From contig NZ_JADGEW010000007.1 in assembly GCF_016744155.1 (NCBI RefSeq), positions 1 to 64,000 on the forward strand: a stretch of 64,000 nucleotides of DNA, in the 5' to 3' direction. Position 1 is the stretch's first letter, and every line of letters starts with the position of its first letter. Source of the DNA: Amphritea sp. Its GTDB lineage: Bacteria > Pseudomonadota > Gammaproteobacteria > Pseudomonadales > Balneatricaceae. The notes under the pieces were generated by a model. That model saw only the letters and a list, made by a program, of their open reading frames with translations. It was not told the origin of the DNA and did not search any database. Shown one piece after another: positions 1-64,000 of the stretch. The position numbers and the translations under genes were made by a program.

Positions 1-17
1 AACGAGCAACGAGCAAC
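1..17. repeat. short tandem AACGAGC repeat
   Basis: The window opens with overlapping copies of AACGAGCAAC (1-10 and 8-17). The reverse complement of the same 10-mer occurs at about 59951-59960, just downstream of greB. It may be the edge of a longer repeat cut by the window. No function is assigned. Confidence 0.4.
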
Positions 18-91
18 GTCTCACTTATTAACTGAACAAGTTGGGTGTAATGCAGAGTAAATTAATACTAAGAGGGTGAATCTTGGAAAGA

Positions 92-166
92 TGGCTGGGG
101 TAGGAGGATTCGAACCTCCGCGTGACGAGATCAAAACCCGTTGCCTTACCGCTTGGCTATACCCCA
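92..166 (-). tRNA. tRNA-Gln (TTG)
   Basis: Read on the minus strand this is a complete 75-nt cloverleaf including an encoded CCA end. The acceptor stem is TGGGGTA/TACCCCA, the anticodon loop TTTTGAT gives anticodon TTG, and the T-loop is GTTCGAATC. It is the last gene of a Met-Gln-Met-Gln cluster and is identical to the copy at 385-459. Confidence 0.96.
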
Positions 167-185
167 ACAATGTCTATCTTAAAAA

Positions 186-262
186 TGGTGGCAATAGCGG
201 GACTCGAACCTGCGACCCTCGCATTATGAATGCGATGCTCTAACCAGCTGAGCTATATTGCC
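186..262 (-). tRNA. tRNA-Met (CAT), elongator type
   Basis: A 77-nt cloverleaf with acceptor GGCAATA pairing TATTGCC and encoded CCA. The anticodon loop TTCATAA gives CAT. It begins with G and pairs at position 1-72, unlike initiator tRNA. A lysidine-modified tRNA-Ile(CAT) cannot be fully excluded by eye, but the Met/Gln cluster context and sequence style favour elongator Met. Confidence 0.9.
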
Positions 263-384
263 ATTCTATATAGCAGTGAATAAAGAACTGATATACAAAA
301 TCTGGTTGTTACCAACCTATCTTTAAAGCCTTTGGGTAGATCATGAGGAGATTAAGCCTCTGAATCTTCAATCGCTTTAAAAGA

Positions 385-459
385 TGGCTGGGGTAGGAGG
401 ATTCGAACCTCCGCGTGACGAGATCAAAACCCGTTGCCTTACCGCTTGGCTATACCCCA
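385..459 (-). tRNA. tRNA-Gln (TTG)
   Basis: Second 75-nt tRNA-Gln with anticodon TTG and encoded CCA, identical in sequence to the copy at 92-166. The identity and the repeated Met-Gln order point to a recent tandem duplication or gene conversion of a Met-Gln pair. Confidence 0.96.
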
Positions 460-478
460 ACAGTCTTGATAAATGAAA

Positions 479-555
479 TGGTGGCAATAGCGGGACTCGA
501 ACCTGCGACCCTCGCATTATGAATGCGATGCTCTAACCAGCTGAGCTATATTGCC
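479..555 (-). tRNA. tRNA-Met (CAT), elongator type
   Basis: A 77-nt tRNA with anticodon CAT and encoded CCA, identical to 186-262. It is the first gene of the cluster in the direction of transcription, so the promoter should lie just to its right (about 556-640), where the sequence is AT-rich. Confidence 0.9.
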
Positions 556-653
556 TTAGCACTTATCAAGGCCGCGAATTATTCTCTTTTTTGCTAACCA
601 TGTCAACCGATTAGAGGGAAAAAACAGACCATTTCCATGGCTATTCGGTGGCT

Positions 654-697
654 AAAAAAAAAGCCATCCGGAATCATTCCCGAATGGCTGTTTTTTG
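654..697 (-). terminator. Rho-independent terminator of the rplY-pth-ychF operon
   Basis: A stem of about 10 bp (662-671 with 680-689, AGCCAT-CGG/CCG-ATGGCT, one mismatch). On the minus strand it is followed by a run of nine T, and on the plus strand by six T. It lies 47 nt past the ychF stop and separates that operon from the tRNA cluster. Confidence 0.85.
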
Positions 698-743
698 TAC
701 AGATCTGATGGTTAGCAGATCAGGATTAACGGCGATCTATTTC

Positions 744-1835
744 TTAAACGTTAAAGCGGAAGTGGACAACATCACCATCTTTCAGAACGTAGTCTTTTCC
801 TTCGAGTCGCCATTTTCCAGCTTCTTTCGCGCCGGATTCTCCTTTGAACTGGATGAAGTCGTTGTAGCTGGTTACTTCTGCGCGGATAAAGCCCTTTTGG
901 AAGTCGGTGTGGATAACTCCGGCGCCCTCTGGTGCGGTAGCACCTTCTTTGACAGTCCAGGCGCGAACTTCCTGAACACCGGCAGTAAAGTAGGTGTGAA
1001 GTCCCAGCAGGTTATAGCCAGCACGGATTACCCGATCAAGGCCGGGCTCTTCCATGCCCATCTCCTGAAGGAATTCCATTTTTTCATCATCTTCCAGTTC
1101 TGAAATCTCAGCTTCCATCATATTACAGATGGCAACAATCTCGGCGCCTTCTTTCGCGGCGAGTGTTTTTACTTTGTCCAGATGGGGGTTGTTTTCGAAA
1201 CCGTCTTCGGAAACGTTCGCGATATACATGGTAGGTTTGATGGTTAATAGGTGAAACTGTGATATTTCAGCCAGTTCATCATCATCGAGTTCCAGAGAGC
1301 GAACCGGATTGCCCTGTTCCAATTGCGCCAGCACTTTTTCCAGAATTGCCTTGGACTTAATGGCGGCTTTGTCACCGCTATTAGCGATACGAGCCACTTT
1401 ATTTAGCTGTTTTTCAACTGATTCAAGGTCAGCCAGCGCCAGTTCAGTGTTGATGATTTCAATATCATCCATGGGGTCGATCTTATTCGCCACATGGATA
1501 ACATTCTCATCTTCGAAACAGCGTACTACGTGCGCGATGGCATCGGTTTCGCGAATATTGGCGAGAAACTTGTTGCCCAGGCCTTCGCCTTTAGAAGCTC
1601 CGGCAACCAGACCTGCAATGTCCACGAATTCCATCGTGGTGGCCAGTACCCGCTTAGGCTTAACAATTGCAGCCAGCGCGTCAAGACGGGGATCAGGCAT
1701 TGGTACAACGCCCGCATTGGGTTCAATTGTACAAAATGGGAAGTTTTCAGCACCGATACCTGCTTTGGTCAGGGCGTTGAAAAGGGTAGATTTACCTACG
1801 TTTGGCAAGCCAACGATGCCGCATTTGAAACCCAT
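744..1835 (-). CDS. ychF: Redox-regulated ATPase YchF (Obg family)
   Basis: A 363-residue protein of the usual YchF length. YchF is a universally conserved P-loop ATPase of the Obg/TRAFAC class that binds ribosomes and affects translation and the oxidative stress response. The P-loop GLPNVGKST is at residues 9-17. Switch and G3 residues occur in the FVDIAGLV segment. The G4 motif is NVSE rather than NKxD, which is the family signature for preferring ATP over GTP. The C-terminal TGS domain starts at about residue 280 ([13 protein letters not shown]). It follows pth by 20 nt in the order found in many gammaproteobacteria and ends the operon before a strong terminator. Confidence 0.97.
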
Positions 1836-1855
1836 GCCAGTTATCCTGTCGTCAG

Positions 1856-2446
1856 TTATTCAGCTTTAAAAGTGTGTAAGGTCGTCATCGCTTTGTGCCA
1901 GTCGCCACTGGTGGCTTGTTCTAGCACTTGCATCGCTTCGTCACAGGCCGCTTCAGTCATTTTGAATTCGGAAACTGGGGCTTTTTTAAGGACGAAACCA
2001 CTGACTTGGCTTGCGCTGCCCGGATGTCCGATGCCAATGCGCAAGCGATAGAAATTCTTGTTGTTGCCCATTTTGCTGATCATGTCGCGTAAACCGTTAT
2101 GGCCGCCGTGTCCGCCACCTAATTTAAAGCGGGCAACACCGGGGGGTAAGTCCAGTTCATCGTGGGCGACAAGGATGGATTCAGCAGGAATCTTGTAAAA
2201 GTTAGCCAGTGAGGCAACAGCCTGGCCACTGAGATTCATGAAGGTAGTAGGGATCAGCAGGTGAACAGGAGAGCCGTTCAGGCTGATTTTTCCATACAGG
2301 CCGTGAAACTTTGATTCAGGCTTGAGTGGGGTAAGGTGTCGGGCAGCAAGCTGCCCGACAAAGTCGGCTCCGGCATTATGACGGGTCTGGTCGTACTTCT
2401 GGCCGGGATTACCCAAGCCAACGATCAGCTGTATCTGGTCTTGCAT
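1856..2446 (-). CDS. pth: Peptidyl-tRNA hydrolase
   Basis: 196 residues. Pth cleaves the ester bond of peptidyl-tRNAs released prematurely from ribosomes, recycling tRNA; it is normally essential and cytoplasmic. The N-terminal VGLGNPG motif carries Asn13, and RHNAG carries the presumed catalytic His23 (His20 of E. coli). The conserved HDELDLPPG segment supplies the aspartate that orients it, and [12 protein letters not shown] is the substrate-binding loop. It sits between rplY (27 nt upstream) and ychF, the standard order. Confidence 0.97.
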
Positions 2447-2473
2447 GCCGGAACCTGTCTTCTGTTAGCAGAA

Positions 2474-3073
2474 TTACTCTGCAGCTACACTGCCGCGTGG
2501 AGTGTAAGCCTGTGCGATACTCTGATCACGGTCAGCACCGCGACGCAGCTGTACGATCTCTACGCCTGCTGGCAGAGTTACGTCAGACAGGTGAATAACC
2601 GTGTCCATATCGATAGCAGACATATCTACTTCAAGAGCTTCTGGTAGTTTATCAGCCAGGCAGCGAACCTTAGTGGTGTTCTGCTGGATAGTAAATTTAC
2701 CTGATGCTTTGCCAGCTGGAGACTTGTCAAAGTTAACAAAGTTCAGCGGTACGACGATTTCGATAGGCGCAGATTTAGTGATACGCAGGAAATCGATGTG
2801 CATGATGTTGCTTTTAGATGGGTGGCGCTGCAGATCTTTGATGATTACTTGCTCTTCCTTACCTTCTAATTCCAGAGTCAGAATAGAGGAGTAGAAAGAA
2901 GAATCTTCAGTCTGCTTAACCAGTACGCGGTTTTCCAGAGAGATAGATACAGGCTTCTTACGCTTGTCTCCACCGTAAACTACAGCTGGAACATATCCAG
3001 AGTGACGAAGGCGGCGGCTCGCACCTTTCCCTTCGTCTGTACGTGGTAGTGCATTCAATACAAAGTTGCTCAT
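2474..3073 (-). CDS. rplY: 50S ribosomal protein L25/general stress protein Ctc
   Basis: 199 residues, so the long Ctc/TL5 type with an N-terminal 5S rRNA-binding L25 domain (to about residue 95) and a C-terminal beta domain, rather than the short 94-residue E. coli form. The start MSNFVLNALPRTDEGKGASRRLR is typical, with conserved VPAVVYGG following. It assembles into the large subunit by binding 5S rRNA. Its leader carries a terminator-like hairpin (3086-3131) only 13 nt before the start codon, suggesting that expression by read-through from prs is controlled. Confidence 0.96.
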   Translation of the reverse strand: MSNFVLNALPRTDEGKGASRRLRHSGYVPAVVYGGDKRKKPVSISLENRVLVKQTEDSSFYSSILTLELEGKEEQVIIKDLQRHPSKSNIMHIDFLRITKSAPIEIVVPLNFVNFDKSPAGKASGKFTIQQNTTKVRCLADKLPEALEVDMSAIDMDTVIHLSDVTLPAGVEIVQLRRGADRDQSIAQAYTPRGSVAAE

Positions 3074-3085
3074 TTTAATACCTAT

Positions 3086-3131
3086 AGTAAAAACAAAACT
3101 GCAAACACCTTGCGACCAGGTCTTTGCAGTT
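3086..3131 (-). terminator. terminator/attenuator hairpin in the rplY leader
   Basis: On the minus strand AACTGCAAA pairs with TTTGCAGTT (3123-3131 with 3097-3105). An inner ACCT/AGGT stem (3118-3121 with 3107-3110) follows one mismatch, and the hairpin ends in TTTTGTTTTTA. It looks like a complete intrinsic terminator. It lies 71 nt past prs and ends about 13-15 nt before the rplY ATG, leaving no room for a separate promoter after it. Confidence 0.75.
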
Positions 3132-3202
3132 GTTGAGTAAGCCCTTGTGGGCGCATTATCCCTATGTGGGATCTATATCAGCTGTCAGCTATGCCCAAAG
3201 GC

Positions 3203-4144
3203 TTAGCGGAACATTGCGCTGATAGATTCTTCGTTGCAGACGCGGCGTACCGCTTCTGCCAGCATCGGTGCCAGCGTTAGCTGGCGGATCTGACGGCAAC
3301 TCGCAGCAGCTTCGCTGAGCGGGATAGTATCTGTTACAACCAGTTCGTCTAGTTCTGAGCCGGTAATGTTGCTGATCGCTGCGCCTGACAGCACTGCGTG
3401 GGTAGCGTAAGCAACAACTTTCTCGGCGCCGTTAGCCTTCAGGGCTCCCGCTGCTTTACATAGCGTGCCGGCGGTGTCACACATGTCGTCTACCAGAATA
3501 CAGGTACGACCTTGTACATCACCGATCAGGTTCATTACCTGAGCTTCATTGGCTTTTTCACGACGCTTGTCGATGATAGCCAGATCGCAACCCAGTTGTT
3601 TTGCAACAGCTCTGGCGCGAACTACACCACCAACATCAGGAGAGACAACAATAGGGTTGTCATAGCTCTGACGGGCAATCTCATCCAGCAGAACCGGAGA
3701 GCCGTATACGTTATCTACAGGGATATCGAAGAATCCCTGGATCTGATCAGCGTGTAGATCGACGGTCAATACCCGGTCGATACCTACACCTGCCAGCATG
3801 TCAGCGACTACTTTGGCGCTGATCGCAACCCTAGCAGAACGCGGACGACGATCCTGACGGGCGTAGCCGTAATAAGGGATTACAGCAGTGATTCGGCTGG
3901 CAGAGCCTCGACGCAGAGCGTCAGCCATCACAATCAGTTCCATCAGGTTGTCATTAGTGGGAGCGCAAGTCGGCTGGATGATAAAGACATCCTTACCTCG
4001 TGCGTTCTCATGAATCTCAACGCTGATCTCGCCATCGCTGAATTTTGTTACGGTGGCTTCGCCCATTGGAATATCTAGGCGTTCTACTACTTTTTCAGCC
4101 AGCTGGCGATTTGCATTGCCAGTGAAGACCATCATTTTAGGCAC
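3203..4144 (-). CDS. prs: Ribose-phosphate pyrophosphokinase (PRPP synthetase)
   Basis: Makes PRPP from ribose 5-phosphate and ATP for purine, pyrimidine, His, Trp and NAD synthesis. With the start chosen here it has 313 residues, the family length. Motifs: SDGEISVEI, the RQDRR flexible loop, the [11 protein letters not shown] metal and regulatory segment, [11 protein letters not shown], and the PRPP-binding loop [10 protein letters not shown]. The open frame extends to 4192, but the GTG at 4144 is preferred: it gives [10 protein letters not shown], matching pseudomonad Prs starts, and has AAGGT 7 nt upstream. A tRNA-Gln lies upstream as in Pseudomonas, so the two are probably co-transcribed. 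Confidence 0.96.
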
Positions 4145-4296
4145 AATGTCTACCTTCTCGGATCTACAGTCGTTTAATTGAGATTCTTTCATAATTTTGA
4201 CGGGGCTCGCACTTTACTTAAACCTCATAAAAAGGGTCAGGTACTGCTGCCCGGCCATTCTCTTTAGCCTGATGCTATGAAAGCAGGGTTTTAAGA

Positions 4297-4371
4297 TGGC
4301 TGGGGTAGGAGGATTTGAACCTCCGCATGACGAGATCAAAACCCGTTGCCTTACCGCTTGGCTATACCCCA
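4297..4371 (-). tRNA. tRNA-Gln (TTG), third copy
   Basis: A 75-nt tRNA with anticodon TTG and encoded CCA. It differs from the copies at 92 and 385 by one compensated T-stem pair region (ATGCGG/GGATTTG side), so it is a diverged paralogue. It sits upstream of prs, its usual place in pseudomonads, but ispE, which normally lies between it and lolB, is absent. Confidence 0.96.
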
Positions 4372-4468
4372 GTAACTCTTAATTCCGGTCATTGCCCGGT
4401 AAAAGAGGCGCACATTTTCCCGGAACGAACCGTTAAAGTCAAACGAATGCCGCTGAAAAGCGTCAATT

Positions 4469-5065
4469 TCAGAGTTGGATCTGCCACTCTTTTGCAATGA
4501 TAGTCAGGCGCAGGTCATTCTGGCTGATAGTGAGCTTTTCCGGTAGGGAATAGCCCTGTTGGTTACTGAATCGTAAGTAATTGATTTCCCAGTTGTTCTG
4601 GATTATTTTCTGCGGCCTTTGTTGGTTCAAACTTAGTTCGAATGGCTGTCCGGGTGCTGGAATGCCACGGACCCAGTACAGCAGCTGGTGAACCGGGAAT
4701 TGCCAGCCAAGAGTTTGTTCCATCAGTAACTCAGGCGATGCTGCCCAGAGGGGGTCTTCACCGGCTATATTAATCGTAATTCCTTCGCCATTACCGTCGA
4801 TTCGGGCGCCGCCTTGCCCCAGTGGGCCTGTGAGCTCGATCTGATAGTGCTGTTGTTGTTGTAGCCAATAGAGGCTGGCGCTTTGGTTTTCGCTGGGAGT
4901 GCGTATGCCAATCTTCCCTTTGAGCTGCCAACTGTCTGCGGTGAGTAACGCTTGTCGCAGTTCATCCCATGAGTGCGCCGGGACTGCAGCATCCTGTTTT
5001 TGTGTCAGACCGGAGCAGCCCGCCAGCAGTAATGCCATAGATAAAATAAGTGCACGAATCTTCAA
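4469..5065 (-). CDS. lolB: Outer-membrane lipoprotein LolB
   Basis: 198 residues. LolB receives lipoproteins from the periplasmic carrier LolA and inserts them into the inner leaflet of the outer membrane. The signal peptide MKIRALILSMALLLAGC ends in a clear lipobox LLAGC with Cys17 as lipidation site. The conserved core includes SWQLKGKIGIR, SASLYWLQ and the GWQFPVHQLLYWVRG segment of the LolB family. It follows the TPR lipoprotein gene by 9 nt as in Pseudomonas. The next gene downstream is tRNA-Gln rather than ispE. Confidence 0.95.
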   Translation of the reverse strand: MKIRALILSMALLLAGCSGLTQKQDAAVPAHSWDELRQALLTADSWQLKGKIGIRTPSENQSASLYWLQQQQHYQIELTGPLGQGGARIDGNGEGITINIAGEDPLWAASPELLMEQTLGWQFPVHQLLYWVRGIPAPGQPFELSLNQQRPQKIIQNNWEINYLRFSNQQGYSLPEKLTISQNDLRLTIIAKEWQIQL

Positions 5066-5074
5066 GGTTTATTC

Positions 5075-6796
5075 CTATGGCTTATCGATGGATGTCGCCG
5101 CATCCATCAGAAAATCATTACCAGGGTGTTTGAGAAGTTCTTGATGTAAAAGTTTTTGAGCTCTCTGTAATTGCCCTGATGCCTGGTAAGCCTGGATAAG
5201 GTGAGCGCTTACTTCTGGATCGGGAAACTGGTCGTAAGCTTGTTGAAGAAAGTTGACCGCTTCTGCTGCTTTACCTTGTTTCAGTAAAATCCATCCCATG
5301 CTGTCGAGAATAGCAGGGTCATTCGGTTTGAGTTTGAATGCTGCTGTTATCAGCTCAAATGCTTCATCAAAGCGATCGGTATAGAGTGATAGGGTGTAGC
5401 CCAGTGCGTTGAGCGCCATGCTGTTATCTGGTTCCAGTTCAAGGACTCGGCGAAGATCGCGTTCTATCAGTTGAATATCCTGAGGCTCAAGTATCATTGC
5501 CCTCGTGTACAGCAGGCTAACGTCATCCTGGTGTTGCTGCAAGGCTTCGTCGAGAACACTGAGAGCTGTGCCTTTATAATCGTTTAGATTCAACCACTCG
5601 GCTTCCATAACATAAAGCTGAATGCTTATTTCAGGAATGCTGTTGCGGGCCTGCTGAATTATTTCTTGTAGGCGAAGGCGGTCACTGGGGTGGTCCAGCA
5701 AGGTTGCTATTCGTCGGTAAGCCGGCAACAAATTGTTATTGTCCCGTACTTTAAGAAAGTGATCGAGTGCCAGTTCAGTATTGCCTTCCTGTTGTTCAAC
5801 CAAGCCCAGATAGTAGTGAGGGGTGGTGTTGTCCGGATAGCGAATAAGCAGGTCTTTCATTATCTTGCGGCTTTGCTCGGTCTGCTCGTTTTCCAATAGG
5901 AGTAGAGCAACATAAAAGCTTAGTTGTGGCTCATTCGAAAAGCTGTCGACCAGCAGTTGTGCCTGTTCGCTGCCTTTTTTTATCTGCTTTGACTGGAACA
6001 GTAGTTGAACGTATAGCGTATAGAGCTGCTGATCAGGTTTGTTTTTTTCCATTTGTGATTCAAGAATCACGATAGCTTGTCTGAACTTGTTCTGAGTTCG
6101 TAGAAGTTCTGCTTTTTGAATGATCGCTTCAAGGTGCTCAGGTTCTGCCTGGATGGCGGCATCAAAGCGCTTTAATGCTAGTTCGTTATTTCCTTGCTGT
6201 TTGTACAGCAGGCCTAACGTTGTAAGTAAGGTTGCATCTGTTTCATCGGCAGCGAACTCCTCCAGCAGGTGAATATAGGCCTCAGCCTCTTCGGAGCTGA
6301 ATTGCTTTGTCTGGGCGCTGATGACCATCAGAGTTTGCGGGTTAGAATGGCTGAGAGCCTTTCTAAGTAGAGGCAATGCGGTAGCGAATTCGCCTTTGCG
6401 TAGCAGAAGGCTGGCGGCTATCTGGTAGGGCTCCGGATTTTCAGGCTCAGCCTGTTGCCAAAGTGTGCTGGCCAGCAACGTCTGGTCAGGTTGGTGTAAA
6501 TATTGAGCGATATAGGTCGCCCGTTTGGCGATTGCCGGATCACCTGTTAGTTGAGCCTGGTGGAGGTAATTTTCCAGAGATAGGTCAAAGGCTTTTCGTT
6601 GGCCAGCTATTTCCGCTACAACCAGGTCATAGAGGGTTTCCCGGTTAAGTTCGCCAGGCACATATTCTACTTTTGGCAGCTGTGCTTCAGCTGCTGTAGT
6701 GGCTGCTTTGTTAAGTTGGCTGGTACATCCGCTGATGCTTAACAAAGTGGCTAAAAGTGTTGTCGCGATAGTCGTTACGAGATTAGGTGCTTTCAT
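5075..6796 (-). CDS. Tetratricopeptide-repeat outer-membrane lipoprotein (PA4667-like)
   Basis: 573 residues. A lipoprotein signal with lipobox SISGC (Cys24) predicts anchoring in the outer membrane. The rest is built of TPR units, clear at about 190-260 (TLLTTLGLLYKQQGNNELALKRF), 300-360 and 440-560 (NSMALNALGYTLSLYTDRFDEAFELI). TPRs are protein-binding scaffolds; the partner is unknown. The gene sits between hemA and lolB and is transcribed with lolB, exactly as the homologous pseudomonad gene, so a role linked to envelope assembly is plausible but inferred. Confidence 0.9.
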   Translation of the reverse strand: MKAPNLVTTIATTLLATLLSISGCTSQLNKAATTAAEAQLPKVEYVPGELNRETLYDLVVAEIAGQRKAFDLSLENYLHQAQLTGDPAIAKRATYIAQYLHQPDQTLLASTLWQQAEPENPEPYQIAASLLLRKGEFATALPLLRKALSHSNPQTLMVISAQTKQFSSEEAEAYIHLLEEFAADETDATLLTTLGLLYKQQGNNELALKRFDAAIQAEPEHLEAIIQKAELLRTQNKFRQAIVILESQMEKNKPDQQLYTLYVQLLFQSKQIKKGSEQAQLLVDSFSNEPQLSFYVALLLLENEQTEQSRKIMKDLLIRYPDNTTPHYYLGLVEQQEGNTELALDHFLKVRDNNNLLPAYRRIATLLDHPSDRLRLQEIIQQARNSIPEISIQLYVMEAEWLNLNDYKGTALSVLDEALQQHQDDVSLLYTRAMILEPQDIQLIERDLRRVLELEPDNSMALNALGYTLSLYTDRFDEAFELITAAFKLKPNDPAILDSMGWILLKQGKAAEAVNFLQQAYDQFPDPEVSAHLIQAYQASGQLQRAQKLLHQELLKHPGNDFLMDAATSIDKP

Positions 6797-6911
6797 TGAG
6801 CTGATCTTATCTGTCGCAAATAGATGGAAGCTCCACTATAGATGAATCTCGGGGCTGTTGTCATATCTGGGTGTAAATAGTAAAAAATTGATCTGATCCG
6901 GCCTTGGTTTT

Positions 6912-6940
6912 TTAACCTTTCCCTTAATAAAGTGTATTAT
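6912..6940 (+). promoter_or_regulatory. candidate sigma-70 promoter of hemA
   Basis: TTAACC at 6912-6917, a 17-nt spacer, then TATTAT at 6935-6940, placing the start of transcription near 6947, about 30 nt before the hemA ATG. It lies in the 180-nt divergent gap between the TPR lipoprotein gene and hemA. The -35 is weak (4 of 6). Confidence 0.45.
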
Positions 6941-6976
6941 TACGCGCTATTTTAAATCTGGGTGTCGTTTTCCTAT

Positions 6977-8245
6977 ATGGCTTTGCTCGCGTTAGGTATT
7001 AATCACAAGACCGCTTCGGTATCCGTTCGGGAGAAAGTTGCTTTCGCGCCGGAGCAGATGGCCGAGGCGTTGGCACAAGCCTGCGAACTTGCTCACCTGA
7101 AAGAGGTGGCGATTCTTTCTACCTGTAACCGTACTGAGCTTTATTGCTCGACTGAGTTGGAAGGTACCCGGGCATTGCTGGAGTGGCTGGGTAGTTACCA
7201 TCGTCTCGACCCTGATGAGCTGCAAGGCTGTAGTTATGCACATTGGAATCAGGATGCAGCCCAGCATATGATGCGGGTCGCCAGCGGGCTTGATTCATTG
7301 GTGTTAGGTGAACCTCAGATTCTGGGGCAGCTGAAGTCCTGTTATGCGGTCTCTCAGGATGCAGGCGTTGTCGGGGCTGAATTGGCACGGTTGTTCCAGC
7401 AGACCTTTGCAGTGGCGAAGAAAGTACGCACTGACACTGCTATCGGAGAAAACCCGGTTTCTGTTGCTTACGCCTCTGTTAGTCTGGCGCAGCATATTTT
7501 TTCCGATTTAAGTCAAAGTAAAGCATTACTGATCGGCGCGGGTGAAACCATTGAGCTTGTGGCGCGGCATCTATCTGAAGCCGGGGTGCAGCAGATGACG
7601 GTAGCGAACCGGACGCTGGTGCGTGCAGAAGCGCTGGCCGATGAGTTTAATGCCCGGGCAATAATGCTGGGTGATATTCCTGAAGCGTTGGAAGATGCTG
7701 ATATTGTTATCTCATCTACCGCCAGTCAACTGCCGATTCTAGGCAAGGGTGCGGTAGAGTCTGCCTTGAAAAAGCGTAAACACCGGCCTGTCTTTATGGT
7801 GGATATCGCCGTTCCCCGGGATATTGAGCCGGAAGTCTCCGATCTGGATGACGTATATCTTTATACCGTCGATGACCTGAAAGAGGTTATCGAGGAAAAC
7901 GTTCGCAGTCGTGAAACCGCTGCTATGGAAGCTGAAACGCTGGTGGAAGTTGGTGCCGTTGATTTTATGCGTCAGCTTCGGGCGCTGGGTGCGGTAGAAA
8001 CTGTGATGGCGCTGCGTCAGCAAACAGAACAGCTGCGTGATGCTGAGCTTGAAAAAGCGTTGCGTCAGCTGAGTAACGGTAAGTCAGCGGATGAGGTGTT
8101 AAATAATCTGGCTCGCGGCCTGACCAATAAATTTCTCCACAGCCCCACAGTACAGCTGAGAAAAGCCAGTGCTGAGGGGCGTGACGACTATCTCGAGATG
8201 GCGCAGGATCTGCACCAGCTGTCTCATAATGTAAAAGAAGACTGA
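6977..8245 (+). CDS. hemA: Glutamyl-tRNA reductase
   Basis: 422 residues from the ATG at 6977. It reduces glutamyl-tRNA(Glu) to glutamate-1-semialdehyde with NADPH, the first committed step of C5-pathway heme synthesis. The catalytic nucleophile is Cys50 in STCNRTELY; the NADPH domain carries [16 protein letters not shown], and a C-terminal dimerisation helix follows. An in-frame GTG at 6962 exists, but starting at ATG 6977 gives [21 protein letters not shown], which aligns with the family start. The ribosome binding site is weak. It heads an operon with prfA (6-nt gap) and prmC, as in E. coli and Pseudomonas. Confidence 0.97.
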
Positions 8246-8251
8246 TTAGCG

Positions 8252-9340
8252 ATGAAAGAATCTATAGCTCTGAAACTGGAAATTCTGGCCGATCGATATG
8301 AAGAGCTGGCAGCATTGCTGGGCGATGCGACGGTAATCAATGATCAGAATAAGTTTCGTGCTTACTCAATGGAATACTCTGAATTAGAGCCGGTCGTTAA
8401 GTGCTTTCAATCTTATCTGACAGCTCAAAATGATCTGGAAGAAGCCAAGTTGATGCTGGAAGATTCAGACCCTGATATGCGGGAGATGGCGAAAGAGGAA
8501 TTTACCGGGGCGAAGGAGAGTATTGAAACTCTGGCGCAGGAACTGCAAGTTCTGTTACTGCCGAAGGACCCTAATGATTCCCGCAACGTCTTTGTGGAAG
8601 TGCGTGCGGGTACCGGTGGTGATGAGGCGGCAATTTTCTCTGGCGACCTGCTGCGGATGTATAGCCGTTATGCTGAAAATCAGGGTTGGAAGCTGGAGAT
8701 TATCAGTGCCAACGAAGGTGATCACGGTGGTTATAAAGAGGTCATCTCGCGCATAGTAGGCAAGGATGTTTATTCCCGATTGAAATTTGAGTCTGGTGCC
8801 CATCGGGTGCAGCGGGTGCCTGAAACTGAATCTCAGGGACGTGTTCATACCTCAGCCTGTACCGTGGCAGTGATGCCTGAGATGGATGAGGTCAGCGATA
8901 TTGAGATCAATAAGGCCGACCTGCGGGTTGATACATTCAGAGCCTCCGGCGCCGGTGGTCAGCACGTTAACAAAACTGACTCCGCTATCCGTCTTACTCA
9001 TATCCCTACCGGTGTGGTGGTTGAGTGTCAGGAAGAGCGTTCGCAACACAAGAACCGCGCAAAAGCGATGTCTCTGCTAGCGTCCCGTCTTCAGGCTGCG
9101 GAGCAGGAACGCCATGCGGCGACTCAGGCCAGTACCCGTAAATCCCTGGTGGGCAGTGGTGACCGTTCAGAGCGTATCAGGACATATAACTATCCTCAGG
9201 GACGTATTACAGATCATCGCATCAATCTTACGCTGTATAAGCTTCAGGAGGTGATGGAAGGTGCGTTAGGGTCTGTGGTCGATCCATTAGTTAACGAATA
9301 CCAGGCTGAGCAGTTGGGTGCTCTGTCTGAGGACAGTTGA
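8252..9340 (+). CDS. prfA: Peptide chain release factor 1
   Basis: 362 residues. RF1 reads UAG and UAA and triggers hydrolysis of peptidyl-tRNA. Domain order is typical: N-terminal helices, the codon-recognition domain (around residue 185-200, segment [18 protein letters not shown]), then the catalytic GGQ loop in [18 protein letters not shown]. The glutamine is the target of PrmC methylation, and prmC is the next gene. Confidence 0.97.
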
Positions 9341-9351
9341 TCGCTCTGCAA

Positions 9352-10203
9352 ATGAACATATCTGATGCGTTGGCAGTTGCGGGCCAACTAACGGGGAGCA
9401 GTGACAGTCCTGAACTGGATGTTGAGCTGCTACTCTGCCATATCCTTGAGAAAAATCGTACTTTCCTGTTTCTTCATCGTGACTATCTGCTGACAGCGGC
9501 TCAACAGCATAAGTTTAAGTCTTTTATTCAGCGTCGTCAGCAGGGCGAGCCTATTGCTCACCTGACCGGTAGTCGTGGTTTTTGGACCTTAGATCTGGAT
9601 GTTAATCCCACCACGCTTATTCCCCGTCCAGATACCGAATGTCTGGTTGAAAAAGCCCTTGAACTAATTCCCCATTCTGTAGCCAGAGTATTAGACCTGG
9701 GAACAGGTACCGGTGCTATCGCACTGGCGCTGGCTTCAGAATGCCCGGCCTGGCAACTGGTTGCTGTTGACCGGGTTGCAGAGGCGGCAGCATTGGCCGA
9801 GCAAAATCGTCAGCGGCTCGGGTTGGATAATGTGGAAGTGCTACAGGGCAGTTGGTTTGAACCGGTGGGCGGGCTGTTTGAGATGATCGTTAGTAATCCG
9901 CCCTATATTGATCCTCTGGATCCTCATCTGGAACGGGGAGATCTGCGATTTGAGCCGGTGAGTGCTCTGGTGGCGGCGGATAAAGGCCTGGCGGATATAC
10001 GCCAGATCGCCACGCAAGCCAGGCGTTTTCTGATGGAAGGTGGCAAACTGTTATTTGAACACGGTTATGATCAGACCGCGGCGGTACAGCAGTTGCTGGC
10101 TGAATTGAGTTACAGCGACATAGATTCAGCTCAGGATTATGGCGGCAATGACCGTATAACCTGGGCGATTTGGAAAGAAGAGAATAAACAGAATGTTGAA
10201 TGA
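9352..10203 (+). CDS. prmC: Peptide chain release factor N5-glutamine methyltransferase
   Basis: 283 residues from ATG 9352. It methylates the GGQ glutamine of release factors using S-adenosylmethionine. The helical N-terminal substrate domain is followed by the Rossmann methyltransferase domain with motif I DLGTGTGAIALALA and the glutamine-binding motif NPPY (VSNPPYID). A TTG at 9337 overlaps the prfA stop and is in frame; I prefer the ATG, but the start is uncertain. The 3' end overlaps moeB by 11 nt, indicating translational coupling. Confidence 0.95.
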   Translation: MNISDALAVAGQLTGSSDSPELDVELLLCHILEKNRTFLFLHRDYLLTAAQQHKFKSFIQRRQQGEPIAHLTGSRGFWTLDLDVNPTTLIPRPDTECLVEKALELIPHSVARVLDLGTGTGAIALALASECPAWQLVAVDRVAEAAALAEQNRQRLGLDNVEVLQGSWFEPVGGLFEMIVSNPPYIDPLDPHLERGDLRFEPVSALVAADKGLADIRQIATQARRFLMEGGKLLFEHGYDQTAAVQQLLAELSYSDIDSAQDYGGNDRITWAIWKEENKQNVE

Positions 10204-10948
10204 TGAGCAGCTGCTGCGTTATAGCCGTCAGATTATGTTGCCTGAGGTTGATATTGCAGGGCAGGAGGCCTGGTTAAAGGCGTCGGTTCTAGTGATTGGA
10301 TTAGGTGGTCTTGGCAGCCCTGTAGCGATGTATCTTGCGGCGGCTGGAGTGGGCCGGTTGGTGCTGGTGGATGATGATAAGGTCGAGCTGACTAATCTGC
10401 AGCGGCAGATTGTACACCGTACCTCAACTATCGGTCAGTCTAAGGTGGATTCAGCGAAAACGGCGCTTATAGAGCTGAATCCAGATACGGATGTGGTGGC
10501 CATTAATAACCGCTTGAATGGCGTGGCGTTGGCAAAACAGGTTGCTGAAGTTGATCTCGTCGTCGATTGTAGTGACAACTTTACTACCCGTTTTGCGATT
10601 AATGACGCTTGTGTGAAGTATAAGACACCGTTAGTTTCAGGTGCTGCTATTCGCTTTGATGGCCAGGTAGCGGTCTTTGATCCGCGACGTGAAGATGCCC
10701 CCTGTTATCGCTGTTTGTATCGTGAAGGTGATGATGAAAATTTAACCTGCTCTGAAAGTGGAGTGATTGCGCCACTGGTCGGTATTATCGGTTCAGTGCA
10801 GGCGATGGAAGCATTAAAAGTACTGGCGGATGTTGGTCATCCTCTGGTCGGAAAATTGTTACTTCTGGATGGGCGTCATATGGATTGGCGAACCCTAAAA
10901 CTACGGCGAGACCCTGAGTGTCCTTGCTGTGGGAATAAAAATAATTAA
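10193..10948 (+). CDS. moeB: Molybdopterin-synthase adenylyltransferase MoeB/HesA family
   Basis: 251 residues, an E1-like adenylating enzyme that activates the C-terminus of a small sulfur-carrier protein. The nucleotide-binding motif GLGGLGSPVAMYLAAAGVG is near residue 38, followed by VDDDKVELTNLQRQ with the conserved Asn/Arg. Zinc is held by CYRC (about 173) and CPCC (near the C-terminus). The order prmC-moeB is that of Pseudomonas. MoeB and ThiF are hard to separate by eye; the length without a rhodanese tail and the context favour MoeB. Confidence 0.88.
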   Translation: MLNDEQLLRYSRQIMLPEVDIAGQEAWLKASVLVIGLGGLGSPVAMYLAAAGVGRLVLVDDDKVELTNLQRQIVHRTSTIGQSKVDSAKTALIELNPDTDVVAINNRLNGVALAKQVAEVDLVVDCSDNFTTRFAINDACVKYKTPLVSGAAIRFDGQVAVFDPRREDAPCYRCLYREGDDENLTCSESGVIAPLVGIIGSVQAMEALKVLADVGHPLVGKLLLLDGRHMDWRTLKLRRDPECPCCGNKNN

Positions 10949-10963
10949 AAGGAGCCAGATTCA

Positions 10964-11359
10964 ATGGAAGTCATTCGTCAGATTCTAGAAAAAAGTAAAA
11001 CGATAGCGATGGTAGGTGCCAGCCCTAAGTCTCACCGTGCCAGTAATCAGGTGATGCATTTCCTGTTAGCTAAAGGCTATAACGTGATTCCGGTAAACCC
11101 CTTTAAAGTGGGTGAGCAGATTCATGGACGGGTGGTGGTTTCCTCTCTGGCCGATATAAAAGAACCTATTGATATGGTGGATATTTTCCGTAGCTCTGCA
11201 GAAGCGGGAGATGTGGTTGACGAAGCGATTGCCGTGAATGCGAAGTCGATATGGATGCAGCTGGGGGTTATTAATGAACCTGCTGCTGAAAAGGCTCAGG
11301 CGGCCGGGCTTCAGGTGGTGATGGATCGCTGCCCTGCCATAGAGATTCCCCGACTCTGA
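10964..11359 (+). CDS. CoA-binding-domain protein (YccU-like)
   Basis: 131 residues consisting of a single CoA-binding Rossmann domain, with [23 protein letters not shown] at the N-terminus and the PVNPF and MDRCPAIE segments of the family. The related succinyl-CoA synthetase alpha-type domain binds CoA; the physiological role of the stand-alone proteins is unknown. A good ribosome binding site (AAGGAG) precedes the ATG. It follows moeB by 15 nt and is probably the last gene of the hemA operon. Confidence 0.85.
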
Positions 11360-11443
11360 GTCACTCCTTTGCTTCTCATATGAGAAGACGCTCTGAGATA
11401 GCGATATTTTCTGCTATTACCCTGACAACATCTCTTTATGCCG

Positions 11444-11471
11444 CTAATGCTTCTCAATTCAGGAGCATTAG
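11444..11471. other. short hairpin in the gap after the hemA operon
   Basis: CTAATGCT at 11444-11451 pairs with AGCATTAG at 11464-11471 over a 12-nt loop. No T-run follows, so it is not a standard terminator. It lies in the 189-nt gap before the RidA-like gene. Otherwise only an AT-rich stretch (11500-11530), likely promoter sequence, is visible there. Confidence 0.3.
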
Positions 11472-11548
11472 GCTGGTGTCTAATGGCTGATCTACTACAA
11501 TTATTGATTTTTACACTAGTGTTTTTTTAGGATTAAGGGTGAATACAG

Positions 11549-11902
11549 ATGACAATTGAACGACTGGAGATTGGCCAGCGGATGAGTCGGATCGTGATCC
11601 ATAACGATACCGTTTACCTCTGTGGTCAGGTGGCAAAAGATGCGTCCGCTGGGATTAAAGAACAAACCGCTACCATGCTGGAAAAAGTGGATGCGTTTTT
11701 AGAACAAGCGGGTAGTGATCGTGAGCATATCCTTTCTGCGACGCTGTATATCCGTGATATGAAAGATTTTGCGGGTATGAATGAAGTTTGGGACAACTGG
11801 GTGCCCGCAGGACATGCACCGGCAAGAGCTTGTGTTGAAGCGCGGATGGCGCGTCCAGAGTTGCTGGTCGAAGTCTCTGTGGTTGCTGCAGTTAAGAAAT
11901 AA
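11549..11902 (+). CDS. RidA/YjgF-family protein (YoaB-like)
   Basis: 117 residues, a full-length Rid-domain protein. RidA proteins form trimers, and the best-known members hydrolyse reactive enamine/imine intermediates from amino-acid dehydration. The segments [35 protein letters not shown] and [14 protein letters not shown] match the YoaB-type subgroup. The family arginine is present in APARACVE. It has its own gap upstream and converges on the ankyrin gene with only 4 nt between stops. Confidence 0.9.
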
Positions 11903-11906
11903 GTTG

Positions 11907-12533
11907 TTAGCTTAACATCATCTGTCTGATTGCCAGATCATCGGCGAGCCGCTTGGCGTAGTCGATGATCTCTTTACTGCATCCCTCCGTCTCCAGCTTT
12001 TCTGATAACGCTGCGCCACTATTTATCAGCATCTGCACCAACGCTCTGTTTTCCATCTGCATTGCCAGTATCAGCGAACTATTGCCTTGCTTATCGCAGT
12101 GGTTGAGGTCGGCTCCATTTTCATTCAGTCTGCTGAGGTGAAGCATCAGACTGGTATCAGAGCAAAACTGGAAGCAGGCAAAGAGCGTGTGATCAGGGGT
12201 CATGTCGGGATAGGTTAAAGGTGCGCCAGCCTGAAGTAATATCGTCATTAGCTGTAAACTTTTTAATGGATGTTGCAGCGCCTGATATAACAAAGGCTCG
12301 GTCTGACTGGCGCTTAAGCCGCAGCCGGCTTGAAGTAAGTGTTGTAGTGATTTGGGCTGGCCGGATCTGATAGCGAGTTCGGCGGCGTTGAGGTTTTGAC
12401 TATCGAAATCGAATAGATGTTCGTTTATTAACTTGGCGTCCAGCTTACTAAACTGCTTTTTTAGTGTGATTAGATCCGCTTCAATGATCGCTAGTTGTAG
12501 TTTTTTCAGATTGCGCTTATCAAAGAAGCTCAT
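11907..12533 (-). CDS. Ankyrin-repeat protein
   Basis: 208 residues from the ATG at 12533, which overlaps the stop of the upstream permease gene (ATGA). Ankyrin units are visible in the C-terminal half (NENGADLNHCDKQGNSSLILAMQ, then ENRALVQMLINSGAAL) and weaker ones before. No signal peptide, so probably cytoplasmic. Translational coupling to the metal permease suggests the two products work together, perhaps with this protein docking on the permease. That is inference. Confidence 0.8.
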   Translation of the reverse strand: MSFFDKRNLKKLQLAIIEADLITLKKQFSKLDAKLINEHLFDFDSQNLNAAELAIRSGQPKSLQHLLQAGCGLSASQTEPLLYQALQHPLKSLQLMTILLQAGAPLTYPDMTPDHTLFACFQFCSDTSLMLHLSRLNENGADLNHCDKQGNSSLILAMQMENRALVQMLINSGAALSEKLETEGCSKEIIDYAKRLADDLAIRQMMLS

Positions 12534-13687
12534 GCGCAGGCAGTCGTTGTATCTTTCCAGATAAACTGGCGTAGAGGCTTTACTGCCAGGACAAACAGGA
12601 TAATCGCTGCAACCCATTTAATGATCATAAAGCCACCAGAATCGTGATGAGCCATCGCAGTGCCGACTGATATCATTTGATCGCTTAGAATGGCATCAGT
12701 CGCCAATCCCAGTAAAACCGCGCAGACACTAATGCCAAGAAGGTAGATAACGACGGCGCGGATACCAAGCTCACGGCTGAGAATGCCTATGGAGGCGATG
12801 TTAGTGGCGGGACCTACCAGCAGAAAGACCAGAATTGCGCCTGGAGACATGCCGGCGGCCAGTAGTGCGGCAGCCAGGGGTGTGGAGGCTGTTGCGCAGA
12901 TATAGAGCGGTAGGCCAACAACTAGCATGAGTAGCATAGCGGTCAGGCCGCTGCCCCACTGACTCAGGCTGGCAGGCTCAACCAATGTGGCAACCACAGC
13001 GGCGAGTATCAAGCCGATGCTGAGCCATTTGGAAATGTCATCGAGGATATCTACGATGGCAAACTGTAGTCCGGCTAAAATACCAGATGGCTTCGGTGTC
13101 TCGCTCTGTTCAGCGTAGCAGTTGGATTCTGTTGCTTCAGTTTTGCTACAGCAGCTAGTAACGGGTTCTTCAGTTTCACTACAACAGCTACTAACCTTTT
13201 CATTTTCCTTCTTCTCGCTGCAGCAGCTAGTCTCTTTTTTGTCAGCTACCGCTTTTGTAGAAAAATCTCTGTTATTTTCGTTGCTGTCGAACAGTAAAAT
13301 CATAATACCGCTGACCACCGCGCTGATAATGGCCGATATGGGTCGGATGATAGCCATAACAGGCCCCAGTAGGGCATAGGTTACCGAGATTGAATCAACC
13401 CCGGTTTCCGGTGTGGCAACCAGGAAAGATACTGTTGCGGGTTTTGATGCGCCTGAACGTCGCAGGGCTATTGCTGTGGGAAGTACTCCGCAAGAGCAGA
13501 GGGGTAGCGGTGCGCCGATGAGTGCTGCCCGGATAACCGAACCAGTGCCGGTACCGCTAAGCCATTTCTCCACCAGTGTGGTTGGAATCCAGCCTTTCAG
13601 CACAGCTGCCAGAACAAGACCGAATAGCAGCCAAACTGCGGTGTCGAGAAACAGGCTCAAAAGATGGTCAAAAAATTCAAGTAACAT
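12530..13687 (-). CDS. SO_0444/YraQ-type permease with Cys-rich loop (putative Cu/Zn efflux)
   Basis: 385 residues with about eight to ten hydrophobic segments in two halves, in the DUF318/SO_0444 permease family. The first half carries GAPLPLCSCGVLP, a hallmark of the family; the second half repeats GLPLYICATASTPLAAALL. Between them (about residues 150-205) lies a hydrophilic loop with three Cys-Cys pairs, each followed by Ser, plus single cysteines, spaced about 15 residues apart, suggesting a metal sensor or chaperone segment. Relatives are annotated as Cu/Zn efflux transporters. An AAGGT ribosome binding site lies 8 nt before the ATG. An inverted repeat sits just upstream. Confidence 0.85.
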   Translation of the reverse strand: MLLEFFDHLLSLFLDTAVWLLFGLVLAAVLKGWIPTTLVEKWLSGTGTGSVIRAALIGAPLPLCSCGVLPTAIALRRSGASKPATVSFLVATPETGVDSISVTYALLGPVMAIIRPISAIISAVVSGIMILLFDSNENNRDFSTKAVADKKETSCCSEKKENEKVSSCCSETEEPVTSCCSKTEATESNCYAEQSETPKPSGILAGLQFAIVDILDDISKWLSIGLILAAVVATLVEPASLSQWGSGLTAMLLMLVVGLPLYICATASTPLAAALLAAGMSPGAILVFLLVGPATNIASIGILSRELGIRAVVIYLLGISVCAVLLGLATDAILSDQMISVGTAMAHHDSGGFMIIKWVAAIILFVLAVKPLRQFIWKDTTTACA

Positions 13688-13703
13688 AGCGCTACCTTGT
13701 ATA

Positions 13704-13722
13704 TAAGATACTGCTTATCTTA
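13704..13722. promoter_or_regulatory. inverted repeat upstream of the metal permease
   Basis: TAAGATA (13704-13710) and TATCTTA (13716-13722) form a perfect 7-bp inverted repeat with 5-nt spacer, 17 nt before the permease ATG. It is placed as an operator would be, but no regulator gene is adjacent. Confidence 0.4.
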
Positions 13723-13729
13723 CTCTTCC

Positions 13730-14686
13730 CTAAGCCAAATTCCAGAGTCGTAGCAGGTAGATTCCGCTACTCAGTGTGACGATAGAGCCGATGGTAGTGG
13801 TCAGAATAATATTGGCAGCCAGTTGTGCATTACCTTTCATCGCTTTTGCCATAATAAAGCTGGCCGCTGCAGTAGGGCAACCGAACAGGATGAACAGGAT
13901 GCCCAGCTCCTGGCCTCTTATGCCGCTTATCCAGGCGCCACTGGTCAATATCAGGGGCATAAGGATCAGTTTAATAAGAGTGGCCCAGCTGGACTCTCCA
14001 GAGGTGTCTCTCAAGCTTCTCAGGTTCAGGGATGCTCCTACGGCAAGCAAAGCAAGAGGTAGTGTCAGATTAGCGAAATAGTTGCCGATTTTATCAATAG
14101 CTGTAGGTAAGCCCCAATCGAAATAGGAAAAGGGGAGCGCCAGTAATACCGCTATGATTAGCGGATTTCGGGCGATCTCAATCAGAGGTTGAGTGAGGTT
14201 TAGTCCGTTCTGCTTCTGCATTGGTAGCGAAAGCGCGAGGACTGACAGGGTGTTGTACAGGGGGATAACACAAGCCAGCAAAAGTGAAGCTTGAGCAAGC
14301 CCACTGTCGCCAAACATATTAAAACTAACAGCCAACCCGATAATCCCATAGTTGCCACGAAAGGCTCCCTGAATAAACACGCCGAGATCTTCAGGCTTGT
14401 GAATAAAACGTTTACTAATCTGCCAGAGCAGCGAGAAACTGAGCAGAGTACTGATCACAAAGTAGGTGAGTAAAGTTGGGTTAAATACTGCCTGGAAATC
14501 CATTCTGGAGATGCTCATGAAAACCAAAGCAGGCAATGTAATGGTGAAAACCAATTTGGAGGCTGTAGCGACGAAATTCTGATCGATAACCTGCAATCGC
14601 ATCAACAGGTAGCCAAGCAGAGAGATGAAAAAGATAGGTGCGACTATATTGCTAGTGAATAGTAACGTGTCGAGATAGAGGCTCAC
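13730..14686 (-). CDS. Auxin-efflux-carrier (AEC) family transporter
   Basis: 318 residues, about ten transmembrane helices, in the AEC/bile-acid:sodium-symporter-related fold. It starts VSLYLDTLLFTSNIVAPIFFISLLGYLL from a GTG codon (14684-14686). The mid-region has the family NYGIIGLAV segment and the C-terminal half GCPTAAASFIMAKAM. The substrate of bacterial AEC proteins is mostly unknown (malonate, malate or amino-acid-like molecules in characterised members), and the sequence does not decide it. No operon partner is evident: 43 nt separate it from the permease gene. Confidence 0.88.
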   Translation of the reverse strand: MSLYLDTLLFTSNIVAPIFFISLLGYLLMRLQVIDQNFVATASKLVFTITLPALVFMSISRMDFQAVFNPTLLTYFVISTLLSFSLLWQISKRFIHKPEDLGVFIQGAFRGNYGIIGLAVSFNMFGDSGLAQASLLLACVIPLYNTLSVLALSLPMQKQNGLNLTQPLIEIARNPLIIAVLLALPFSYFDWGLPTAIDKIGNYFANLTLPLALLAVGASLNLRSLRDTSGESSWATLIKLILMPLILTSGAWISGIRGQELGILFILFGCPTAAASFIMAKAMKGNAQLAANIILTTTIGSIVTLSSGIYLLRLWNLA

Positions 14687-14765
14687 AGCGGATATTCCGA
14701 TGGGTAACAGATAATGGTGCTAGTGTATCACTTTTGCTTTATATGTTACTTCACCAGGCTGGTCA

Positions 14766-15260
14766 TCAATTATGTAACTTGGGGTAATCCAGTCGTTCCA
14801 GCGTACCGCAGGATTCCGAGATCTCTTCCCAGTTGGTGACGCTTAGGGCAAGCTGAATGACGCCGCTGGTGGGAAACTTTGGAATAAGCTCCTGTGTCAG
14901 ATAAAAGCTGGCCATTTCAAGCGTTGGGCTGTGTCCAACGACTAACAAGCTACGATAATGATCTGACTGGCCCTGTAGTAGATTAATAAGGGTTTCAGAT
15001 CGAGCATGATAGAGCTCGGGTATCTCAATAATCTTGTCGATTGAGTAGTCTTGCTCCAGGGCAATTTGCTCGGCTGTAGTGATTGCTCTGCGAGCACCAC
15101 TACTGAGTATGAGGTCTGGCTGAATATTCATGTTGGCCAGCCTGGCAGCCATTAGGGGGAGGTCTCTCTTGCCTCTTTTGTTCAGGGGTCGATCAAAATC
15201 AGACAGTTCAGGGTTATTCCAGCTGGATTTGGCGTGCCTTACCAGTGTCAGCATCTTCAT
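14766..15260 (-). CDS. SixA-like phosphohistidine phosphatase (histidine phosphatase superfamily)
   Basis: 164 residues. The start MKMLTLVRHAKSSW contains the RHA(K/E) catalytic motif with the phosphate-accepting His9. A second arginine-containing block is LILSSGARRAITTAE, and the later catalytic His is in VVGHSPTLEM. The family includes SixA, which removes phosphate from histidines of phosphotransfer proteins. The target here is unknown. It is a single gene between the AEC carrier and the CoA transferase. Confidence 0.87.
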   Translation of the reverse strand: MKMLTLVRHAKSSWNNPELSDFDRPLNKRGKRDLPLMAARLANMNIQPDLILSSGARRAITTAEQIALEQDYSIDKIIEIPELYHARSETLINLLQGQSDHYRSLLVVGHSPTLEMASFYLTQELIPKFPTSGVIQLALSVTNWEEISESCGTLERLDYPKLHN

Positions 15261-15326
15261 AGAATATCCCTTGGCTTCATAGGTGAAAACTCAAGTATTA
15301 ACCATCGACGGGGTAAAAGCTATGGT

Positions 15327-16970
15327 TCAGCTAGCGATACAACCTTCCAGGCTATCTCTTTGTTCATTCAGGCTATGAATGAGTTGTGCCCAGACTTTAC
15401 GCATATGCCCGGCGGGATGACTGCCGCTATGTAGCAGGTTCATCGGGCCCTCTTTAAAAAGTCTAGGATCCATTGGTGTCAGGTTGTCGTCGATCAATGG
15501 TGTGAAATCCATCTGATCGAGAATATCTTTTTGCAGATCGATGCCGGGTGCCACTTCTATCAGCTTGAGTCCTTTAGCTGTGAGGGTGAAGACAGCACGT
15601 TCAGTGATAAAGGTGACCTTCTGGCCCTGTTTTACCGCGTATTGGCCGTTGAATGTGATCTGCTGTACCTGCTTAAGAAACTTCTTAACGGATCCGTTTC
15701 TGACTACGTTCAGTTCGCCGTTGTTTATCTCAATCTGTTGCGATCCGGAGGTAAAGGTGCCGAGAAAATACAGCTCCTGAGTGTTCTGGGTAATATTAAT
15801 AAAACCACCGGCCCCTGCAAGTTTGCTGCCAAAACGACTGACGTTAACATGGCCTTCGGGGCAAGTTTCGGCTAACCCGAGGAAGGCTTGGTCCAGCCCG
15901 CCGCCATCGTAAAAATCAAACTGAGCAGGTTGGTCTATGATGGCGGCGGCATTACTGACTGCGCCAAAACTCAGGCCGCTGGCAGGTTGTCCGCCAATAC
16001 CTCCAGGCTCTACGGTCAGGGTAAAGTCATTGAGTATCTTTTCCTCGGCGGCCACAGCAGAAACCATTTCAGGCATGCCGATACCCAGGTTAACTACTGA
16101 TCCTTTTCGCAGCTCCATCAAAGCTCTACGGCCAATGATTTTACGGGCTGAAAGGGCTTCTGGTTGCTGTTCTAATGGGGCAATAACGTCGCCACAATAG
16201 GCGGGGTTGAATTGTTCAGCAAAGGTTTGAGGATGGTCTTGTGGTTCGGCAATGACAACGTGGTCTACCAAAATTCCGGGGATTTTTACCCGGTCAGGTG
16301 TCAGTTGATGCTTGTCGGTGGTGCGTTCTACCTGAACAATGACTTTTCCACCACTGTTGTGGGTAGCCTGGGCTATAGCTAACACATCAAGGGGAAGTGC
16401 CTCGCGCTCCATAGAGATATTTCCATCTGCATCAGCGGTAGTGCCCCGGAGCAAAGCTATATCGATGGGAAAGGCTTTGTAAAATAGATACTCTTCGCCC
16501 TGTAATGTCAGGAGTTCTACCTGATCGGTGAGCGTTCGGCTGTTTATTTTGCCTCCACCCTGACGAGGGTCGACAAAGGTATGCAGGCCGACTTTGGTTA
16601 GGGTACCAGGCTTACCTGCGGCGATATCCCTGAATAGATGGCAGATGACGCCCTGAGGTAAGTTGTAAGCTTCTATTAGATTGTCGGTGGCTAGTTTTCC
16701 CAGCCCTGGTGCTAATCCCCAGTGTCCCCCGATTACTTTTCGTACCATGCCTTCATGGGCAAAATGGTTCAAACCTCGAGTTTTGGCGTCTCCCTGGCCG
16801 GCAGCGTAAACCAAGGCGAGCTGTTTGGGTTGTTGGCTGGATAAAAAACGTTGTTCGATCGCTTTGGCTATCGCTTCGGCAAAGCCGATACCGATAAAAC
16901 CGCCGGTAGCGATAGTGGCGTTATCGGGGATAAGTTGGGCGACCTGCTCTGCACTCAGTAGCTTAGACAT
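15327..16970 (-). CDS. Acyl-CoA:acetate/3-ketoacid CoA transferase (YdiF/Pct type)
   Basis: 547 residues with alpha and beta halves fused in one chain, as in E. coli YdiF and propionate CoA-transferase. It moves CoA between acyl-CoAs and free short-chain acids. The first half has the GxGxxG-type TGGFIGIGFAEAIAKA and TFVDPRQGGGK; the second half contains the catalytic glutamate in TVEPGGIGG (about residue 325) and GGGLDQAFLGLAE. Transcription very probably starts from the sigma-54 promoter at 17015-17030, under the enhancer-binding protein encoded next to it. The natural substrate is not evident from sequence. Confidence 0.9.
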   Translation of the reverse strand: MSKLLSAEQVAQLIPDNATIATGGFIGIGFAEAIAKAIEQRFLSSQQPKQLALVYAAGQGDAKTRGLNHFAHEGMVRKVIGGHWGLAPGLGKLATDNLIEAYNLPQGVICHLFRDIAAGKPGTLTKVGLHTFVDPRQGGGKINSRTLTDQVELLTLQGEEYLFYKAFPIDIALLRGTTADADGNISMEREALPLDVLAIAQATHNSGGKVIVQVERTTDKHQLTPDRVKIPGILVDHVVIAEPQDHPQTFAEQFNPAYCGDVIAPLEQQPEALSARKIIGRRALMELRKGSVVNLGIGMPEMVSAVAAEEKILNDFTLTVEPGGIGGQPASGLSFGAVSNAAAIIDQPAQFDFYDGGGLDQAFLGLAETCPEGHVNVSRFGSKLAGAGGFINITQNTQELYFLGTFTSGSQQIEINNGELNVVRNGSVKKFLKQVQQITFNGQYAVKQGQKVTFITERAVFTLTAKGLKLIEVAPGIDLQKDILDQMDFTPLIDDNLTPMDPRLFKEGPMNLLHSGSHPAGHMRKVWAQLIHSLNEQRDSLEGCIAS

Positions 16971-17014
16971 GGAGTAGTCCTGTGATTTTTATTTTTTTAA
17001 TATATGTATTGTTT

Positions 17015-17030
17015 AGCAATCACTGAGCCA
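17015..17030 (-). promoter_or_regulatory. sigma-54 promoter of the CoA transferase gene
   Basis: Reading the minus strand, TGGCTC-AGTGA-TTGCT matches the -24/-12 consensus TGGCAC-N5-TTGCW with exact spacing and conserved GG and GC. It lies 45 nt before the ATG. An AAA+ sigma-54 activator gene is immediately upstream. Confidence 0.75.
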
Positions 17031-17094
17031 ATACTAATAAGTGTTATTAAATCATAAGGTTATGTTGTTAATAGGCAGATATAAAAATACACAG

Positions 17095-17112
17095 TGTCTA
17101 AATTTATAGACA
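17095..17112. promoter_or_regulatory. probable enhancer (UAS) for the sigma-54 activator
   Basis: A perfect inverted repeat TGTCTA-N6-TAGACA, 65-80 nt upstream of the sigma-54 promoter, where activator sites usually lie. Further half-sites TGTCTAA (17126-17132) and TTAGAC (17147-17152) follow into the 3' end of the activator gene. The same TGTCT-N8-AGACA pattern recurs at 18888-18905. Confidence 0.6.
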
Positions 17113-17138
17113 TAATGTTTTTATATGTCTAATTCGAT

Positions 17139-18503
17139 TTACATATTTAGACGTTTAATCCGGTTGTACAAAGTTGCTCGTGAAATACCCAACAGTCTGG
17201 CCGCTTTAGTTTTATTGTGCTGGCACTGCGTAAGTGCCTGTTGAAGGGCTTCTGCCTCAGCGTGATGCTTAATCTGATTAAAATCTGAAAAGACATTAAC
17301 GGGAGGGCCGGTATTCAGGTCATCGGCGCCTAGGTCTTCTGCTGAGATAAGCTCTTGTTCAGCCATAACACAGGCTCGCTCGAGCCGGTTATGAAGTTCA
17401 CGAACATTACCGGGCCAGTGATAGTGTTGCAGCCAGGACAGGGCGTCCTGGCTAAGGTTAAGTGCCGGCAGGCCTGATTCATGGGCGATTTTTTTCATCA
17501 GGTAGCTGCTGAGAGCGGGTATGTCCGTTGCTCTTTCTCGCAGGGCTGGAAGTTGAAGGGGTAATACATTCAGTCGGTAGTAGAGATCGGCTCTAAATAG
17601 CCCTTTATCGACCAGCTGTTTAAGGTCTTGGGAAGTGGCTGCGATAATCCGGACATCAACTTTTTCCAGCCGATTTGAGCCAAGTGCTTCAACTTCCCGT
17701 TCCTGGATAACCCGTAATAGTTTTGCCTGAATAGCCGCTGAGATATCAGCGATCTCATCGAGGAACAAGGTGCCGCCTGCCGCTAGCTGAATTTTACCCA
17801 GTCGGCCGTTTTTACTCGCGCCGGTATAAGCGCCTGCGGCTGTTCCAAATAGCTCGGCTTCCACCAAAGATTCGGGTAGGGCAGCCATATTGATGCCGAC
17901 AAAAGGAGCGTCGCTTCGGGGTGAAGCATTGTGGATGCCCTGGGCAAGTAATTCTTTGCCTGTGCCGGTCTCGCCCAATAATAGAATAGTTGTATCGAGC
18001 TGTGCGGATCTCAGTGCCTGACGCTTAATTTTAAGCAGTGCAGGAGAGTTACCAATAAGGTCGTCCAGTTCATATTTGCTGGTTCGCAGCAAGTTCTCTG
18101 AAACCAGCTGTTTCTTCAGTCGAGCAAACTTATCAAACAGCGGTTGGAGGTTTTCCAGATCGTCATAGAAGACAAAGCCGATAGCGCCGAACACCGAGCC
18201 GTCGGGGTTTTTAAGCGGTAAGCGGGTAACTGCGCACCAACGGTTATTGATCTGCATAAGGTCGAGAAAGCTGGGTTGGCCTGTCTTGAGGATTCTGGGA
18301 AGTTGAGTGGTTGGCAGAATGTCGTTTACAAGCTGGCCTATGAATTCAGTATTGTCAGGCAGTTCCATCAACTCTCGGTATTGTTGGCTTAGCCAGACAA
18401 TTCGACATTCTTGATCAATGGCTATAGCGCCCTGGCAAAGACTGGAGAGCAGAGTAAGGAGGTTTTCGTCGCTGGTATTAATGAGAGTTTCTAGCTGGCT
18501 CAT
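17139..18503 (-). CDS. Sigma-54-dependent transcriptional activator (PAS-AAA+-Fis)
   Basis: 454 residues. An N-terminal PAS-like sensor (about 10-120, AIAIDQECRIVWLSQQYREL) is followed by the AAA+ domain from about 150 with Walker A GETGTGKE, the sigma-54 contact loop as GAYTGA (Tyr for the usual Phe), Walker B GGTLFLDEI and the R-finger region. A Fis-type helix-turn-helix ends the protein (NKTKAARLLGISRATLYNRIK). There is no receiver domain, so it probably senses a ligand or redox state through PAS. It lies directly upstream of the CoA transferase, its likely target. Confidence 0.93.
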   Translation of the reverse strand: MSQLETLINTSDENLLTLLSSLCQGAIAIDQECRIVWLSQQYRELMELPDNTEFIGQLVNDILPTTQLPRILKTGQPSFLDLMQINNRWCAVTRLPLKNPDGSVFGAIGFVFYDDLENLQPLFDKFARLKKQLVSENLLRTSKYELDDLIGNSPALLKIKRQALRSAQLDTTILLLGETGTGKELLAQGIHNASPRSDAPFVGINMAALPESLVEAELFGTAAGAYTGASKNGRLGKIQLAAGGTLFLDEIADISAAIQAKLLRVIQEREVEALGSNRLEKVDVRIIAATSQDLKQLVDKGLFRADLYYRLNVLPLQLPALRERATDIPALSSYLMKKIAHESGLPALNLSQDALSWLQHYHWPGNVRELHNRLERACVMAEQELISAEDLGADDLNTGPPVNVFSDFNQIKHHAEAEALQQALTQCQHNKTKAARLLGISRATLYNRIKRLNM

Positions 18504-18622
18504 TTGGATTCTGCGCTGCGGATAGATTCAGCCCAGTGTGCCAGAATTTACTTCAGGATGGCAGTGCTCAGCTCAGGCTGTTGTATTGCCTGCAGCAGAC
18601 ATATGGGAAACAGGCTAAAGCG

Positions 18623-18823
18623 TCAGGCGACGCGTTGCTGATTATCTTCTATATCAAGCAGTTCCCAGCGGTGGGGGACACTGATAAGGCCGATGTGTGA
18701 GCTGCAGTCTTTGCATATATACAGCGTGTTGTTATGCACATGTTTTACTTCGCTCAGGCCTCTATGCAGGCTGATGCTTTGATGTTCCAGTAGAGCCTTG
18801 CACTGAGGGCAGATACATGACAT
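18623..18823 (-). CDS. Small zinc-ribbon protein of unknown function
   Basis: 66 residues. Two CxxC pairs, CPQC near the N-terminus and CKDC near residue 38, plus several histidines look like a zinc ribbon. I do not recognise the family. GAGAGG lies 8 nt before the ATG, which supports translation. It lies 119 nt upstream of the sigma-54 activator in the same direction and has a TGTCT-N8-AGACA palindrome upstream, so it may belong to the same regulon. Confidence 0.6.
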   Translation of the reverse strand: MSCICPQCKALLEHQSISLHRGLSEVKHVHNNTLYICKDCSSHIGLISVPHRWELLDIEDNQQRVA

Positions 18824-18886
18824 TTGAATTACCTCTCGACTGTATTCTGGATATCTTTTATGGACAGCAGATCTTTAAACAGTTAT

Positions 18887-18906
18887 TTGTCTTTAAAAAT
18901 AGACAA
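18887..18906. promoter_or_regulatory. second TGTCT-N8-AGACA inverted repeat
   Basis: TTGTCT (18887-18892) and AGACAA (18901-18906) form a 6-bp inverted repeat with the same half-sites and the same 8-nt core spacing as the site at 17095-17112. It lies 64 nt before the zinc-ribbon ATG. I see no sigma-54 -24/-12 element between it and the gene. The rest of the 18824-19081 gap is AT-rich with nothing else recognisable. Confidence 0.45.
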
Positions 18907-19081
18907 TAAATAGCATAGATGGCGCTTTTTATGTCTTATATATGCGACTGATATTAACACAATATAAGTTGATTAAAAACATTGATATAAGTCACTGTTA
19001 TATAAGAGGGAATAGCTGAAAGGGTTGATGTGTATCAGTAGTTGGATGGAGTATTAGGTGAAATATTTACCAGAAAATAAG

Positions 19082-19110
19082 AAAGCCAGTCTCTCGACTG
19101 GCTTTTTGTC
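19082..19110 (-). terminator. terminator of the liv operon
   Basis: A perfect 10-bp stem AAAGCCAGTC/GACTGGCTTT (19082-19091 with 19096-19105) with a 4-nt loop lies 19 nt past the livF stop. T-rich sequence follows on both strands, so it may work in both directions. Confidence 0.85.
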
Positions 19111-19128
19111 TTTATACGGAGACAGTAT

Positions 19129-19830
19129 TTACCCCCCTAAATATGCTTGTCTAACGGATTCGTCCGTCAGTAGGTTGGCGCCGGTGTCGGTCTTAATGAC
19201 GCGACCGTTTTCCAGTACATAGCCCCGATCGGCGATACGCAACGCCTGGTTAGCGTTTTGCTCTACCAGGAAGATAGTTACACCCTCATCGCGCAGTTTT
19301 TGGATAATGTCAAAAATCTGCTGAATAATGATCGGTGCCAGGCCCAGAGATGGCTCGTCCAGCAGTAGTAGCCGGGGTTTGCTCATCATCGCCCGGCCGA
19401 TGGCCAGCATCTGTTGTTCACCACCCGACATCGTTCCGGCGCGTTGCTTGTAGCGCTCTTCCAGCCGAGGAAATAGCTCTAGCACGTGCTTTACTGTTTT
19501 CTGGGCTTCTTCCTTACTGCGGAAGTAAGACCCCATAAACAGATTCTCTTCAACGGTCATACCACTGAATACACGACGTCCTTCCGGCACAATGGCCAGG
19601 CCTTTACGCATGATGTCGGGTGTATTCAGATTGTTTATTTCTTCACCATTGAAGATTACCGTGCCGGATGATGCTTGCGGGTCGCCGCAGATCGTCATCA
19701 TCAGGGTCGTCTTGCCAGCACCGTTAGCACCGATAAGGGTGACGATCTCACCCTCGTCGATATTAACTGAAACGTCGTGCAAAGCCTGGATAGGGCCGTA
19801 ATGGGTGTTTACATTATTAATCTGCAGCAT
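19129..19830 (-). CDS. livF: Branched-chain amino acid ABC transporter ATPase LivF
   Basis: 233 residues. One of two cytoplasmic ATPases driving uptake of leucine, isoleucine, valine or related amino acids. Walker A GANGAGKTT, signature MSGGEQQML, Walker B LLLLDEPSLGLAP and the H-loop equivalent IFLVEQN are all present. The frame is open to 19890, but ATG 19830 has GGGAGGA 6-8 nt upstream and gives the family start MLQINNVNTHYGPIQAL. It is the last gene of livKHMGF, starting 1 nt after the livG stop. Confidence 0.95.
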   Translation of the reverse strand: MLQINNVNTHYGPIQALHDVSVNIDEGEIVTLIGANGAGKTTLMMTICGDPQASSGTVIFNGEEINNLNTPDIMRKGLAIVPEGRRVFSGMTVEENLFMGSYFRSKEEAQKTVKHVLELFPRLEERYKQRAGTMSGGEQQMLAIGRAMMSKPRLLLLDEPSLGLAPIIIQQIFDIIQKLRDEGVTIFLVEQNANQALRIADRGYVLENGRVIKTDTGANLLTDESVRQAYLGG

Positions 19831-19831
19831 C

Positions 19832-20599
19832 TTATTCCTCCCCGAGATAGGCTTTGATAACGTCTGGGTTGTTCTTGATTTCATCTGCATTACCTTGGGC
19901 TAGAGGCGCGCCCTGGGAGATAACATAGATGTGATCAGAAATACCCATTACCAGACTCATATCATGCTCGATCAGCAGCACAGAGATTTCGTGCTCATCA
20001 CGTAGCTTGATAATCAGCTCATCAAGTTCCTTAGTCTCATTAGGGTTAAGACCTGCAGCAGGTTCATCCAGCATCAGTAGTTCTGGTTGGGTTACCATGC
20101 AGCGTGCGATCTCCAGGCGGCGTTGCTGGCCGTATGAAAGATTACCGGCTTCACGGTTAGCAAATTCCAGCAGATCAACTTCTTCCAGCCAATGTATGGC
20201 GTGGTTCATTGCATCTTTTTCCAGGCGGCGATAATTCGGGGTTTTGAACAGGCCGGAAATAAGATTTGTGTTGAGGTGACGGTGCTGGGCGACCAGCATA
20301 TTCTCGATGACCGTCATCTTCTGAAACAGTCGTACGTGCTGGAAAGTACGTACCAGTCCTTTACGGGATATCTGGTAATCTTTCAGACCGGCAATCTGCT
20401 CATTTTTGAGCATTACACTGCCTTCGGTCGGGATGTAAAATCCGGACAGACAGTTAAATACGGTGGTTTTACCGGCACCGTTAGGGCCGATAACAGAAAC
20501 GATCTGACGGTTTTTAACCTTCAGGTTTACGCCGTCTACTGCTACCAGACCGCCGAAGCGCATGGTGAGACCGTTTACATCTAGCAGTAACTGACTCAT
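19832..20599 (-). CDS. livG: Branched-chain amino acid ABC transporter ATPase LivG
   Basis: 255 residues. Walker [10 protein letters not shown], signature [13 protein letters not shown], Walker [14 protein letters not shown] and the His switch [10 protein letters not shown] are present. It has the long form with the [15 protein letters not shown] insertion typical of LivG and distinct from LivF. Its start overlaps the livM stop by 4 nt (ATGA). Confidence 0.95.
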
Positions 20600-21858
20600 T
20601 GTTTCAACTCCAACTGTGGCCGTTTCGTCGGTATCAGCCCGTCAGGCCGCCAGCGCATCATCAGTACCATTAACAGTCCGAATAACAGCATGCGGTACTC
20701 AGAGAATTCACGTGCCAGTTCAGGCAGGATAGTCATGACAATAGCTGCCAGAATAATACCCATCTGCGAGCCCATGCCGCCCAACACTACAATGGCCAAA
20801 ATGATTGCTGACTCAATAAAGATGAATGACTCGGGGCTGATAAAGCCCTGGCGCGCGGAGAAGAATGCACCGGCAAAGCCAGCCGTTGAAGCGCCCAGTG
20901 TAAATGCCGACAGCTTGATAGCTGTACGATTCAGGCCCAGAGAGCGACAGGCGATTTCATCTTCTCGTAGTGCTTCCCAGGCCCGTCCTATAGGCATGCG
21001 CATCAAGCGGTTTATTACGTAAATTACGATGCAAACCAGCAAGATAGCGATCAGATAGAGGAAAATAACCTTATAAGAGCTTGAGTAATCCAGATTGAAG
21101 TAGTCGTGGAAGGTCATTGCGTCCTCACCACCTTTGGCTTTTCGGGTAAATTCCAGACCGAACAGCGTTGGCTTGGCGATTCCGGAAATACCGCTTGGGC
21201 CTCCGGTTACTTCTGTCCAGTTATTTAGCAGGATACGGATAATCTCACCGAAACCTAGCGTCACAATTGCCAGGTAATCACCGCGTAGTCGTAACACCGG
21301 GAAGCCCAGGATGAAACCGAACAGTGCGGCCATTCCTGCGGAGATCGGCAGGCAAACCCAGAATGACAACCCAAAATATTGTGATAGCAGGGCGTAGGTG
21401 TAGGCTCCCACTGCGTAGAATGCTACAAAGCCTAGATCCAGCAAGCCGGCAAGACCGACTACAATGTTCAGACCAAGGCCTAGCATGATATAGATCAGGG
21501 TCAGTGTCGCCAGGTCAACCGAACCCCGGGACACCATGAACGGCCAGATAACCATGATTACAATGGCGCCTGCGATCAGCCATGGCTTTAAGGTCGCCAT
21601 TTTTTTCTCTTCAGGCAGCATAGTGCTGATTGAAGGTTTTGGGATCATGCGGAACAGTGCATCAATCTGATTGGTGAACAGCTGTGACAGGAAGACGATG
21701 GCTATACCGCCGCCAATCCATGTCCATTGCGCTGTTGTGGCTCCTTTTACTGCCAATTGGGTGCCGGAAGTATCCAGCTTAACCCCGATCATCAGGCAGG
21801 CCAGAATTAAGGTGATACCGGCGGCGAAGATAGCGTTGTAAAACTTGTTAGTTGTCAT
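20596..21858 (-). CDS. livM: Branched-chain amino acid ABC transporter permease LivM
   Basis: 420 residues, about ten membrane helices. The core family region is [32 protein letters not shown], and the cytoplasmic EAA-type loop is [20 protein letters not shown]. The first ~110 residues form an extra N-terminal part with two helices and a linker (as in E. coli LivM, which is also longer than average). It pairs with LivH in the membrane and overlaps it by 4 nt. Confidence 0.95.
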
Positions 21859-22781
21859 ACTTTTTCTATCTCCGGCTTGCCAAGAAGTCCACTAGGGCGG
21901 AATAGTAGAATAGTAATCAACAGACCAAAAGCGACGACATCTTTATACTCAGACGGAAAGAATGCCGCCGTCATCGCTTCAGTTACACCTAGTATCAGTC
22001 CACCTAATACTGCGCCAGGAATCGAGCCGATACCGCCGAGTACAGCAGCAGTAAATGCTTTCAAACCTGCGATGAAGCCAACAAACGGATTAACTACACC
22101 GTAATACAAGCCCAGCAGAAGGCCCGCGATAGCGGCTAGAGCAGCGCCGATGATAAAGGTCAGGGCGATAACTTTGTTGGTGTTAATACCCAGCAGGTTA
22201 GTCATGCCCAAATCTTCAGCGCAGGCGCGGCATGCTCGGCCCATGCGGGATTTAGAAATAAATAGGGTTAATAACGTCATAGTGACGAAGGTAACTGCGA
22301 AGATAATGACCTGCATATAAGAGACCGTTACTTCAAAGTCGGCTGGATTACCGAAAGCCCAGCCGCCAGAAACCATCGGTGGTAGAGCAACATCGCGGAA
22401 ACCCTGGGATATGCCAACCGCGTTTTGCAGGAAAATCGACATACCGATAGCAGAGATCAGGGGGATCAGTCGGTTGGTGCCTCGTAGAGGGCGGTACGCG
22501 ACCCGTTCGACTGCCCAGCCGTAGGTGCTGGCCATGAACATTGCGACAACCAGTGCAATGATCAGGATAATGGGCAGACTTACGATGCCCATGCTCATCA
22601 GACCAGCGATAACAATAAATGTTATGTAGGAGCCGATCATATAGATCTCGCCGTGGGCGAAGTTAATCATACCGATGATGCCGTAAACCATCGTGTAGCC
22701 GATGGCAATCAGCGCATAGGTTGAGCCGATGGTCAGCCCGTTAATGAGCTGTTGCAACAGATAGAGTGAGAATTCTGACAT
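21855..22781 (-). CDS. livH: Branched-chain amino acid ABC transporter permease LivH
   Basis: 308 residues, the E. coli LivH length. It starts [34 protein letters not shown], a highly conserved family start. The EAA loop is [20 protein letters not shown]. The frame is open to a GTG at 22814, but the ATG at 22781 is favoured by alignment even though its ribosome binding site is poor. An intercistronic palindrome separates it from livK. Confidence 0.95.
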
Positions 22782-22848
22782 TTGCAGGGACCATATAAAA
22801 CGAAACCCCGGCACCGGATCACGGCGCTAGGGTATCGGGATTAGATTT

Positions 22849-22868
22849 GCCCGACTCATGAGTCGGGC
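22849..22868 (-). promoter_or_regulatory. perfect 20-bp palindrome between livK and livH
   Basis: GCCCGACTCA and its exact reverse complement TGAGTCGGGC are adjacent, so the mRNA could form a strong hairpin 28 nt after livK. No T-run follows. Such hairpins commonly protect the mRNA of the highly expressed binding-protein gene and lower expression of the genes behind it; that role is inferred. Confidence 0.6.
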
Positions 22869-22896
22869 AGTGCTAATCAATTGTTATTATTGAGGA

Positions 22897-24015
22897 TTAC
22901 TGTGCAGGAGACTTAGAGCCATCTTTATGCAAACGGTAAACCAAGAAGGTAGACTCAGTCAGGTCGCCCTTTTCGTCGTACTTTATCTTACCGATTGCAG
23001 TGTCTGCTTCGTTAGCACGGATGTACGCTGCCAGCTTTTCAGTATCAGTCGACTTAGTCGCAGTCATAGCGTTAGTCATTACTTCCACTGCCGCGTAAGC
23101 GGTGAATACGAAAGGACCGGTTGGGTCTTCGCCCTTGGCCTTGATCGCTTCTACACGCGCTTGGTTAACAGCATTCTGATCGAAGCTCTTAGGCGCAGTC
23201 GCCAGAACACCTTCAGATGCGTCGCCAGCAATTTTAGCCAGGTCCGCGTTTACGATACCTTCAGGCCCCATGAATTGAGCGCCGAAACCTTTTTCAGCAG
23301 ACTGACGTAGAATCAGACCTAGTTCAGGGTGATAACCACCGTAGTAAACAAAATCAACGTTCTCTTTCTTTAACTTAGCGATAAGTGCAGAAAAGTCTTT
23401 GTCACCAGGGGTAACACCTTCAAACATAGTCGCTTTCAGGCCACCCTCAGCCAGTTGATCGCGTACTGCTGTTGCCAAACCTTCACCGTACTGCTGTTTG
23501 TCATGAATAACGGCGATGCGTGCAGGTTTAGCGCTACCCAGGATGTATTGTGCAGCCATACTGCCCTGCAGACTATCCAGTCCGATGGTACGGAACAGCA
23601 TCTGATGGCCTTTTTCCGTGATCGAAGGCGAAGTGGAGGCAGCTGTAATCATTAGTACGCCTTCCTCTTCGTAAATGTCAGAAGCTGGCTCAGTCGAAGA
23701 GGAGCACAGGTGACCAACTACGTGGAAAATACCGTCGTTAACGATTTTGTTTGCTACGGCAACAGCCTGCTTAGGATCGCAAGCGTCGTCATAGATAACG
23801 CCTTCCAACATCATGCCGTTAACACCACCGGCTTTATTGATATCTTCGATCGCGGCCATTACGCCGATCTTTTGCATGTCGCCATACTGTGCAACAGGAC
23901 CTGTTGCAGGGCCAGCCAGGCCAATTTTAAGCGTGTCAGCCTGTGCTGCTGCAGTCATGCCCATAATGCAAACAGCAGTACTCAGGCCAAGCAATGTTTT
24001 ACGGAATTGATTCAT
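22897..24015 (-). CDS. livK: Branched-chain amino acid ABC transporter substrate-binding protein
   Basis: 372 residues from ATG 24015, which has GGAG 9 nt upstream; an in-frame start 15 nt earlier is less likely. A Sec signal peptide ends near AAAQA-DTLKIGLAGP. The mature part is a type I periplasmic binding protein with the LivJ/LivK features GPVAQYGDMQ, VVGHLCSSST (ligand-binding Ser/Thr) and FTAYAAVEV. It captures the amino acid in the periplasm for LivHMGF. As first gene, its promoter should lie in the 24016-24403 gap. Confidence 0.94.
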   Translation of the reverse strand: MNQFRKTLLGLSTAVCIMGMTAAAQADTLKIGLAGPATGPVAQYGDMQKIGVMAAIEDINKAGGVNGMMLEGVIYDDACDPKQAVAVANKIVNDGIFHVVGHLCSSSTEPASDIYEEEGVLMITAASTSPSITEKGHQMLFRTIGLDSLQGSMAAQYILGSAKPARIAVIHDKQQYGEGLATAVRDQLAEGGLKATMFEGVTPGDKDFSALIAKLKKENVDFVYYGGYHPELGLILRQSAEKGFGAQFMGPEGIVNADLAKIAGDASEGVLATAPKSFDQNAVNQARVEAIKAKGEDPTGPFVFTAYAAVEVMTNAMTATKSTDTEKLAAYIRANEADTAIGKIKYDEKGDLTESTFLVYRLHKDGSKSPAQ

Positions 24016-24403
24016 CGAGCTAATCTCCATTTATTATTCTTTACAGAGGGACCCTCAAATGGGGTTGCCTTATACATTTTTTATAATGGGTCGGACTTCA
24101 ATCCGACTCGAGTTTGTTTACAGATGTATTAGACCTCCGTTGCAGTCGCTAACTCTACATCCGGCAGTCGATGAAAAGCAATCTTGATAGGAAAAATTTC
24201 TGTGATTGTATTGATCTGGGAAGCTTGTTTCCTGATGCTGGCAGAAAATGTCAATAATCTTGCTAGTATTTGCTATTGAGCCATTGACCGTTTTTGTTAA
24301 TGATTTACACCCTTTTTGACCTTTCTTTCGACCTGGCTGGCTGACATGCTAGTTATTCAGAAAGAAACGTAATTCCTGAATAATGATAATAACTGGGAAT
24401 AGT
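24016..24403. promoter_or_regulatory. divergent promoter region between livK and the YCF48-like gene
   Basis: A 388-nt non-coding stretch. It contains an inverted repeat GTCGGA-N6-TCCGAC at 24090-24107, 75 nt before livK, followed on the minus strand by AT-rich sequence. It could be a livK leader hairpin or an operator. I found no confident promoter hexamers and no open frame worth calling. Confidence 0.4.
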
Positions 24404-25513
24404 ATGCTTCAGAATCGACCGGTAATACGCTGTTTATTGTTAGCTGTAGCTCTTTTTGGAGCCAGTTTTTCTATGGTCTCAGTTGCGGACCGGCTGAGTG
24501 TTCCTGCTTTAACAACCTTTAGGGCTGATCAGACATTGCTGCTGGATGTTGCAATTGCTGGAGATCAGCTGATTGCCGTTGGAGATCAGGGAACAGTTAT
24601 TCGTTCCGGTGACGAGGGGCTGACCTGGCAACAACTTAAAACTCCATTTAGTGTGATGCTAACCAGTATTTTTTTTACCGATGAGCAACATGGTTGGCTG
24701 GTGGGCCATGATGGGCTTTTGGCTAAAACCGAAGATAGTGGCGTCAGCTGGCGTAAATTGTTGGATGGTGATCAGATTAATCATCTGCGTTTATCCAGAT
24801 TACAGGCCTGGGTGTCTGAACTGGAAGCTCAGGTGCATGCTGAGCCTGATAATGAAAAGCTTGCTGAGCAATTCGACACCGCACAGTGGCAGGCTGACGA
24901 TGCTGCTGCAGCTCTGGAAGAAGGGCCTTCTGTACCCCTGTTGGATATTTGGTTTGCAGATGATCAACGGGGGTTTGCTTTAGGCGGCTATGGTCTGCTG
25001 TTGAAAACCGATGACGCAGGTGAAAGCTGGCAGTATTGGGGAGATCGCCTTGATAATCCGGATAGTTTTCATCTGAACGCTATGACCGCCGATCATCGTG
25101 GCTACCTGTATATTATTGGCGAAGCAGGGCTACTGTTTCGCTCTGTGGATCAGGGAGAGCATTGGGAGCGTCTGGATTCTCCCTATGATGGCTCTTTATT
25201 CGCGATTACCGAATATCAAGATAACTTGTATCTGATGGGGTTGCGAGGGCACCTTTATCGTTCAGTGGATGGTTTGGAGTGGCAAGCGATTGATACAGGC
25301 TTTAGCGCCTCTCTGGTTGGTGCTGTTGCGAGTAAAGATAGGCTTGTTTTGCTAGGACACGGTGGTTTAGTGGTTCAGAGTCGAGACGGAAAGCGGTTCT
25401 CCCGGGTAGATTCTGGCAGTAGGCGGTCCATCAGTGCTGGAGCAGGCTTGCCGGGGAAGTATGTTCTAGTGGGAGAAGGCGGAGTGCGGACCCTGGAGGC
25501 TGATAATGAATAA
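24404..25513 (+). CDS. YCF48/Hcf136-like beta-propeller protein, exported
   Basis: 369 residues from ATG 24404 (an upstream in-frame ATG at 24383 is possible). A Sec signal peptide ends near SVA-DRL. The mature part has YCF48-type repeats with GDQGTVIRSGDEGLTWQQL, WLVGHDGLLAKTEDSGVSWRKL and LGGYGLLLKTDDAGESWQYW, interrupted by a charged helical insert at about 135-175. In cyanobacteria YCF48 helps photosystem II assembly; proteobacterial relatives lie next to RND permeases and probably form an envelope accessory factor. It overlaps the permease gene by 8 nt, so they are coupled. Confidence 0.85.
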   Translation: MLQNRPVIRCLLLAVALFGASFSMVSVADRLSVPALTTFRADQTLLLDVAIAGDQLIAVGDQGTVIRSGDEGLTWQQLKTPFSVMLTSIFFTDEQHGWLVGHDGLLAKTEDSGVSWRKLLDGDQINHLRLSRLQAWVSELEAQVHAEPDNEKLAEQFDTAQWQADDAAAALEEGPSVPLLDIWFADDQRGFALGGYGLLLKTDDAGESWQYWGDRLDNPDSFHLNAMTADHRGYLYIIGEAGLLFRSVDQGEHWERLDSPYDGSLFAITEYQDNLYLMGLRGHLYRSVDGLEWQAIDTGFSASLVGAVASKDRLVLLGHGGLVVQSRDGKRFSRVDSGSRRSISAGAGLPGKYVLVGEGGVRTLEADNE

Positions 25514-27899
25514 GCTATCTCAACTCTTATTGGCGCCGATTAAAGCCTCCGAAGAATTTGCTGAACGTTTTCTGTTTCATCGACGCATTCTGGTACTGGT
25601 GGTTTTCTCCTTTATAACGCTCTTTCTTGCCTGGCAGGCGACGCAGATTCGCCCGGATGCCAGCTTCGTTAAAATGATTCCCACTTCTCATCCCTATGTT
25701 GAGAACTATTTAAAAAACCGTGATGACCTTGCGGGTTTGGGCAACAGTATTCGGGTTGCCGTAGCGGTAAATGAAGGCGATATATTCACCGCAGAGTTTC
25801 AGCAAACATTGCAACAAATTACCGATGAACTGTTCTTCATTCCCGGTGTAGATCGTTCAGCATTGAAGTCCATCTGGACTCCTAATGTACGCTGGACAGA
25901 AGTAACGGAAGAGGGGTTTGTTGGCGGCCCGGTGATCCCGGCTGAATACGATGGTTCTTCAGAAACGCTTGAGCAAGTGCGGGTTAATGTATTGCGCTCT
26001 GGGCAGGTAGGCCGCCTGGTGGCGAATGATTTCCGTTCGGCAATTGTCCAGGTGCCGCTGTTTGATAAGCACCCGGATACCGGTGAAAAACTTAATTATC
26101 AGGAGCTTTCCCAGCAGCTTGAAAGCCTCATCCGGGACAAATACACCTCAGACAGCATCAGTATTCATATCACCGGTTTTGCCAAAGTTGTCGGCGACCT
26201 GATCGAAGGCGCAGCTCAGGTTGCAGTGTTCTTCGGCATTGCGATGGTAATTACCCTGGTTCTCCTCTATCTCTATTCGAGAAGTATTACGGGTACTTTG
26301 GTACCGCTGGGTTGTTCAGTGATTGCGGTTATCTGGCAGCTGGGGCTATTGAAACTATTGGGTTATGGGTTGGACCCGTATTCTATGCTGGTGCCATTTC
26401 TGGTGTTTGCAATCGCGGTAAGTCATGGTGTGCAGATTGTTAATACTATTGCGCAGGAAAGCGCCCGGGGTGCTGACAGCTGGCTTGCCGCCCGGCGGGC
26501 CTTTCGGGCGCTATATATTCCGGGATTAACGGCGCTTTTGTCGGATGGTCTCGGTTTTATCACCCTTATCGTTATTGAAATTCAAGTGATTCAGGATTTG
26601 GCGATTGCCGCCTCTCTGGGTGTCGCTGTGATTATTTTGACGAACCTGTTTTTGTTGCCAGTGATTATGTCGCTGGTGGGGATTGGTGATCATGCCACTC
26701 AGCGGGCGCGTCGGGCAGAGCAAAATCATAATAGCTTTTGGCGAAAGTTGACCTGGTTTTCACAGCCTAAGGGAGCTTTGTTTGCGGTTGCAGTCGCTTT
26801 GTTGCTGTTAATGGGTGGGTTGTATCAGGGGCAAAATCTGCAGATAGGTGATCTGGACACGGGCGCTCCAGAGCTGCGGCAGGACTCCCGCTATAACACC
26901 GATAATCGCTTCATCACAGAGAACTACTCTACTTCAAGTGATATCTTCGTGGTGATGGTTACCACAGAGGCAGAGCAGTGTTCCAGTTTTGCTTCATTGG
27001 CGCTGGTGGATCGGTTTCAGTATTACCTGACCAATATTGAGGGGGTTCAGTCGAGTGTATCGTTAGTCGATGTTTCTAAACGAGTAACCGCTGGGCTAAA
27101 TGAAGGTAGTTTGAAGTGGCGTACGGTCAGTCGTAATCAGCTGGTTATTAATGCGTCGCTGTCATACGTGCCTGCTGGACTGATGAATCCCTCCTGCTCA
27201 TTATTGCCGGTGATAATCTTTCTGGATGACCACAAAGCGGCAACGCTGGAGCGGTTGACTGCGGCGGTTGAACAGTTTGCAGCAGCGAACGATTCGGAAG
27301 AGATTAACTTTGAAATGGCCGCCGGTAATTCAGGATTTGAAGCGGCAACTAATGAGGTGATCGGAACCGCTCAATACCAAATGCTGGCATGGGTATATGG
27401 GGTTGTGGGGTTACTCTGCTTATTGACTTTCCGTTCTTTGAAAACTCTGGTCTGTATTATCGCGCCGCTGGCACTGACTTCGATACTCTGTCAGGCACTG
27501 ATGGCGAGTATGGGAATCGGTGTGAAAGTAGCCACCCTTCCGGTTATCGCTCTGGGGGTCGGTATCGGAGTGGATTACGGTATCTATATCTACTCTAAAA
27601 TGAATACCTACCTGGTGCAGGGGCTTCCCCTCAAAGAGGCCTATTTAAATACCCTTGAAACCACTGGAAAATCGGTTGCTTTTACCGGTCTGACCTTGGC
27701 GATTGGAGTAGTGCTCTGGGTGCTTTCGCCAATTAAATTTCAGGCTGATATGGGGATCTTGCTTACCTTTATGTTCCTGTGGAATATGTTGGGTGCCCTG
27801 ATTTTGCTTCCTGCTCTGGCATGTCTTCTTAATTGTGGCCCGGCTTCCGGGTCTAAACAGCCAATAAGCTCTGACCTGGAGGTAAATGATGTTGTTTAA
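25506..27899 (+). CDS. RND/MMPL-superfamily permease
   Basis: 797 residues. The layout is one N-terminal helix (about 28-45), a periplasmic loop, a block of five to six helices from about 235, a second helix at about 420, a second loop and another helical block from about 625, the standard duplicated RND plan. The sterol-sensing-like segment VPFLVFAIAVSHGVQIVN and its counterpart LPVIALGVGIGVDYGIYIYSK each carry the conserved polar residues. At about 800 residues it is the MMPL/HpnN-like type that moves lipids or hydrophobic molecules, not a drug-efflux AcrB. The substrate is unknown. Confidence 0.88.
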   Translation: MNKLSQLLLAPIKASEEFAERFLFHRRILVLVVFSFITLFLAWQATQIRPDASFVKMIPTSHPYVENYLKNRDDLAGLGNSIRVAVAVNEGDIFTAEFQQTLQQITDELFFIPGVDRSALKSIWTPNVRWTEVTEEGFVGGPVIPAEYDGSSETLEQVRVNVLRSGQVGRLVANDFRSAIVQVPLFDKHPDTGEKLNYQELSQQLESLIRDKYTSDSISIHITGFAKVVGDLIEGAAQVAVFFGIAMVITLVLLYLYSRSITGTLVPLGCSVIAVIWQLGLLKLLGYGLDPYSMLVPFLVFAIAVSHGVQIVNTIAQESARGADSWLAARRAFRALYIPGLTALLSDGLGFITLIVIEIQVIQDLAIAASLGVAVIILTNLFLLPVIMSLVGIGDHATQRARRAEQNHNSFWRKLTWFSQPKGALFAVAVALLLLMGGLYQGQNLQIGDLDTGAPELRQDSRYNTDNRFITENYSTSSDIFVVMVTTEAEQCSSFASLALVDRFQYYLTNIEGVQSSVSLVDVSKRVTAGLNEGSLKWRTVSRNQLVINASLSYVPAGLMNPSCSLLPVIIFLDDHKAATLERLTAAVEQFAAANDSEEINFEMAAGNSGFEAATNEVIGTAQYQMLAWVYGVVGLLCLLTFRSLKTLVCIIAPLALTSILCQALMASMGIGVKVATLPVIALGVGIGVDYGIYIYSKMNTYLVQGLPLKEAYLNTLETTGKSVAFTGLTLAIGVVLWVLSPIKFQADMGILLTFMFLWNMLGALILLPALACLLNCGPASGSKQPISSDLEVNDVV

Positions 27900-28725
27900 T
27901 AAACAGCTATTGCTGGTTATGGATCAACAGGATCAAGCCTGTCTGGCGCTGCAGCGCAGCCGATTAATTGCTAGCCGTCTGAACTGCTCGATTGAAATTG
28001 TTTGGGTAGGTGATGATGCAGAGAAAGCCAGTCAGCTGGCTACTCAGCTGGAATCGGAGGGGATTACAGCATCATTTCGTTGTACGCCTAAGTCTAAGTT
28101 ACTGAAATTACTTGAAAGGCTTTGGGTTAAGCAGCGCTTTGGTTTGCTGATAAAAAGCTGTGACCCTCGTAAAAGTGGTTTTATGACCTCATTGGATGGA
28201 CAGATTCTACGAGATCTTCCCTGTCCGGTATTGATGGTTAAGCATGATCATCTCTGGCATGAGGGCGTTGTAATGGCGGCGGTGAATCCCCTGACGACAG
28301 ATCAGCATCAGCAACAACTTAACGATGATCTGCTGAAAGTGGCGGCCCAGATAGCACAGGTGACCGATTCTAGTTTGGCCGGGGCGGTCGCTTGTCCCTC
28401 GCCAATGATGGGTGCAGATCCTCAGTCGCAGTCTACAGCTTTGATAGAGAAGCAGGCCCGGGGGGCAATGGAGTTGCTGTTGTCTCAGTTGAAGTTGGGT
28501 GCCGAGGCTTTAGCGGTGGGAGAAGGGCCTGCAGAACACTGGATTCCTAAGGCAGCTGACGAGCTTGAAGCCAGGTTGGTGGTGATTGGGACCCGGGCTC
28601 ATGGCGGATTGAAAGGGGCGTTACTCGGTAATACCGCTGAGCGGATCTTGCCGCGGCTAGACTGCGATATTTTAGTTCTACGCGCGGGGTTCTCTGAAGG
28701 ATTGGTGCCTATCCTTAAGCAGTAA
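27889..28725 (+). CDS. Tandem-domain universal stress protein UspA
   Basis: 278 residues with two Usp domains. The second ends in the ATP-binding signature GTRAHGGLKGALLGNTAERILPRL followed by CDILVLR; the first (residues 1-125) lacks a clean signature. GGAGGT lies 5 nt before ATG 27889, which makes it a better start than the ATG 3 nt earlier. It overlaps the RND gene by 11 nt and is the last gene of the three-gene operon, with a terminator 21 nt further on. Confidence 0.9.
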   Translation: MLFNKQLLLVMDQQDQACLALQRSRLIASRLNCSIEIVWVGDDAEKASQLATQLESEGITASFRCTPKSKLLKLLERLWVKQRFGLLIKSCDPRKSGFMTSLDGQILRDLPCPVLMVKHDHLWHEGVVMAAVNPLTTDQHQQQLNDDLLKVAAQIAQVTDSSLAGAVACPSPMMGADPQSQSTALIEKQARGAMELLLSQLKLGAEALAVGEGPAEHWIPKAADELEARLVVIGTRAHGGLKGALLGNTAERILPRLDCDILVLRAGFSEGLVPILKQ

Positions 28726-28745
28726 GGAAGGTTATGTCTACAATT

Positions 28746-28770
28746 AAAGCCCGCATTTGCGGGCTTTTTT
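28746..28770 (+). terminator. terminator after uspA
   Basis: AAAGCCCGCA pairs with TGCGGGCTTT (28746-28755 with 28758-28767) and is followed by a T-run. It ends the YCF48-RND-Usp operon. Confidence 0.92.
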
Positions 28771-28901
28771 GTTAATAAAACTAAACTTCGTGCTGTTTTA
28801 TATCTTATTGATTTTAATGGGTAAGTTTTAATTTTAGTATGCTTTGGATTTTTGTGTCAGTAAAGTTGAAAGCTTTTGTTATTGGTTAAGTCGGACGCTT
28901 A

Positions 28902-28918
28902 ATAGATCCTAGATCTAT
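28902..28918. promoter_or_regulatory. inverted repeat 1 upstream of the acyl-CoA operon
   Basis: ATAGATC and GATCTAT (28902-28908, 28912-28918) with a 3-nt spacer, 69 nt before the dehydrogenase ATG. A probable operator or part of one. Confidence 0.45.
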
Positions 28919-28936
28919 CATATTAATAACAATAGA

Positions 28937-28959
28937 TATCTGTATTACATATACAGATA
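28937..28959. promoter_or_regulatory. inverted repeat 2 upstream of the acyl-CoA operon
   Basis: TATCTGTAT (28937-28945) and ATACAGATA (28951-28959) form a perfect 9-bp inverted repeat with 5-nt spacer, 28 nt before the ATG. No T-run follows. Its size and symmetry suit a dimeric repressor (for example TetR type) controlling the operon. No TetR gene is adjacent. Confidence 0.6.
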
Positions 28960-28986
28960 GCGTTACAGGTCAACCGAGGTGTAAGC

Positions 28987-30786
28987 ATGCCAGATTATAA
29001 AGCGCCCCTGAGGGATATTCAGTTTGTACTGGATGAGATGCTGGAGAGTGAGCAGCACTATAAGAGCCTGCCAGGCTGTGAGGAAGCGACTCCGGATATG
29101 TTGAGCGCTATTCTGGAAGAGGGTGCGAAATTTTCAGAGCGGGTGCTGGCGCCTTTGAATTCAGTAGGTGACCGTGAAGGTTGTCAGCTGAATGAAGGCG
29201 AAGTAACAACACCAAAAGGATTTAAGGAAGCTTATCAACAGTTTGTAGAGGGCGGTTGGCCATCGCTGGCACATGATCCTAAGTGGGGTGGCCAGGGGTT
29301 ACCTGAATCGGTCGGCATCATATTGAACGAGCTGGTAGGTACTGCCAACTGGTCATGGAGTATGTATCCGGGGCTGAGTCACGGGGCGATGAATACCATT
29401 GAGGCCCATGGAACCGATGATCAGAAGCAGACCTACCTGACCAAACTTATCAGTGGTGAGTGGACTGGCACTATGTGTCTGACAGAATCTCACTGTGGCA
29501 CCGATCTGGGGATGTTGAGAACTAAGGCAGAACCTCAGGTTGATGGTAGCTATAAGGTTAGTGGCACTAAGATCTTTATCTCCGCGGGTGAGCACGATAT
29601 GGCTGAGAATATTGTTCATATTGTATTAGCCAGGCTACCGGATGCTCCAGCAGGTACCAAAGGAATTTCTCTGTTTATTGTGCCTAAGTTCCTCCCGGAG
29701 GATAGCGGCAATATTGGTGAGCGGAACAGCCTCAGTTGTGGTGCCCTGGAACATAAAATGGGTATCCATGGTAATGCTACCTGTGTGATGAACTTTGATG
29801 GGGCTACCGGCTACCTTATCGGCGAGCAGAACAGGGGTCTGAACTGTATGTTCACCTTTATGAATACTGCGCGTATTGGCACCGCTTTGCAGGGACTGGC
29901 ACACACCGAGTGGGGGTATCAGAATTCCCTGGCCTATGCCCGGGATCGTTTGCAGATGCGCGCCTTAAATGGCCCTGCATGTCCGGATAAGGCAGCGGAC
30001 CCTATTATTGTGCATCCAGATGTTCGGCGTATGTTGCTAACCCAGAAAGCTTTTGCTGAGGGAGGCAGGGCACTGATCTATTACTGTGCTCAGTTAGTGG
30101 ACAAGGCGGGTTTGACCTCCGATGAGAGTGAGCGTCAGGAAGCAGAAACACAATTAGCCTTCCTGACTCCGATAGCTAAAGCCTTTCTGACTGAAACCGG
30201 TTTTGAATCTGCTAACCAGGGGCTACAGATCTTTGGCGGCCATGGTTATATCAGTGAGTGGGGTATGGAACAGAATGTTCGTGATAGTCGTATCTCCATG
30301 CTATACGAAGGCACAACCGGTATTCAGGCGCTCGATCTGCTAGGGCGAAAAGTACTGATGACTCAAGGCGAGTCTCTGAAATCCTTTACTAAGGTGATAC
30401 ATAAATTCTGTGAATCACAGGCTGAGAATAAGTCGATGCAAGGGTTTATCAATCCTTTGGCTCGCTTAAACCAGGAATGGGCTGATCTGACCATGCGTGT
30501 CGGTATGAAAGCGATGCAAAATCGTGAAGAGGTAGGCGCGGCATCGGTGGATTATCTGATGTATTCGGGCTATATCACTATGGCATATCTTTGGGCTCGG
30601 ATGGCTGTAACCGCGCAGGAAAAACTGGCTGAGGGCGAGGGTGATGGGGCTTTCTATGCCGCTAAAATAAAGACCGCCCGATTCTACTTTGAACGCATCC
30701 TGCCCCGTACGCTGACACTGGAAGCAACCATCGATTCTGGCGCAGATAATTTGCTAGAAATGGATGAAGCAGAGTTCTCTTTCTAA
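28987..30786 (+). CDS. Acyl-CoA dehydrogenase, long form (FadE1/DmdC-like)
   Basis: 599 residues, an FAD enzyme that introduces the alpha-beta double bond in acyl-CoAs. The start MPDYKAPLRDIQFVLDEML and the ESHCGTDLG/FISAGEHD blocks match the pseudomonad 600-residue FadE proteins and the related 3-methylthiopropionyl-CoA dehydrogenase DmdC, which share a C-terminal extra domain after about residue 470. The catalytic-glutamate region is YEGTTGIQALDLLGRK. Context (FadD-type ligase, enoyl-CoA hydratase) favours a fatty acyl-CoA substrate; a methylthiopropionyl-CoA role cannot be excluded by eye. Confidence 0.9.
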   Translation: MPDYKAPLRDIQFVLDEMLESEQHYKSLPGCEEATPDMLSAILEEGAKFSERVLAPLNSVGDREGCQLNEGEVTTPKGFKEAYQQFVEGGWPSLAHDPKWGGQGLPESVGIILNELVGTANWSWSMYPGLSHGAMNTIEAHGTDDQKQTYLTKLISGEWTGTMCLTESHCGTDLGMLRTKAEPQVDGSYKVSGTKIFISAGEHDMAENIVHIVLARLPDAPAGTKGISLFIVPKFLPEDSGNIGERNSLSCGALEHKMGIHGNATCVMNFDGATGYLIGEQNRGLNCMFTFMNTARIGTALQGLAHTEWGYQNSLAYARDRLQMRALNGPACPDKAADPIIVHPDVRRMLLTQKAFAEGGRALIYYCAQLVDKAGLTSDESERQEAETQLAFLTPIAKAFLTETGFESANQGLQIFGGHGYISEWGMEQNVRDSRISMLYEGTTGIQALDLLGRKVLMTQGESLKSFTKVIHKFCESQAENKSMQGFINPLARLNQEWADLTMRVGMKAMQNREEVGAASVDYLMYSGYITMAYLWARMAVTAQEKLAEGEGDGAFYAAKIKTARFYFERILPRTLTLEATIDSGADNLLEMDEAEFSF

Positions 30787-30942
30787 TCAGCGATAAGAAT
30801 AAGCATTGAATAATAGACTATGAAGTTACTTCGAACCGCAGCAGGTCGGGCTACAGTTTCCGGCCTGCTAAATTTAAATTACAGACTTCGACGATTGATT
30901 TCCCCCGAATCGACGTCGGCAATAAAGAATATGGAGACAACG

Positions 30943-31260
30943 ATGTCAGATACTCAGGCTATGTTTGAGGAGATGGTTGGACGCTTTAGTAGCTCAGCCG
31001 CTAACGGTTTAGATGCGGTATTTCAGTATAAGCTGGATGAAGGTGACACTTATTTTGCAGCGATATCCGCAGGGAACTGCGCTCTGGAAAAGGGAGAGCA
31101 TGACGAACCCAGCGTTGTCTTGTTGATGGATAACCAGACTTTCGGTGAAGTTTTAAGTGGTGAAACTAACGGTATGCAAGCCTTTATGAGCGGCAGGATA
31201 CGCGCTGAAGGCGATATTATGCTGGCTACCCGGTTGGAAGCGCTCTTTCCTGTTGGTTGA
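30943..31260 (+). CDS. SCP2-type sterol/lipid-binding domain protein
   Basis: 105 residues, a single SCP2 domain: an N-terminal helix (MFEEMVGRFSSSAANGLDAVFQYKL) followed by beta strands and the conserved C-terminal segment MQAFMSGRIRAEGDIMLATRLEALF. These domains bind acyl-CoAs or other lipids. The frame is open to 30820, but ATG 30943 has GGAG 7 nt upstream and gives a normal SCP2 length; the earlier codons look like non-coding sequence. It probably carries substrate for the surrounding acyl-CoA enzymes. Confidence 0.85.
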   Translation: MSDTQAMFEEMVGRFSSSAANGLDAVFQYKLDEGDTYFAAISAGNCALEKGEHDEPSVVLLMDNQTFGEVLSGETNGMQAFMSGRIRAEGDIMLATRLEALFPVG

Positions 31261-31313
31261 TGCCAAAAACGGCATTAAATCATGTTTGTTTCTGATTTAA
31301 TTAGACTTTTTTG

Positions 31314-31341
31314 CCTGATCTCTTATGCTGAAGAGATCAGG
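31314..31341. other. strong hairpin between the SCP2 and fadD-like genes
   Basis: CCTGATCTCTT and AAGAGATCAGG form a perfect 11-bp stem over a 6-nt loop. The T-run precedes rather than follows it, so it is not a normal plus-strand terminator. It may be a processing or stability hairpin within the operon mRNA, or an operator for the ligase gene. Confidence 0.5.
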
Positions 31342-31411
31342 TTAGGTGTAGAGCTCTACATAGAAAAATGTAAGAACTAATAACAACAATAATAGCTGAC
31401 AGGGTCTGAAA

Positions 31412-33064
31412 ATGGATCAAAAAGAACGCGCCGGGTCGATTCCAGAAAGCCTGAATCCCCGAGGTTATACAAACCTGGTCGATGCATTTAAGCGGATGGT
31501 CAGTGACTATTCAGATCGTCCGGCGTTTACTAGCTTTGGCAACGAGATGAGCTACGGAGAACTTGATCAGCTTTCCGATGCTTTTGCTGTATATCTTCAG
31601 CAGGAAACGGATCTGCTACCCGGCGACCGTATCGCTATTCAGCTGCCTAATTTGAATCAGTACCCGGTTGCCCTGTTTGGTGCGTTGAAAGCCGGACTGA
31701 TCGTGGTGAATACCAACCCACTCTATACCCCCAGAGAACTGGAAAATCAATTTAATGACTCCGGTGCCAAGGCGTTAGTGGTTTACAAAGGGGTTGCCCA
31801 CAACGTCGATAAGATAATTGCCAATACCGGTATTAAGTATGTTTTCACCACGCAGATTGCCGATCTACATCCCCCCCTTAAACGGATACTAATCAATTCT
31901 GTAGTTAAGTATCTGAAAAAAATGGAGCCAGCTTATAACCTACCCGAAGCGGTCGAACTACGGGATGTTATAAATCAGAAAAGAGGTCAGCTGCCAACGC
32001 TCATAAAAGCCAAACCGGCTGATATCGCGGTGCTTCAATACACCGGTGGTACTACCGGCGTGTCTAAGGGAGCAATGCTGACCCATGCCAACCTACTGTC
32101 GAACTTTCTGCAGGGGGTTAAACTCATTTCCGGCGCTGACGAGTTCTGGGCGGAGAAGGTGGTTGCGCCGTTGCCGCTATACCATATTTACGCTTTCACT
32201 ATTACGATGGCGGTGTTGGAGTTAGGGGGCAACAATATTCTGATTGCTAATCCCAGGGATATTCCGGGATTTATCAAAGAGCTGCGTCAGCACTCGATCT
32301 CAGCTTTTATTGGATTGAACACCCTGTTTGTGGCGATCTGTAATCATAAAGACAGTTCAGCAATCGATTTCAGCCACCTAAAAGTTACGCTGTCCGGAGG
32401 CATGGCCCTTACTTTGGATGCGGCTACCGCCTGGGAAAAACTGACCGGATGTCAGGTTCTGGAGGCTTATGGCCTGACTGAAACCTCACCCGCCGTCGCG
32501 ATGAACCCACCGAAAAATATAAGGGTAGGTACGATCGGGCCTCCTGTTGCAGAAACCGATGTGAAGATTATTGGTGCTGATGGCCAAGCATTGCCAGTAG
32601 GTGAGCATGGTGAACTTTGCGTTAAAGGCCCGCAAGTGATGTTGGGTTACTGGCAGAGAGAAAAAGCCACCGCCAGCTGTTTTACTGATGATGGTTATTT
32701 TATTACCGGGGATATCGCTGTACAGGAAATAGATGGTTATCTGCGCATCGTTGACCGGGCCAAAGATATGATCAATGTATCCGGTTTTAACGTCTACCCT
32801 AATGAAATTGAAGATATTGTTACCCTGCACCCTGAAGTAGTCGAATGTGCTGCAATTGGTGAGCCTGATCCCCACAGCGGCGAGGTAGTGAAACTCTTTA
32901 TTGTGGCTAAGGGGGAGGTCAGTACCCAAGAGATTCGTGCTTGGTGTAAGGAGCGTCTAACGCCCTATAAAGTGCCAAAAATTGTTGAGTTTACCGATGA
33001 ATTACCTAAATCCAATGTGGGGAAAGTGCTTCGTCGCATGCTCCGTAGTGAGAAGTCAGTTTGA
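31412..33064 (+). CDS. Long-chain acyl-CoA synthetase (FadD type)
   Basis: 550 residues. It activates fatty acids with ATP and CoA. The AMP-binding motif YTGGTTGVSKGAMLTH is near residue 210; further ANL-family motifs are YGLTETSP, the hinge GDIAVQEIDGYLRIVDRAKDMINVSGFNVYPNEIED and the C-terminal catalytic lysine in LPKSNVGKVLRR. The N-terminal half closely follows pseudomonad FadD (LYTPRELENQFNDSGAKALVV). A second, canonical fadD may exist elsewhere, so I leave the symbol blank. Confidence 0.92.
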   Translation: MDQKERAGSIPESLNPRGYTNLVDAFKRMVSDYSDRPAFTSFGNEMSYGELDQLSDAFAVYLQQETDLLPGDRIAIQLPNLNQYPVALFGALKAGLIVVNTNPLYTPRELENQFNDSGAKALVVYKGVAHNVDKIIANTGIKYVFTTQIADLHPPLKRILINSVVKYLKKMEPAYNLPEAVELRDVINQKRGQLPTLIKAKPADIAVLQYTGGTTGVSKGAMLTHANLLSNFLQGVKLISGADEFWAEKVVAPLPLYHIYAFTITMAVLELGGNNILIANPRDIPGFIKELRQHSISAFIGLNTLFVAICNHKDSSAIDFSHLKVTLSGGMALTLDAATAWEKLTGCQVLEAYGLTETSPAVAMNPPKNIRVGTIGPPVAETDVKIIGADGQALPVGEHGELCVKGPQVMLGYWQREKATASCFTDDGYFITGDIAVQEIDGYLRIVDRAKDMINVSGFNVYPNEIEDIVTLHPEVVECAAIGEPDPHSGEVVKLFIVAKGEVSTQEIRAWCKERLTPYKVPKIVEFTDELPKSNVGKVLRRMLRSEKSV

Positions 33065-33089
33065 GCCTCTGTTGGCTGGGTAAACCGTT

Positions 33090-33647
33090 ATGACAGAGTT
33101 CAGTTCCCTGTCTAAACCTGCACCGCGAAAGTTACAACACCAGCGTTCAGTCGAATGTTGTGCATACCTTCGTGACGACGGTTTGTGGGATGTCGAAGCG
33201 CGAATGACCGACATAAAAGCAGAGACTGTGCCGCTACCCCGAGGGGGGGAAGTCCCCGCTGGCGAGGCTTTTCATGATCTGGGGCTGCGGATCACCTTGG
33301 ATCAGCGGTTGCTGATTCACAGAGTGGAGGCTTTTATTGAGGCTTCCCCTTTTCCTACCTGCGCTAGAATTACTGAGTCATTTGGCCAGCTTGAAGGAAC
33401 CCGCATAGGCCCAGGTTGGCACCGGGAATGTAAAGCGCTAACCGGTGGGTTTCGTGGATGTACCCACTTGAATGAGTTGCTGCCCGTAATCGCGACTACT
33501 GCGATTCAGGCGGTTTGGCCAAACAGTGATCTTGAAGTGATGAAGCTGGGGGCCTCGTTGATGGTTAACAGTTGTCATAGCTGGGCGCAGAACAGCGAAG
33601 TGATACAGGACCTGCTGCCTGAATATTATCGCCCTGAGCTACCCTGA
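33090..33647 (+). CDS. DUF2889-family protein
   Basis: 185 residues. The segments RSVECCAYLRDDGLWDVEARMTD, HDLGLRITLD and the conserved GCTHLNELL (with Cys and His) are those of DUF2889. The function is unknown. Family members are commonly found next to acyl-CoA ligases and hydratases, as here, which suggests a role in acyl-CoA or aromatic-acid catabolism. The conserved Cys/His residues could be catalytic or metal-binding. It lies 25 nt from each neighbour. Confidence 0.8.
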   Translation: MTEFSSLSKPAPRKLQHQRSVECCAYLRDDGLWDVEARMTDIKAETVPLPRGGEVPAGEAFHDLGLRITLDQRLLIHRVEAFIEASPFPTCARITESFGQLEGTRIGPGWHRECKALTGGFRGCTHLNELLPVIATTAIQAVWPNSDLEVMKLGASLMVNSCHSWAQNSEVIQDLLPEYYRPELP

Positions 33648-33672
33648 TAATTAAATAACATAGGAGTAAATT

Positions 33673-34443
33673 GTGAGCGAGCATCTAAATGTCACAACCC
33701 GGGATCGGATTTGTCAGATTTTACTGAATCGTCCGGATAAGAAAAATGCCCTGACGATGGCGATGTATGAAGGCTTAACCCAGGCATTAAAGGATGCTGA
33801 CGCTAATCCGGAGGTTAGAGTTATTTTGCTGGGGTCTACCGGTGACAGCTTCTGTTCGGGTAATGATATTGGTGATTTTATTGGCGCTATTAATTCCCCT
33901 AATGCAGTACAGGCTCCGTTGCAGTTTCTGCAAACTATCTCATCACTGGCTAAGCCCATTGTGGCGGTTGTGCCAGGTGTAGCCGTCGGGATTGGGGTCA
34001 CTATGTTGCTCCATTGTGATCTGGTTATTGCCAGTGATCAAGCCAGTTTTCAGCTACCTTTTGCCCGTCTGGGATTGGTGCCGGAAGGCGGAGCGAGTCT
34101 GATCTTGCCGCAGTTGGTAGGGCACCGAAGGGCATTTGAGCTGTTAGTGATGGGAGAGTCCTTTAGTGCTGCTACCGCCAGCGACCTGGGGATAATAAAC
34201 CGTGTGGTGATGCACAATAGTTTGCAGGACCTGTCGATATTGGAAGCGGGCAAGCTGGCCGCCTTGGCCCCCGATGCAGTGCGGCAGAGTAAAGCGATGA
34301 TACGCAATATTACTCAGTCCCAATTACAGGAAGTTCTATTAGCGGAAGTGGAGCAGTTTGCTGCCCGCCTGAAATCAGCAGAAGCGATGGAAGCTCTACA
34401 GGCGTTTATGCAAAAGCGGGAACCGGACTTTTCGCGTTTTTAA
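33673..34443 (+). CDS. Enoyl-CoA hydratase/isomerase family protein
   Basis: 256 residues from a GTG start with AGGAG 6 nt upstream. Crotonase fold: oxyanion-hole segments FCSGNDIGDF and GVAVGIGVTMLLHCDLVIAS, and FARLGLVPEGGASLILPQLVG carrying a glutamate in the position typical of isomerases and PaaG-like enzymes; the first catalytic Glu of classical hydratases is not obvious. The C-terminus REPDFSRF is typical. It hydrates or isomerises enoyl-CoAs produced by the operon's dehydrogenase. Confidence 0.88.
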   Translation: MSEHLNVTTRDRICQILLNRPDKKNALTMAMYEGLTQALKDADANPEVRVILLGSTGDSFCSGNDIGDFIGAINSPNAVQAPLQFLQTISSLAKPIVAVVPGVAVGIGVTMLLHCDLVIASDQASFQLPFARLGLVPEGGASLILPQLVGHRRAFELLVMGESFSAATASDLGIINRVVMHNSLQDLSILEAGKLAALAPDAVRQSKAMIRNITQSQLQEVLLAEVEQFAARLKSAEAMEALQAFMQKREPDFSRF

Positions 34444-34469
34444 ATCCCCGGAAACCATTTTATGGCTGC

Positions 34470-35051
34470 TTAATACTTATTACCTTTGTGGCGCAGTAGT
34501 AGGTCGCCATAAAGGGATTTGATTTCAGCTATATCCTTTTCGGCATCACCGCAGGTAATAAAACTGCGGTAGATACCCGCCCGGCGAGTTTTCCAATCTA
34601 TATAGGCCGTCAATATTGGAACATCGGCCTGATGGGCGATATGGTAAAAACCGGTCTTCCACTCATCAACCTGAGAACGAGTTCCTTCAGGTGCAATAAC
34701 CAGATAAAGATGCTCTGCATCGTTAAACTGAGATGCCGCCTGGGCAACCACATTAAGTGATTTTGATCGATCGATCGGGATGCCTCCCATCCACATCATC
34801 AGCTGCCGGAAAGGGAATTTAAAAATCTGAACCTTACCCATCCAGTAAATAGGCATGTCCTGACTGAAGCCTAGCATCAGCGCATAGGGAAGGTCCCAAT
34901 TACTGGTATGAGGTGCGCCAATCAGTACCCCTTTATCTACACCTTCAATAGCTGAAAAGTCCAGCTGCCAGCCTTTCAGTTTAAAAAACTTACGGGAGAG
35001 CCAGCGCAGTGGGGGTTTGAAAAAAGGGCTGTCAAAAATAGTTGAGTGCAT
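34470..35051 (-). CDS. 1-acyl-sn-glycerol-3-phosphate acyltransferase family protein
   Basis: 193 residues. The PlsC catalytic motif HTSNWD (HX4D) is at about residue 51, and the acceptor motif appears as APEGTRS at about 118. The short single-domain type is typical of proteins that acylate lysophospholipids or other small acceptors. It converges on the acyl-CoA operon, 26 nt from the hydratase stop. Confidence 0.85.
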   Translation of the reverse strand: MHSTIFDSPFFKPPLRWLSRKFFKLKGWQLDFSAIEGVDKGVLIGAPHTSNWDLPYALMLGFSQDMPIYWMGKVQIFKFPFRQLMMWMGGIPIDRSKSLNVVAQAASQFNDAEHLYLVIAPEGTRSQVDEWKTGFYHIAHQADVPILTAYIDWKTRRAGIYRSFITCGDAEKDIAEIKSLYGDLLLRHKGNKY

Positions 35052-35404
35052 ACAGGGCTTACTGAATTATTGGCGGTCTTTCAAAGCATTGTAGAGTTAT
35101 TTAGCTAAATCGGATACGCAGTGGCTGCTAGCTGGGCTTTAAATCATAGTTAAAACGTCTATGGCATTTTAAATGCGCTTAAATGTTATTTTTTATGCCT
35201 GTTTAACTCGATGATTCTGAAGGGCTTATTGGTAATGTGGCCTTTTTTGTTACTGAATAAGGTATTTTTTGTTATTGCTGGAAAATAACCTGCGACTAGT
35301 ATTAGAAAGTCTGAACTGTGCGTATCTCTATCTGCATTTTTTCTAGAAGCAGTCCGCCGCACGGAAGAGGGTTAACAATAATTATCCTAAGTATGGAGTG
35401 CACC
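35052..35404. promoter_or_regulatory. promoter region upstream of fadBA
   Basis: 353 nt without a gene, AT-rich at 35140-35300. An imperfect inverted repeat (GGTATTTT near 35261 and AAAATAACC near 35282) is present. I did not find a PsrA/FadR-type box. The reading frame open from 35318 is judged non-coding up to the fadB ATG. Confidence 0.35.
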
Positions 35405-38744
<3,340 letters not shown>

Positions 38745-38792
38745 GCCTGATTCATCCGGGTAAGTAACTACCCGGATTGCCGCTTAAGTAAA

Positions 38793-38837
38793 AACCCCGG
38801 ATACTGCGTATTATCGCTTTTGTATTCGGGGTTTTTT
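38793..38837 (+). terminator. terminator of fadBA
   Basis: AACCCCGGATAC (38793-38804) pairs with GTATTCGGGGTT (38822-38833), one mismatch, followed by a T-run. The loop is 17 nt. The next gene starts within a few bases of the T-run. Confidence 0.8.
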
Positions 38838-38839
38838 AT

Positions 38840-39448
38840 TTGAATTTCTTTGCGCATTTAGTACTGGCCGAACAGACGGTTGAATCCCGTGTAGGCAACC
38901 TGTTGGGTGACTTTGCCCGTGGCGTTGATCAACAGAGCCTTTCTGCTGAAGTGCTGCAGGGACTAATAAACCACCGACGTGTCGATCAGTTTACGGATCA
39001 GCATTCGCAGGTTTTACAGATGAAGCGTAGTTTTACAGCGCAAAGGCGACGCTTTGCGGGTATCGCACTGGATGTTCTGTTTGACCATTTTCTGATAAAG
39101 CACTGGCAGCTATTCAGCGAACAACCTAAAAAACAGGTGATCGATGATCTGTACCGGGATCTGCTGGCGGGTCAGTCAGTCATGCCGGAACGGATGCAAC
39201 AGGTTACCCAGAAAATGGTTGAAGGGGATTGGTTCAGGGCTTATGAAACACTGGACGGTGTTGCTTATGCGTTGGAGCGTGTTGCTGGAAGAATACGTTT
39301 CAGCAATAACTTTGGCGGAGTGGGGGAGGAGCTTGCGCTGCACTACCCCCAATTCGAGATCGGCTTTAAGCTCTTTCTCCCCGACCTTATTGAGCGTTTT
39401 TCGTCACCCTATATTCTGGATGGGAAAGTCGGTGAGAAAACCTGCTAG
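38840..39448 (+). CDS. Acyl carrier protein phosphodiesterase (AcpH) family protein
   Basis: 202 residues. AcpH removes the phosphopantetheine arm from holo-ACP. The start MNFFAHLVLAEQTVESRVGNLLGDFARG aligns with E. coli AcpH, and conserved HRRVDQFTDQH and the metal-binding FDHFL motif belong to the HD-like family. The start codon is TTG, only 2-3 nt after the fadA terminator T-run, with no separate ribosome binding site except the GGGG of the terminator stem. The stop shares the palindrome CTAG with the stop of the convergent gene. Confidence 0.85.
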   Translation: MNFFAHLVLAEQTVESRVGNLLGDFARGVDQQSLSAEVLQGLINHRRVDQFTDQHSQVLQMKRSFTAQRRRFAGIALDVLFDHFLIKHWQLFSEQPKKQVIDDLYRDLLAGQSVMPERMQQVTQKMVEGDWFRAYETLDGVAYALERVAGRIRFSNNFGGVGEELALHYPQFEIGFKLFLPDLIERFSSPYILDGKVGEKTC

Positions 39449-40584
39449 TTTTTGCGTTGTGCCAGTCGATCCTGCAGAGAGCTTATCAGCTCCTGCTTCC
39501 CCTGACTGGGTTGGCCCTTGGCAGGTATAGCTATTTTGCGATAAAGAGCAATGCTATGGGCTATCTTTTGTTCCTTGTCTAACCCTGCGTGTTCCTTGAA
39601 ACGCACACCGGATGAAACTTTTTCAGTTACTGCTAATCCTGCAGTGCTGCCCTTTTGTTCCTGCTTCATTAGAGAAATGTCTGAACTCAGTTTTATATCT
39701 CTGTCGAGCTCTAGCCGGGTTTCCTTTAAGGAGGCTGTAGGTTTTTTCAGCGACAGACTACCTGTGCGGCCCATTGCAGACTTAGGCTTTGCTGTAGGCT
39801 TGGTTTTACGCATGCCCTGAGCTCTGGCATCGATGCGTGACATGACATCCGCCATCTCTCGAGCTTCAGCTTTTTGACGCACAATTTTTTCGGCTTCGCG
39901 GGACTCACGTTCCTGCTCAATCTTTTCCTTGATCAGTTTTTCCTGTTTAGCAGAAGCAACTTTGCCTACAGCTAATTTAGGTGTTGCAGAGGTGCTGGTT
40001 GGCTTCACCGTTTTAGTCTTTGCCTTAACGGTTTTGCTACGCTTACGGGAGTCCATTTTGGCAAGCACTTTAGCCATCTCCAGCGTTTCCTTTCGCTCCC
40101 TGGCAATTCTTGCTTCCAGCTCTGCGTCCCGCTTTTGAGCAAGCAGTTTCAGATCGGTTTCACTCGGATTTGAAACCGGGGTAGTTGAGCTTTTCTTATC
40201 GCCTTGTAATTGCGCTTTTTGTTCAGCTTCTTCAAGCAGGGCTAAAGCTGCCTTCCGCTCGCCGGCACTTTGACGGTGGGCTTTACTGGGCTTGGGTTTA
40301 GTAATCAGGCCTTGCAGGCTTTTGCCGTCAAAGGTTTCCATTGCATCGGCAGTGAGTTCCCGCGCTTCGCTCAGATTATCAGCGAATCCCCATTCGGTAA
40401 AAGTAAAGCAGTTAGCCCCCGAGCTACGGATGTCTTCGTAGAGCTCGGCTTCTACACCGGATTCTGCGGCGATCAGCAAGGTTTCCCAATGGTGGTCTAT
40501 ATCATTACGGGTTGAGCCCACATAGACTTGATTTGAAACTGTGTTGGTAATGGTAAAAATGATCAAGGGTTTACTCGGTGTCAC
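39445..40584 (-). CDS. Degenerate GIY-YIG domain protein with repetitive charged tail
   Basis: 379 residues. Residues 7-95 resemble a GIY-YIG nuclease fold (FTITNTVSNQVYVGSTRND, then RELTADAMETFDG near the expected glutamate), but the first Tyr is replaced by Phe and the second Arg/His by other residues, so nuclease activity is doubtful. The remaining 280 residues are Lys/Arg/Glu/Ala-rich, predicted helical or disordered, and contain two similar blocks: one around LEMAKVLAKMDSRKRSKT, the other around REMADVMSRIDARAQGMRKT. No signal peptide. I do not recognise a named family for the whole protein. Confidence 0.65.
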   Translation of the reverse strand: MTPSKPLIIFTITNTVSNQVYVGSTRNDIDHHWETLLIAAESGVEAELYEDIRSSGANCFTFTEWGFADNLSEARELTADAMETFDGKSLQGLITKPKPSKAHRQSAGERKAALALLEEAEQKAQLQGDKKSSTTPVSNPSETDLKLLAQKRDAELEARIARERKETLEMAKVLAKMDSRKRSKTVKAKTKTVKPTSTSATPKLAVGKVASAKQEKLIKEKIEQERESREAEKIVRQKAEAREMADVMSRIDARAQGMRKTKPTAKPKSAMGRTGSLSLKKPTASLKETRLELDRDIKLSSDISLMKQEQKGSTAGLAVTEKVSSGVRFKEHAGLDKEQKIAHSIALYRKIAIPAKGQPSQGKQELISSLQDRLAQRKN

Positions 40585-40751
40585 TGAAAAAAGAGGGCAT
40601 ATTATAGAGGTCGAAACGGCAAAGGTAAGACTTGAAATTTAGTTTTTTTTCCGGCCTGAAATAAGTCATTGGTATTATAGCCATGAGAATAGTTTTCCGG
40701 TTAGACATTAGGGATGTATGGCGAGACTAAAAACTGTTGGATAATCAAGGT

Positions 40752-41126
40752 TCAACGGCTTAGCTGGGCGATTATTTCAGCCAGTTGTTTATACTCAGAG
40801 TAGGTTTCGACTGTCGGCTTACGCAGAGAATAAGGTACTTTAGCCAGACCGTTTATTTTGCCCTCAGGCAGTATCTGTTGCCATGCTGCTTTGAACTGCT
40901 GATCCCGGTCCAGTAGTTGCTGGCATGGGGAGCTGCTCCAGATCTGATTTAGTTCAGTACTTTTTTGGGCTTGAATCAGGCAAGCATTGATCAAAGGGCG
41001 CTGCTTGAGAATATAAACCGCAGCGGATCGTGGGTCCTCCAATTGCATGCTGAAGGCCGCTGGCGCGGCACAGGTCAGAATCAGAGGTAGTGCCAGAAAT
41101 AATGTCAGAGGTTGAAATACGGACAA
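40752..41126 (-). CDS. Small exported protein of unknown function
   Basis: 124 residues. A Sec signal peptide (hydrophobic MSVFQPLTLFLALPLILTC region, cleavage near AFS-M) predicts a periplasmic product of about 98 residues with two cysteines (NACLIQ, SSPCQQ) that could form a disulfide. I do not recognise the family. It stands alone: 167 nt from the GIY-YIG gene and 109 nt from msrAB. Confidence 0.6.
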   Translation of the reverse strand: MSVFQPLTLFLALPLILTCAAPAAFSMQLEDPRSAAVYILKQRPLINACLIQAQKSTELNQIWSSSPCQQLLDRDQQFKAAWQQILPEGKINGLAKVPYSLRKPTVETYSEYKQLAEIIAQLSR

Positions 41127-41235
41127 ACTGCGGCTCCTGATATATCTTCAAGTAATACCTGTAGCCAACAGTTTATCCTATTTTCAAAGAATCGCTCAGT
41201 CCTGTGTCTTAAAAACCTTTATAAGTCAGCCGCCG

Positions 41236-42399
41236 TTACTCGCTAAGCAAGCTTAGTAGCTCTGCATATCCGGCATCCGCCATCTCTTCCCGGGGGATAA
41301 AACGAAGCGATGCTGAGTTGATACAGTAACGCAGTCCTGTAGGTTTTGGACCATCATTGAACAGGTGTCCCAAATGAGAGTCGGCATATTGGCTGCGTAC
41401 TTCGGTCCGGCTCATAAAGAACTTTGTATCACTATGCTCTGAAATTGAAGCTGGGGATATAGGTCGGGAAAAACTTGGCCAGCCGGTACCGGACTTAAAT
41501 TTATCCTTTGATGAAAATAGCGCCTCACCGCTGACAATATCAACGTAGATGCCTTCTCGCTTCTCGTTCCAGAATTTATTTTGATAGGCACGTTCAGTGC
41601 TATCTTGCTGAGTGACCTCATATTGCAAGTCGGTCAGGCTGTTACGTAATTCTTGGTCAGTAGGCTTTTTGAACGATTTTAACCGCTCATTGATGCTTAT
41701 ATCAGTTTTATCAGAATCTATTTTTTGGCCGCGGCCAAACTGTGTAAAGTCGGGGTGCAACTGATCGCCCCAGGTTTTTTCCAGATACTGATCGCGGCCT
41801 GAGTTAAAACGGTAGTACTTATACCTGATGGAATTACGTTTGTAATAGTCCTGATGATAATCCTCGGCCGGGTAGAAAACGGTTAATTGAGTGAGTTCGG
41901 TCGCGAGTGGCTTGCTGTAACGTCCTGAGGCAGCGAGTGCGGCCATAGATTCTTCAGCTAACATACGTTGTTGGTCATTATGAAAAAACACCGCTGGGCG
42001 GTATTGTGTACCCCTGTCGACAAAAGAACCTTTGCCGTCAGTTGGATCCATCTGTCTCCAGAGCGACTGCAGTAAACCGTCGTAGGTGATAACTTGAGGA
42101 TCATAGTAAACTTGAACCGCTTCAGTATGTCCGGTGGAGCCTGAAGAGACTTGGCCATAGGTAGGATTTTTTTCCTGTCCACCGGCATAACCAGAGATCG
42201 CTTCTTTTACCCCGGGAAGTTTTTCAAATCCAGATTCTGTACACCAGAAACAACCTCCGGCAAAGGTGGCGACCTTTAAACCCTGCTGTTGCAAGTCAGA
42301 TCGAAGAACCTGATCAGGGTTAGTAGTAGGGCTGGCAATGACGGTGACCACGCTCACACCTGTCAGTAGAGCCAGTGCTATGGCTATCTTCATCTTCAT
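41236..42399 (-). CDS. msrAB: Exported MsrA-MsrB methionine sulfoxide reductase fusion
   Basis: 387 residues from ATG 42399 (GAGGG 8 nt upstream). An N-terminal signal peptide ([20 protein letters not shown]) places it in the periplasm. The MsrA domain has the nucleophile in [15 protein letters not shown]; the MsrB domain from about 245 has [12 protein letters not shown] and the nucleophile in [11 protein letters not shown]. The zinc-binding CxxC pairs of many MsrB proteins are absent ([13 protein letters not shown]), as in Neisseria PilB. It repairs both S- and R-methionine sulfoxide in envelope proteins. The electron donor is not encoded nearby. Confidence 0.93.
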
Positions 42400-42571
42400 A
42401 ATTGTACCCTCGGTAAACTTAAGAAAGAATTTAGAAAAAGTTTCGATAGGTAAAAGATACATCTGGGTCATGAAATAAAGCTGAAAATACCAAAATGGTG
42501 ATACTTACTTTGACCCTTTAAAGAGGCTGTAGTATTTCTATAACTAGCTATTACATGGAGAGAGTGAATTA

Positions 42572-43264
42572 ATGCCAGCAGATACCGAAACGGTAGTACT
42601 AAATGAGCTTCCGAAAATTGAGCAAGGCAGTGTTATTCAGGTGAGTGACGCCACTGGCGAGCTGAAATATGTGTCGCGTTTTTTTGGTATTGATGGTCAG
42701 GTTATCATCACCCGCTTGCCGGCAGTGTCCCAATTGAAAAAGGGAGGCATGGGGACTGATGAGTTAACCTATAGGGATAATTTTAAGAGAAGTCGCAAGT
42801 TAGTGATGCGGTTGATCTCTAACGGCCGTGTTTTTGCTTTTGAAAGCCGGGTGATCGACCTGTTTCTGATGGGTGGAAAGCTCTTGATGACTACTTATCC
42901 TAAACAGATTCAGTCTCGGTTGTTGCGTAAAGAACCCCGCTACCCCTGTGCTATTCCTGCGCAACTTGTCGCTGGGGATCTGACAGTCGAGAGTATACTG
43001 ATTAACTTTAGCACCGGAGGAGGGTTACTTAAAATTACCGAAGAAGAAGCGTTGCTATCAATGGTTCCGGTTAAAAATGAAAACCAGGATTGCGTACTTA
43101 AGCTTCAGCTTCCGTTTGATGAAAGTCCCTCAGAGGTTAAGGTCAGAGTAATGTCTGTTTCTACGGCTGAAAAGCAGATTGGTCTGTCCTTTACTGATGG
43201 CCGGGAAGTGATTCAGCGATATATTACTGCGCTTAAACTCGATTCTATTAGCGATTATTTCTGA
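42572..43264 (+). CDS. PilZ-domain protein, flagellar-brake (YcgR) type
   Basis: 230 residues. An N-terminal YcgR-like beta domain (about 15-115) is followed by PilZ with the c-di-GMP-binding residues in RKEPRYPC (RxxxR) and NFSTGG (N/DxSxxG). PilZ proteins translate c-di-GMP levels into motility or matrix responses. No flagellar genes are in the window. It converges on the selD fusion with 1 nt between the stop codons. Confidence 0.85.
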   Translation: MPADTETVVLNELPKIEQGSVIQVSDATGELKYVSRFFGIDGQVIITRLPAVSQLKKGGMGTDELTYRDNFKRSRKLVMRLISNGRVFAFESRVIDLFLMGGKLLMTTYPKQIQSRLLRKEPRYPCAIPAQLVAGDLTVESILINFSTGGGLLKITEEEALLSMVPVKNENQDCVLKLQLPFDESPSEVKVRVMSVSTAEKQIGLSFTDGREVIQRYITALKLDSISDYF

Positions 43265-43265
43265 A

Positions 43266-45497
43266 TCAGGCGAGAATTACCTGATCTACCGCTTCTTGTC
43301 TGATACTGCCGATTATGCAGGCCTGAGCGTATCCAGCGGCCTGTAATTCCTCAACGACTTGTTCTGCCTGATCTGCGCTGACGGCGGCTAAAAGACCTCC
43401 GGCTGTCTGTGGGTCGAAGAGCACTTCGGTAATGGTTTCATTGTCGTATTCGTGGATATTCAGTACAGAGCTTTCAAATTTTCGGTTTTGAGGGTGTAGC
43501 GAACTAAATATTCCCGCTCGCAGGCAGGCCATTGCCCCGTCCAGAACGGGAAGCTTTTCCAGCCTTAAACGTGCGCTCAGCCCTGAGCCATCTAACATTT
43601 CGTGCAGATGCCCTACGAGTCCAAAACCGGTGACATCGGTGCAGGCGTGGGTGTTGGCAGTTGTCAGAATCTGACTGGCACGGTAGTTTGATTGCAACAT
43701 ATGTTTCAGGGCCTGGCTGATCCAACTTCCCTGTGCCTGACTGCGCATATCGCTGGCAAACAGGGTGCCGGTACCCAGAGGCTTAGTGATAATTAATTTA
43801 TCGCCTGGTTGTAGTCCTTGCTTGGTCAGTAGTTGTTTTCGGTCTGCCAGGCCGTTGATGGTAAAGCCTAACGTTAGCTCGGTACCTTCAGACGTGTGCC
43901 CGCCGACCAGGCCTATGTTGCAGTCTGAAAGCACCTTACTGGCGCCTAACAGTAGGTGGCGCAGACGTTGCTCAATTATTTCATCGCTGGCGTGGGGTAG
44001 ACTGACGATAGCCTGTGCGCTGTGGGGTTGAGCACCCATGGCAAAGATATCTCCCAGGGCATGGTTAGCGGCGATCTGGCCAAAAAGAAAGTCATCGTTG
44101 ACCAGTTGACGAAAACTGTCAACGGACTGTACCAGCAATTTCCCTTCAGGGACGTTAATGACTGCAGCATCATCCGGCCGGTCTAGACCGATCTCAATTT
44201 CATTAGGTGGCGGCGGCAATTGTTTTAACACTCGGTTAAGGATGCTGTGTCCGACTTTCGCCCCGCAGCCTCCGCAGCGCATGTCGGGGTTCTCAATTTT
44301 AAGTTTAGCTCCGGGAATCTGATCAGGTAATTCGGTCAGGTCGCTAAAGCGGCGCATGAATTTTTGATCAATACTGTCTTTCCAACGCCAGACCCAGTCA
44401 CCAGCAAGACTAAAGGGGCCTTTAGACGCTACCGCAAAGCGGTCTCCGGTGCTGACCAGACTGAGAAACTGCTTTTGTGGTTTGTGGCGAACGAATGAAC
44501 CGCCGGCTAAAGCTGCCAATAGGTTGTGGGCCAGTGGAGGGCCCTGGCGCACAGCAAAAACGCCTGCTTTCGGTCGAGGGTAATTAACCATATCGGCGAT
44601 ATCACCGGTGGCAAAAATTTCAGGATGGGAGAGCGATTGAAGATAATCATTGACCTGGATGCAGCCATTGTCTGAACATTCCAATCCCGCTTTTGCTGGC
44701 CAGCCCGCTCCCTGGGCTGCGGTAGCCCAGATGATTTCATCCAATTCGACAGTCTGTCCTGTTTCGCTAATGACCCGCCCCTGTTTTACCTGAGCAACAC
44801 GGAAACTGCTATGCAGTTTGATGCTGCGCTCCTGGAGTACTTTCCGGTAACGCTTCTGAACCCGTGGGTTATGGCTCGGCAGAATCTGTTGTGGGCCGCT
44901 GATAATATGAAAATGCAGGTGATCAGTGCTGCGCTGCTGCTTATTTAACATTTTGTGTAGCTTGTATTGCATCGCCAGCAGCACTTCGACGGCACTGGCG
45001 CCACCGCCAACAGTACCGATATGGAACTCTTGACTATCGTCTCCCTGCATCACTTTATTTTGCAGTTCATCCCAGTAACTGAGTAATTGTCTGACCGGTT
45101 TTACAGGGGTCGTGAATTCAGTCGCACCGGCAATAGTGGAAAGGTCAGGTGTGGAACCGATATCGATGCTGAGGAGATCGTAACTGAAGTCAGGGTGATT
45201 CAGGCATTGAACGGTACGGTTTGTGGGGTTGATACCGACGACCGAATCTTCAATAAAGTCGATTCCGGCATAGCGGCAGAAACGGCCAAGGTCGATGTGA
45301 ATCTGATCAAAATTATAATGCCCGGCAATTAGTCCCGGCAGCATACCGGAGTATGGTGTCTGAACCAGATTGGATATCAGCGTGATACGGACACCTGCAG
45401 GTTTCTTCATCGCCATCATCAATAGAGCGATGGCGTGTGCATGCCCCCCACCGATAAAGATCAGGTGTTGAGTTGCCGGGGTCAGATCCTGTTGCAT
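43266..45497 (-). CDS. selD: NDH2-like FAD oxidoreductase fused to selenophosphate synthetase SelD
   Basis: 743 residues. The N-terminal half (1-380) is a pyridine-nucleotide/FAD oxidoreductase with LIFIGGGHAHAIALLMM, GTVGGGASAVEVL and IFATGDIAD motifs. The C-terminal half from about 385 is SelD, which makes selenophosphate from selenide and ATP: its glycine-rich entry MRCGGCGAKVG carries the active-site Cys (not Sec), then DDAAVI, ANHALGDIFAMGA and GGHTSEG. Such fusions are known in proteobacteria; the oxidoreductase may supply reduced selenium. No selA, selB, selC or mnmH is in the window. Confidence 0.93.
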   Translation of the reverse strand: MQQDLTPATQHLIFIGGGHAHAIALLMMAMKKPAGVRITLISNLVQTPYSGMLPGLIAGHYNFDQIHIDLGRFCRYAGIDFIEDSVVGINPTNRTVQCLNHPDFSYDLLSIDIGSTPDLSTIAGATEFTTPVKPVRQLLSYWDELQNKVMQGDDSQEFHIGTVGGGASAVEVLLAMQYKLHKMLNKQQRSTDHLHFHIISGPQQILPSHNPRVQKRYRKVLQERSIKLHSSFRVAQVKQGRVISETGQTVELDEIIWATAAQGAGWPAKAGLECSDNGCIQVNDYLQSLSHPEIFATGDIADMVNYPRPKAGVFAVRQGPPLAHNLLAALAGGSFVRHKPQKQFLSLVSTGDRFAVASKGPFSLAGDWVWRWKDSIDQKFMRRFSDLTELPDQIPGAKLKIENPDMRCGGCGAKVGHSILNRVLKQLPPPPNEIEIGLDRPDDAAVINVPEGKLLVQSVDSFRQLVNDDFLFGQIAANHALGDIFAMGAQPHSAQAIVSLPHASDEIIEQRLRHLLLGASKVLSDCNIGLVGGHTSEGTELTLGFTINGLADRKQLLTKQGLQPGDKLIITKPLGTGTLFASDMRSQAQGSWISQALKHMLQSNYRASQILTTANTHACTDVTGFGLVGHLHEMLDGSGLSARLRLEKLPVLDGAMACLRAGIFSSLHPQNRKFESSVLNIHEYDNETITEVLFDPQTAGGLLAAVSADQAEQVVEELQAAGYAQACIIGSIRQEAVDQVILA

Positions 45498-45989
45498 TGC
45501 TGGTTAGCCTGTCAAAAAGTTCGCCCTATAGTAGCGAAAAACAGACTTAAGATAAGTAAAAAATACCGAGTGATTGCATCCAGTCAATAAAAAGGAACCT
45601 ACTGAAAAGTTTTGGGAGGTTTTCAGAGTCTGATCGGAGGCTTCCGTTAGGATTGGATATGCTAAAAACGGGTCTCAGAATTACTTAAAACGGCGCAGAC
45701 GTTGGCTCATTAAATTCTGGCGCGCGGGAGAATGATAGTGAGGTGAGCGTAATCTGCCTCTGATTATGAGTTGGGTTGTTAATAACTATTTGTTCTTTAG
45801 GTTGCTCATAAATTAAACCGCTTTTTCAGATCGATGCGTTATCTGCTCTGAGCGGACTTATAAGCGGCTATACAGTAGTTTTCCCATAGGCTATCCACAG
45901 GAACCGGGGATAAAAAAACTTATCCAGGTCAGGCCTTAGTCAGAATAATATTGAACAATTCTGCAGTCGCGTCTTAACTGAAGGTATTG
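45498..45989. other. long gap upstream of the GCS2-family gene
   Basis: 492 nt with no credible gene. The right half has sequences close to DnaA boxes: CTATCCACA at 45891-45899 and TTATCCAGG at 45920-45928. No riboswitch or RNA gene fold was recognised. It must hold the promoters for both the selD fusion and the GCS2 gene. Confidence 0.4.
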
Positions 45990-47522
45990 ATGATCTCAGC
46001 TACGGATCAGATTATGGGGCTTGAGATAAAGAAGTCTGAATTTACCCAGCGCGATTATGAGCGCTTTACCGGCAAGCTGTTCAATAATTTGGATGCGCTT
46101 AAACAGTTATTACAGCAGCCAGATTTTGGCCGGGGGGAATCAACTCTGGGGGCTGAGCTTGAACTGTATATTATTGACAGGCTAGGCCGCCCACTCGCGG
46201 TGAATAGTGAGTTGCAGAAGGCAGTGGGGGATCCACAGTTAACCCTTGAATTGAATCGTTACAATCTTGAATACAATCTGACACCTGTGGATATGGGGGG
46301 CACCCCGTTTTCTAAAATTGAGTCTGAGATCTGCACTGTACTAAGTAAGCTTAATGAGCACGCTCAACAGTTCTCTGGCAGGGTGCTGCCTATCGGTATT
46401 CTACCAACCCTGAAACGCAGTGATTTTGGCCTCCATGCGATGACGGATCTGTCCCGTTATCACGTATTAACCCGGGCTTTGTCAGAGATACGAGGGGAAA
46501 GGTTAACGATTAAAATAAATGGTGCTGATCCTATCTCTTTACGGGCTTCAGATGTGACCCTGGAGGGAGCAAATACCTCTTTGCAGATGCACTATCGTGT
46601 CCCCCCTGAGCAGTTTGCGGATAGCTATAATTCGATTCAACTGGTTACCCCTCTGGTGCTGGCAATCTCTGCCAATTCGCCATTATTACTGGGTAACAGG
46701 CTCTGGCATGAAACCCGCATTCCCCTGTTTAAGCACGCTATCGATGGGCGTGATCATAATCCGGTTAAAACCGGTGAGCCTGATCGGGTGAGTTTTGGTA
46801 ATGGCTGGGTTCGCCACGGGGTACATGAACTGTTTGCAGAGGCGGTTTATCTGCATAAGCCAATTTTGCCTATTTGTGAATCAACCCAATTCAGGCAGAA
46901 GGCAGCAGATAAACCGGTGACGGACGTTACGGGCAAAATTGCGCCATCCTTATTTGAACTATCTTTGCATCAGGGCACGGTATGGCCCTGGAATCGTCCG
47001 GTGTATGACCCTGCGGATGGCGGCCATCTGAGAATTGAGATTCGGGCTCTGCCAGCTGGCCCCAGCCCCTGCGATATGATGGCAAACGCTGCATTGATTA
47101 TCGGCTTAGCGGAAGGCCTGCGGCCCAGGATTGAAGAAATCATACCGGCATTACCGTTTCAGACGCTGGAGTATAATTTCTATCAGGCGGCAGAGAAGGG
47201 GATGAAGGCACAGCTGATGTGGCCTAATGGCCCCCGGGAACAACTATCACGTACGCCTGTTATCGATATTGTCGCGGAATTATTGCCGACGGCTCGTAAA
47301 GGCTTGCTGAGGGCGGGCATTGCTCCCCGTGAAGTTGATTACTATCTGGGTATTATTCGTCAGCGTTTACAGGCAAAAACCAACGGTGCCTGTTGGCAGC
47401 TACGGCAGTTTAACCGTTTGTCCCATTCGTTAGTAAAGCGGCGGGCGCTAAGGTCAATGCTGGAACATTATATTCAGCATTCTGGCAATAACCGTCCAGT
47501 CGCTCAGTGGGAAGATATCTGA
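45990..47522 (+). CDS. Glutamate-cysteine-ligase-like (GCS2 family) carboxylate-amine ligase
   Basis: 510 residues from ATG 45990 (AAGG 5 nt upstream). ATP-grasp-like GCS2 fold: AELELYIID near residue 55 carries the metal-binding glutamates, NRYNLEYNLTP follows, and RIEIRALPAGPS supplies the later conserved residues. The family joins a carboxylate to an amine. It is longer than YbdK (about 370) and its substrates are unknown. Its stop overlaps the start of an aspartoacylase-type gene (TGATG), implying the pair make and break, or sequentially modify, one amide compound. Confidence 0.8.
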   Translation: MISATDQIMGLEIKKSEFTQRDYERFTGKLFNNLDALKQLLQQPDFGRGESTLGAELELYIIDRLGRPLAVNSELQKAVGDPQLTLELNRYNLEYNLTPVDMGGTPFSKIESEICTVLSKLNEHAQQFSGRVLPIGILPTLKRSDFGLHAMTDLSRYHVLTRALSEIRGERLTIKINGADPISLRASDVTLEGANTSLQMHYRVPPEQFADSYNSIQLVTPLVLAISANSPLLLGNRLWHETRIPLFKHAIDGRDHNPVKTGEPDRVSFGNGWVRHGVHELFAEAVYLHKPILPICESTQFRQKAADKPVTDVTGKIAPSLFELSLHQGTVWPWNRPVYDPADGGHLRIEIRALPAGPSPCDMMANAALIIGLAEGLRPRIEEIIPALPFQTLEYNFYQAAEKGMKAQLMWPNGPREQLSRTPVIDIVAELLPTARKGLLRAGIAPREVDYYLGIIRQRLQAKTNGACWQLRQFNRLSHSLVKRRALRSMLEHYIQHSGNNRPVAQWEDI

Positions 47523-48568
47523 TGACGCGCAAGTCACGGCCTATTCACTTTCTCCATAACCCTAAACCGGAAACCCTGCCAGAAAATGTAGGGGCATTTC
47601 TACGGCAATTAGGTGGACCCACTCTGATTGTTGTAGATGGTCGGGATAATAGTCGTTGCCGTGCTATCGCAACGTTATTACATGGTAATGAGCCGTCCGG
47701 TGTTCGGGCCGTATTGGGATGGCTGCGCAGTGGAGAACGTCCTGCGGTGAAGTTGATCTGCTTGATTGCGTCGGTTCACACTGCGTTGCATGAGACGCTG
47801 TTTCACTACCGGCAGATACCCGGGCAGCGTGATATGAATCGTTGCTTTCGGCCCCCTTTCGGCGACTCCCTGGGGCATGTGGCCAGTCATTTTATTGAGC
47901 TGCTAGAACAGTACCGCCCGGAAGCGGTGTTGGATATCCACAATACCTCAGGGATGAGTCCGGCTTTCGGTGTTGTCACTTATGAAAGCTCCGTCCATGA
48001 AGCTCTGGTGAGTCTGTTTACCCGGCGGATTATTGTGACTGAATTTCGTTTGGGATCGTTGATGGAGCTTAGCGGAGATCAATTGCCGATAGTGACTATA
48101 GAATGCGGTGGCGCTCAGCAACCCGAAGCGGATCAGACGGCAGTAGATGGCTTACAAGCCTATCTGTTCAATGATGATGTTTTAAGTTTAACCTCAGGGC
48201 TGTTGTTGGATCTTTATCGCCATGCGGTGCGTCTGGAACTGCAACCGGATTGCCGGATAGCCTATGCAGATCAACCTATCCCCGGTGCTGATCTGACAGT
48301 TTGTCTTGATGTAGAGAAATTTAATTTTGGGGTGATACCGGCGCTTACCCGGTTGGGGTGGTTAGGTCCGCGAGGGATGTCGGTTTTTCAGGTGCTGAAT
48401 GCAGCGGGTGAGAATGTTCTGCCTCATTATTTTCTCAGCAAATTCGACAGATTCTATTCAGCGCAACAATTGAAGCTCTTTATGGTGACGACTAATCCGG
48501 CGATTGCGCAAAGCGACTGCCTTTTCTATGCCTGTGCAGAAACTGAACATGAACAGATTAGGGAATAG
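47522..48568 (+). CDS. Succinylglutamate desuccinylase/aspartoacylase family protein
   Basis: 348 residues from ATG 47522, overlapping the upstream stop. Zinc carboxypeptidase-like fold: LLHGNEPSGVRAVL gives the HxxE zinc ligands, DIHNTSGMSP the third region with His, and VTIECGG the catalytic glutamate. Known members remove N-acyl groups from aspartate or succinylglutamate. The coupling to the GCS2 gene rather than to an arginine-catabolic ast operon argues against simple AstE function. Confidence 0.82.
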   Translation: MTRKSRPIHFLHNPKPETLPENVGAFLRQLGGPTLIVVDGRDNSRCRAIATLLHGNEPSGVRAVLGWLRSGERPAVKLICLIASVHTALHETLFHYRQIPGQRDMNRCFRPPFGDSLGHVASHFIELLEQYRPEAVLDIHNTSGMSPAFGVVTYESSVHEALVSLFTRRIIVTEFRLGSLMELSGDQLPIVTIECGGAQQPEADQTAVDGLQAYLFNDDVLSLTSGLLLDLYRHAVRLELQPDCRIAYADQPIPGADLTVCLDVEKFNFGVIPALTRLGWLGPRGMSVFQVLNAAGENVLPHYFLSKFDRFYSAQQLKLFMVTTNPAIAQSDCLFYACAETEHEQIRE

Positions 48569-48703
48569 CTCGTTAAATAGAGCAGAGAACTGATAATGCG
48601 GTGGATAAGAGGAGTAAGTTAGCCTGGGGGGAGAGCGCTGGGTAGATTATACTCAGCTTCTTCGTTCCCAGTAATGGCGGGCTCTGTCGCTGTGTTAATA
48701 AAG

Positions 48704-48749
48704 TTATGCAGGGTTTTCCCCAGAGGTTATGCACAGATTTTGTGGGTAA
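48704..48749. promoter_or_regulatory. cluster of DnaA-box-like 9-mers
   Basis: TTATGCAGG (48703-48712 region), TTATGCACA (48727-48735, fits TTWTNCACA) and, reversed, TGTGGGTAA (48741-48749, complement TTACCCACA) lie within 47 nt in the gap between two convergent genes. They may bind DnaA. Origin genes are absent, so this is not oriC. Confidence 0.35.
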
Positions 48750-48764
48750 CCTACTCTCGTCTGG

Positions 48765-49835
48765 TCAGGCCCATTTTTTTAGGATAGCGACACCCTGTTT
48801 ATAGCCCAGGCCGCCATTTCCATGTACTGCTCCTATGTGATGGCCGGGGCTGGCAATCATCTGCTGGTGCATTTCGATCAGACTGTTCAAAGCAGGATTA
48901 TTCCAGGGGCCCTTGGCCAGATTCATCCCTCCGGTAATGGTAATCAGGTGCTGCTCCAGAAATGCTGGAACCTGTTCTAACAGATCGACCAGGCCACTCG
49001 CTAACAGGAATGCGATAGGGACAACAGGATAGCAGGTGTAAGTTTCTAATAAGGCTTTGCCCTGTCTGAACTGTTCGGCGAAATCGGTTTCGGCCTGATG
49101 ACAGGCTGCTTGATAGGCCAGCTTGAGGTGATCGTAGCTGACAATGTCTTCAACATGCTGCTTACCATCGCCGGGTAAAAAACCGAGCCCTACACCTGAT
49201 ATCTCAAGACAGGTGTCTGCAGGAATCGTCAGCTGTTGAGCGATAGCAGAGCTGCTGATCAGTATTCTGCCTGCAAAATCGATCAGGGGGTTGGCACAGT
49301 CAACGCCACGAAATAGCGGCGTTATATGGTTATACCAGCGCTCATCAGGGAGTTGTTCTGCGATGAGTTGATCTGAAACGACGTTGCGGTAGCTGCACTT
49401 ATAGTTTTCAAACAGATGATGGGCGAGTTGCTGGAAAAGTTCAGCGTCGGCTCCGTGGCGATGAAGAAACTGCTCTGCCAGCTCGTTATAGGCGGTTGTC
49501 AGAGGGTAGTCATCACCATAGATCGCCATCAGATCCAGTCGCTCCTGGCGCTGGTAACCGGTCCGTAGCATGTCCTTGCCACTGATGACGACCGCGTCAG
49601 CTTCACCCCTCTTGATTAAATGCCGGGCATGGGACAATGCTTCGAGTGGGCCGCAGCCACTGCGGTAATGATTCGGCTGTAATTCGCTGTGCCAGGGGGT
49701 GCTTAGAGGATCGATAGTCAGCTCGGTTATCCGGGCTTTCTGTTGTTGAAGCGTTTGTTCCAGTTCCAGGCAGTGCTTCAGAGAGCCTGTTTCATCGACG
49801 GTTTTTGCTGAGGCGATTATCAGGGCTTCCGGCAT
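48765..49835 (-). CDS. Thiolase-like protein (acetyl-CoA acetyltransferase/SCP-x related)
   Basis: 356 residues, shorter than a normal thiolase. The N-terminal part has SGCGPLEALSHARHLIKRGEADAVVISGKDM, where a cysteine sits before a Gly-Pro as in thiolase-fold proteins; the C-terminus GAVHGNGGLGYKQGVAIL resembles the thiolase end. The standard catalytic Cys/His set is not complete by eye, so activity is uncertain. A decayed second copy of this gene lies at 51150-51535, and the original neighbours appear scrambled. Confidence 0.7.
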   Translation of the reverse strand: MPEALIIASAKTVDETGSLKHCLELEQTLQQQKARITELTIDPLSTPWHSELQPNHYRSGCGPLEALSHARHLIKRGEADAVVISGKDMLRTGYQRQERLDLMAIYGDDYPLTTAYNELAEQFLHRHGADAELFQQLAHHLFENYKCSYRNVVSDQLIAEQLPDERWYNHITPLFRGVDCANPLIDFAGRILISSSAIAQQLTIPADTCLEISGVGLGFLPGDGKQHVEDIVSYDHLKLAYQAACHQAETDFAEQFRQGKALLETYTCYPVVPIAFLLASGLVDLLEQVPAFLEQHLITITGGMNLAKGPWNNPALNSLIEMHQQMIASPGHHIGAVHGNGGLGYKQGVAILKKWA

Positions 49836-49923
49836 AACATCAGTTCCAAACAGAGGGAGGTGTTATTCTATCAGGGTTTTCCTGTATAGGCTAAGTGGCC
49901 TAAGCCGCTTGATCCGGGAGGTA

Positions 49924-50056
49924 TTACTTACTGAGCAGTCGTATGCCGCTTTCTTCAATAGCAATTTTTCGTTCTTTATAGCGTCTTCCAATAGACAGCT
50001 TAAATGCTTTTTTACTACAGCTGAACAGGCGTTTGGTCCTTTCCGGAGAGTTTTTT
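49924..50056 (-). pseudogene. 3' fragment of a cvfB-like gene (duplicate)
   Basis: Codes for about 40 residues KRLFSCSKKAFKLSIG...KIAIEESGIRLLSK and a stop, nearly identical to the C-terminus of the intact gene at 51577-52413. Homology breaks off near 50056 at TCCGGAGAG-T(n). It is the right end of copy A of a segmental duplication. Confidence 0.85.
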
Positions 50057-50104
50057 ATTAAGCGTTGACCTGCAGACAGCGGTCCGGAATTTAAGAGGTA
50101 AGGT

Positions 50105-50243
50105 ATGGTATTTCGACTGGGAATAGATACAGGTGGCACATTTACAGATGCGGTGCTGGTGGATGGCCAACAAAAGATTGTGGCTGCCTTCAAAAGCCTG
50201 ACGAGCCGCTATGACCTGACTATCGGTATCGGCAATGCATTAT
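50105..50243 (+). pseudogene. 5' fragment of a hydantoinase/oxoprolinase-family gene
   Basis: About 46 codons: MVFRLGIDTGGTFTDAVLVD, then KIVAAFKSL and TIGIGNAL, matching the ATP-binding N-terminus of HyuA-type proteins (DTGGTFTDA phosphate loop). A ribosome binding site-like AAGAGGTAAGG precedes the ATG. After about 50243 the frame runs into unrelated sequence and stops, so only a small part of a ~600-residue gene remains. Confidence 0.75.
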
Positions 50244-50249
50244 GCGGGT

Positions 50250-50414
50250 GCCTGCTGAAATGCCGCGCGGGAACTTTACCAGCTGGCCCTGAACGTCGGC
50301 ACCGACATCGCGACAGATCTGTAACGCTTCTTCATCGTCATGAAATTCAATGCCGACCTCTTCGATAATAATTTCGGCACTTTTCACGATCAGGCTCAGG
50401 CCGTCATCAAGCAC
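50250..50414 (-). pseudogene. fragment of a trimethylamine methyltransferase (MttB) family gene
   Basis: On the minus strand about 55-65 codons read VLDDGLSLIVKSAEIIIEEVG, then DDEEALQICRDVGADVQG and VKFPRGI, the N-terminal region of MttB-family (COG5598) corrinoid methyltransferases. In-frame similarity extends a little upstream to about 50438 before a stop. The rest of the ~500-residue gene is missing. It abuts the hydantoinase fragment head to head, an arrangement produced by deletion. Confidence 0.65.
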
Positions 50415-50501
50415 ACCGCTGGTGTTTAACGTTAGCCAGGTCTTTGGTGCGAGTGGTCAGATATCCATCTGCAGCTAATAGTTATGCAGTGTTATACGCC
50501 G

Positions 50502-50876
50502 TTAGTGCTGGGTATAGCCATCTTCGTGCATTGCCTCACGCGCTTTCTCTAGATCCAGTTTCTCAATCGGATCAGACAGATAGTAAGGTAGCTCGACCGA
50601 TTCATCGGTCAGCTGGATCATCTTGCCTTCTATTAGCCTATCGATAACCGATTCAATAGTTTTGACTAATTCGGTAGGTACCGATGCCGGGTATTGGACC
50701 GTCATATAATCAATAAGCTGTTGCAGGGTATGTTGACCATCGGCCAGTGACACGACGATACCCAGCCAGTCTTCAATGTCTGTTGTGTGTGTAGGATTAT
50801 GGATATTAACCAATGCGATCCTGCCGCCCTTACGAGTGAAAATAACGTTACGATAAAAATACTTGTTGGTTTCCAA
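50502..50876 (-). CDS. Small PqqD-like winged-helix protein, function unknown
   Basis: 124 residues from a TTG start without a clear ribosome binding site; there is no ATG or GTG before the upstream in-frame stop, so the N-terminus may be truncated. The middle (SLADGQHTLQQLIDYMTVQYP, then KTIESVIDRLIEGKMIQL) resembles the helical PqqD fold that binds peptide leaders or partner enzymes. It lies among gene fragments and may itself be a remnant. Confidence 0.45.
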   Translation of the reverse strand: METNKYFYRNVIFTRKGGRIALVNIHNPTHTTDIEDWLGIVVSLADGQHTLQQLIDYMTVQYPASVPTELVKTIESVIDRLIEGKMIQLTDESVELPYYLSDPIEKLDLEKAREAMHEDGYTQH

Positions 50877-51149
50877 GGCAGGGCCCCCAGTTGGTAAATT
50901 CAGTGCCAGACTATAGCAAGCACAAGGGGAAGGCTATATACCTCTTAAGTGAAGGCCGATGGAAATGTGTTACTCAAAACCCAGCTCTTTCAAACTGACT
51001 TTTTGATATCTCTTTATTGCAGATAGACGTTTTTTCTTTGCTTTTACTTCGGTACAGCGCTTTAACGGTTACGCCTTTGGTTTTCTGGGGTTGCGTCTTG
51101 ATCGGCGTGTCTGGCCGCCACTTGCGGAGCCTCCGGCGACACTCAGATC

Positions 51150-51535
51150 TCTGTTAAGCTGGGCTTTAGCTCCAGTGCTGCTGATCAGCATTCTGCCTGA
51201 AAAATCGATCAAGGGATTGGCACAGTCAACGCTAAATACGGTTATACCATCGCTCATCAGAGAGTTGTTCTGCGATAAGTTGATCTTAAACGACGTTGCG
51301 GTAGCTGCACTTATAGTCTTCAAACAGATGATGGGCGAGTTGATGGAAAAGCTCAGCATCGGCTCCGTGGCGATGAAGAAACTGCTCTGCCAGCTTGTTA
51401 TAGGCGGTTGTTAGGGGGTAGTCAGCTCGGTTATCCGGGCTTTCTGCTGTTGAAGTGTTTGTTCCAGTTCCAGGCAGTACTTCAGAGAGTTTGCTTCATC
51501 GACGGTTCTTGCTGAGGCGATTATCAGGGCTTTCC
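51150..51535 (-). pseudogene. decayed duplicate of the thiolase-like gene
   Basis: About 85-90% similar by eye to 49245-49880 but with deletions and stops. Two deletions run precisely between short direct repeats present in the intact copy: TAGTCA (49507 and 49715; 208 nt lost) and ATCAGGG (49819 and 49870; 51 nt lost, including the start codon). A third loss of about 14 nt is near 51230. The gene cannot be functional. To its left, 50877-51150 contains no recognisable gene. Confidence 0.88.
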
Positions 51536-51576
51536 TGTGTAGACTAAGCGGCCTAAGCCGCTTGATCCGGTAGGTA

Positions 51577-52413
51577 TTACTTACTGATCAGCCGTATACC
51601 GCTTTCTTCAATAGCAATCTTTCGCTCTTTATAGAGTCTTCCGATAGACAGCTTAAATGCTTTTTTACTACAGCTGAACAGGCGTTTGATCATTTCCGGA
51701 GAGGTTTTATCGTTGGCAGCGATATACCCGTCGTGCTCCTCTAAGAGGTGCATGATACGCTTACCCAGGTCATCAGTTTTGCCATAGCCTAGTTGCTGCA
51801 GGCATAGGTTTATCTTGCCATCGGGGCGAACCAGCTTAATGAAGCCTTTCATCCGCTGGCCATAACGTACCGGTTTAAAGACGTCATCATCGTAGATAAC
51901 TCCCCAGTGCTGCCCGTTAATGATCGCTTTGTAGCCGATGTGGGTGTGGTCTTCGATGATAAGGTCGACCTGCTGGCCTTTCTCATAACTATGAGGGTAG
52001 TTATCTAGAAACTTATTTAGTTTAGTTGTGCCCGCAATCCGATCCGTTTCCTGATCAAGGTAAACATAAACAATCTGCTCCTGATCTTTCTCAACGGTTT
52101 TCTTCTGCTCGCTGAAAGGTACCAAAAGGTCTTTGGGCAGGCCCCAGTCGAAGAATGCACCGATGCGATTAAGATCCAGTACTTTGAGGCAGGCGAAGTC
52201 ACCGACCTGGGCTTTAGGGGTCTCTGTAGTGGCGATCAGAAAATCATCGGAGTCACGGTAGATAAATACATTGAGACTGTCTCCAATGGCGGTATTTTCC
52301 GGGACATAGCGCTGTGGTAGCAGAATTTCTCCCAGCTCTTCGCCGTCGAGATAGATGCCGAATTTAACTTCTTTGACCACTTCCAGAGTGTTGAACCGGC
52401 CGATCATTGTCAT
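51577..52413 (-). CDS. S1-domain RNA-binding protein of the CvfB family
   Basis: 278 residues. Several S1-like beta-barrel units (GDFACLKVLDLNRIGAFFDWGLPKDLLVPF at about 70, GQRMKGFIKLVRPDGKINLCLQ at about 190) and a C-terminal winged helix that ends KKAFKLSIGRLYKERKIAIEESGIRL, as in CvfB/YitL proteins. These bind RNA; Staphylococcus CvfB affects virulence-gene expression. Its last ~45 codons are duplicated at 49924-50056. The ATG at 52413 is preceded by a weak ribosome binding site. Confidence 0.9.
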   Translation of the reverse strand: MTMIGRFNTLEVVKEVKFGIYLDGEELGEILLPQRYVPENTAIGDSLNVFIYRDSDDFLIATTETPKAQVGDFACLKVLDLNRIGAFFDWGLPKDLLVPFSEQKKTVEKDQEQIVYVYLDQETDRIAGTTKLNKFLDNYPHSYEKGQQVDLIIEDHTHIGYKAIINGQHWGVIYDDDVFKPVRYGQRMKGFIKLVRPDGKINLCLQQLGYGKTDDLGKRIMHLLEEHDGYIAANDKTSPEMIKRLFSCSKKAFKLSIGRLYKERKIAIEESGIRLISK

Positions 52414-52429
52414 GGGAGTCTGTGCCTCA

Positions 52430-52464
52430 TAAAAAATAGAAAAAACGGAGACTGGCTCCGTTTT
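52430..52464 (-). terminator. terminator of luxS
   Basis: On the minus strand AAAACGGAG pairs with CTCCGTTTT (52456-52464 with 52442-52450) and is followed by a long T-rich tract. It lies 25 nt past the luxS stop and just before the cvfB-like gene. Confidence 0.88.
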
Positions 52465-52488
52465 AGGATCAGTGTATTGCGCGGTTGT

Positions 52489-53001
52489 TTATGAATGGTC
52501 TTTCAAAAACTCAGGGTCAAGCTGCAGCTCGTTATTGCTGTTAATGCTGATGCCTCGCTCACGGATGTTTTTAGCGATCAGCTTAGCTTCTCCCAGAGAG
52601 TGCATGCTGTAGGTTCCGCACTGATATTCGTTCAGTTCAGGAATTTCGCTCTGCTTCTCAACCTGCTGAACATCGTCCATCGCTGCCAGCCAGGCATCTG
52701 CGACTTGCTGCTCTACTGGTGTGCCGATCAGGCTCATGTAAAAACCGGTACGGCATCCCATTGGAGAGATGTCGATAATCTCAACACCATTGCCATTCAG
52801 ATGATCGCGCATAAAGCCCGCGAAGAGGTGTTCAAGGGTATGGATGCCCTTTTCAGTCAAGATCTCTTCATTTGGCAGACAAAAGCGCAGGTCAAAGACG
52901 GTAATGGCATCGCCGCCAGGGGTAGTCATCGTCTTGGCAACACGCACTGCCGGGGCATTCATACGGGTGTGATCAACAGTAAAACTATCTAACAGAGGCA
53001 T
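52489..53001 (-). CDS. luxS: S-ribosylhomocysteine lyase LuxS
   Basis: 170 residues, the full length of the family. LuxS converts S-ribosylhomocysteine to homocysteine and DPD, the precursor of autoinducer 2, and is part of the activated methyl cycle. The iron/zinc ligands are in [12 protein letters not shown] (His-x3-His) and YQCGTYSMH (Cys). The substrate loop [11 protein letters not shown] is intact with its catalytic Cys. It has its own terminator and appears to be a single-gene unit. No AI-2 receptor genes are in the window. Confidence 0.97.
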
Positions 53002-53108
53002 GTCGGAATCTCATAGGAAATTACAAATAGTATATTGGGCTGATTATCCCAGTATTACGTTGGGAAATTAACCCTTTACAGATGATTTCTTTTCAGGCGA
53101 TTAACCGC

Positions 53109-53855
53109 CTATATCTCTTTGAGTCGGTTTAGCAATGCACGGGCCGGAAAGCCTAATTTTTTTTCCAGTTTTTTTGCTCCGTTCAGCAGTGCTCTGGGGT
53201 TCGATTCAGGTTTACCATCTTTAAATGCAAAAGCGATCAAGTTACCACTATCCACGGTACAGCAGAGCCAGTTGTCACCGAAAATTTGGGTGAGCTGCTG
53301 GTTGGCTAATGGGTGGAAACCGTCACCCTCATCCCAGAGATTCAATACCAGCACCCCCTGATCATTCAGCAGATGGTAACAATGGTGCAAATATTCATCT
53401 TGCAGTTGCTGGTGCAGCATCCCTGCGTCGGTAAACAGGTCTGTGAAGATCATGTCCTGAGGTTCTATTGTTTGCTGCAGGTACTCCAGAGCGTCGCTAA
53501 TCGTAATGGTAAGGCGGTCGGATACCGGAAGCTGAAAATGTTTAGCTGCGGCCGCCAATACCTGAGGGCGGAGTTCGGCAACACTGATAGTCAGGTTATC
53601 AGAGTAATTGAGTAATGCCTGAATCAGTGAACCTCCACCCAGGCCAAGCATTAATACCTGATGAGGATTAGGTTGGTAGAGTAGGCCTAGTAGCATCGCT
53701 TGTAGATATTGATATACAGGGTATTCCGGACGACTAAGTTCGATCCGGCTTTGTTCGCCGCCAGAACCAAAACTCATATAGCGGAAAGGACCATCATCAT
53801 AAACATAGATTGGGCCGTACTCGTCAAAATAACAGGCTATCTCTGTTCCATGCAT
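53109..53855 (-). CDS. Spermidine-synthase-like methyltransferase-fold protein
   Basis: 248 residues from ATG 53855; the frame stays open to 53957 but the family-like sequence begins HGTEIACYFDEYGPIYVYDDG. The nucleotide/dcSAM-binding motif is VLMLGLGGGSLIQALL, followed by VAELRPQVLAAAAKHF and DALEYLQQ. The Asp that acts as base in true spermidine synthases is present only in altered context (TDLFTDAGM), and the N-terminal putrescine domain is reduced, so polyamine synthesis is uncertain. Confidence 0.75.
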   Translation of the reverse strand: MHGTEIACYFDEYGPIYVYDDGPFRYMSFGSGGEQSRIELSRPEYPVYQYLQAMLLGLLYQPNPHQVLMLGLGGGSLIQALLNYSDNLTISVAELRPQVLAAAAKHFQLPVSDRLTITISDALEYLQQTIEPQDMIFTDLFTDAGMLHQQLQDEYLHHCYHLLNDQGVLVLNLWDEGDGFHPLANQQLTQIFGDNWLCCTVDSGNLIAFAFKDGKPESNPRALLNGAKKLEKKLGFPARALLNRLKEI

Positions 53856-54086
53856 GTTGCTCAAAAGGTACTCCAGAATAAAGGCAGAATATATTGCACT
53901 GCAAAATAAAGATTGATTCAAGTCAGTGTTTCTAGGTTCAAGATTAAACCTATGCAACTTTTCTCTCGGTTAACGGTTATTTTTTCATCTAAATTAGCCA
54001 CTTAGTTGAACAGCATGAGTGGCCGACTTCTCCTATCATTAATGAACTGCAGTAGAGATAAAAAAAATAAAAGGCGGGAGAGTCCT

Positions 54087-54296
54087 ATGAGGAAAAGTCA
54101 GTTGGCGACAGCCTATTGTATCGGCTGTGGCTGTAATGATCATCACAGTTGCGATACTGATTATGGAAAATGTACCTGGATCATCGTTGACCGGGAGTTG
54201 AATGCGGGAGTATGCAGTGGTTGTGAAGAGGCATTAGCTGCCTGGCAACAGGGAGCGAGGACTGCTCCGATGCTGCAAGCGCAGGCCAATCTGTAA
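54087..54296 (+). CDS. Small Cys-rich zinc-finger-like protein
   Basis: 69 residues from ATG 54087 with GGGAGAG 5 nt upstream. The pattern AYCIGCGCNDHHSC, CTW and VCSGC resembles a widespread small domain found alone or in phage-related and chromosomal proteins. Function is unknown. The frame open from 54006 is not used. A bidirectional terminator lies downstream. Confidence 0.7.
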   Translation: MRKSQLATAYCIGCGCNDHHSCDTDYGKCTWIIVDRELNAGVCSGCEEALAAWQQGARTAPMLQAQANL

Positions 54297-54365
54297 TATG
54301 ACAGATTAATAGAGAGGAGGCTTGTTAACCTCTTCCTAAGCCTAACAACTTATAAGTAAAGTAGT

Positions 54366-54395
54366 AAAAAAGGAGCCATTGGCTCCTTTTTTGTT
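54366..54395. terminator. bidirectional terminator
   Basis: AAAAAAGGAGCCA pairs with TGGCTCCTTTTTT around 54378-54381, with T-runs on both strands. It serves the small zinc-finger gene on the left and the DUF1329 gene on the right. Confidence 0.88.
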
Positions 54396-54434
54396 TTTGC
54401 CTAGTAATCATAGACAGCAGTTATAGGCCTAGAT

Positions 54435-55787
54435 TTAACGTTTACCCATGCGGCGGATCGCCTGTGGAGTGAAATCGCTGTGTTTGAAGCGAGCGTTGAA
54501 ATCAAATCCATCTCCCTCTTCATTGGTCAGACTACCCACCAGATAACGGTTGGATTGCAAGTCATATAGCGCCTCCGCTGTCAGCCAGGGTACCTGGGCA
54601 TCCTGATACTGCATCTGGTGCGCCTCACCGACGCGCCAGAGTTGATCGCGGCCATCAAAGTGATCCACAACCGCTGCCTGCCAGGTATCTTCATCTATGT
54701 AGAATACGCGTTTAGCGTAAACGTGGCGTGCGCCCTCTTTCAGCGTGGCCTCCACTTTCCATACTCGGTGTAGCTCGTATCGGCTGTATTCAGGGTTGAG
54801 ATGCCCCTTGGTTAGAATATCCGTATATTTTAGATTACGGTCAGCCAGTTTGTAGCTGTTGTAAGGGATGTAGATCTCCTCTTTACCGACCAAGTTCCAG
54901 TCGTAACGATCGGGAGCTCCATTAAACATATCCAGATTATCGGAAGTACGCTGCCCGTCAGATGCTGTTCCTGGAGCATCATAAGCGATCTGTGGCGCAC
55001 GACGTACACGACGTTGGCCAGCATTATAGACCCATGCTTCACGGGGTTTAGCTATCTGATTCTGGGCTTCATGTACCAGCAGCACATTGCCGGTTAAACG
55101 CGCCGGTGCTTTTATCTGCTGAACAAAATAGAACAGAATGTTGTCGTCCTTCGCGGTGCTGCCCTCTTTCAGGTAGTTGGGCCATGACATTTTTTCGGTA
55201 ATTTTCACCGGAACAAAGTTACCATTAGCGTGCACAGGTACCTGCACAAATGTCCGCTCTAGGGCGCCACCCCGATAGCGGGTCATATGGTTCCAGATGA
55301 CTTCCAGGCCGCTCTGAGGAATTGGGAAAGGAACGCCTTCCTGTGTATTGCTGCTCAGCCCGTTGCCGTTGTCGACCAGTTCTGATTGCACTGCATTACT
55401 ACGTGCATAGTCATACTGAGCCTGGGGCAATGAAGCACTGCGATGCGTTGGATAGACATTCATTTTGAATGTATCCGGGTACTTAGCAAGTAGTGCCAGC
55501 TGTCCCTCTGTCAGATGCTGTTTGTGCTTTGATGCGTTTTCAGCCGTGATGGTCAGTAGTGGCTGTTCATCGGCGTAAGGGTCTTTAAAGCGTTCGCCTC
55601 CTGGGGGGAGCCCTCCATCCCAGGCTGGAATAGTGCCTGCTGCATTTCCTGCCATCTCTGCGCCCATTGGCGTCAGGCTGTTACCTAACTTAGCGGCTTC
55701 TGTTTCGGAAACAGCTGCCATCAGTTGCAAGCTAAAACTTAAACCCATAGCGGAGCTAAGGATCAGTGCAGTCGATTTAAACGTCAT
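54435..55787 (-). CDS. DUF1329 outer-membrane lipoprotein-sorting-like protein
   Basis: 450 residues with a Sec signal peptide (cleavage near LMAAVS). The family core is visible in LTPMGAEMAGNAAGTIPAWDGGLPP at the mature N-terminus, VWNHMTRYRGGALER and VWKVEATLKEGARHVYAKRVFYIDEDTW in the second half. DUF1329 has a LolA/LolB-like fold and probably binds a hydrophobic molecule in the periplasm. It is encoded 25 nt after the DUF1302 gene, its constant partner. Confidence 0.9.
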   Translation of the reverse strand: MTFKSTALILSSAMGLSFSLQLMAAVSETEAAKLGNSLTPMGAEMAGNAAGTIPAWDGGLPPGGERFKDPYADEQPLLTITAENASKHKQHLTEGQLALLAKYPDTFKMNVYPTHRSASLPQAQYDYARSNAVQSELVDNGNGLSSNTQEGVPFPIPQSGLEVIWNHMTRYRGGALERTFVQVPVHANGNFVPVKITEKMSWPNYLKEGSTAKDDNILFYFVQQIKAPARLTGNVLLVHEAQNQIAKPREAWVYNAGQRRVRRAPQIAYDAPGTASDGQRTSDNLDMFNGAPDRYDWNLVGKEEIYIPYNSYKLADRNLKYTDILTKGHLNPEYSRYELHRVWKVEATLKEGARHVYAKRVFYIDEDTWQAAVVDHFDGRDQLWRVGEAHQMQYQDAQVPWLTAEALYDLQSNRYLVGSLTNEEGDGFDFNARFKHSDFTPQAIRRMGKR

Positions 55788-55812
55788 AATATTCTCCTGT
55801 AATCCTTAACTA

Positions 55813-57645
55813 TTAAAATGAGGCCGATGCGCTGAGAGAAAGGAAATCTCGGTCATCAATAGCGTTATAGTCGCCACCAAAGAAATCCGTATAGCCTAGT
55901 TGTACGCGGTATTGATTCAGGTAATCAGCGGTCAGACTGATAGTTGCGGCTTTTTCGCCTTCACCAAATGATGCTCCTGGTTCAGGCCCATAGCCCTCAA
56001 TGCCATGTTTAAAGCTGACTTCTGGCTTAAGATTAACGCCAGCAAACACATCTGAGTATGTCAGGTTGGCTCTAACGACATAACCAAGAGAGTTTTGGGT
56101 GACAAAACCGTCATTGTCTCCAGCGGTATAGCCGAACAAACTATTCCGCCCGTATTTGACTGCTGAATCGCTGTCATCGAGATCGTGTACATGGGTCCAG
56201 CCCAGTTCGCCGATCAGCGTCATTCGACTAGCGCCCATCACCTGGTCAACAAACTTCACAAGGCTGGTTTGTACCTGAGTTACATCGAATTGGTCATAAC
56301 CTTGAACGTAACCATCACCACCACCTAAAAAGTCACCAAATGCAGCCGAAACTCGGGAGTTTGCAGGATTACCTGGAGCTGTTCCGCCAGTTAGCATGGA
56401 AGCTACTAGCATTGATCCATTTAATTGTAGGGGGACGTCTCTTTTATGGCTGACTTCACCGGACCAGGCTAGTTCGCCTATGTTGCTGTTCCAGCTAATT
56501 CCGGCCATATAAATATCTTCCGGATATTCAATAAAGTATTCCGACGAGAAGGTGGCTCCTGCAGGAAGGGCCCCAAGCTGGGCTACGCCGCTGATGAGTG
56601 GGAGCCGGCTATGGTATTTAGTGAGATAAAAACCGAATTCAGTACTGTTCAGTTCTTCAGCGAAATAGCGAAAAGCTAAGCCGTATTGACCGTCGTCGCT
56701 AGGCTCACGAATCCCATCAGCATTACGATCGACAACAGCGCCAATTGCAGCAGCTGTTCCACCGTAGTAATTCTGATCGTCTACACCTAATACTGGGTGG
56801 CCATCGGCGAAGATGCGAATACCATTACAGCCTTCGGAGCTAATATCTGCGGCTGAGAAATATGTACCGCAACCATCGACAACGGTTTTTTCCCATTCCA
56901 GCTGATAGAAGGCTTCAACACTCAGGTTATCGGTTACACCGAGGGAGGCAAAGGCCATATTAACCGGCAACAATCCTTCTTTTACTTCTGCACCTGCCCG
57001 ACGGAAGGCGTTTACATCGAATGGGTTGATGACGTTAATGCCGCCCTGAATAAAGGTGCTTTCACCCCAGTTCACAACCTGACGGCCCAGTCGTAGGTCA
57101 AGAGGTTGATCGTTCAGTTCAAATTCGCCATAGATATAGGCATCGAGAATCTCTGCACCGGAGAATTTGGCATAGTCATTAAAGCCGCTATCATCAAGGG
57201 AGGAGTTGGAGGCGTAGCCGTTGGGGATATGACCATGATTTACGCTGCCTTCGCTCAGAGCGTAGTCGTACCAATATTTACCGCGAATAAAAGCGCCGAT
57301 ATTGTCTTTGCTTAGCTCAAGATCATGAACACCCTTAATTACTGTAGAGAAGGCATCACCCTTTGAGTAGTTTTGAGTACCATCATCGAAACTACCTAAG
57401 TCAGCTCCGGTTCCCCCATTGGCTTTGGATACCAGATCGCTATTAGTGTCACTCATTCGCCAGCTCGAGCCGATGGATATCTGAGAATCAAAACGGCCTT
57501 CGATCTCTCCGAGGTTAAATTCGACTGCGGCAGCCGGGCCTGCAAGGGTCGCTGTGAAAATTGCGAGGGATATGCTCTGCGAGAGTCTGTTACGTATCGG
57601 GGTGGGGCGCCAGGGTGCTGACGTCCTTATCGATCTGTGTGCCAT
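55813..57645 (-). CDS. DUF1302 outer-membrane channel-like protein
   Basis: 610 residues from ATG 57645 (AAGGTGA 5 nt upstream). A signal peptide ends near GPAAA-VEFNLGEIEGRFDSQISIG. The mature protein has alternating beta segments and ends in an aromatic (SLSASASF), typical of outer-membrane barrels. Family blocks include LRLGRQVVNWGESTFIQGGINVINPFD. Family members work with DUF1329 proteins, YCF48-like proteins and RND permeases, probably in moving lipids or other hydrophobic compounds; substrate unknown. Confidence 0.9.
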   Translation of the reverse strand: MAHRSIRTSAPWRPTPIRNRLSQSISLAIFTATLAGPAAAVEFNLGEIEGRFDSQISIGSSWRMSDTNSDLVSKANGGTGADLGSFDDGTQNYSKGDAFSTVIKGVHDLELSKDNIGAFIRGKYWYDYALSEGSVNHGHIPNGYASNSSLDDSGFNDYAKFSGAEILDAYIYGEFELNDQPLDLRLGRQVVNWGESTFIQGGINVINPFDVNAFRRAGAEVKEGLLPVNMAFASLGVTDNLSVEAFYQLEWEKTVVDGCGTYFSAADISSEGCNGIRIFADGHPVLGVDDQNYYGGTAAAIGAVVDRNADGIREPSDDGQYGLAFRYFAEELNSTEFGFYLTKYHSRLPLISGVAQLGALPAGATFSSEYFIEYPEDIYMAGISWNSNIGELAWSGEVSHKRDVPLQLNGSMLVASMLTGGTAPGNPANSRVSAAFGDFLGGGDGYVQGYDQFDVTQVQTSLVKFVDQVMGASRMTLIGELGWTHVHDLDDSDSAVKYGRNSLFGYTAGDNDGFVTQNSLGYVVRANLTYSDVFAGVNLKPEVSFKHGIEGYGPEPGASFGEGEKAATISLTADYLNQYRVQLGYTDFFGGDYNAIDDRDFLSLSASASF

Positions 57646-57827
57646 TTCGTTCACCTTCTCAGTCATTTGTTATTTTTGTCGTTCAGCTAATCCGGTTGGG
57701 CCGGAGTCACTTGTCTTCTGATCTGTACTTATCTGGCCAATCATCAGAGCAGGAGAACACTCGTGAATTGAATATAAGGTAGGATAGATAATCCTTTATC
57801 CGTAGCTATATTCACAATAACAATAGC

Positions 57828-57853
57828 TGTCATTTTTACTGACAAAAAATGTC
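57828..57853. promoter_or_regulatory. candidate operator in the divergent DUF1302/araC region
   Basis: TGTCA (57828-57832) and TGACA (57840-57844) form an inverted repeat with 7-nt spacer; a second TGTC follows at 57850-57853. It lies in the 303-nt region between the two divergent genes, where the AraC-type regulator should bind. The region is AT-rich with several possible -10 elements. Confidence 0.4.
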
Positions 57854-57948
57854 TTGGCTGTTTTTTTGCTTTTTAATGATATAAGTTAAAAGAATAGCTT
57901 ATAACTGTATTCTAAATACAAAAACAATAACGAAGCAGAGTGTAAACG

Positions 57949-59016
57949 ATGGAAAAAACCATCACAGTGCCGACTGGCTATGTCAGATACCTTCTCTCAC
58001 AGGTTGAGAAACAGGGGTATAATCTGGAGGAGTTGTTAGCAGAAGTCGGCATCGATCCTACCGAAATTGAGCAGCGAACAGAGTTTTCTGCTATCAAATT
58101 CGGTCAGCTATATCAGCGAATAATGTGGACAGCTCAGGATGAGTCCTTCGGTATGGTGTCAGGAGGACGGGTGCCAAACGGTACTTTTAGAATGATGTGT
58201 CATTCTATAATCCACTGCCCAACGCTGGAACGGGCGATCTATCGTTGCAGTGCTTTTTATGAGATCTGCCGCGGCACCAAGGTAAAACCCTACCTGGTCC
58301 GTAAGGGGCGCTATGCAAAGCTCTCTTTTGCTCCCATCAGTTCTGTACCGGGGAAGGAGGTACGGGAGATGTTGCAGAATGAGGCGCCGGCTATTGTTCG
58401 AACAGGTTTGTCGATGTGGCATCATTTTATTAGTTGGCTAATCGGTTCTCGATTGGATTTGAAGGCCGCTTATTTCACCTTTCCCAGGCAAGAAGACAGT
58501 TATCATTATGAGACACTGTTCCAGTCAGAAGTTAAATTTGATCAGCATGATAATGCGATTGTGTTCCCGGCTCGTTTTCTCGACTATCCCATTATTCAAA
58601 ATGATGAAAGCTTGCGAGCCTTTCTACAGACTGCGCCTTATCAGTTAATCGTTATGGTGGATAACGATCAGAGTCTGCGTTCCCAGGTTAAAGTGATGCT
58701 GGGTAAGGACTTTAGCCGGGAACTGCCTGGCGCCGAAGAGGTGGCTTTTAAACTTAACATGTCTGTTTCTACTCTGCGCCGGCGTTTGGCGGATGAAAAT
58801 AGCTCTTATCAGAAGATTAAAGATGATTGTCGTAAGAAGGCGGCAGTTAACTATATGGACTCACCTCAGCTATCGATTAATGACGTGGCTGCCCTGATGG
58901 GCTTCGATGAGCCGTCGGCTTTTTTTCGATCATTTAAAAAGTGGACCGGGATGACCCCAGGGGAGTATCGCAGGAGTGAAACCTATGGTCAGAAGTACAG
59001 TTTGGGAATGAACTGA
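57949..59016 (+). CDS. AraC-family transcriptional regulator
   Basis: 355 residues. An N-terminal ligand-binding domain of the Arabinose-binding-2 type (about 15-215) is followed by the paired helix-turn-helix DNA-binding domain (about 255-350) with LNMSVSTLRRRLADENSSYQKIK and the signature LSINDVAALMGFDEPSAFFRSFKKWTGMTPGEYRR. It is divergent from the DUF1302-DUF1329 operon and is its likely regulator; related regulators respond to small hydrophobic or acidic ligands. Confidence 0.92.
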   Translation: MEKTITVPTGYVRYLLSQVEKQGYNLEELLAEVGIDPTEIEQRTEFSAIKFGQLYQRIMWTAQDESFGMVSGGRVPNGTFRMMCHSIIHCPTLERAIYRCSAFYEICRGTKVKPYLVRKGRYAKLSFAPISSVPGKEVREMLQNEAPAIVRTGLSMWHHFISWLIGSRLDLKAAYFTFPRQEDSYHYETLFQSEVKFDQHDNAIVFPARFLDYPIIQNDESLRAFLQTAPYQLIVMVDNDQSLRSQVKVMLGKDFSRELPGAEEVAFKLNMSVSTLRRRLADENSSYQKIKDDCRKKAAVNYMDSPQLSINDVAALMGFDEPSAFFRSFKKWTGMTPGEYRRSETYGQKYSLGMN

Positions 59017-59101
59017 CAGCCGGATAGATGGCAGGGTATATACTCAGTGATTACTATCTGAGAAAAAGCGGTAGTTTTTTAAATTTTCCCTTTCTAAGCT
59101 A

Positions 59102-59129
59102 TTGACACAAACACGGAATCCTTTAATAT
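59102..59129 (+). promoter_or_regulatory. promoter of the Ser-Asn-Lys-Lys tRNA operon
   Basis: TTGACA (59102-59107), 16-nt spacer, TAATAT (59124-59129). Transcription would start near 59136, 7 nt before tRNA-Ser. A strong consensus as expected for stable RNA. Confidence 0.8.
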
Positions 59130-59142
59130 ACGCCACCTCACT

Positions 59143-59233
59143 GGAGGGGTGGCTGAGTGGTCGAAAGCACTGGTCTTGAAAACCAGCGAGGGTTAATAGC
59201 CCTCCCAGGGTTCGAATCCCTGCCCCTCCGCCA
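59143..59233 (+). tRNA. tRNA-Ser (TGA)
   Basis: 91 nt with encoded CCA and the long variable arm of class II tRNAs (GAGGGTTAATAGCCCTC). The anticodon stem-loop CTGGT-CTTGAAA-ACCAG gives anticodon TGA. Confidence 0.97.
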
Positions 59234-59249
59234 TAAGTGAGAATAGTGT

Positions 59250-59325
59250 TCCTCGATAGCTCAGTTGGTAGAGCAGTAGACTGTTAATCTATTGGTCGCT
59301 GGTTCGAGTCCAGCTCGAGGAGCCA
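59250..59325 (+). tRNA. tRNA-Asn (GTT)
   Basis: 76 nt with encoded CCA. Acceptor TCCTCGA/TCGAGGA; anticodon loop CTGTTAA gives GTT. Confidence 0.97.
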
Positions 59326-59328
59326 GAA

Positions 59329-59404
59329 GGGCCGTTAGCTCAGTTGGTAGAGCAGTTGGCTTTTAACCAATTGGTCACTGGTTCGAATCCAGTACGGCCC
59401 ACCA
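59329..59404 (+). tRNA. tRNA-Lys (TTT), copy 1
   Basis: 76 nt with encoded CCA. Acceptor GGGCCGT/ACGGCCC; anticodon loop CTTTTAA gives TTT. It lies 3 nt after tRNA-Asn. Confidence 0.97.
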
Positions 59405-59449
59405 CTTCCTTTTAGGAGGTCGTGGACAGGGGAAAAAGAAGTTCGGCGT

Positions 59450-59525
59450 GGGCCGTTAGCTCAGTTGGTAGAGCAGTTGGCTTTTAACCAATTGGTCACT
59501 GGTTCGAATCCAGTACGGCCCACCA
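59450..59525 (+). tRNA. tRNA-Lys (TTT), copy 2
   Basis: 76 nt, identical to copy 1, 45 nt downstream of it. Its 3' end and the following terminator are the template of the repeats at 59672-59945. Confidence 0.97.
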
Positions 59526-59536
59526 CTTCTTTGCAT

Positions 59537-59560
59537 AAGCCGCTTTATTGCGGTTTTTTT
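59537..59560 (+). terminator. tRNA operon terminator, copy 1
   Basis: AAGCCGC pairs with GCGGTTT (one G-T pair) over a 6-nt loop, followed by seven T. It ends the tRNA operon 12 nt after the last CCA. Confidence 0.85.
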
Positions 59561-59698
59561 GTGCCTGAAATTTGTGGTACGGATAGGATGAGAGCTAAGC
59601 TCTTATCGAGAGTGAGTTTGATTCGAGTCTGCGACGACGGCCCGAAGGGCAAGCGCCTGGCGCGCAGTAATTCAGTACGGCCTACTACTTCTTTGCAT

Positions 59699-59736
59699 AA
59701 GCCGCTACTCTTGATTAGAGATTAGGCGGTTTTTTT
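59699..59736 (+). terminator. terminator, copy 2
   Basis: AAGCCGC (59699-59705) pairs with GCGGTTT (59726-59732), with an inner CTCT/AGAG stem, followed by a T-run. The duplicate of copy 1 has an enlarged loop. Confidence 0.7.
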
Positions 59737-59887
59737 GTGTCTGAAATTTGTGGCAGAGATAGGATGAGAACCAGCTGGTTTGATTCGAGCCTGTTTTTTG
59801 GCGACAAACGTCGGAGCCTGCGACGACGGCCCGAAGGGCAAGCGCCTGGTGCACAGTAATCCAGTACGGCCTACTACTGCTTTGCAT

Positions 59888-59925
59888 AAGCCGTTACTCT
59901 TGATTAGAGATTAAGCGGTTTTTTT
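59888..59925 (+). terminator. terminator, copy 3
   Basis: AAGCCG pairs with CGGTTT and has the same inner CTCT/AGAG stem as copy 2, followed by a T-run. On the opposite side it may also serve greB only weakly, since the T-run is on the plus strand. Confidence 0.65.
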
Positions 59926-59961
59926 GTGCCTGGAGTTTGTGAAAATAATTGCCGTTGCTCG

Positions 59962-60486
59962 TTAATTCTTGGGCTGGCTGTCTTCTTCCCGATACTCTAT
60001 ACCGATAATCTCGTACCAGGTTTCGTTGCCGTCGGGGCGCTGGATATAAAACTCATCACCGGGATGCTTTTTCAGTAATTGGCGCGCCATAGGGGAATCC
60101 ATACTGATATATCCAGGGATGTCGCCGATCTCATCTGGGCCAACAATACGGTAACAGGCTTCTTTGTCGTGTTCATCCAGCACTGTCACCCAGGCACCAA
60201 AGAAAATCGTGTTGCGGTCTTCTGGTAGTCGGTCGACAACGGTTAGTATGTCCAGTCGTTTGGATAGGTAGCGAACCCTTCCGTCGATCTCTCGCAGCTG
60301 TTTCTTACCGTAGATATATTCAGCATTCTCGGAGCGATCACCCTGTGCTGCCGCTTCTTTAACCGATTGAGTGATAGCCGGACGTTTCACCTTCCACAGA
60401 TATCTCAATTCATCATCCAGGCGCTTTGCCCCAGGAGCAGTGATATAGGGTGATTTAGGTTGGCCCGGAGGTCGATATCGTCCCAT
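59962..60486 (-). CDS. greB: Transcription elongation factor GreB
   Basis: 174 residues. GreB enters the secondary channel of stalled RNA polymerase and stimulates transcript cleavage. The N-terminal coiled coil (about 15-85) has the tip acidic residues in AAAQGDRSENAEYIYGKKQLREIDGR; the C-terminal FKBP-like domain has FGAWVTVLDEHDKEACYRIVGPDE and SPMARQLLKKHPGDE. YGKKQLREIDGRVRYL is typical of GreB rather than GreA. It is a single gene. Confidence 0.95.
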   Translation of the reverse strand: MGRYRPPGQPKSPYITAPGAKRLDDELRYLWKVKRPAITQSVKEAAAQGDRSENAEYIYGKKQLREIDGRVRYLSKRLDILTVVDRLPEDRNTIFFGAWVTVLDEHDKEACYRIVGPDEIGDIPGYISMDSPMARQLLKKHPGDEFYIQRPDGNETWYEIIGIEYREEDSQPKN

Positions 60487-60777
60487 CTTAGGTTATTAGC
60501 TCTCAGAAAATATTAAAAAAAGGTAGTTGAACCGACATACGCTGATTCTACTTTAATTCGTATCAGAGGGCTCGGGAACTCGTGTGTGGAAATGGCTTTC
60601 TGGAGGGGAAGGGGAGTGTAAAGCTACTATTTTAGCGTATTCATTTAATCAGCCGCGTTAATTTTCTTAATTATTGGGTGCCAAGTATCAAGATTAAGAC
60701 GACTAAACCCTAGTTGCTCTGCGCAGAGGGCGTGGTTTTGATAGCCTAAGCCAGCTGATCAGCTGGGCTCTGAGTAA
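60487..60777. other. gap between greB and the yeiH-like gene
   Basis: 291 nt, AT-rich near 60600-60710, with the promoter of greB expected in the left part. Between 60730 and 60770 a short hairpin (AGCCAGCTGATCAGCTGGCT-like: CCAGCTGATCAGCTGG) 10-40 nt past the yeiH-like stop may act as its terminator. No gene is visible. Confidence 0.4.
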
Positions 60778-61761
60778 TTAAGTGGTGATCAGTAACAGGT
60801 TGAGAAAGTATCCCCCAAATATCAGCATCAGGAATAGTATCAGAGCGAGTATTAGTGGTTTAGGCCCCGCTTGTTTGATGGTGTGCCAGCGGGTTTGTAG
60901 ACCCAGAGCGGCCATCGCCAGTGCCAGACAGAACTGGCTTGCCAGTTTTAGCAGGTTGAGCAGAGGCTCAGGTAGTGCCACCAGGCTATTGATGCCTGTC
61001 GCAGCGATAAAGCCCAGCACGAACCAGGGGATGATGATGTTTCGGCCTGATGTATCGTTGGCAGTTCTGCTAAGGTGCGAGCTTAGTAGCAGAATGAAAG
61101 GCGCTAGCATCATCACCCGAATCAGCTTTACTACCACGGCGGTTTGCAGTGTTTCTCCGCTGATCGCTTCACCGGCGGCAACGGCTTGTGCCACTTCATG
61201 TACAGTGCTGCCGATATAGATACCGAAGGCCTGCTCGCTCATTCCTGAAAATTGATAGATTAGCGGGTAACTGAACATGGCCAAAGTGCCAAACAGTACC
61301 ACTGTGGCGATGGCGACGGAGACATGTTGCTGTTTTGGTTTAAGTACTGATTCGGTGGCTAGTACTGCTGCAGCGCCGCAAATAGCACTGCCCACAGAGG
61401 TCAGAATGGCGACATCTCTGTGTAATTTAAACACACGTACGCCAATCCATGTACCAAGGCTGAAGATAGTACAGATCATTAGCGCATCCAGCAGTAGAGC
61501 TTGCCAGCCCACAGCGAAAATCTGCTCCATGCTGAGGCTAAAGCCGAACAGAACGATACCACTGCGGAGTAATCTTTGTTGGCAGAATAGCGTAATCCGG
61601 GTATCGCTATTGCTGAGGGGGCGGTGGTCGAAGTGTCCCCAGATCATGCCTATGAGAATTGCCAGGGGTAGTGCGCTCAGACCGAACTGTGCAATGGCTT
61701 CTAGGCTGGATAGTCCGATCGCGAGTACGGCAATAATTGGCAGTAGCATGAGTCTGGACAT
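60778..61761 (-). CDS. YeiH/UPF0324-family putative sulfate (or related anion) exporter
   Basis: 327 residues with about ten membrane helices. The family features include SGIVLFGFSLSMEQI, the SAICGAAAVLATESVLKP segment and VHEVAQAVAAG. Members are annotated as putative sulfate exporters (PSE family); transport has been shown for few. It is divergent from a LysR gene, 128 nt apart, the same arrangement as yeiH-yeiE in E. coli. Confidence 0.88.
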   Translation of the reverse strand: MSRLMLLPIIAVLAIGLSSLEAIAQFGLSALPLAILIGMIWGHFDHRPLSNSDTRITLFCQQRLLRSGIVLFGFSLSMEQIFAVGWQALLLDALMICTIFSLGTWIGVRVFKLHRDVAILTSVGSAICGAAAVLATESVLKPKQQHVSVAIATVVLFGTLAMFSYPLIYQFSGMSEQAFGIYIGSTVHEVAQAVAAGEAISGETLQTAVVVKLIRVMMLAPFILLLSSHLSRTANDTSGRNIIIPWFVLGFIAATGINSLVALPEPLLNLLKLASQFCLALAMAALGLQTRWHTIKQAGPKPLILALILFLMLIFGGYFLNLLLITT

Positions 61762-61889
61762 AGTCGCGGCCTTGTTCTGTGCTGGTCAATCAGATTGATA
61801 TGAGTTATCGGGAACAGGGTTATCTTCCATTTTTTATATAGTTAAGTAAAATGGATGTTTTTAACATCTAATATAAGAAAAACCGAATA

Positions 61890-62786
61890 ATGAGTCTGTC
61901 CCTGAAACAACTGAAGATCTTCGAGGCTACCGCCCGTCTGGGCAGGCTGACTGCGGCTGCCGATGAGCAGGCTCTAAGTCAATCGGCTGCCAGTCAGGCG
62001 CTAAAGGAGTTGGAGTCGTCGCTCGGGTACCGATTGTTCAGCCGCAGTGGTCGTGATCTGGTCATTACCGATCTGGGTCAGGATGTGCTGCCTCGTGTGC
62101 GTGATATTCTGAGTAATGTAGAGAGCCTGAGTGCGCCCTACAGTAGTGGCGTTAGCGGAGCGTTTCGGGTTGCCGCCAGTGTGACTATTGCCAGCTATCT
62201 GTTTCCTGCGATCATGGCCGACTTTTTAGCACGCTATCCTGATGTGGAGCCGGATCTGCAGATCAATAATACCGGTCAGGTTATCGAGCGTTTGGAGAAG
62301 CAACAGGCGCATGTTGGCCTGATAGAAGGGCCTGCTTCTCATCATCAATTACAGATTATTCCCTGGCGTGATGACTCGCTGCAGATTTTTTGTCATCACA
62401 GTCATCCACTGGCACAGCGGGGTGTGCTGGGTATCGAACAGATGGCTCAACAGCGCTGGATTCTGCGAGAGCAGGGCTCAGGTACGCGAGCGGTCTTTGA
62501 TAGGGCGATTCAGCAGGCTGGTGTGAACGTTAATACGGTGATGGCCCTCAATCGCCAGGAAGCGATTAAGCAATCGGTAAAGGCCGGCCTTGGTATCGGC
62601 TGTCTGTCCCAGTTAGCGGTTGTTGAAGAGTTAAGGCGGGGGGAGTTGGTTGAGCTGGAGACCTCGCTTGAGCTATCTCGTCAGTTGTCGGTAGTCGTGC
62701 GTCCGGAAACTCGCTCCAGCAAGTTGGTACAGGCTTTTTTACAGCTGTTAGGTATAGAAACGGATCAGGCCATGGTTGGTCGATAA
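61890..62786 (+). CDS. LysR-family regulator (YeiE/CysB-like)
   Basis: 298 residues. An N-terminal helix-turn-helix (residues 3-60, LKQLKIFEATARLGRLTAAADEQALSQSAASQALKELESSLGYRLF) and a C-terminal periplasmic-binding-like effector domain (from about 90). E. coli YeiE binds sulfite and controls yeiH; by position this protein should control the divergent exporter. The intergenic region probably has its binding sites (for instance around 61810-61870, AT-rich). Confidence 0.92.
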   Translation: MSLSLKQLKIFEATARLGRLTAAADEQALSQSAASQALKELESSLGYRLFSRSGRDLVITDLGQDVLPRVRDILSNVESLSAPYSSGVSGAFRVAASVTIASYLFPAIMADFLARYPDVEPDLQINNTGQVIERLEKQQAHVGLIEGPASHHQLQIIPWRDDSLQIFCHHSHPLAQRGVLGIEQMAQQRWILREQGSGTRAVFDRAIQQAGVNVNTVMALNRQEAIKQSVKAGLGIGCLSQLAVVEELRRGELVELETSLELSRQLSVVVRPETRSSKLVQAFLQLLGIETDQAMVGR

Positions 62787-62877
62787 ATATCTTTTAAATA
62801 CCAGAAATTACTCAATAAATTGACCTGCTGGCCGAAGTAGAAGTAGTCCTTACTTAAAACCGGTAGAAAGATCGATA

Positions 62878-63303
62878 ATGCAAATTGAACGGATTGAACA
62901 GCGGATAGAAACCTATACGTCGTCGTTGGCCCATGCGGTTAACGAGGGGCGAGGTGCGCAGTTTTCTATGCTGTTAAGTCTGATCAATACCGCTGAGGAT
63001 CTGGCGCAGAAGAAGCAAACTTCATCTAGTGGCTTTAGTCTGCCGGAAGCTCAGTCGCTTGAATATCCTGATCCGGATAGCCTCTACGACGGTGCCGTGG
63101 TGGAACGATTGAATACGGCAGTTCATGATGTGCATCAGGGTGACTTTGCTTATTTGCTAAGCCATATTGCGTTTAAGACCGATACACCGACAAATATTTC
63201 GACCACTGAAGATCATTTTGCCAGAATTGGATTAGCTTCTGCAGGGCGATTGATGCTGGATGAAATTGATCGTTCGGGTCAGCAGTTCAGCGCTCAGGCT
63301 TAA
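62878..63303 (+). CDS. Conserved hypothetical protein with two internal repeats
   Basis: 141 residues, no signal peptide or membrane segment. Two similar blocks, SLAHAVNEGRGAQFSMLLSLI (about 16-36) and RLNTAVHDVHQGDFAYLLSHI (about 81-101), share L-x2-AV-x8-F-x2-LLS-x-I. The pattern resembles the VC2046/SO_2500 family of gammaproteobacterial proteins of unknown function; that match is from memory. It has no obvious operon partner. Confidence 0.65.
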   Translation: MQIERIEQRIETYTSSLAHAVNEGRGAQFSMLLSLINTAEDLAQKKQTSSSGFSLPEAQSLEYPDPDSLYDGAVVERLNTAVHDVHQGDFAYLLSHIAFKTDTPTNISTTEDHFARIGLASAGRLMLDEIDRSGQQFSAQA

Positions 63304-63328
63304 CGGCTAACCTGTTTGTTGGGTAGGA

Positions 63329-63715
63329 TTAGGTCCGCCACTGAATTTTTTCACTTTCTCCCTGCTCTATCTTCCACCACTCATCGGGGTCATCTCCGGT
63401 ACTCCAACCGCTGGCGATACAGCGAATCTGTGTGTCCAGTTCCTTCGAGGCTTGTATTGCACAGTCCAGGTCTTTAATCCATGGGGTTTGATCTGAATTA
63501 AACCAGACGCTGGTCCAGGCTTTGCCAGAAACTTTCTCGTGGACCATGACCGGAATTTCCTGATCGTTCATCAGGCCGATGAAGTGATGTATCTGCCCCT
63601 GTGCAAAGTCCCGTTTAAGGGGCTGACAGTGAGTTTCAAGCCATTCGGTGATCCGCTCCAGAGAACGGTCTTTAACATAGATCTCAATATCGGGGTGGCG
63701 CTGCTCTTCAGTCAT
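63329..63715 (-). CDS. Conserved hypothetical protein
   Basis: 128 residues, cytoplasmic, acidic, Trp-rich at the C-terminus (TSVWFNSDQTPWIKDL, then ASGWSTGDDPDEWWKI). I do not recognise a named domain. Its start overlaps the end of the upstream membrane protein gene by 8 nt, so the two are co-translated. Confidence 0.65.
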   Translation of the reverse strand: MTEEQRHPDIEIYVKDRSLERITEWLETHCQPLKRDFAQGQIHHFIGLMNDQEIPVMVHEKVSGKAWTSVWFNSDQTPWIKDLDCAIQASKELDTQIRCIASGWSTGDDPDEWWKIEQGESEKIQWRT

Positions 63716-64000
63716 GGCTCTGATCAGGTCGTTTGGTGTCGGTTAATAGAAAACGAAAAATTCGCAGGATGCTAAGGCTAATATAGCCGAATGCGGCGAT
63801 GATTACCCCGCAAATTGCTAAAATCAGGCCGATCAGTGCTATCAGGTCCCGCTGCAGGCTGTCCAGTAGCAGGAATTGAGCGAGGATAAGGATAACAAAG
63901 CCCAGCAGAAAGATGCCCAAACCAATCAACAGAATAATCAGGTTCTGTTTGACCTTATCTGCGCGACGAATCAGGCGTAAGCGCAGATTGTCTCTTAAGC
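63708..64000 (-). CDS. Small membrane protein, 5' end beyond the window
   Basis: At least 97 codons, read in frame to the window edge with no start required inside it (a TTG at 63929 is only an internal codon). It begins RDNLRLRLIRRADKVKQN followed by two hydrophobic segments (about LIILLIGLGIFLLGFVILIL and ALIGLILAICGVIIAAFGYI) and a short cytoplasmic tail. The function is unknown. It precedes and overlaps the Trp-rich hypothetical. Confidence 0.65.
   Translation of the reverse strand, partial: LRDNLRLRLIRRADKVKQNLIILLIGLGIFLLGFVILILAQFLLLDSLQRDLIALIGLILAICGVIIAAFGYISLSILRIFRFLLTDTKRPDQSHD

Follow-up and report, generated by a model that had tools for sequence, protein, structure and literature searches.

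The window analysed here is a 64,000-nucleotide stretch of an Amphritea sp. genome (G000; other G-numbers denote relatives, G008 being A. balenae), and its segment 48765–52413 carries a duplicated cvfB-thiolase junction. A thiolase-like gene is present as an intact open frame on the minus strand (48765–49835), with a family name that is weak because its top NCBIfam and Pfam matches fall below cut-offs, and cvfB is intact on the same strand (51577–52413; S1_2 and CvfB_WH above cut-off). Self-comparison revealed direct repeats at 49247–50055 (copy A) and 51173–51708 (copy B), with 92–94% identity per ungapped block: 49247–49306/51173–51232 (92%), 49324–49512/51236–51424 (94%), 49715–49828/51419–51532 (94%), and 49869–50055/51522–51708 (92%). 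With gaps allowed, BLASTN aligned the copies in two segments (87.6% and 78.6% identity; E values of 1e-96 and 6e-93), far beyond chance. The duplicated stretch of ~0.8 kb runs from the final ~43 cvfB codons through the intergenic DNA to the first ~203 codons of the thiolase-like gene. The segmental duplication proposed in the initial annotation is thus real, with block identities across 48700–52500 that are not near background.

Copy A contains the intact thiolase-like gene and a 3′ stub of cvfB, and copy B contains the intact cvfB and a broken 5′ part of the thiolase-like gene, so that each ancestral gene survives once, in opposite copies, as first described. The stub (49924–50055, minus strand) matches CvfB residues 236–278 at 88% and spans these residues plus a stop, its 43 codons being close to the 40 originally reported; the last 132 bp of intact cvfB are its copy. 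Since the cvfB-thiolase intergenic region is present in copy A (49836–49923, minus strand), the thiolase-like gene retains its native upstream DNA. The thiolase relic of copy B (51173–51532, minus strand) retains only codons ~1–50 and ~109–203, with stops and frame breaks, in agreement with the decay already noted. The repeats are cut inside each gene, and the truncated ends adjoin spacer DNA belonging to other named genes.

The spacer does have the length of ~1.1 kb first assigned to it, but its description as foreign or scrambled DNA can be refined, because four pieces are nameable and one of them is a functional-looking gene. The 5′ end of hyuA (hydantoinase/oxoprolinase family) lies at 50089–50248 on the plus strand, with its ATG at 50105 and its ribosome-site region included (Hydant_A_N; 83% nucleotide identity to the intact hyuA of A. 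balenae). It directly abuts, and faces, an internal piece of an mttB-family gene (trimethylamine/betaine:corrinoid methyltransferase; 50260–50409, minus strand; MTTB; 82% nucleotide identity to A. balenae). At the other end, the gene for betaine-homocysteine S-methyltransferase (bmt) is represented by its final ~35 codons (51069–51180, minus strand), which are 82% identical to A. balenae bmt over 51075–51180 and overlap the thiolase relic by 7–8 bp at 51173–51180. An intact PqqD-like (RiPP recognition element-like) gene of 124 amino acids lies at 50502–50876 (minus strand), and only ~90 bp (50415–50501) and part of 50877–51074 lie outside the named pieces.

The hyuA, mttB, and bmt pieces derive from glycine-betaine genes, whose orthologues are found in one shared set of 6 among 17 congeners; no second copy of any of the three was found in the G000 genome. 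In all six cluster-bearing congeners, hyuA and mttB have the same facing orientation and lie 12.1–18.8 kb apart as the two ends of a cluster. To judge from these orthologous pieces, their cluster orientation, and their unconstrained evolution (5/6 and 4/6 nonsynonymous changes for hyuA and mttB, small counts, between G000 and the congener G004), the spacer holds the remains of a decayed betaine-catabolism cluster. The cluster of the relatives resembles the mtgB-type glycine-betaine demethylation clusters described in PMC12478193 in having an mttB-family gene, a corrinoid activase, a methyl-THF:corrinoid methyltransferase, and folate genes, as well as a Bmt/MtgE-like partner gene, whereas the G000 locus keeps fragments only. 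According to the same source, mtgE often lies away from mtgBCD, unlike the G000 bmt fragment, which has the mttB and hyuA fragments close by.

The PqqD-like gene looks functional: its seven synonymous versus two nonsynonymous differences between G000 and G004 (p = 0.0007) point to purifying selection. Its protein model is confident (mean pLDDT 88.8), and a search of that predicted structure against the PDB gave no match at E ≤ 0.001, the top matches being RiPP recognition domains (E ~1–2). No second PqqD-like copy was found in the G000 genome, and an orthologue occupies another locus in G008 and G005, indicating that at least one spacer piece came from elsewhere or moved. No link of bmt or the betaine cluster to PqqD-like homologues was seen at 16 loci (G004's own left out).

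Most relatives carry a single junction without duplication, an outcome named at the outset as support for the proposed order of events: cvfB and the thiolase-like gene share a contig in 14 other congeners, of which 12 show one cvfB-thiolase junction with a 70–111 bp gap and the remaining 2 have other inserts there. The thiolase-like gene is single-copy in all 17 congeners searched, broken copies counted. The further congener G004 carries the whole rearrangement on contig G004:C269 (95.0% identity over 6270 bp) with identical breakpoints, and the presence of both joins on this one contig argues against misassembly, which was rejected. The relic of both genomes shares a 205-bp inner deletion; deletions of ~50 bp and 14 bp are confined to G000. 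Between the two genomes, cvfB (dN/dS 0.02) and the thiolase-like gene (dN/dS 0.06) are constrained, whereas six of seven changes in the cvfB stub are nonsynonymous, as expected for a sequence without constraint. Later gene conversion between the copies was rejected, as all 22 sites with two-against-two patterns group the two A copies together and the two B copies together, and none otherwise.

The reading that we favour, at roughly even odds, is that the locus is an integration scar: DNA for betaine catabolism would have entered, duplicated the junction, and shrunk by deletion, and the block would later have been transferred between lineages. An ancestor with the usual single cvfB-thiolase junction would have received, perhaps in a single step, DNA with genes for glycine-betaine catabolism, flanked by bmt on one side and the mttB...hyuA cluster on the other, and the ~0.8 kb junction would have ended up directly repeated to either side of it. 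This could have happened if a circular molecule bearing a junction fragment recombined by a single crossover, or through any event duplicating a segment that starts within one gene and stops within the other. Because a direct duplication with ends inside both genes leaves each gene whole exactly once, reciprocal loss is unnecessary; the stub and relic probably arose already truncated. Decay of the betaine genes would have followed, mainly via a deletion fusing the hyuA start to mttB, while the PqqD-like gene remained alive and the relic shrank through deletions between short repeats. Since bmt was linked to hyuA in none of the 27 family genomes with both genes, many of them fragmented (separate contigs, or 220–240 kb apart in three single-contig genomes), we infer an island joining the two from the G000 spacer alone; no contiguous source uniting bmt with both the mttB-hyuA cluster and the PqqD-like gene was found in the family genomes and PqqD-like loci compared. 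No plasmid, phage, or integrative-element backbone was recognised among the spacer ORFs searched against Pfam, and neither an integrase nor a circular intermediate was seen; ~18 kb may have been deleted. A search for a plasmid source returned two distant matches only, to the hyuA and mttB pieces.

A duplication followed by complementary loss had initially been proposed, of which the direct duplication and single ancestral junction stand, but two full pairs each losing one member find no support. In such a history, to which we give about one chance in four, both whole genes were duplicated in tandem, one member per pair was lost oppositely, and other DNA replaced the middle. The tandem direct orientation and the single pair in relatives agree with it, the present arrangement would also follow if one deletion-insertion had replaced the centre of a full tandem duplication, and the relic did lose further DNA. 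It needs an extra step, however, and the lost halves left no clear trace, though the copies are still 92–94% alike: the top score for the cvfB 5′ part in the spacer equals the shuffle median, and the thiolase 3′ part gave only a weak inverted match (score 16) within the range of 40 shuffles each (median 12, the highest score being 17 for G000 and 16 for G004). Identical breakpoints in both lineages and cut ends abutting named genes also count against reciprocal loss.

A patchwork origin is unlikely, although it accounts for the spacer pieces mapping to three separate A. balenae places (C5, C1, and C16), the lack of bmt-hyuA linkage, and the 7–8 bp overlap at one join. In this reading, the join of a tandem duplication would have been filled with pieces copied from at least three unlinked loci, through template-switching or repeated short-patch illegitimate recombination. 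No supposed source gene was found elsewhere in G000, functionally partnered betaine genes are not expected among random pieces, and the facing orientation of the cluster ends is kept, as an inner deletion predicts. An equally unlikely reading makes the scar a mosaic drawn from several loci that were not linked, with a still living RRE/PqqD-like gene displaced from its original position; it would have come together in what amounts to a single step, and homologous recombination would afterwards have carried the finished scar between Amphritea species. That the two thiolase regions are unrelated paralogues, the refuting case named at the outset, can be dismissed almost entirely, with nothing found in favour, since copies A and B are alike across coding and intergenic DNA and group together against four congeners at 23–27% distance.

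Under the favoured integration account, homologous recombination would later have transferred the whole block from one Amphritea lineage to another. G000 and G004 (background identity 93% over 19.9 kb) differ at 61/1366 non-gene sites and 5/160 thiolase fourfold sites in the block, compared with 55/435 fourfold sites in flanking genes (p = 1.7e-8 and 3e-4), and this lower divergence suggests that the block was probably transferred by recombination, any direction being conjectural. Two observations count against block transfer: the PqqD-like gene alone shows no significant drop in divergence relative to the flanks (p = 0.07), and beyond the block the cvfB-luxS intergenic region is identical at 75/75 sites.

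Among known rearrangements, tandem duplication with random loss yields two direct copies with complementary survivors. The Amphritea locus has both, but its gene order is unchanged, the missing halves lack a clear trace, and named foreign DNA lies exactly between. The pneumococcal merodiploid model fits poorly, its duplications being ~100–900 kb and requiring a repeat. Campbell-type (single-crossover) scars are closer, with direct partial target repeats flanking foreign DNA and each boundary gene whole on one side. In an E. coli lacZ experiment described in PMC3240628, partial gene duplications of 109–950 bp, a range that includes the Amphritea repeat, flank a plasmid inserted via single crossover of recircularised DNA; unlike those scars, the Amphritea case is natural, old, and decayed, its target is a two-gene junction, and no vector or circular form was seen.

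The locus is an ordinary type of genome scar that is unusually legible, and it exposes a general trap: complementary truncation of neighbouring genes mimics reciprocal loss, yet follows automatically from a direct duplication ending in both. If the mosaic reading were true, the unit common to the lineages would be a decayed rearrangement and not a functional island. The scar retains relics of a glycine-betaine pathway now lost here but kept in 6 of 17 sampled Amphritea species, and the divergence of the rearranged block suggests exchange between species.

On the minus strand, the window carries an intact cvfB (51577-52413, with S1_2 and CvfB_WH domains both above cut-off) followed by a relic of broken thiolase 5′ parts (51173-51532). 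A spacer separates these from a cvfB 3′ stub (49924-50055), after which comes an intact thiolase-like gene (48765-49835), so named from weak matches to the Pfam model Thiolase_C_1 and to NCBIfam models of acetyl-CoA acetyltransferase, none of which reaches its cut-off. Copy A of the repeat unit extends over 49247-50055 and copy B over 51173-51708, with ungapped blocks 92-94% identical, confirming the duplication proposed in the initial annotation, with the thiolase-like gene intact in copy A and cvfB intact in copy B. Other repeats in the window involve tRNA genes: a tRNA-Gln/tRNA-Met pair is tandemly duplicated at 82-555, the copies being 94% identical, and a third tRNA-Gln lies 3.8 kb beyond these pairs (4297-4371). 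Repeats downstream of two near-identical tRNA-Lys genes (59550-59958), in which neither ARAGORN nor Rfam called a tRNA, look by eye like tRNA-Lys 3′ ends that have decayed and carry terminator-like tails.

The junction was compared across 17 Amphritea genomes, among which the duplication is carried by the genome studied here (G000) and by G004. In G013, cvfB and thiolase lie on separate contigs. A gap of 70-111 bp separates the two genes in 12 of the 14 remaining congeners, including the low-completeness genome G002 (78% complete), where the cvfB match contains three stops and the thiolase is split in two, perhaps through sequencing error (G002:C1:4468149-4470107). The gap measures 841 bp in G015, with a DUF805 gene (L048 8524-9358), and 4604 bp in Amphritea balenae, with genes for MaoC and a 1176-aa ferredoxin-oxidoreductase-like protein (L056 7417-12014). 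Amphritea genomes thus usually have one close junction, supporting the suggested order of events, namely duplication within a lineage having one ancestral junction; inserts have arisen there in more than one lineage, and the junction may therefore be insertion-prone.

Reciprocal gene loss, as initially suggested, is not needed to explain this arrangement: a direct duplication with its left end inside thiolase and its right end inside cvfB keeps, by geometry, each gene whole on one side and truncates it on the other, with the whole cvfB and the whole thiolase falling in different copies. Under reciprocal loss, remnants of the cvfB 5′ and thiolase 3′ parts would be expected, and these were sought in the spacer against 40 shuffles each. 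The cvfB 5′ score equaled the shuffle median (12), while the thiolase 3′ score of 16 (median 12, with maxima of 17 for G000 and 16 for G004) came from an inverted 46-base match at 70%. We read the spacer as lacking a clear remnant of either part; a full duplication whose middle was then replaced at one stroke is possible.

The spacer holds pieces of glycine-betaine genes with 81-83% DNA identity to those of A. balenae: the hyuA 5′ end (50089-50248, plus strand, leftmost), an inner piece of mttB (50260-50409, minus) and the 3′-terminal ~35 codons of bmt (51069-51180, minus), which overlap the thiolase relic by 7-8 bp where the two join. The same six congeners, out of 17, have orthologues of all three, and no further copies were found in G000 (for mttB, with the fragment as the only query). 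In those six, intact mttB and hyuA point towards each other across 12.1-18.8 kb; the A. balenae cluster encodes a GbdR-like regulator, a corrinoid activase, a methyl-THF:corrinoid methyltransferase and FolD, with a BCCT betaine transporter adjoining mttB. Over the cluster, alignment with A. balenae DNA starts at mttB and stops at hyuA in G003 and G012, and extends ~700 bp further, outside mttB, in G005. A large inner deletion of such a cluster would produce the direct hyuA/mttB fusion seen in the spacer.

We give about an even chance to integration of betaine-catabolism DNA at the cvfB-thiolase junction, duplicating the junction in the process. Since functional partners are rarely expected among random pieces, their co-occurrence argues that the bmt and hyuA/mttB pieces were linked in the source, and assembly from unlinked loci is judged improbable. 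The main point dividing these explanations is the missing linkage: none of the 27 family genomes with both genes, many of them fragmented, links bmt to hyuA, the two lying on different contigs in 24 and being separated by 220-240 kb in the remaining three. One study describes MtgE, which is Bmt-like, as partnering MtgBCD functionally, with its gene often lying away from theirs (PMC12478193).

Also in the spacer, separated from the mttB piece by ~90 unassigned bases, is an intact minus-strand gene for a 124-aa protein (50502-50876), whose upstream DNA partly resembles that of its orthologues. Its relatives occur in six of 57 genomes searched, including G000 and G004, and at 17 loci in a wider collection. 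Pfam PqqD matches at E ≤ 0.01 were obtained for 12 of 18 aligned members, the window's own member giving none. The predicted structure is confident (pLDDT 88.8) and has no significant match in the PDB, the best being lasso-peptide RRE domains. This PqqD/RRE-like gene seems to have been relocated, because orthologues in A. balenae and G005 sit between RIO-kinase-like and GGDEF genes, a gap from which it is absent in G000 and G015. Between G000 and G004 it shows seven synonymous and two nonsynonymous differences (p = 0.0007 against neutrality), a constraint not seen in the stub, hyuA or mttB pieces (6-7 changes each).

Across the four copies from G000 and G004, 22 sites pair the two A copies and the two B copies, no two-against-two site groups them otherwise, and distances are 6.9-7.6% for A-B, 2.6% for A-A and 3.7% for B-B; the duplication therefore predates the separation of the block's G000 and G004 versions. 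Both lineages share a 205-bp deletion between TGACTA repeats in the thiolase relic; later deletions of ~50 bp and 14 bp are seen in G000 only. Background identity between the genomes is 93% over 19.9 kb, and at fourfold sites flanking genes show 55/435 differences, versus 5/160 for the thiolase (p = 3e-4) and 61/1366 at non-gene sites in the block (p = 1.7e-8). This low-divergence tract runs from around 48760-48850 to a point within roughly 51530-51680. On the simplest interpretation, the block passed from one lineage to the other, or entered both, after their parting. However, the PqqD-like gene alone (2/53, p = 0.07) is not significant, and, outside the tract, the intergenic DNA between cvfB and luxS differs at 0/75 sites, a result that could reflect constraint.

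The scar is readable, yet of an ordinary kind; what seems less ordinary is its betaine-pathway fossils and a block apparently shared between species.
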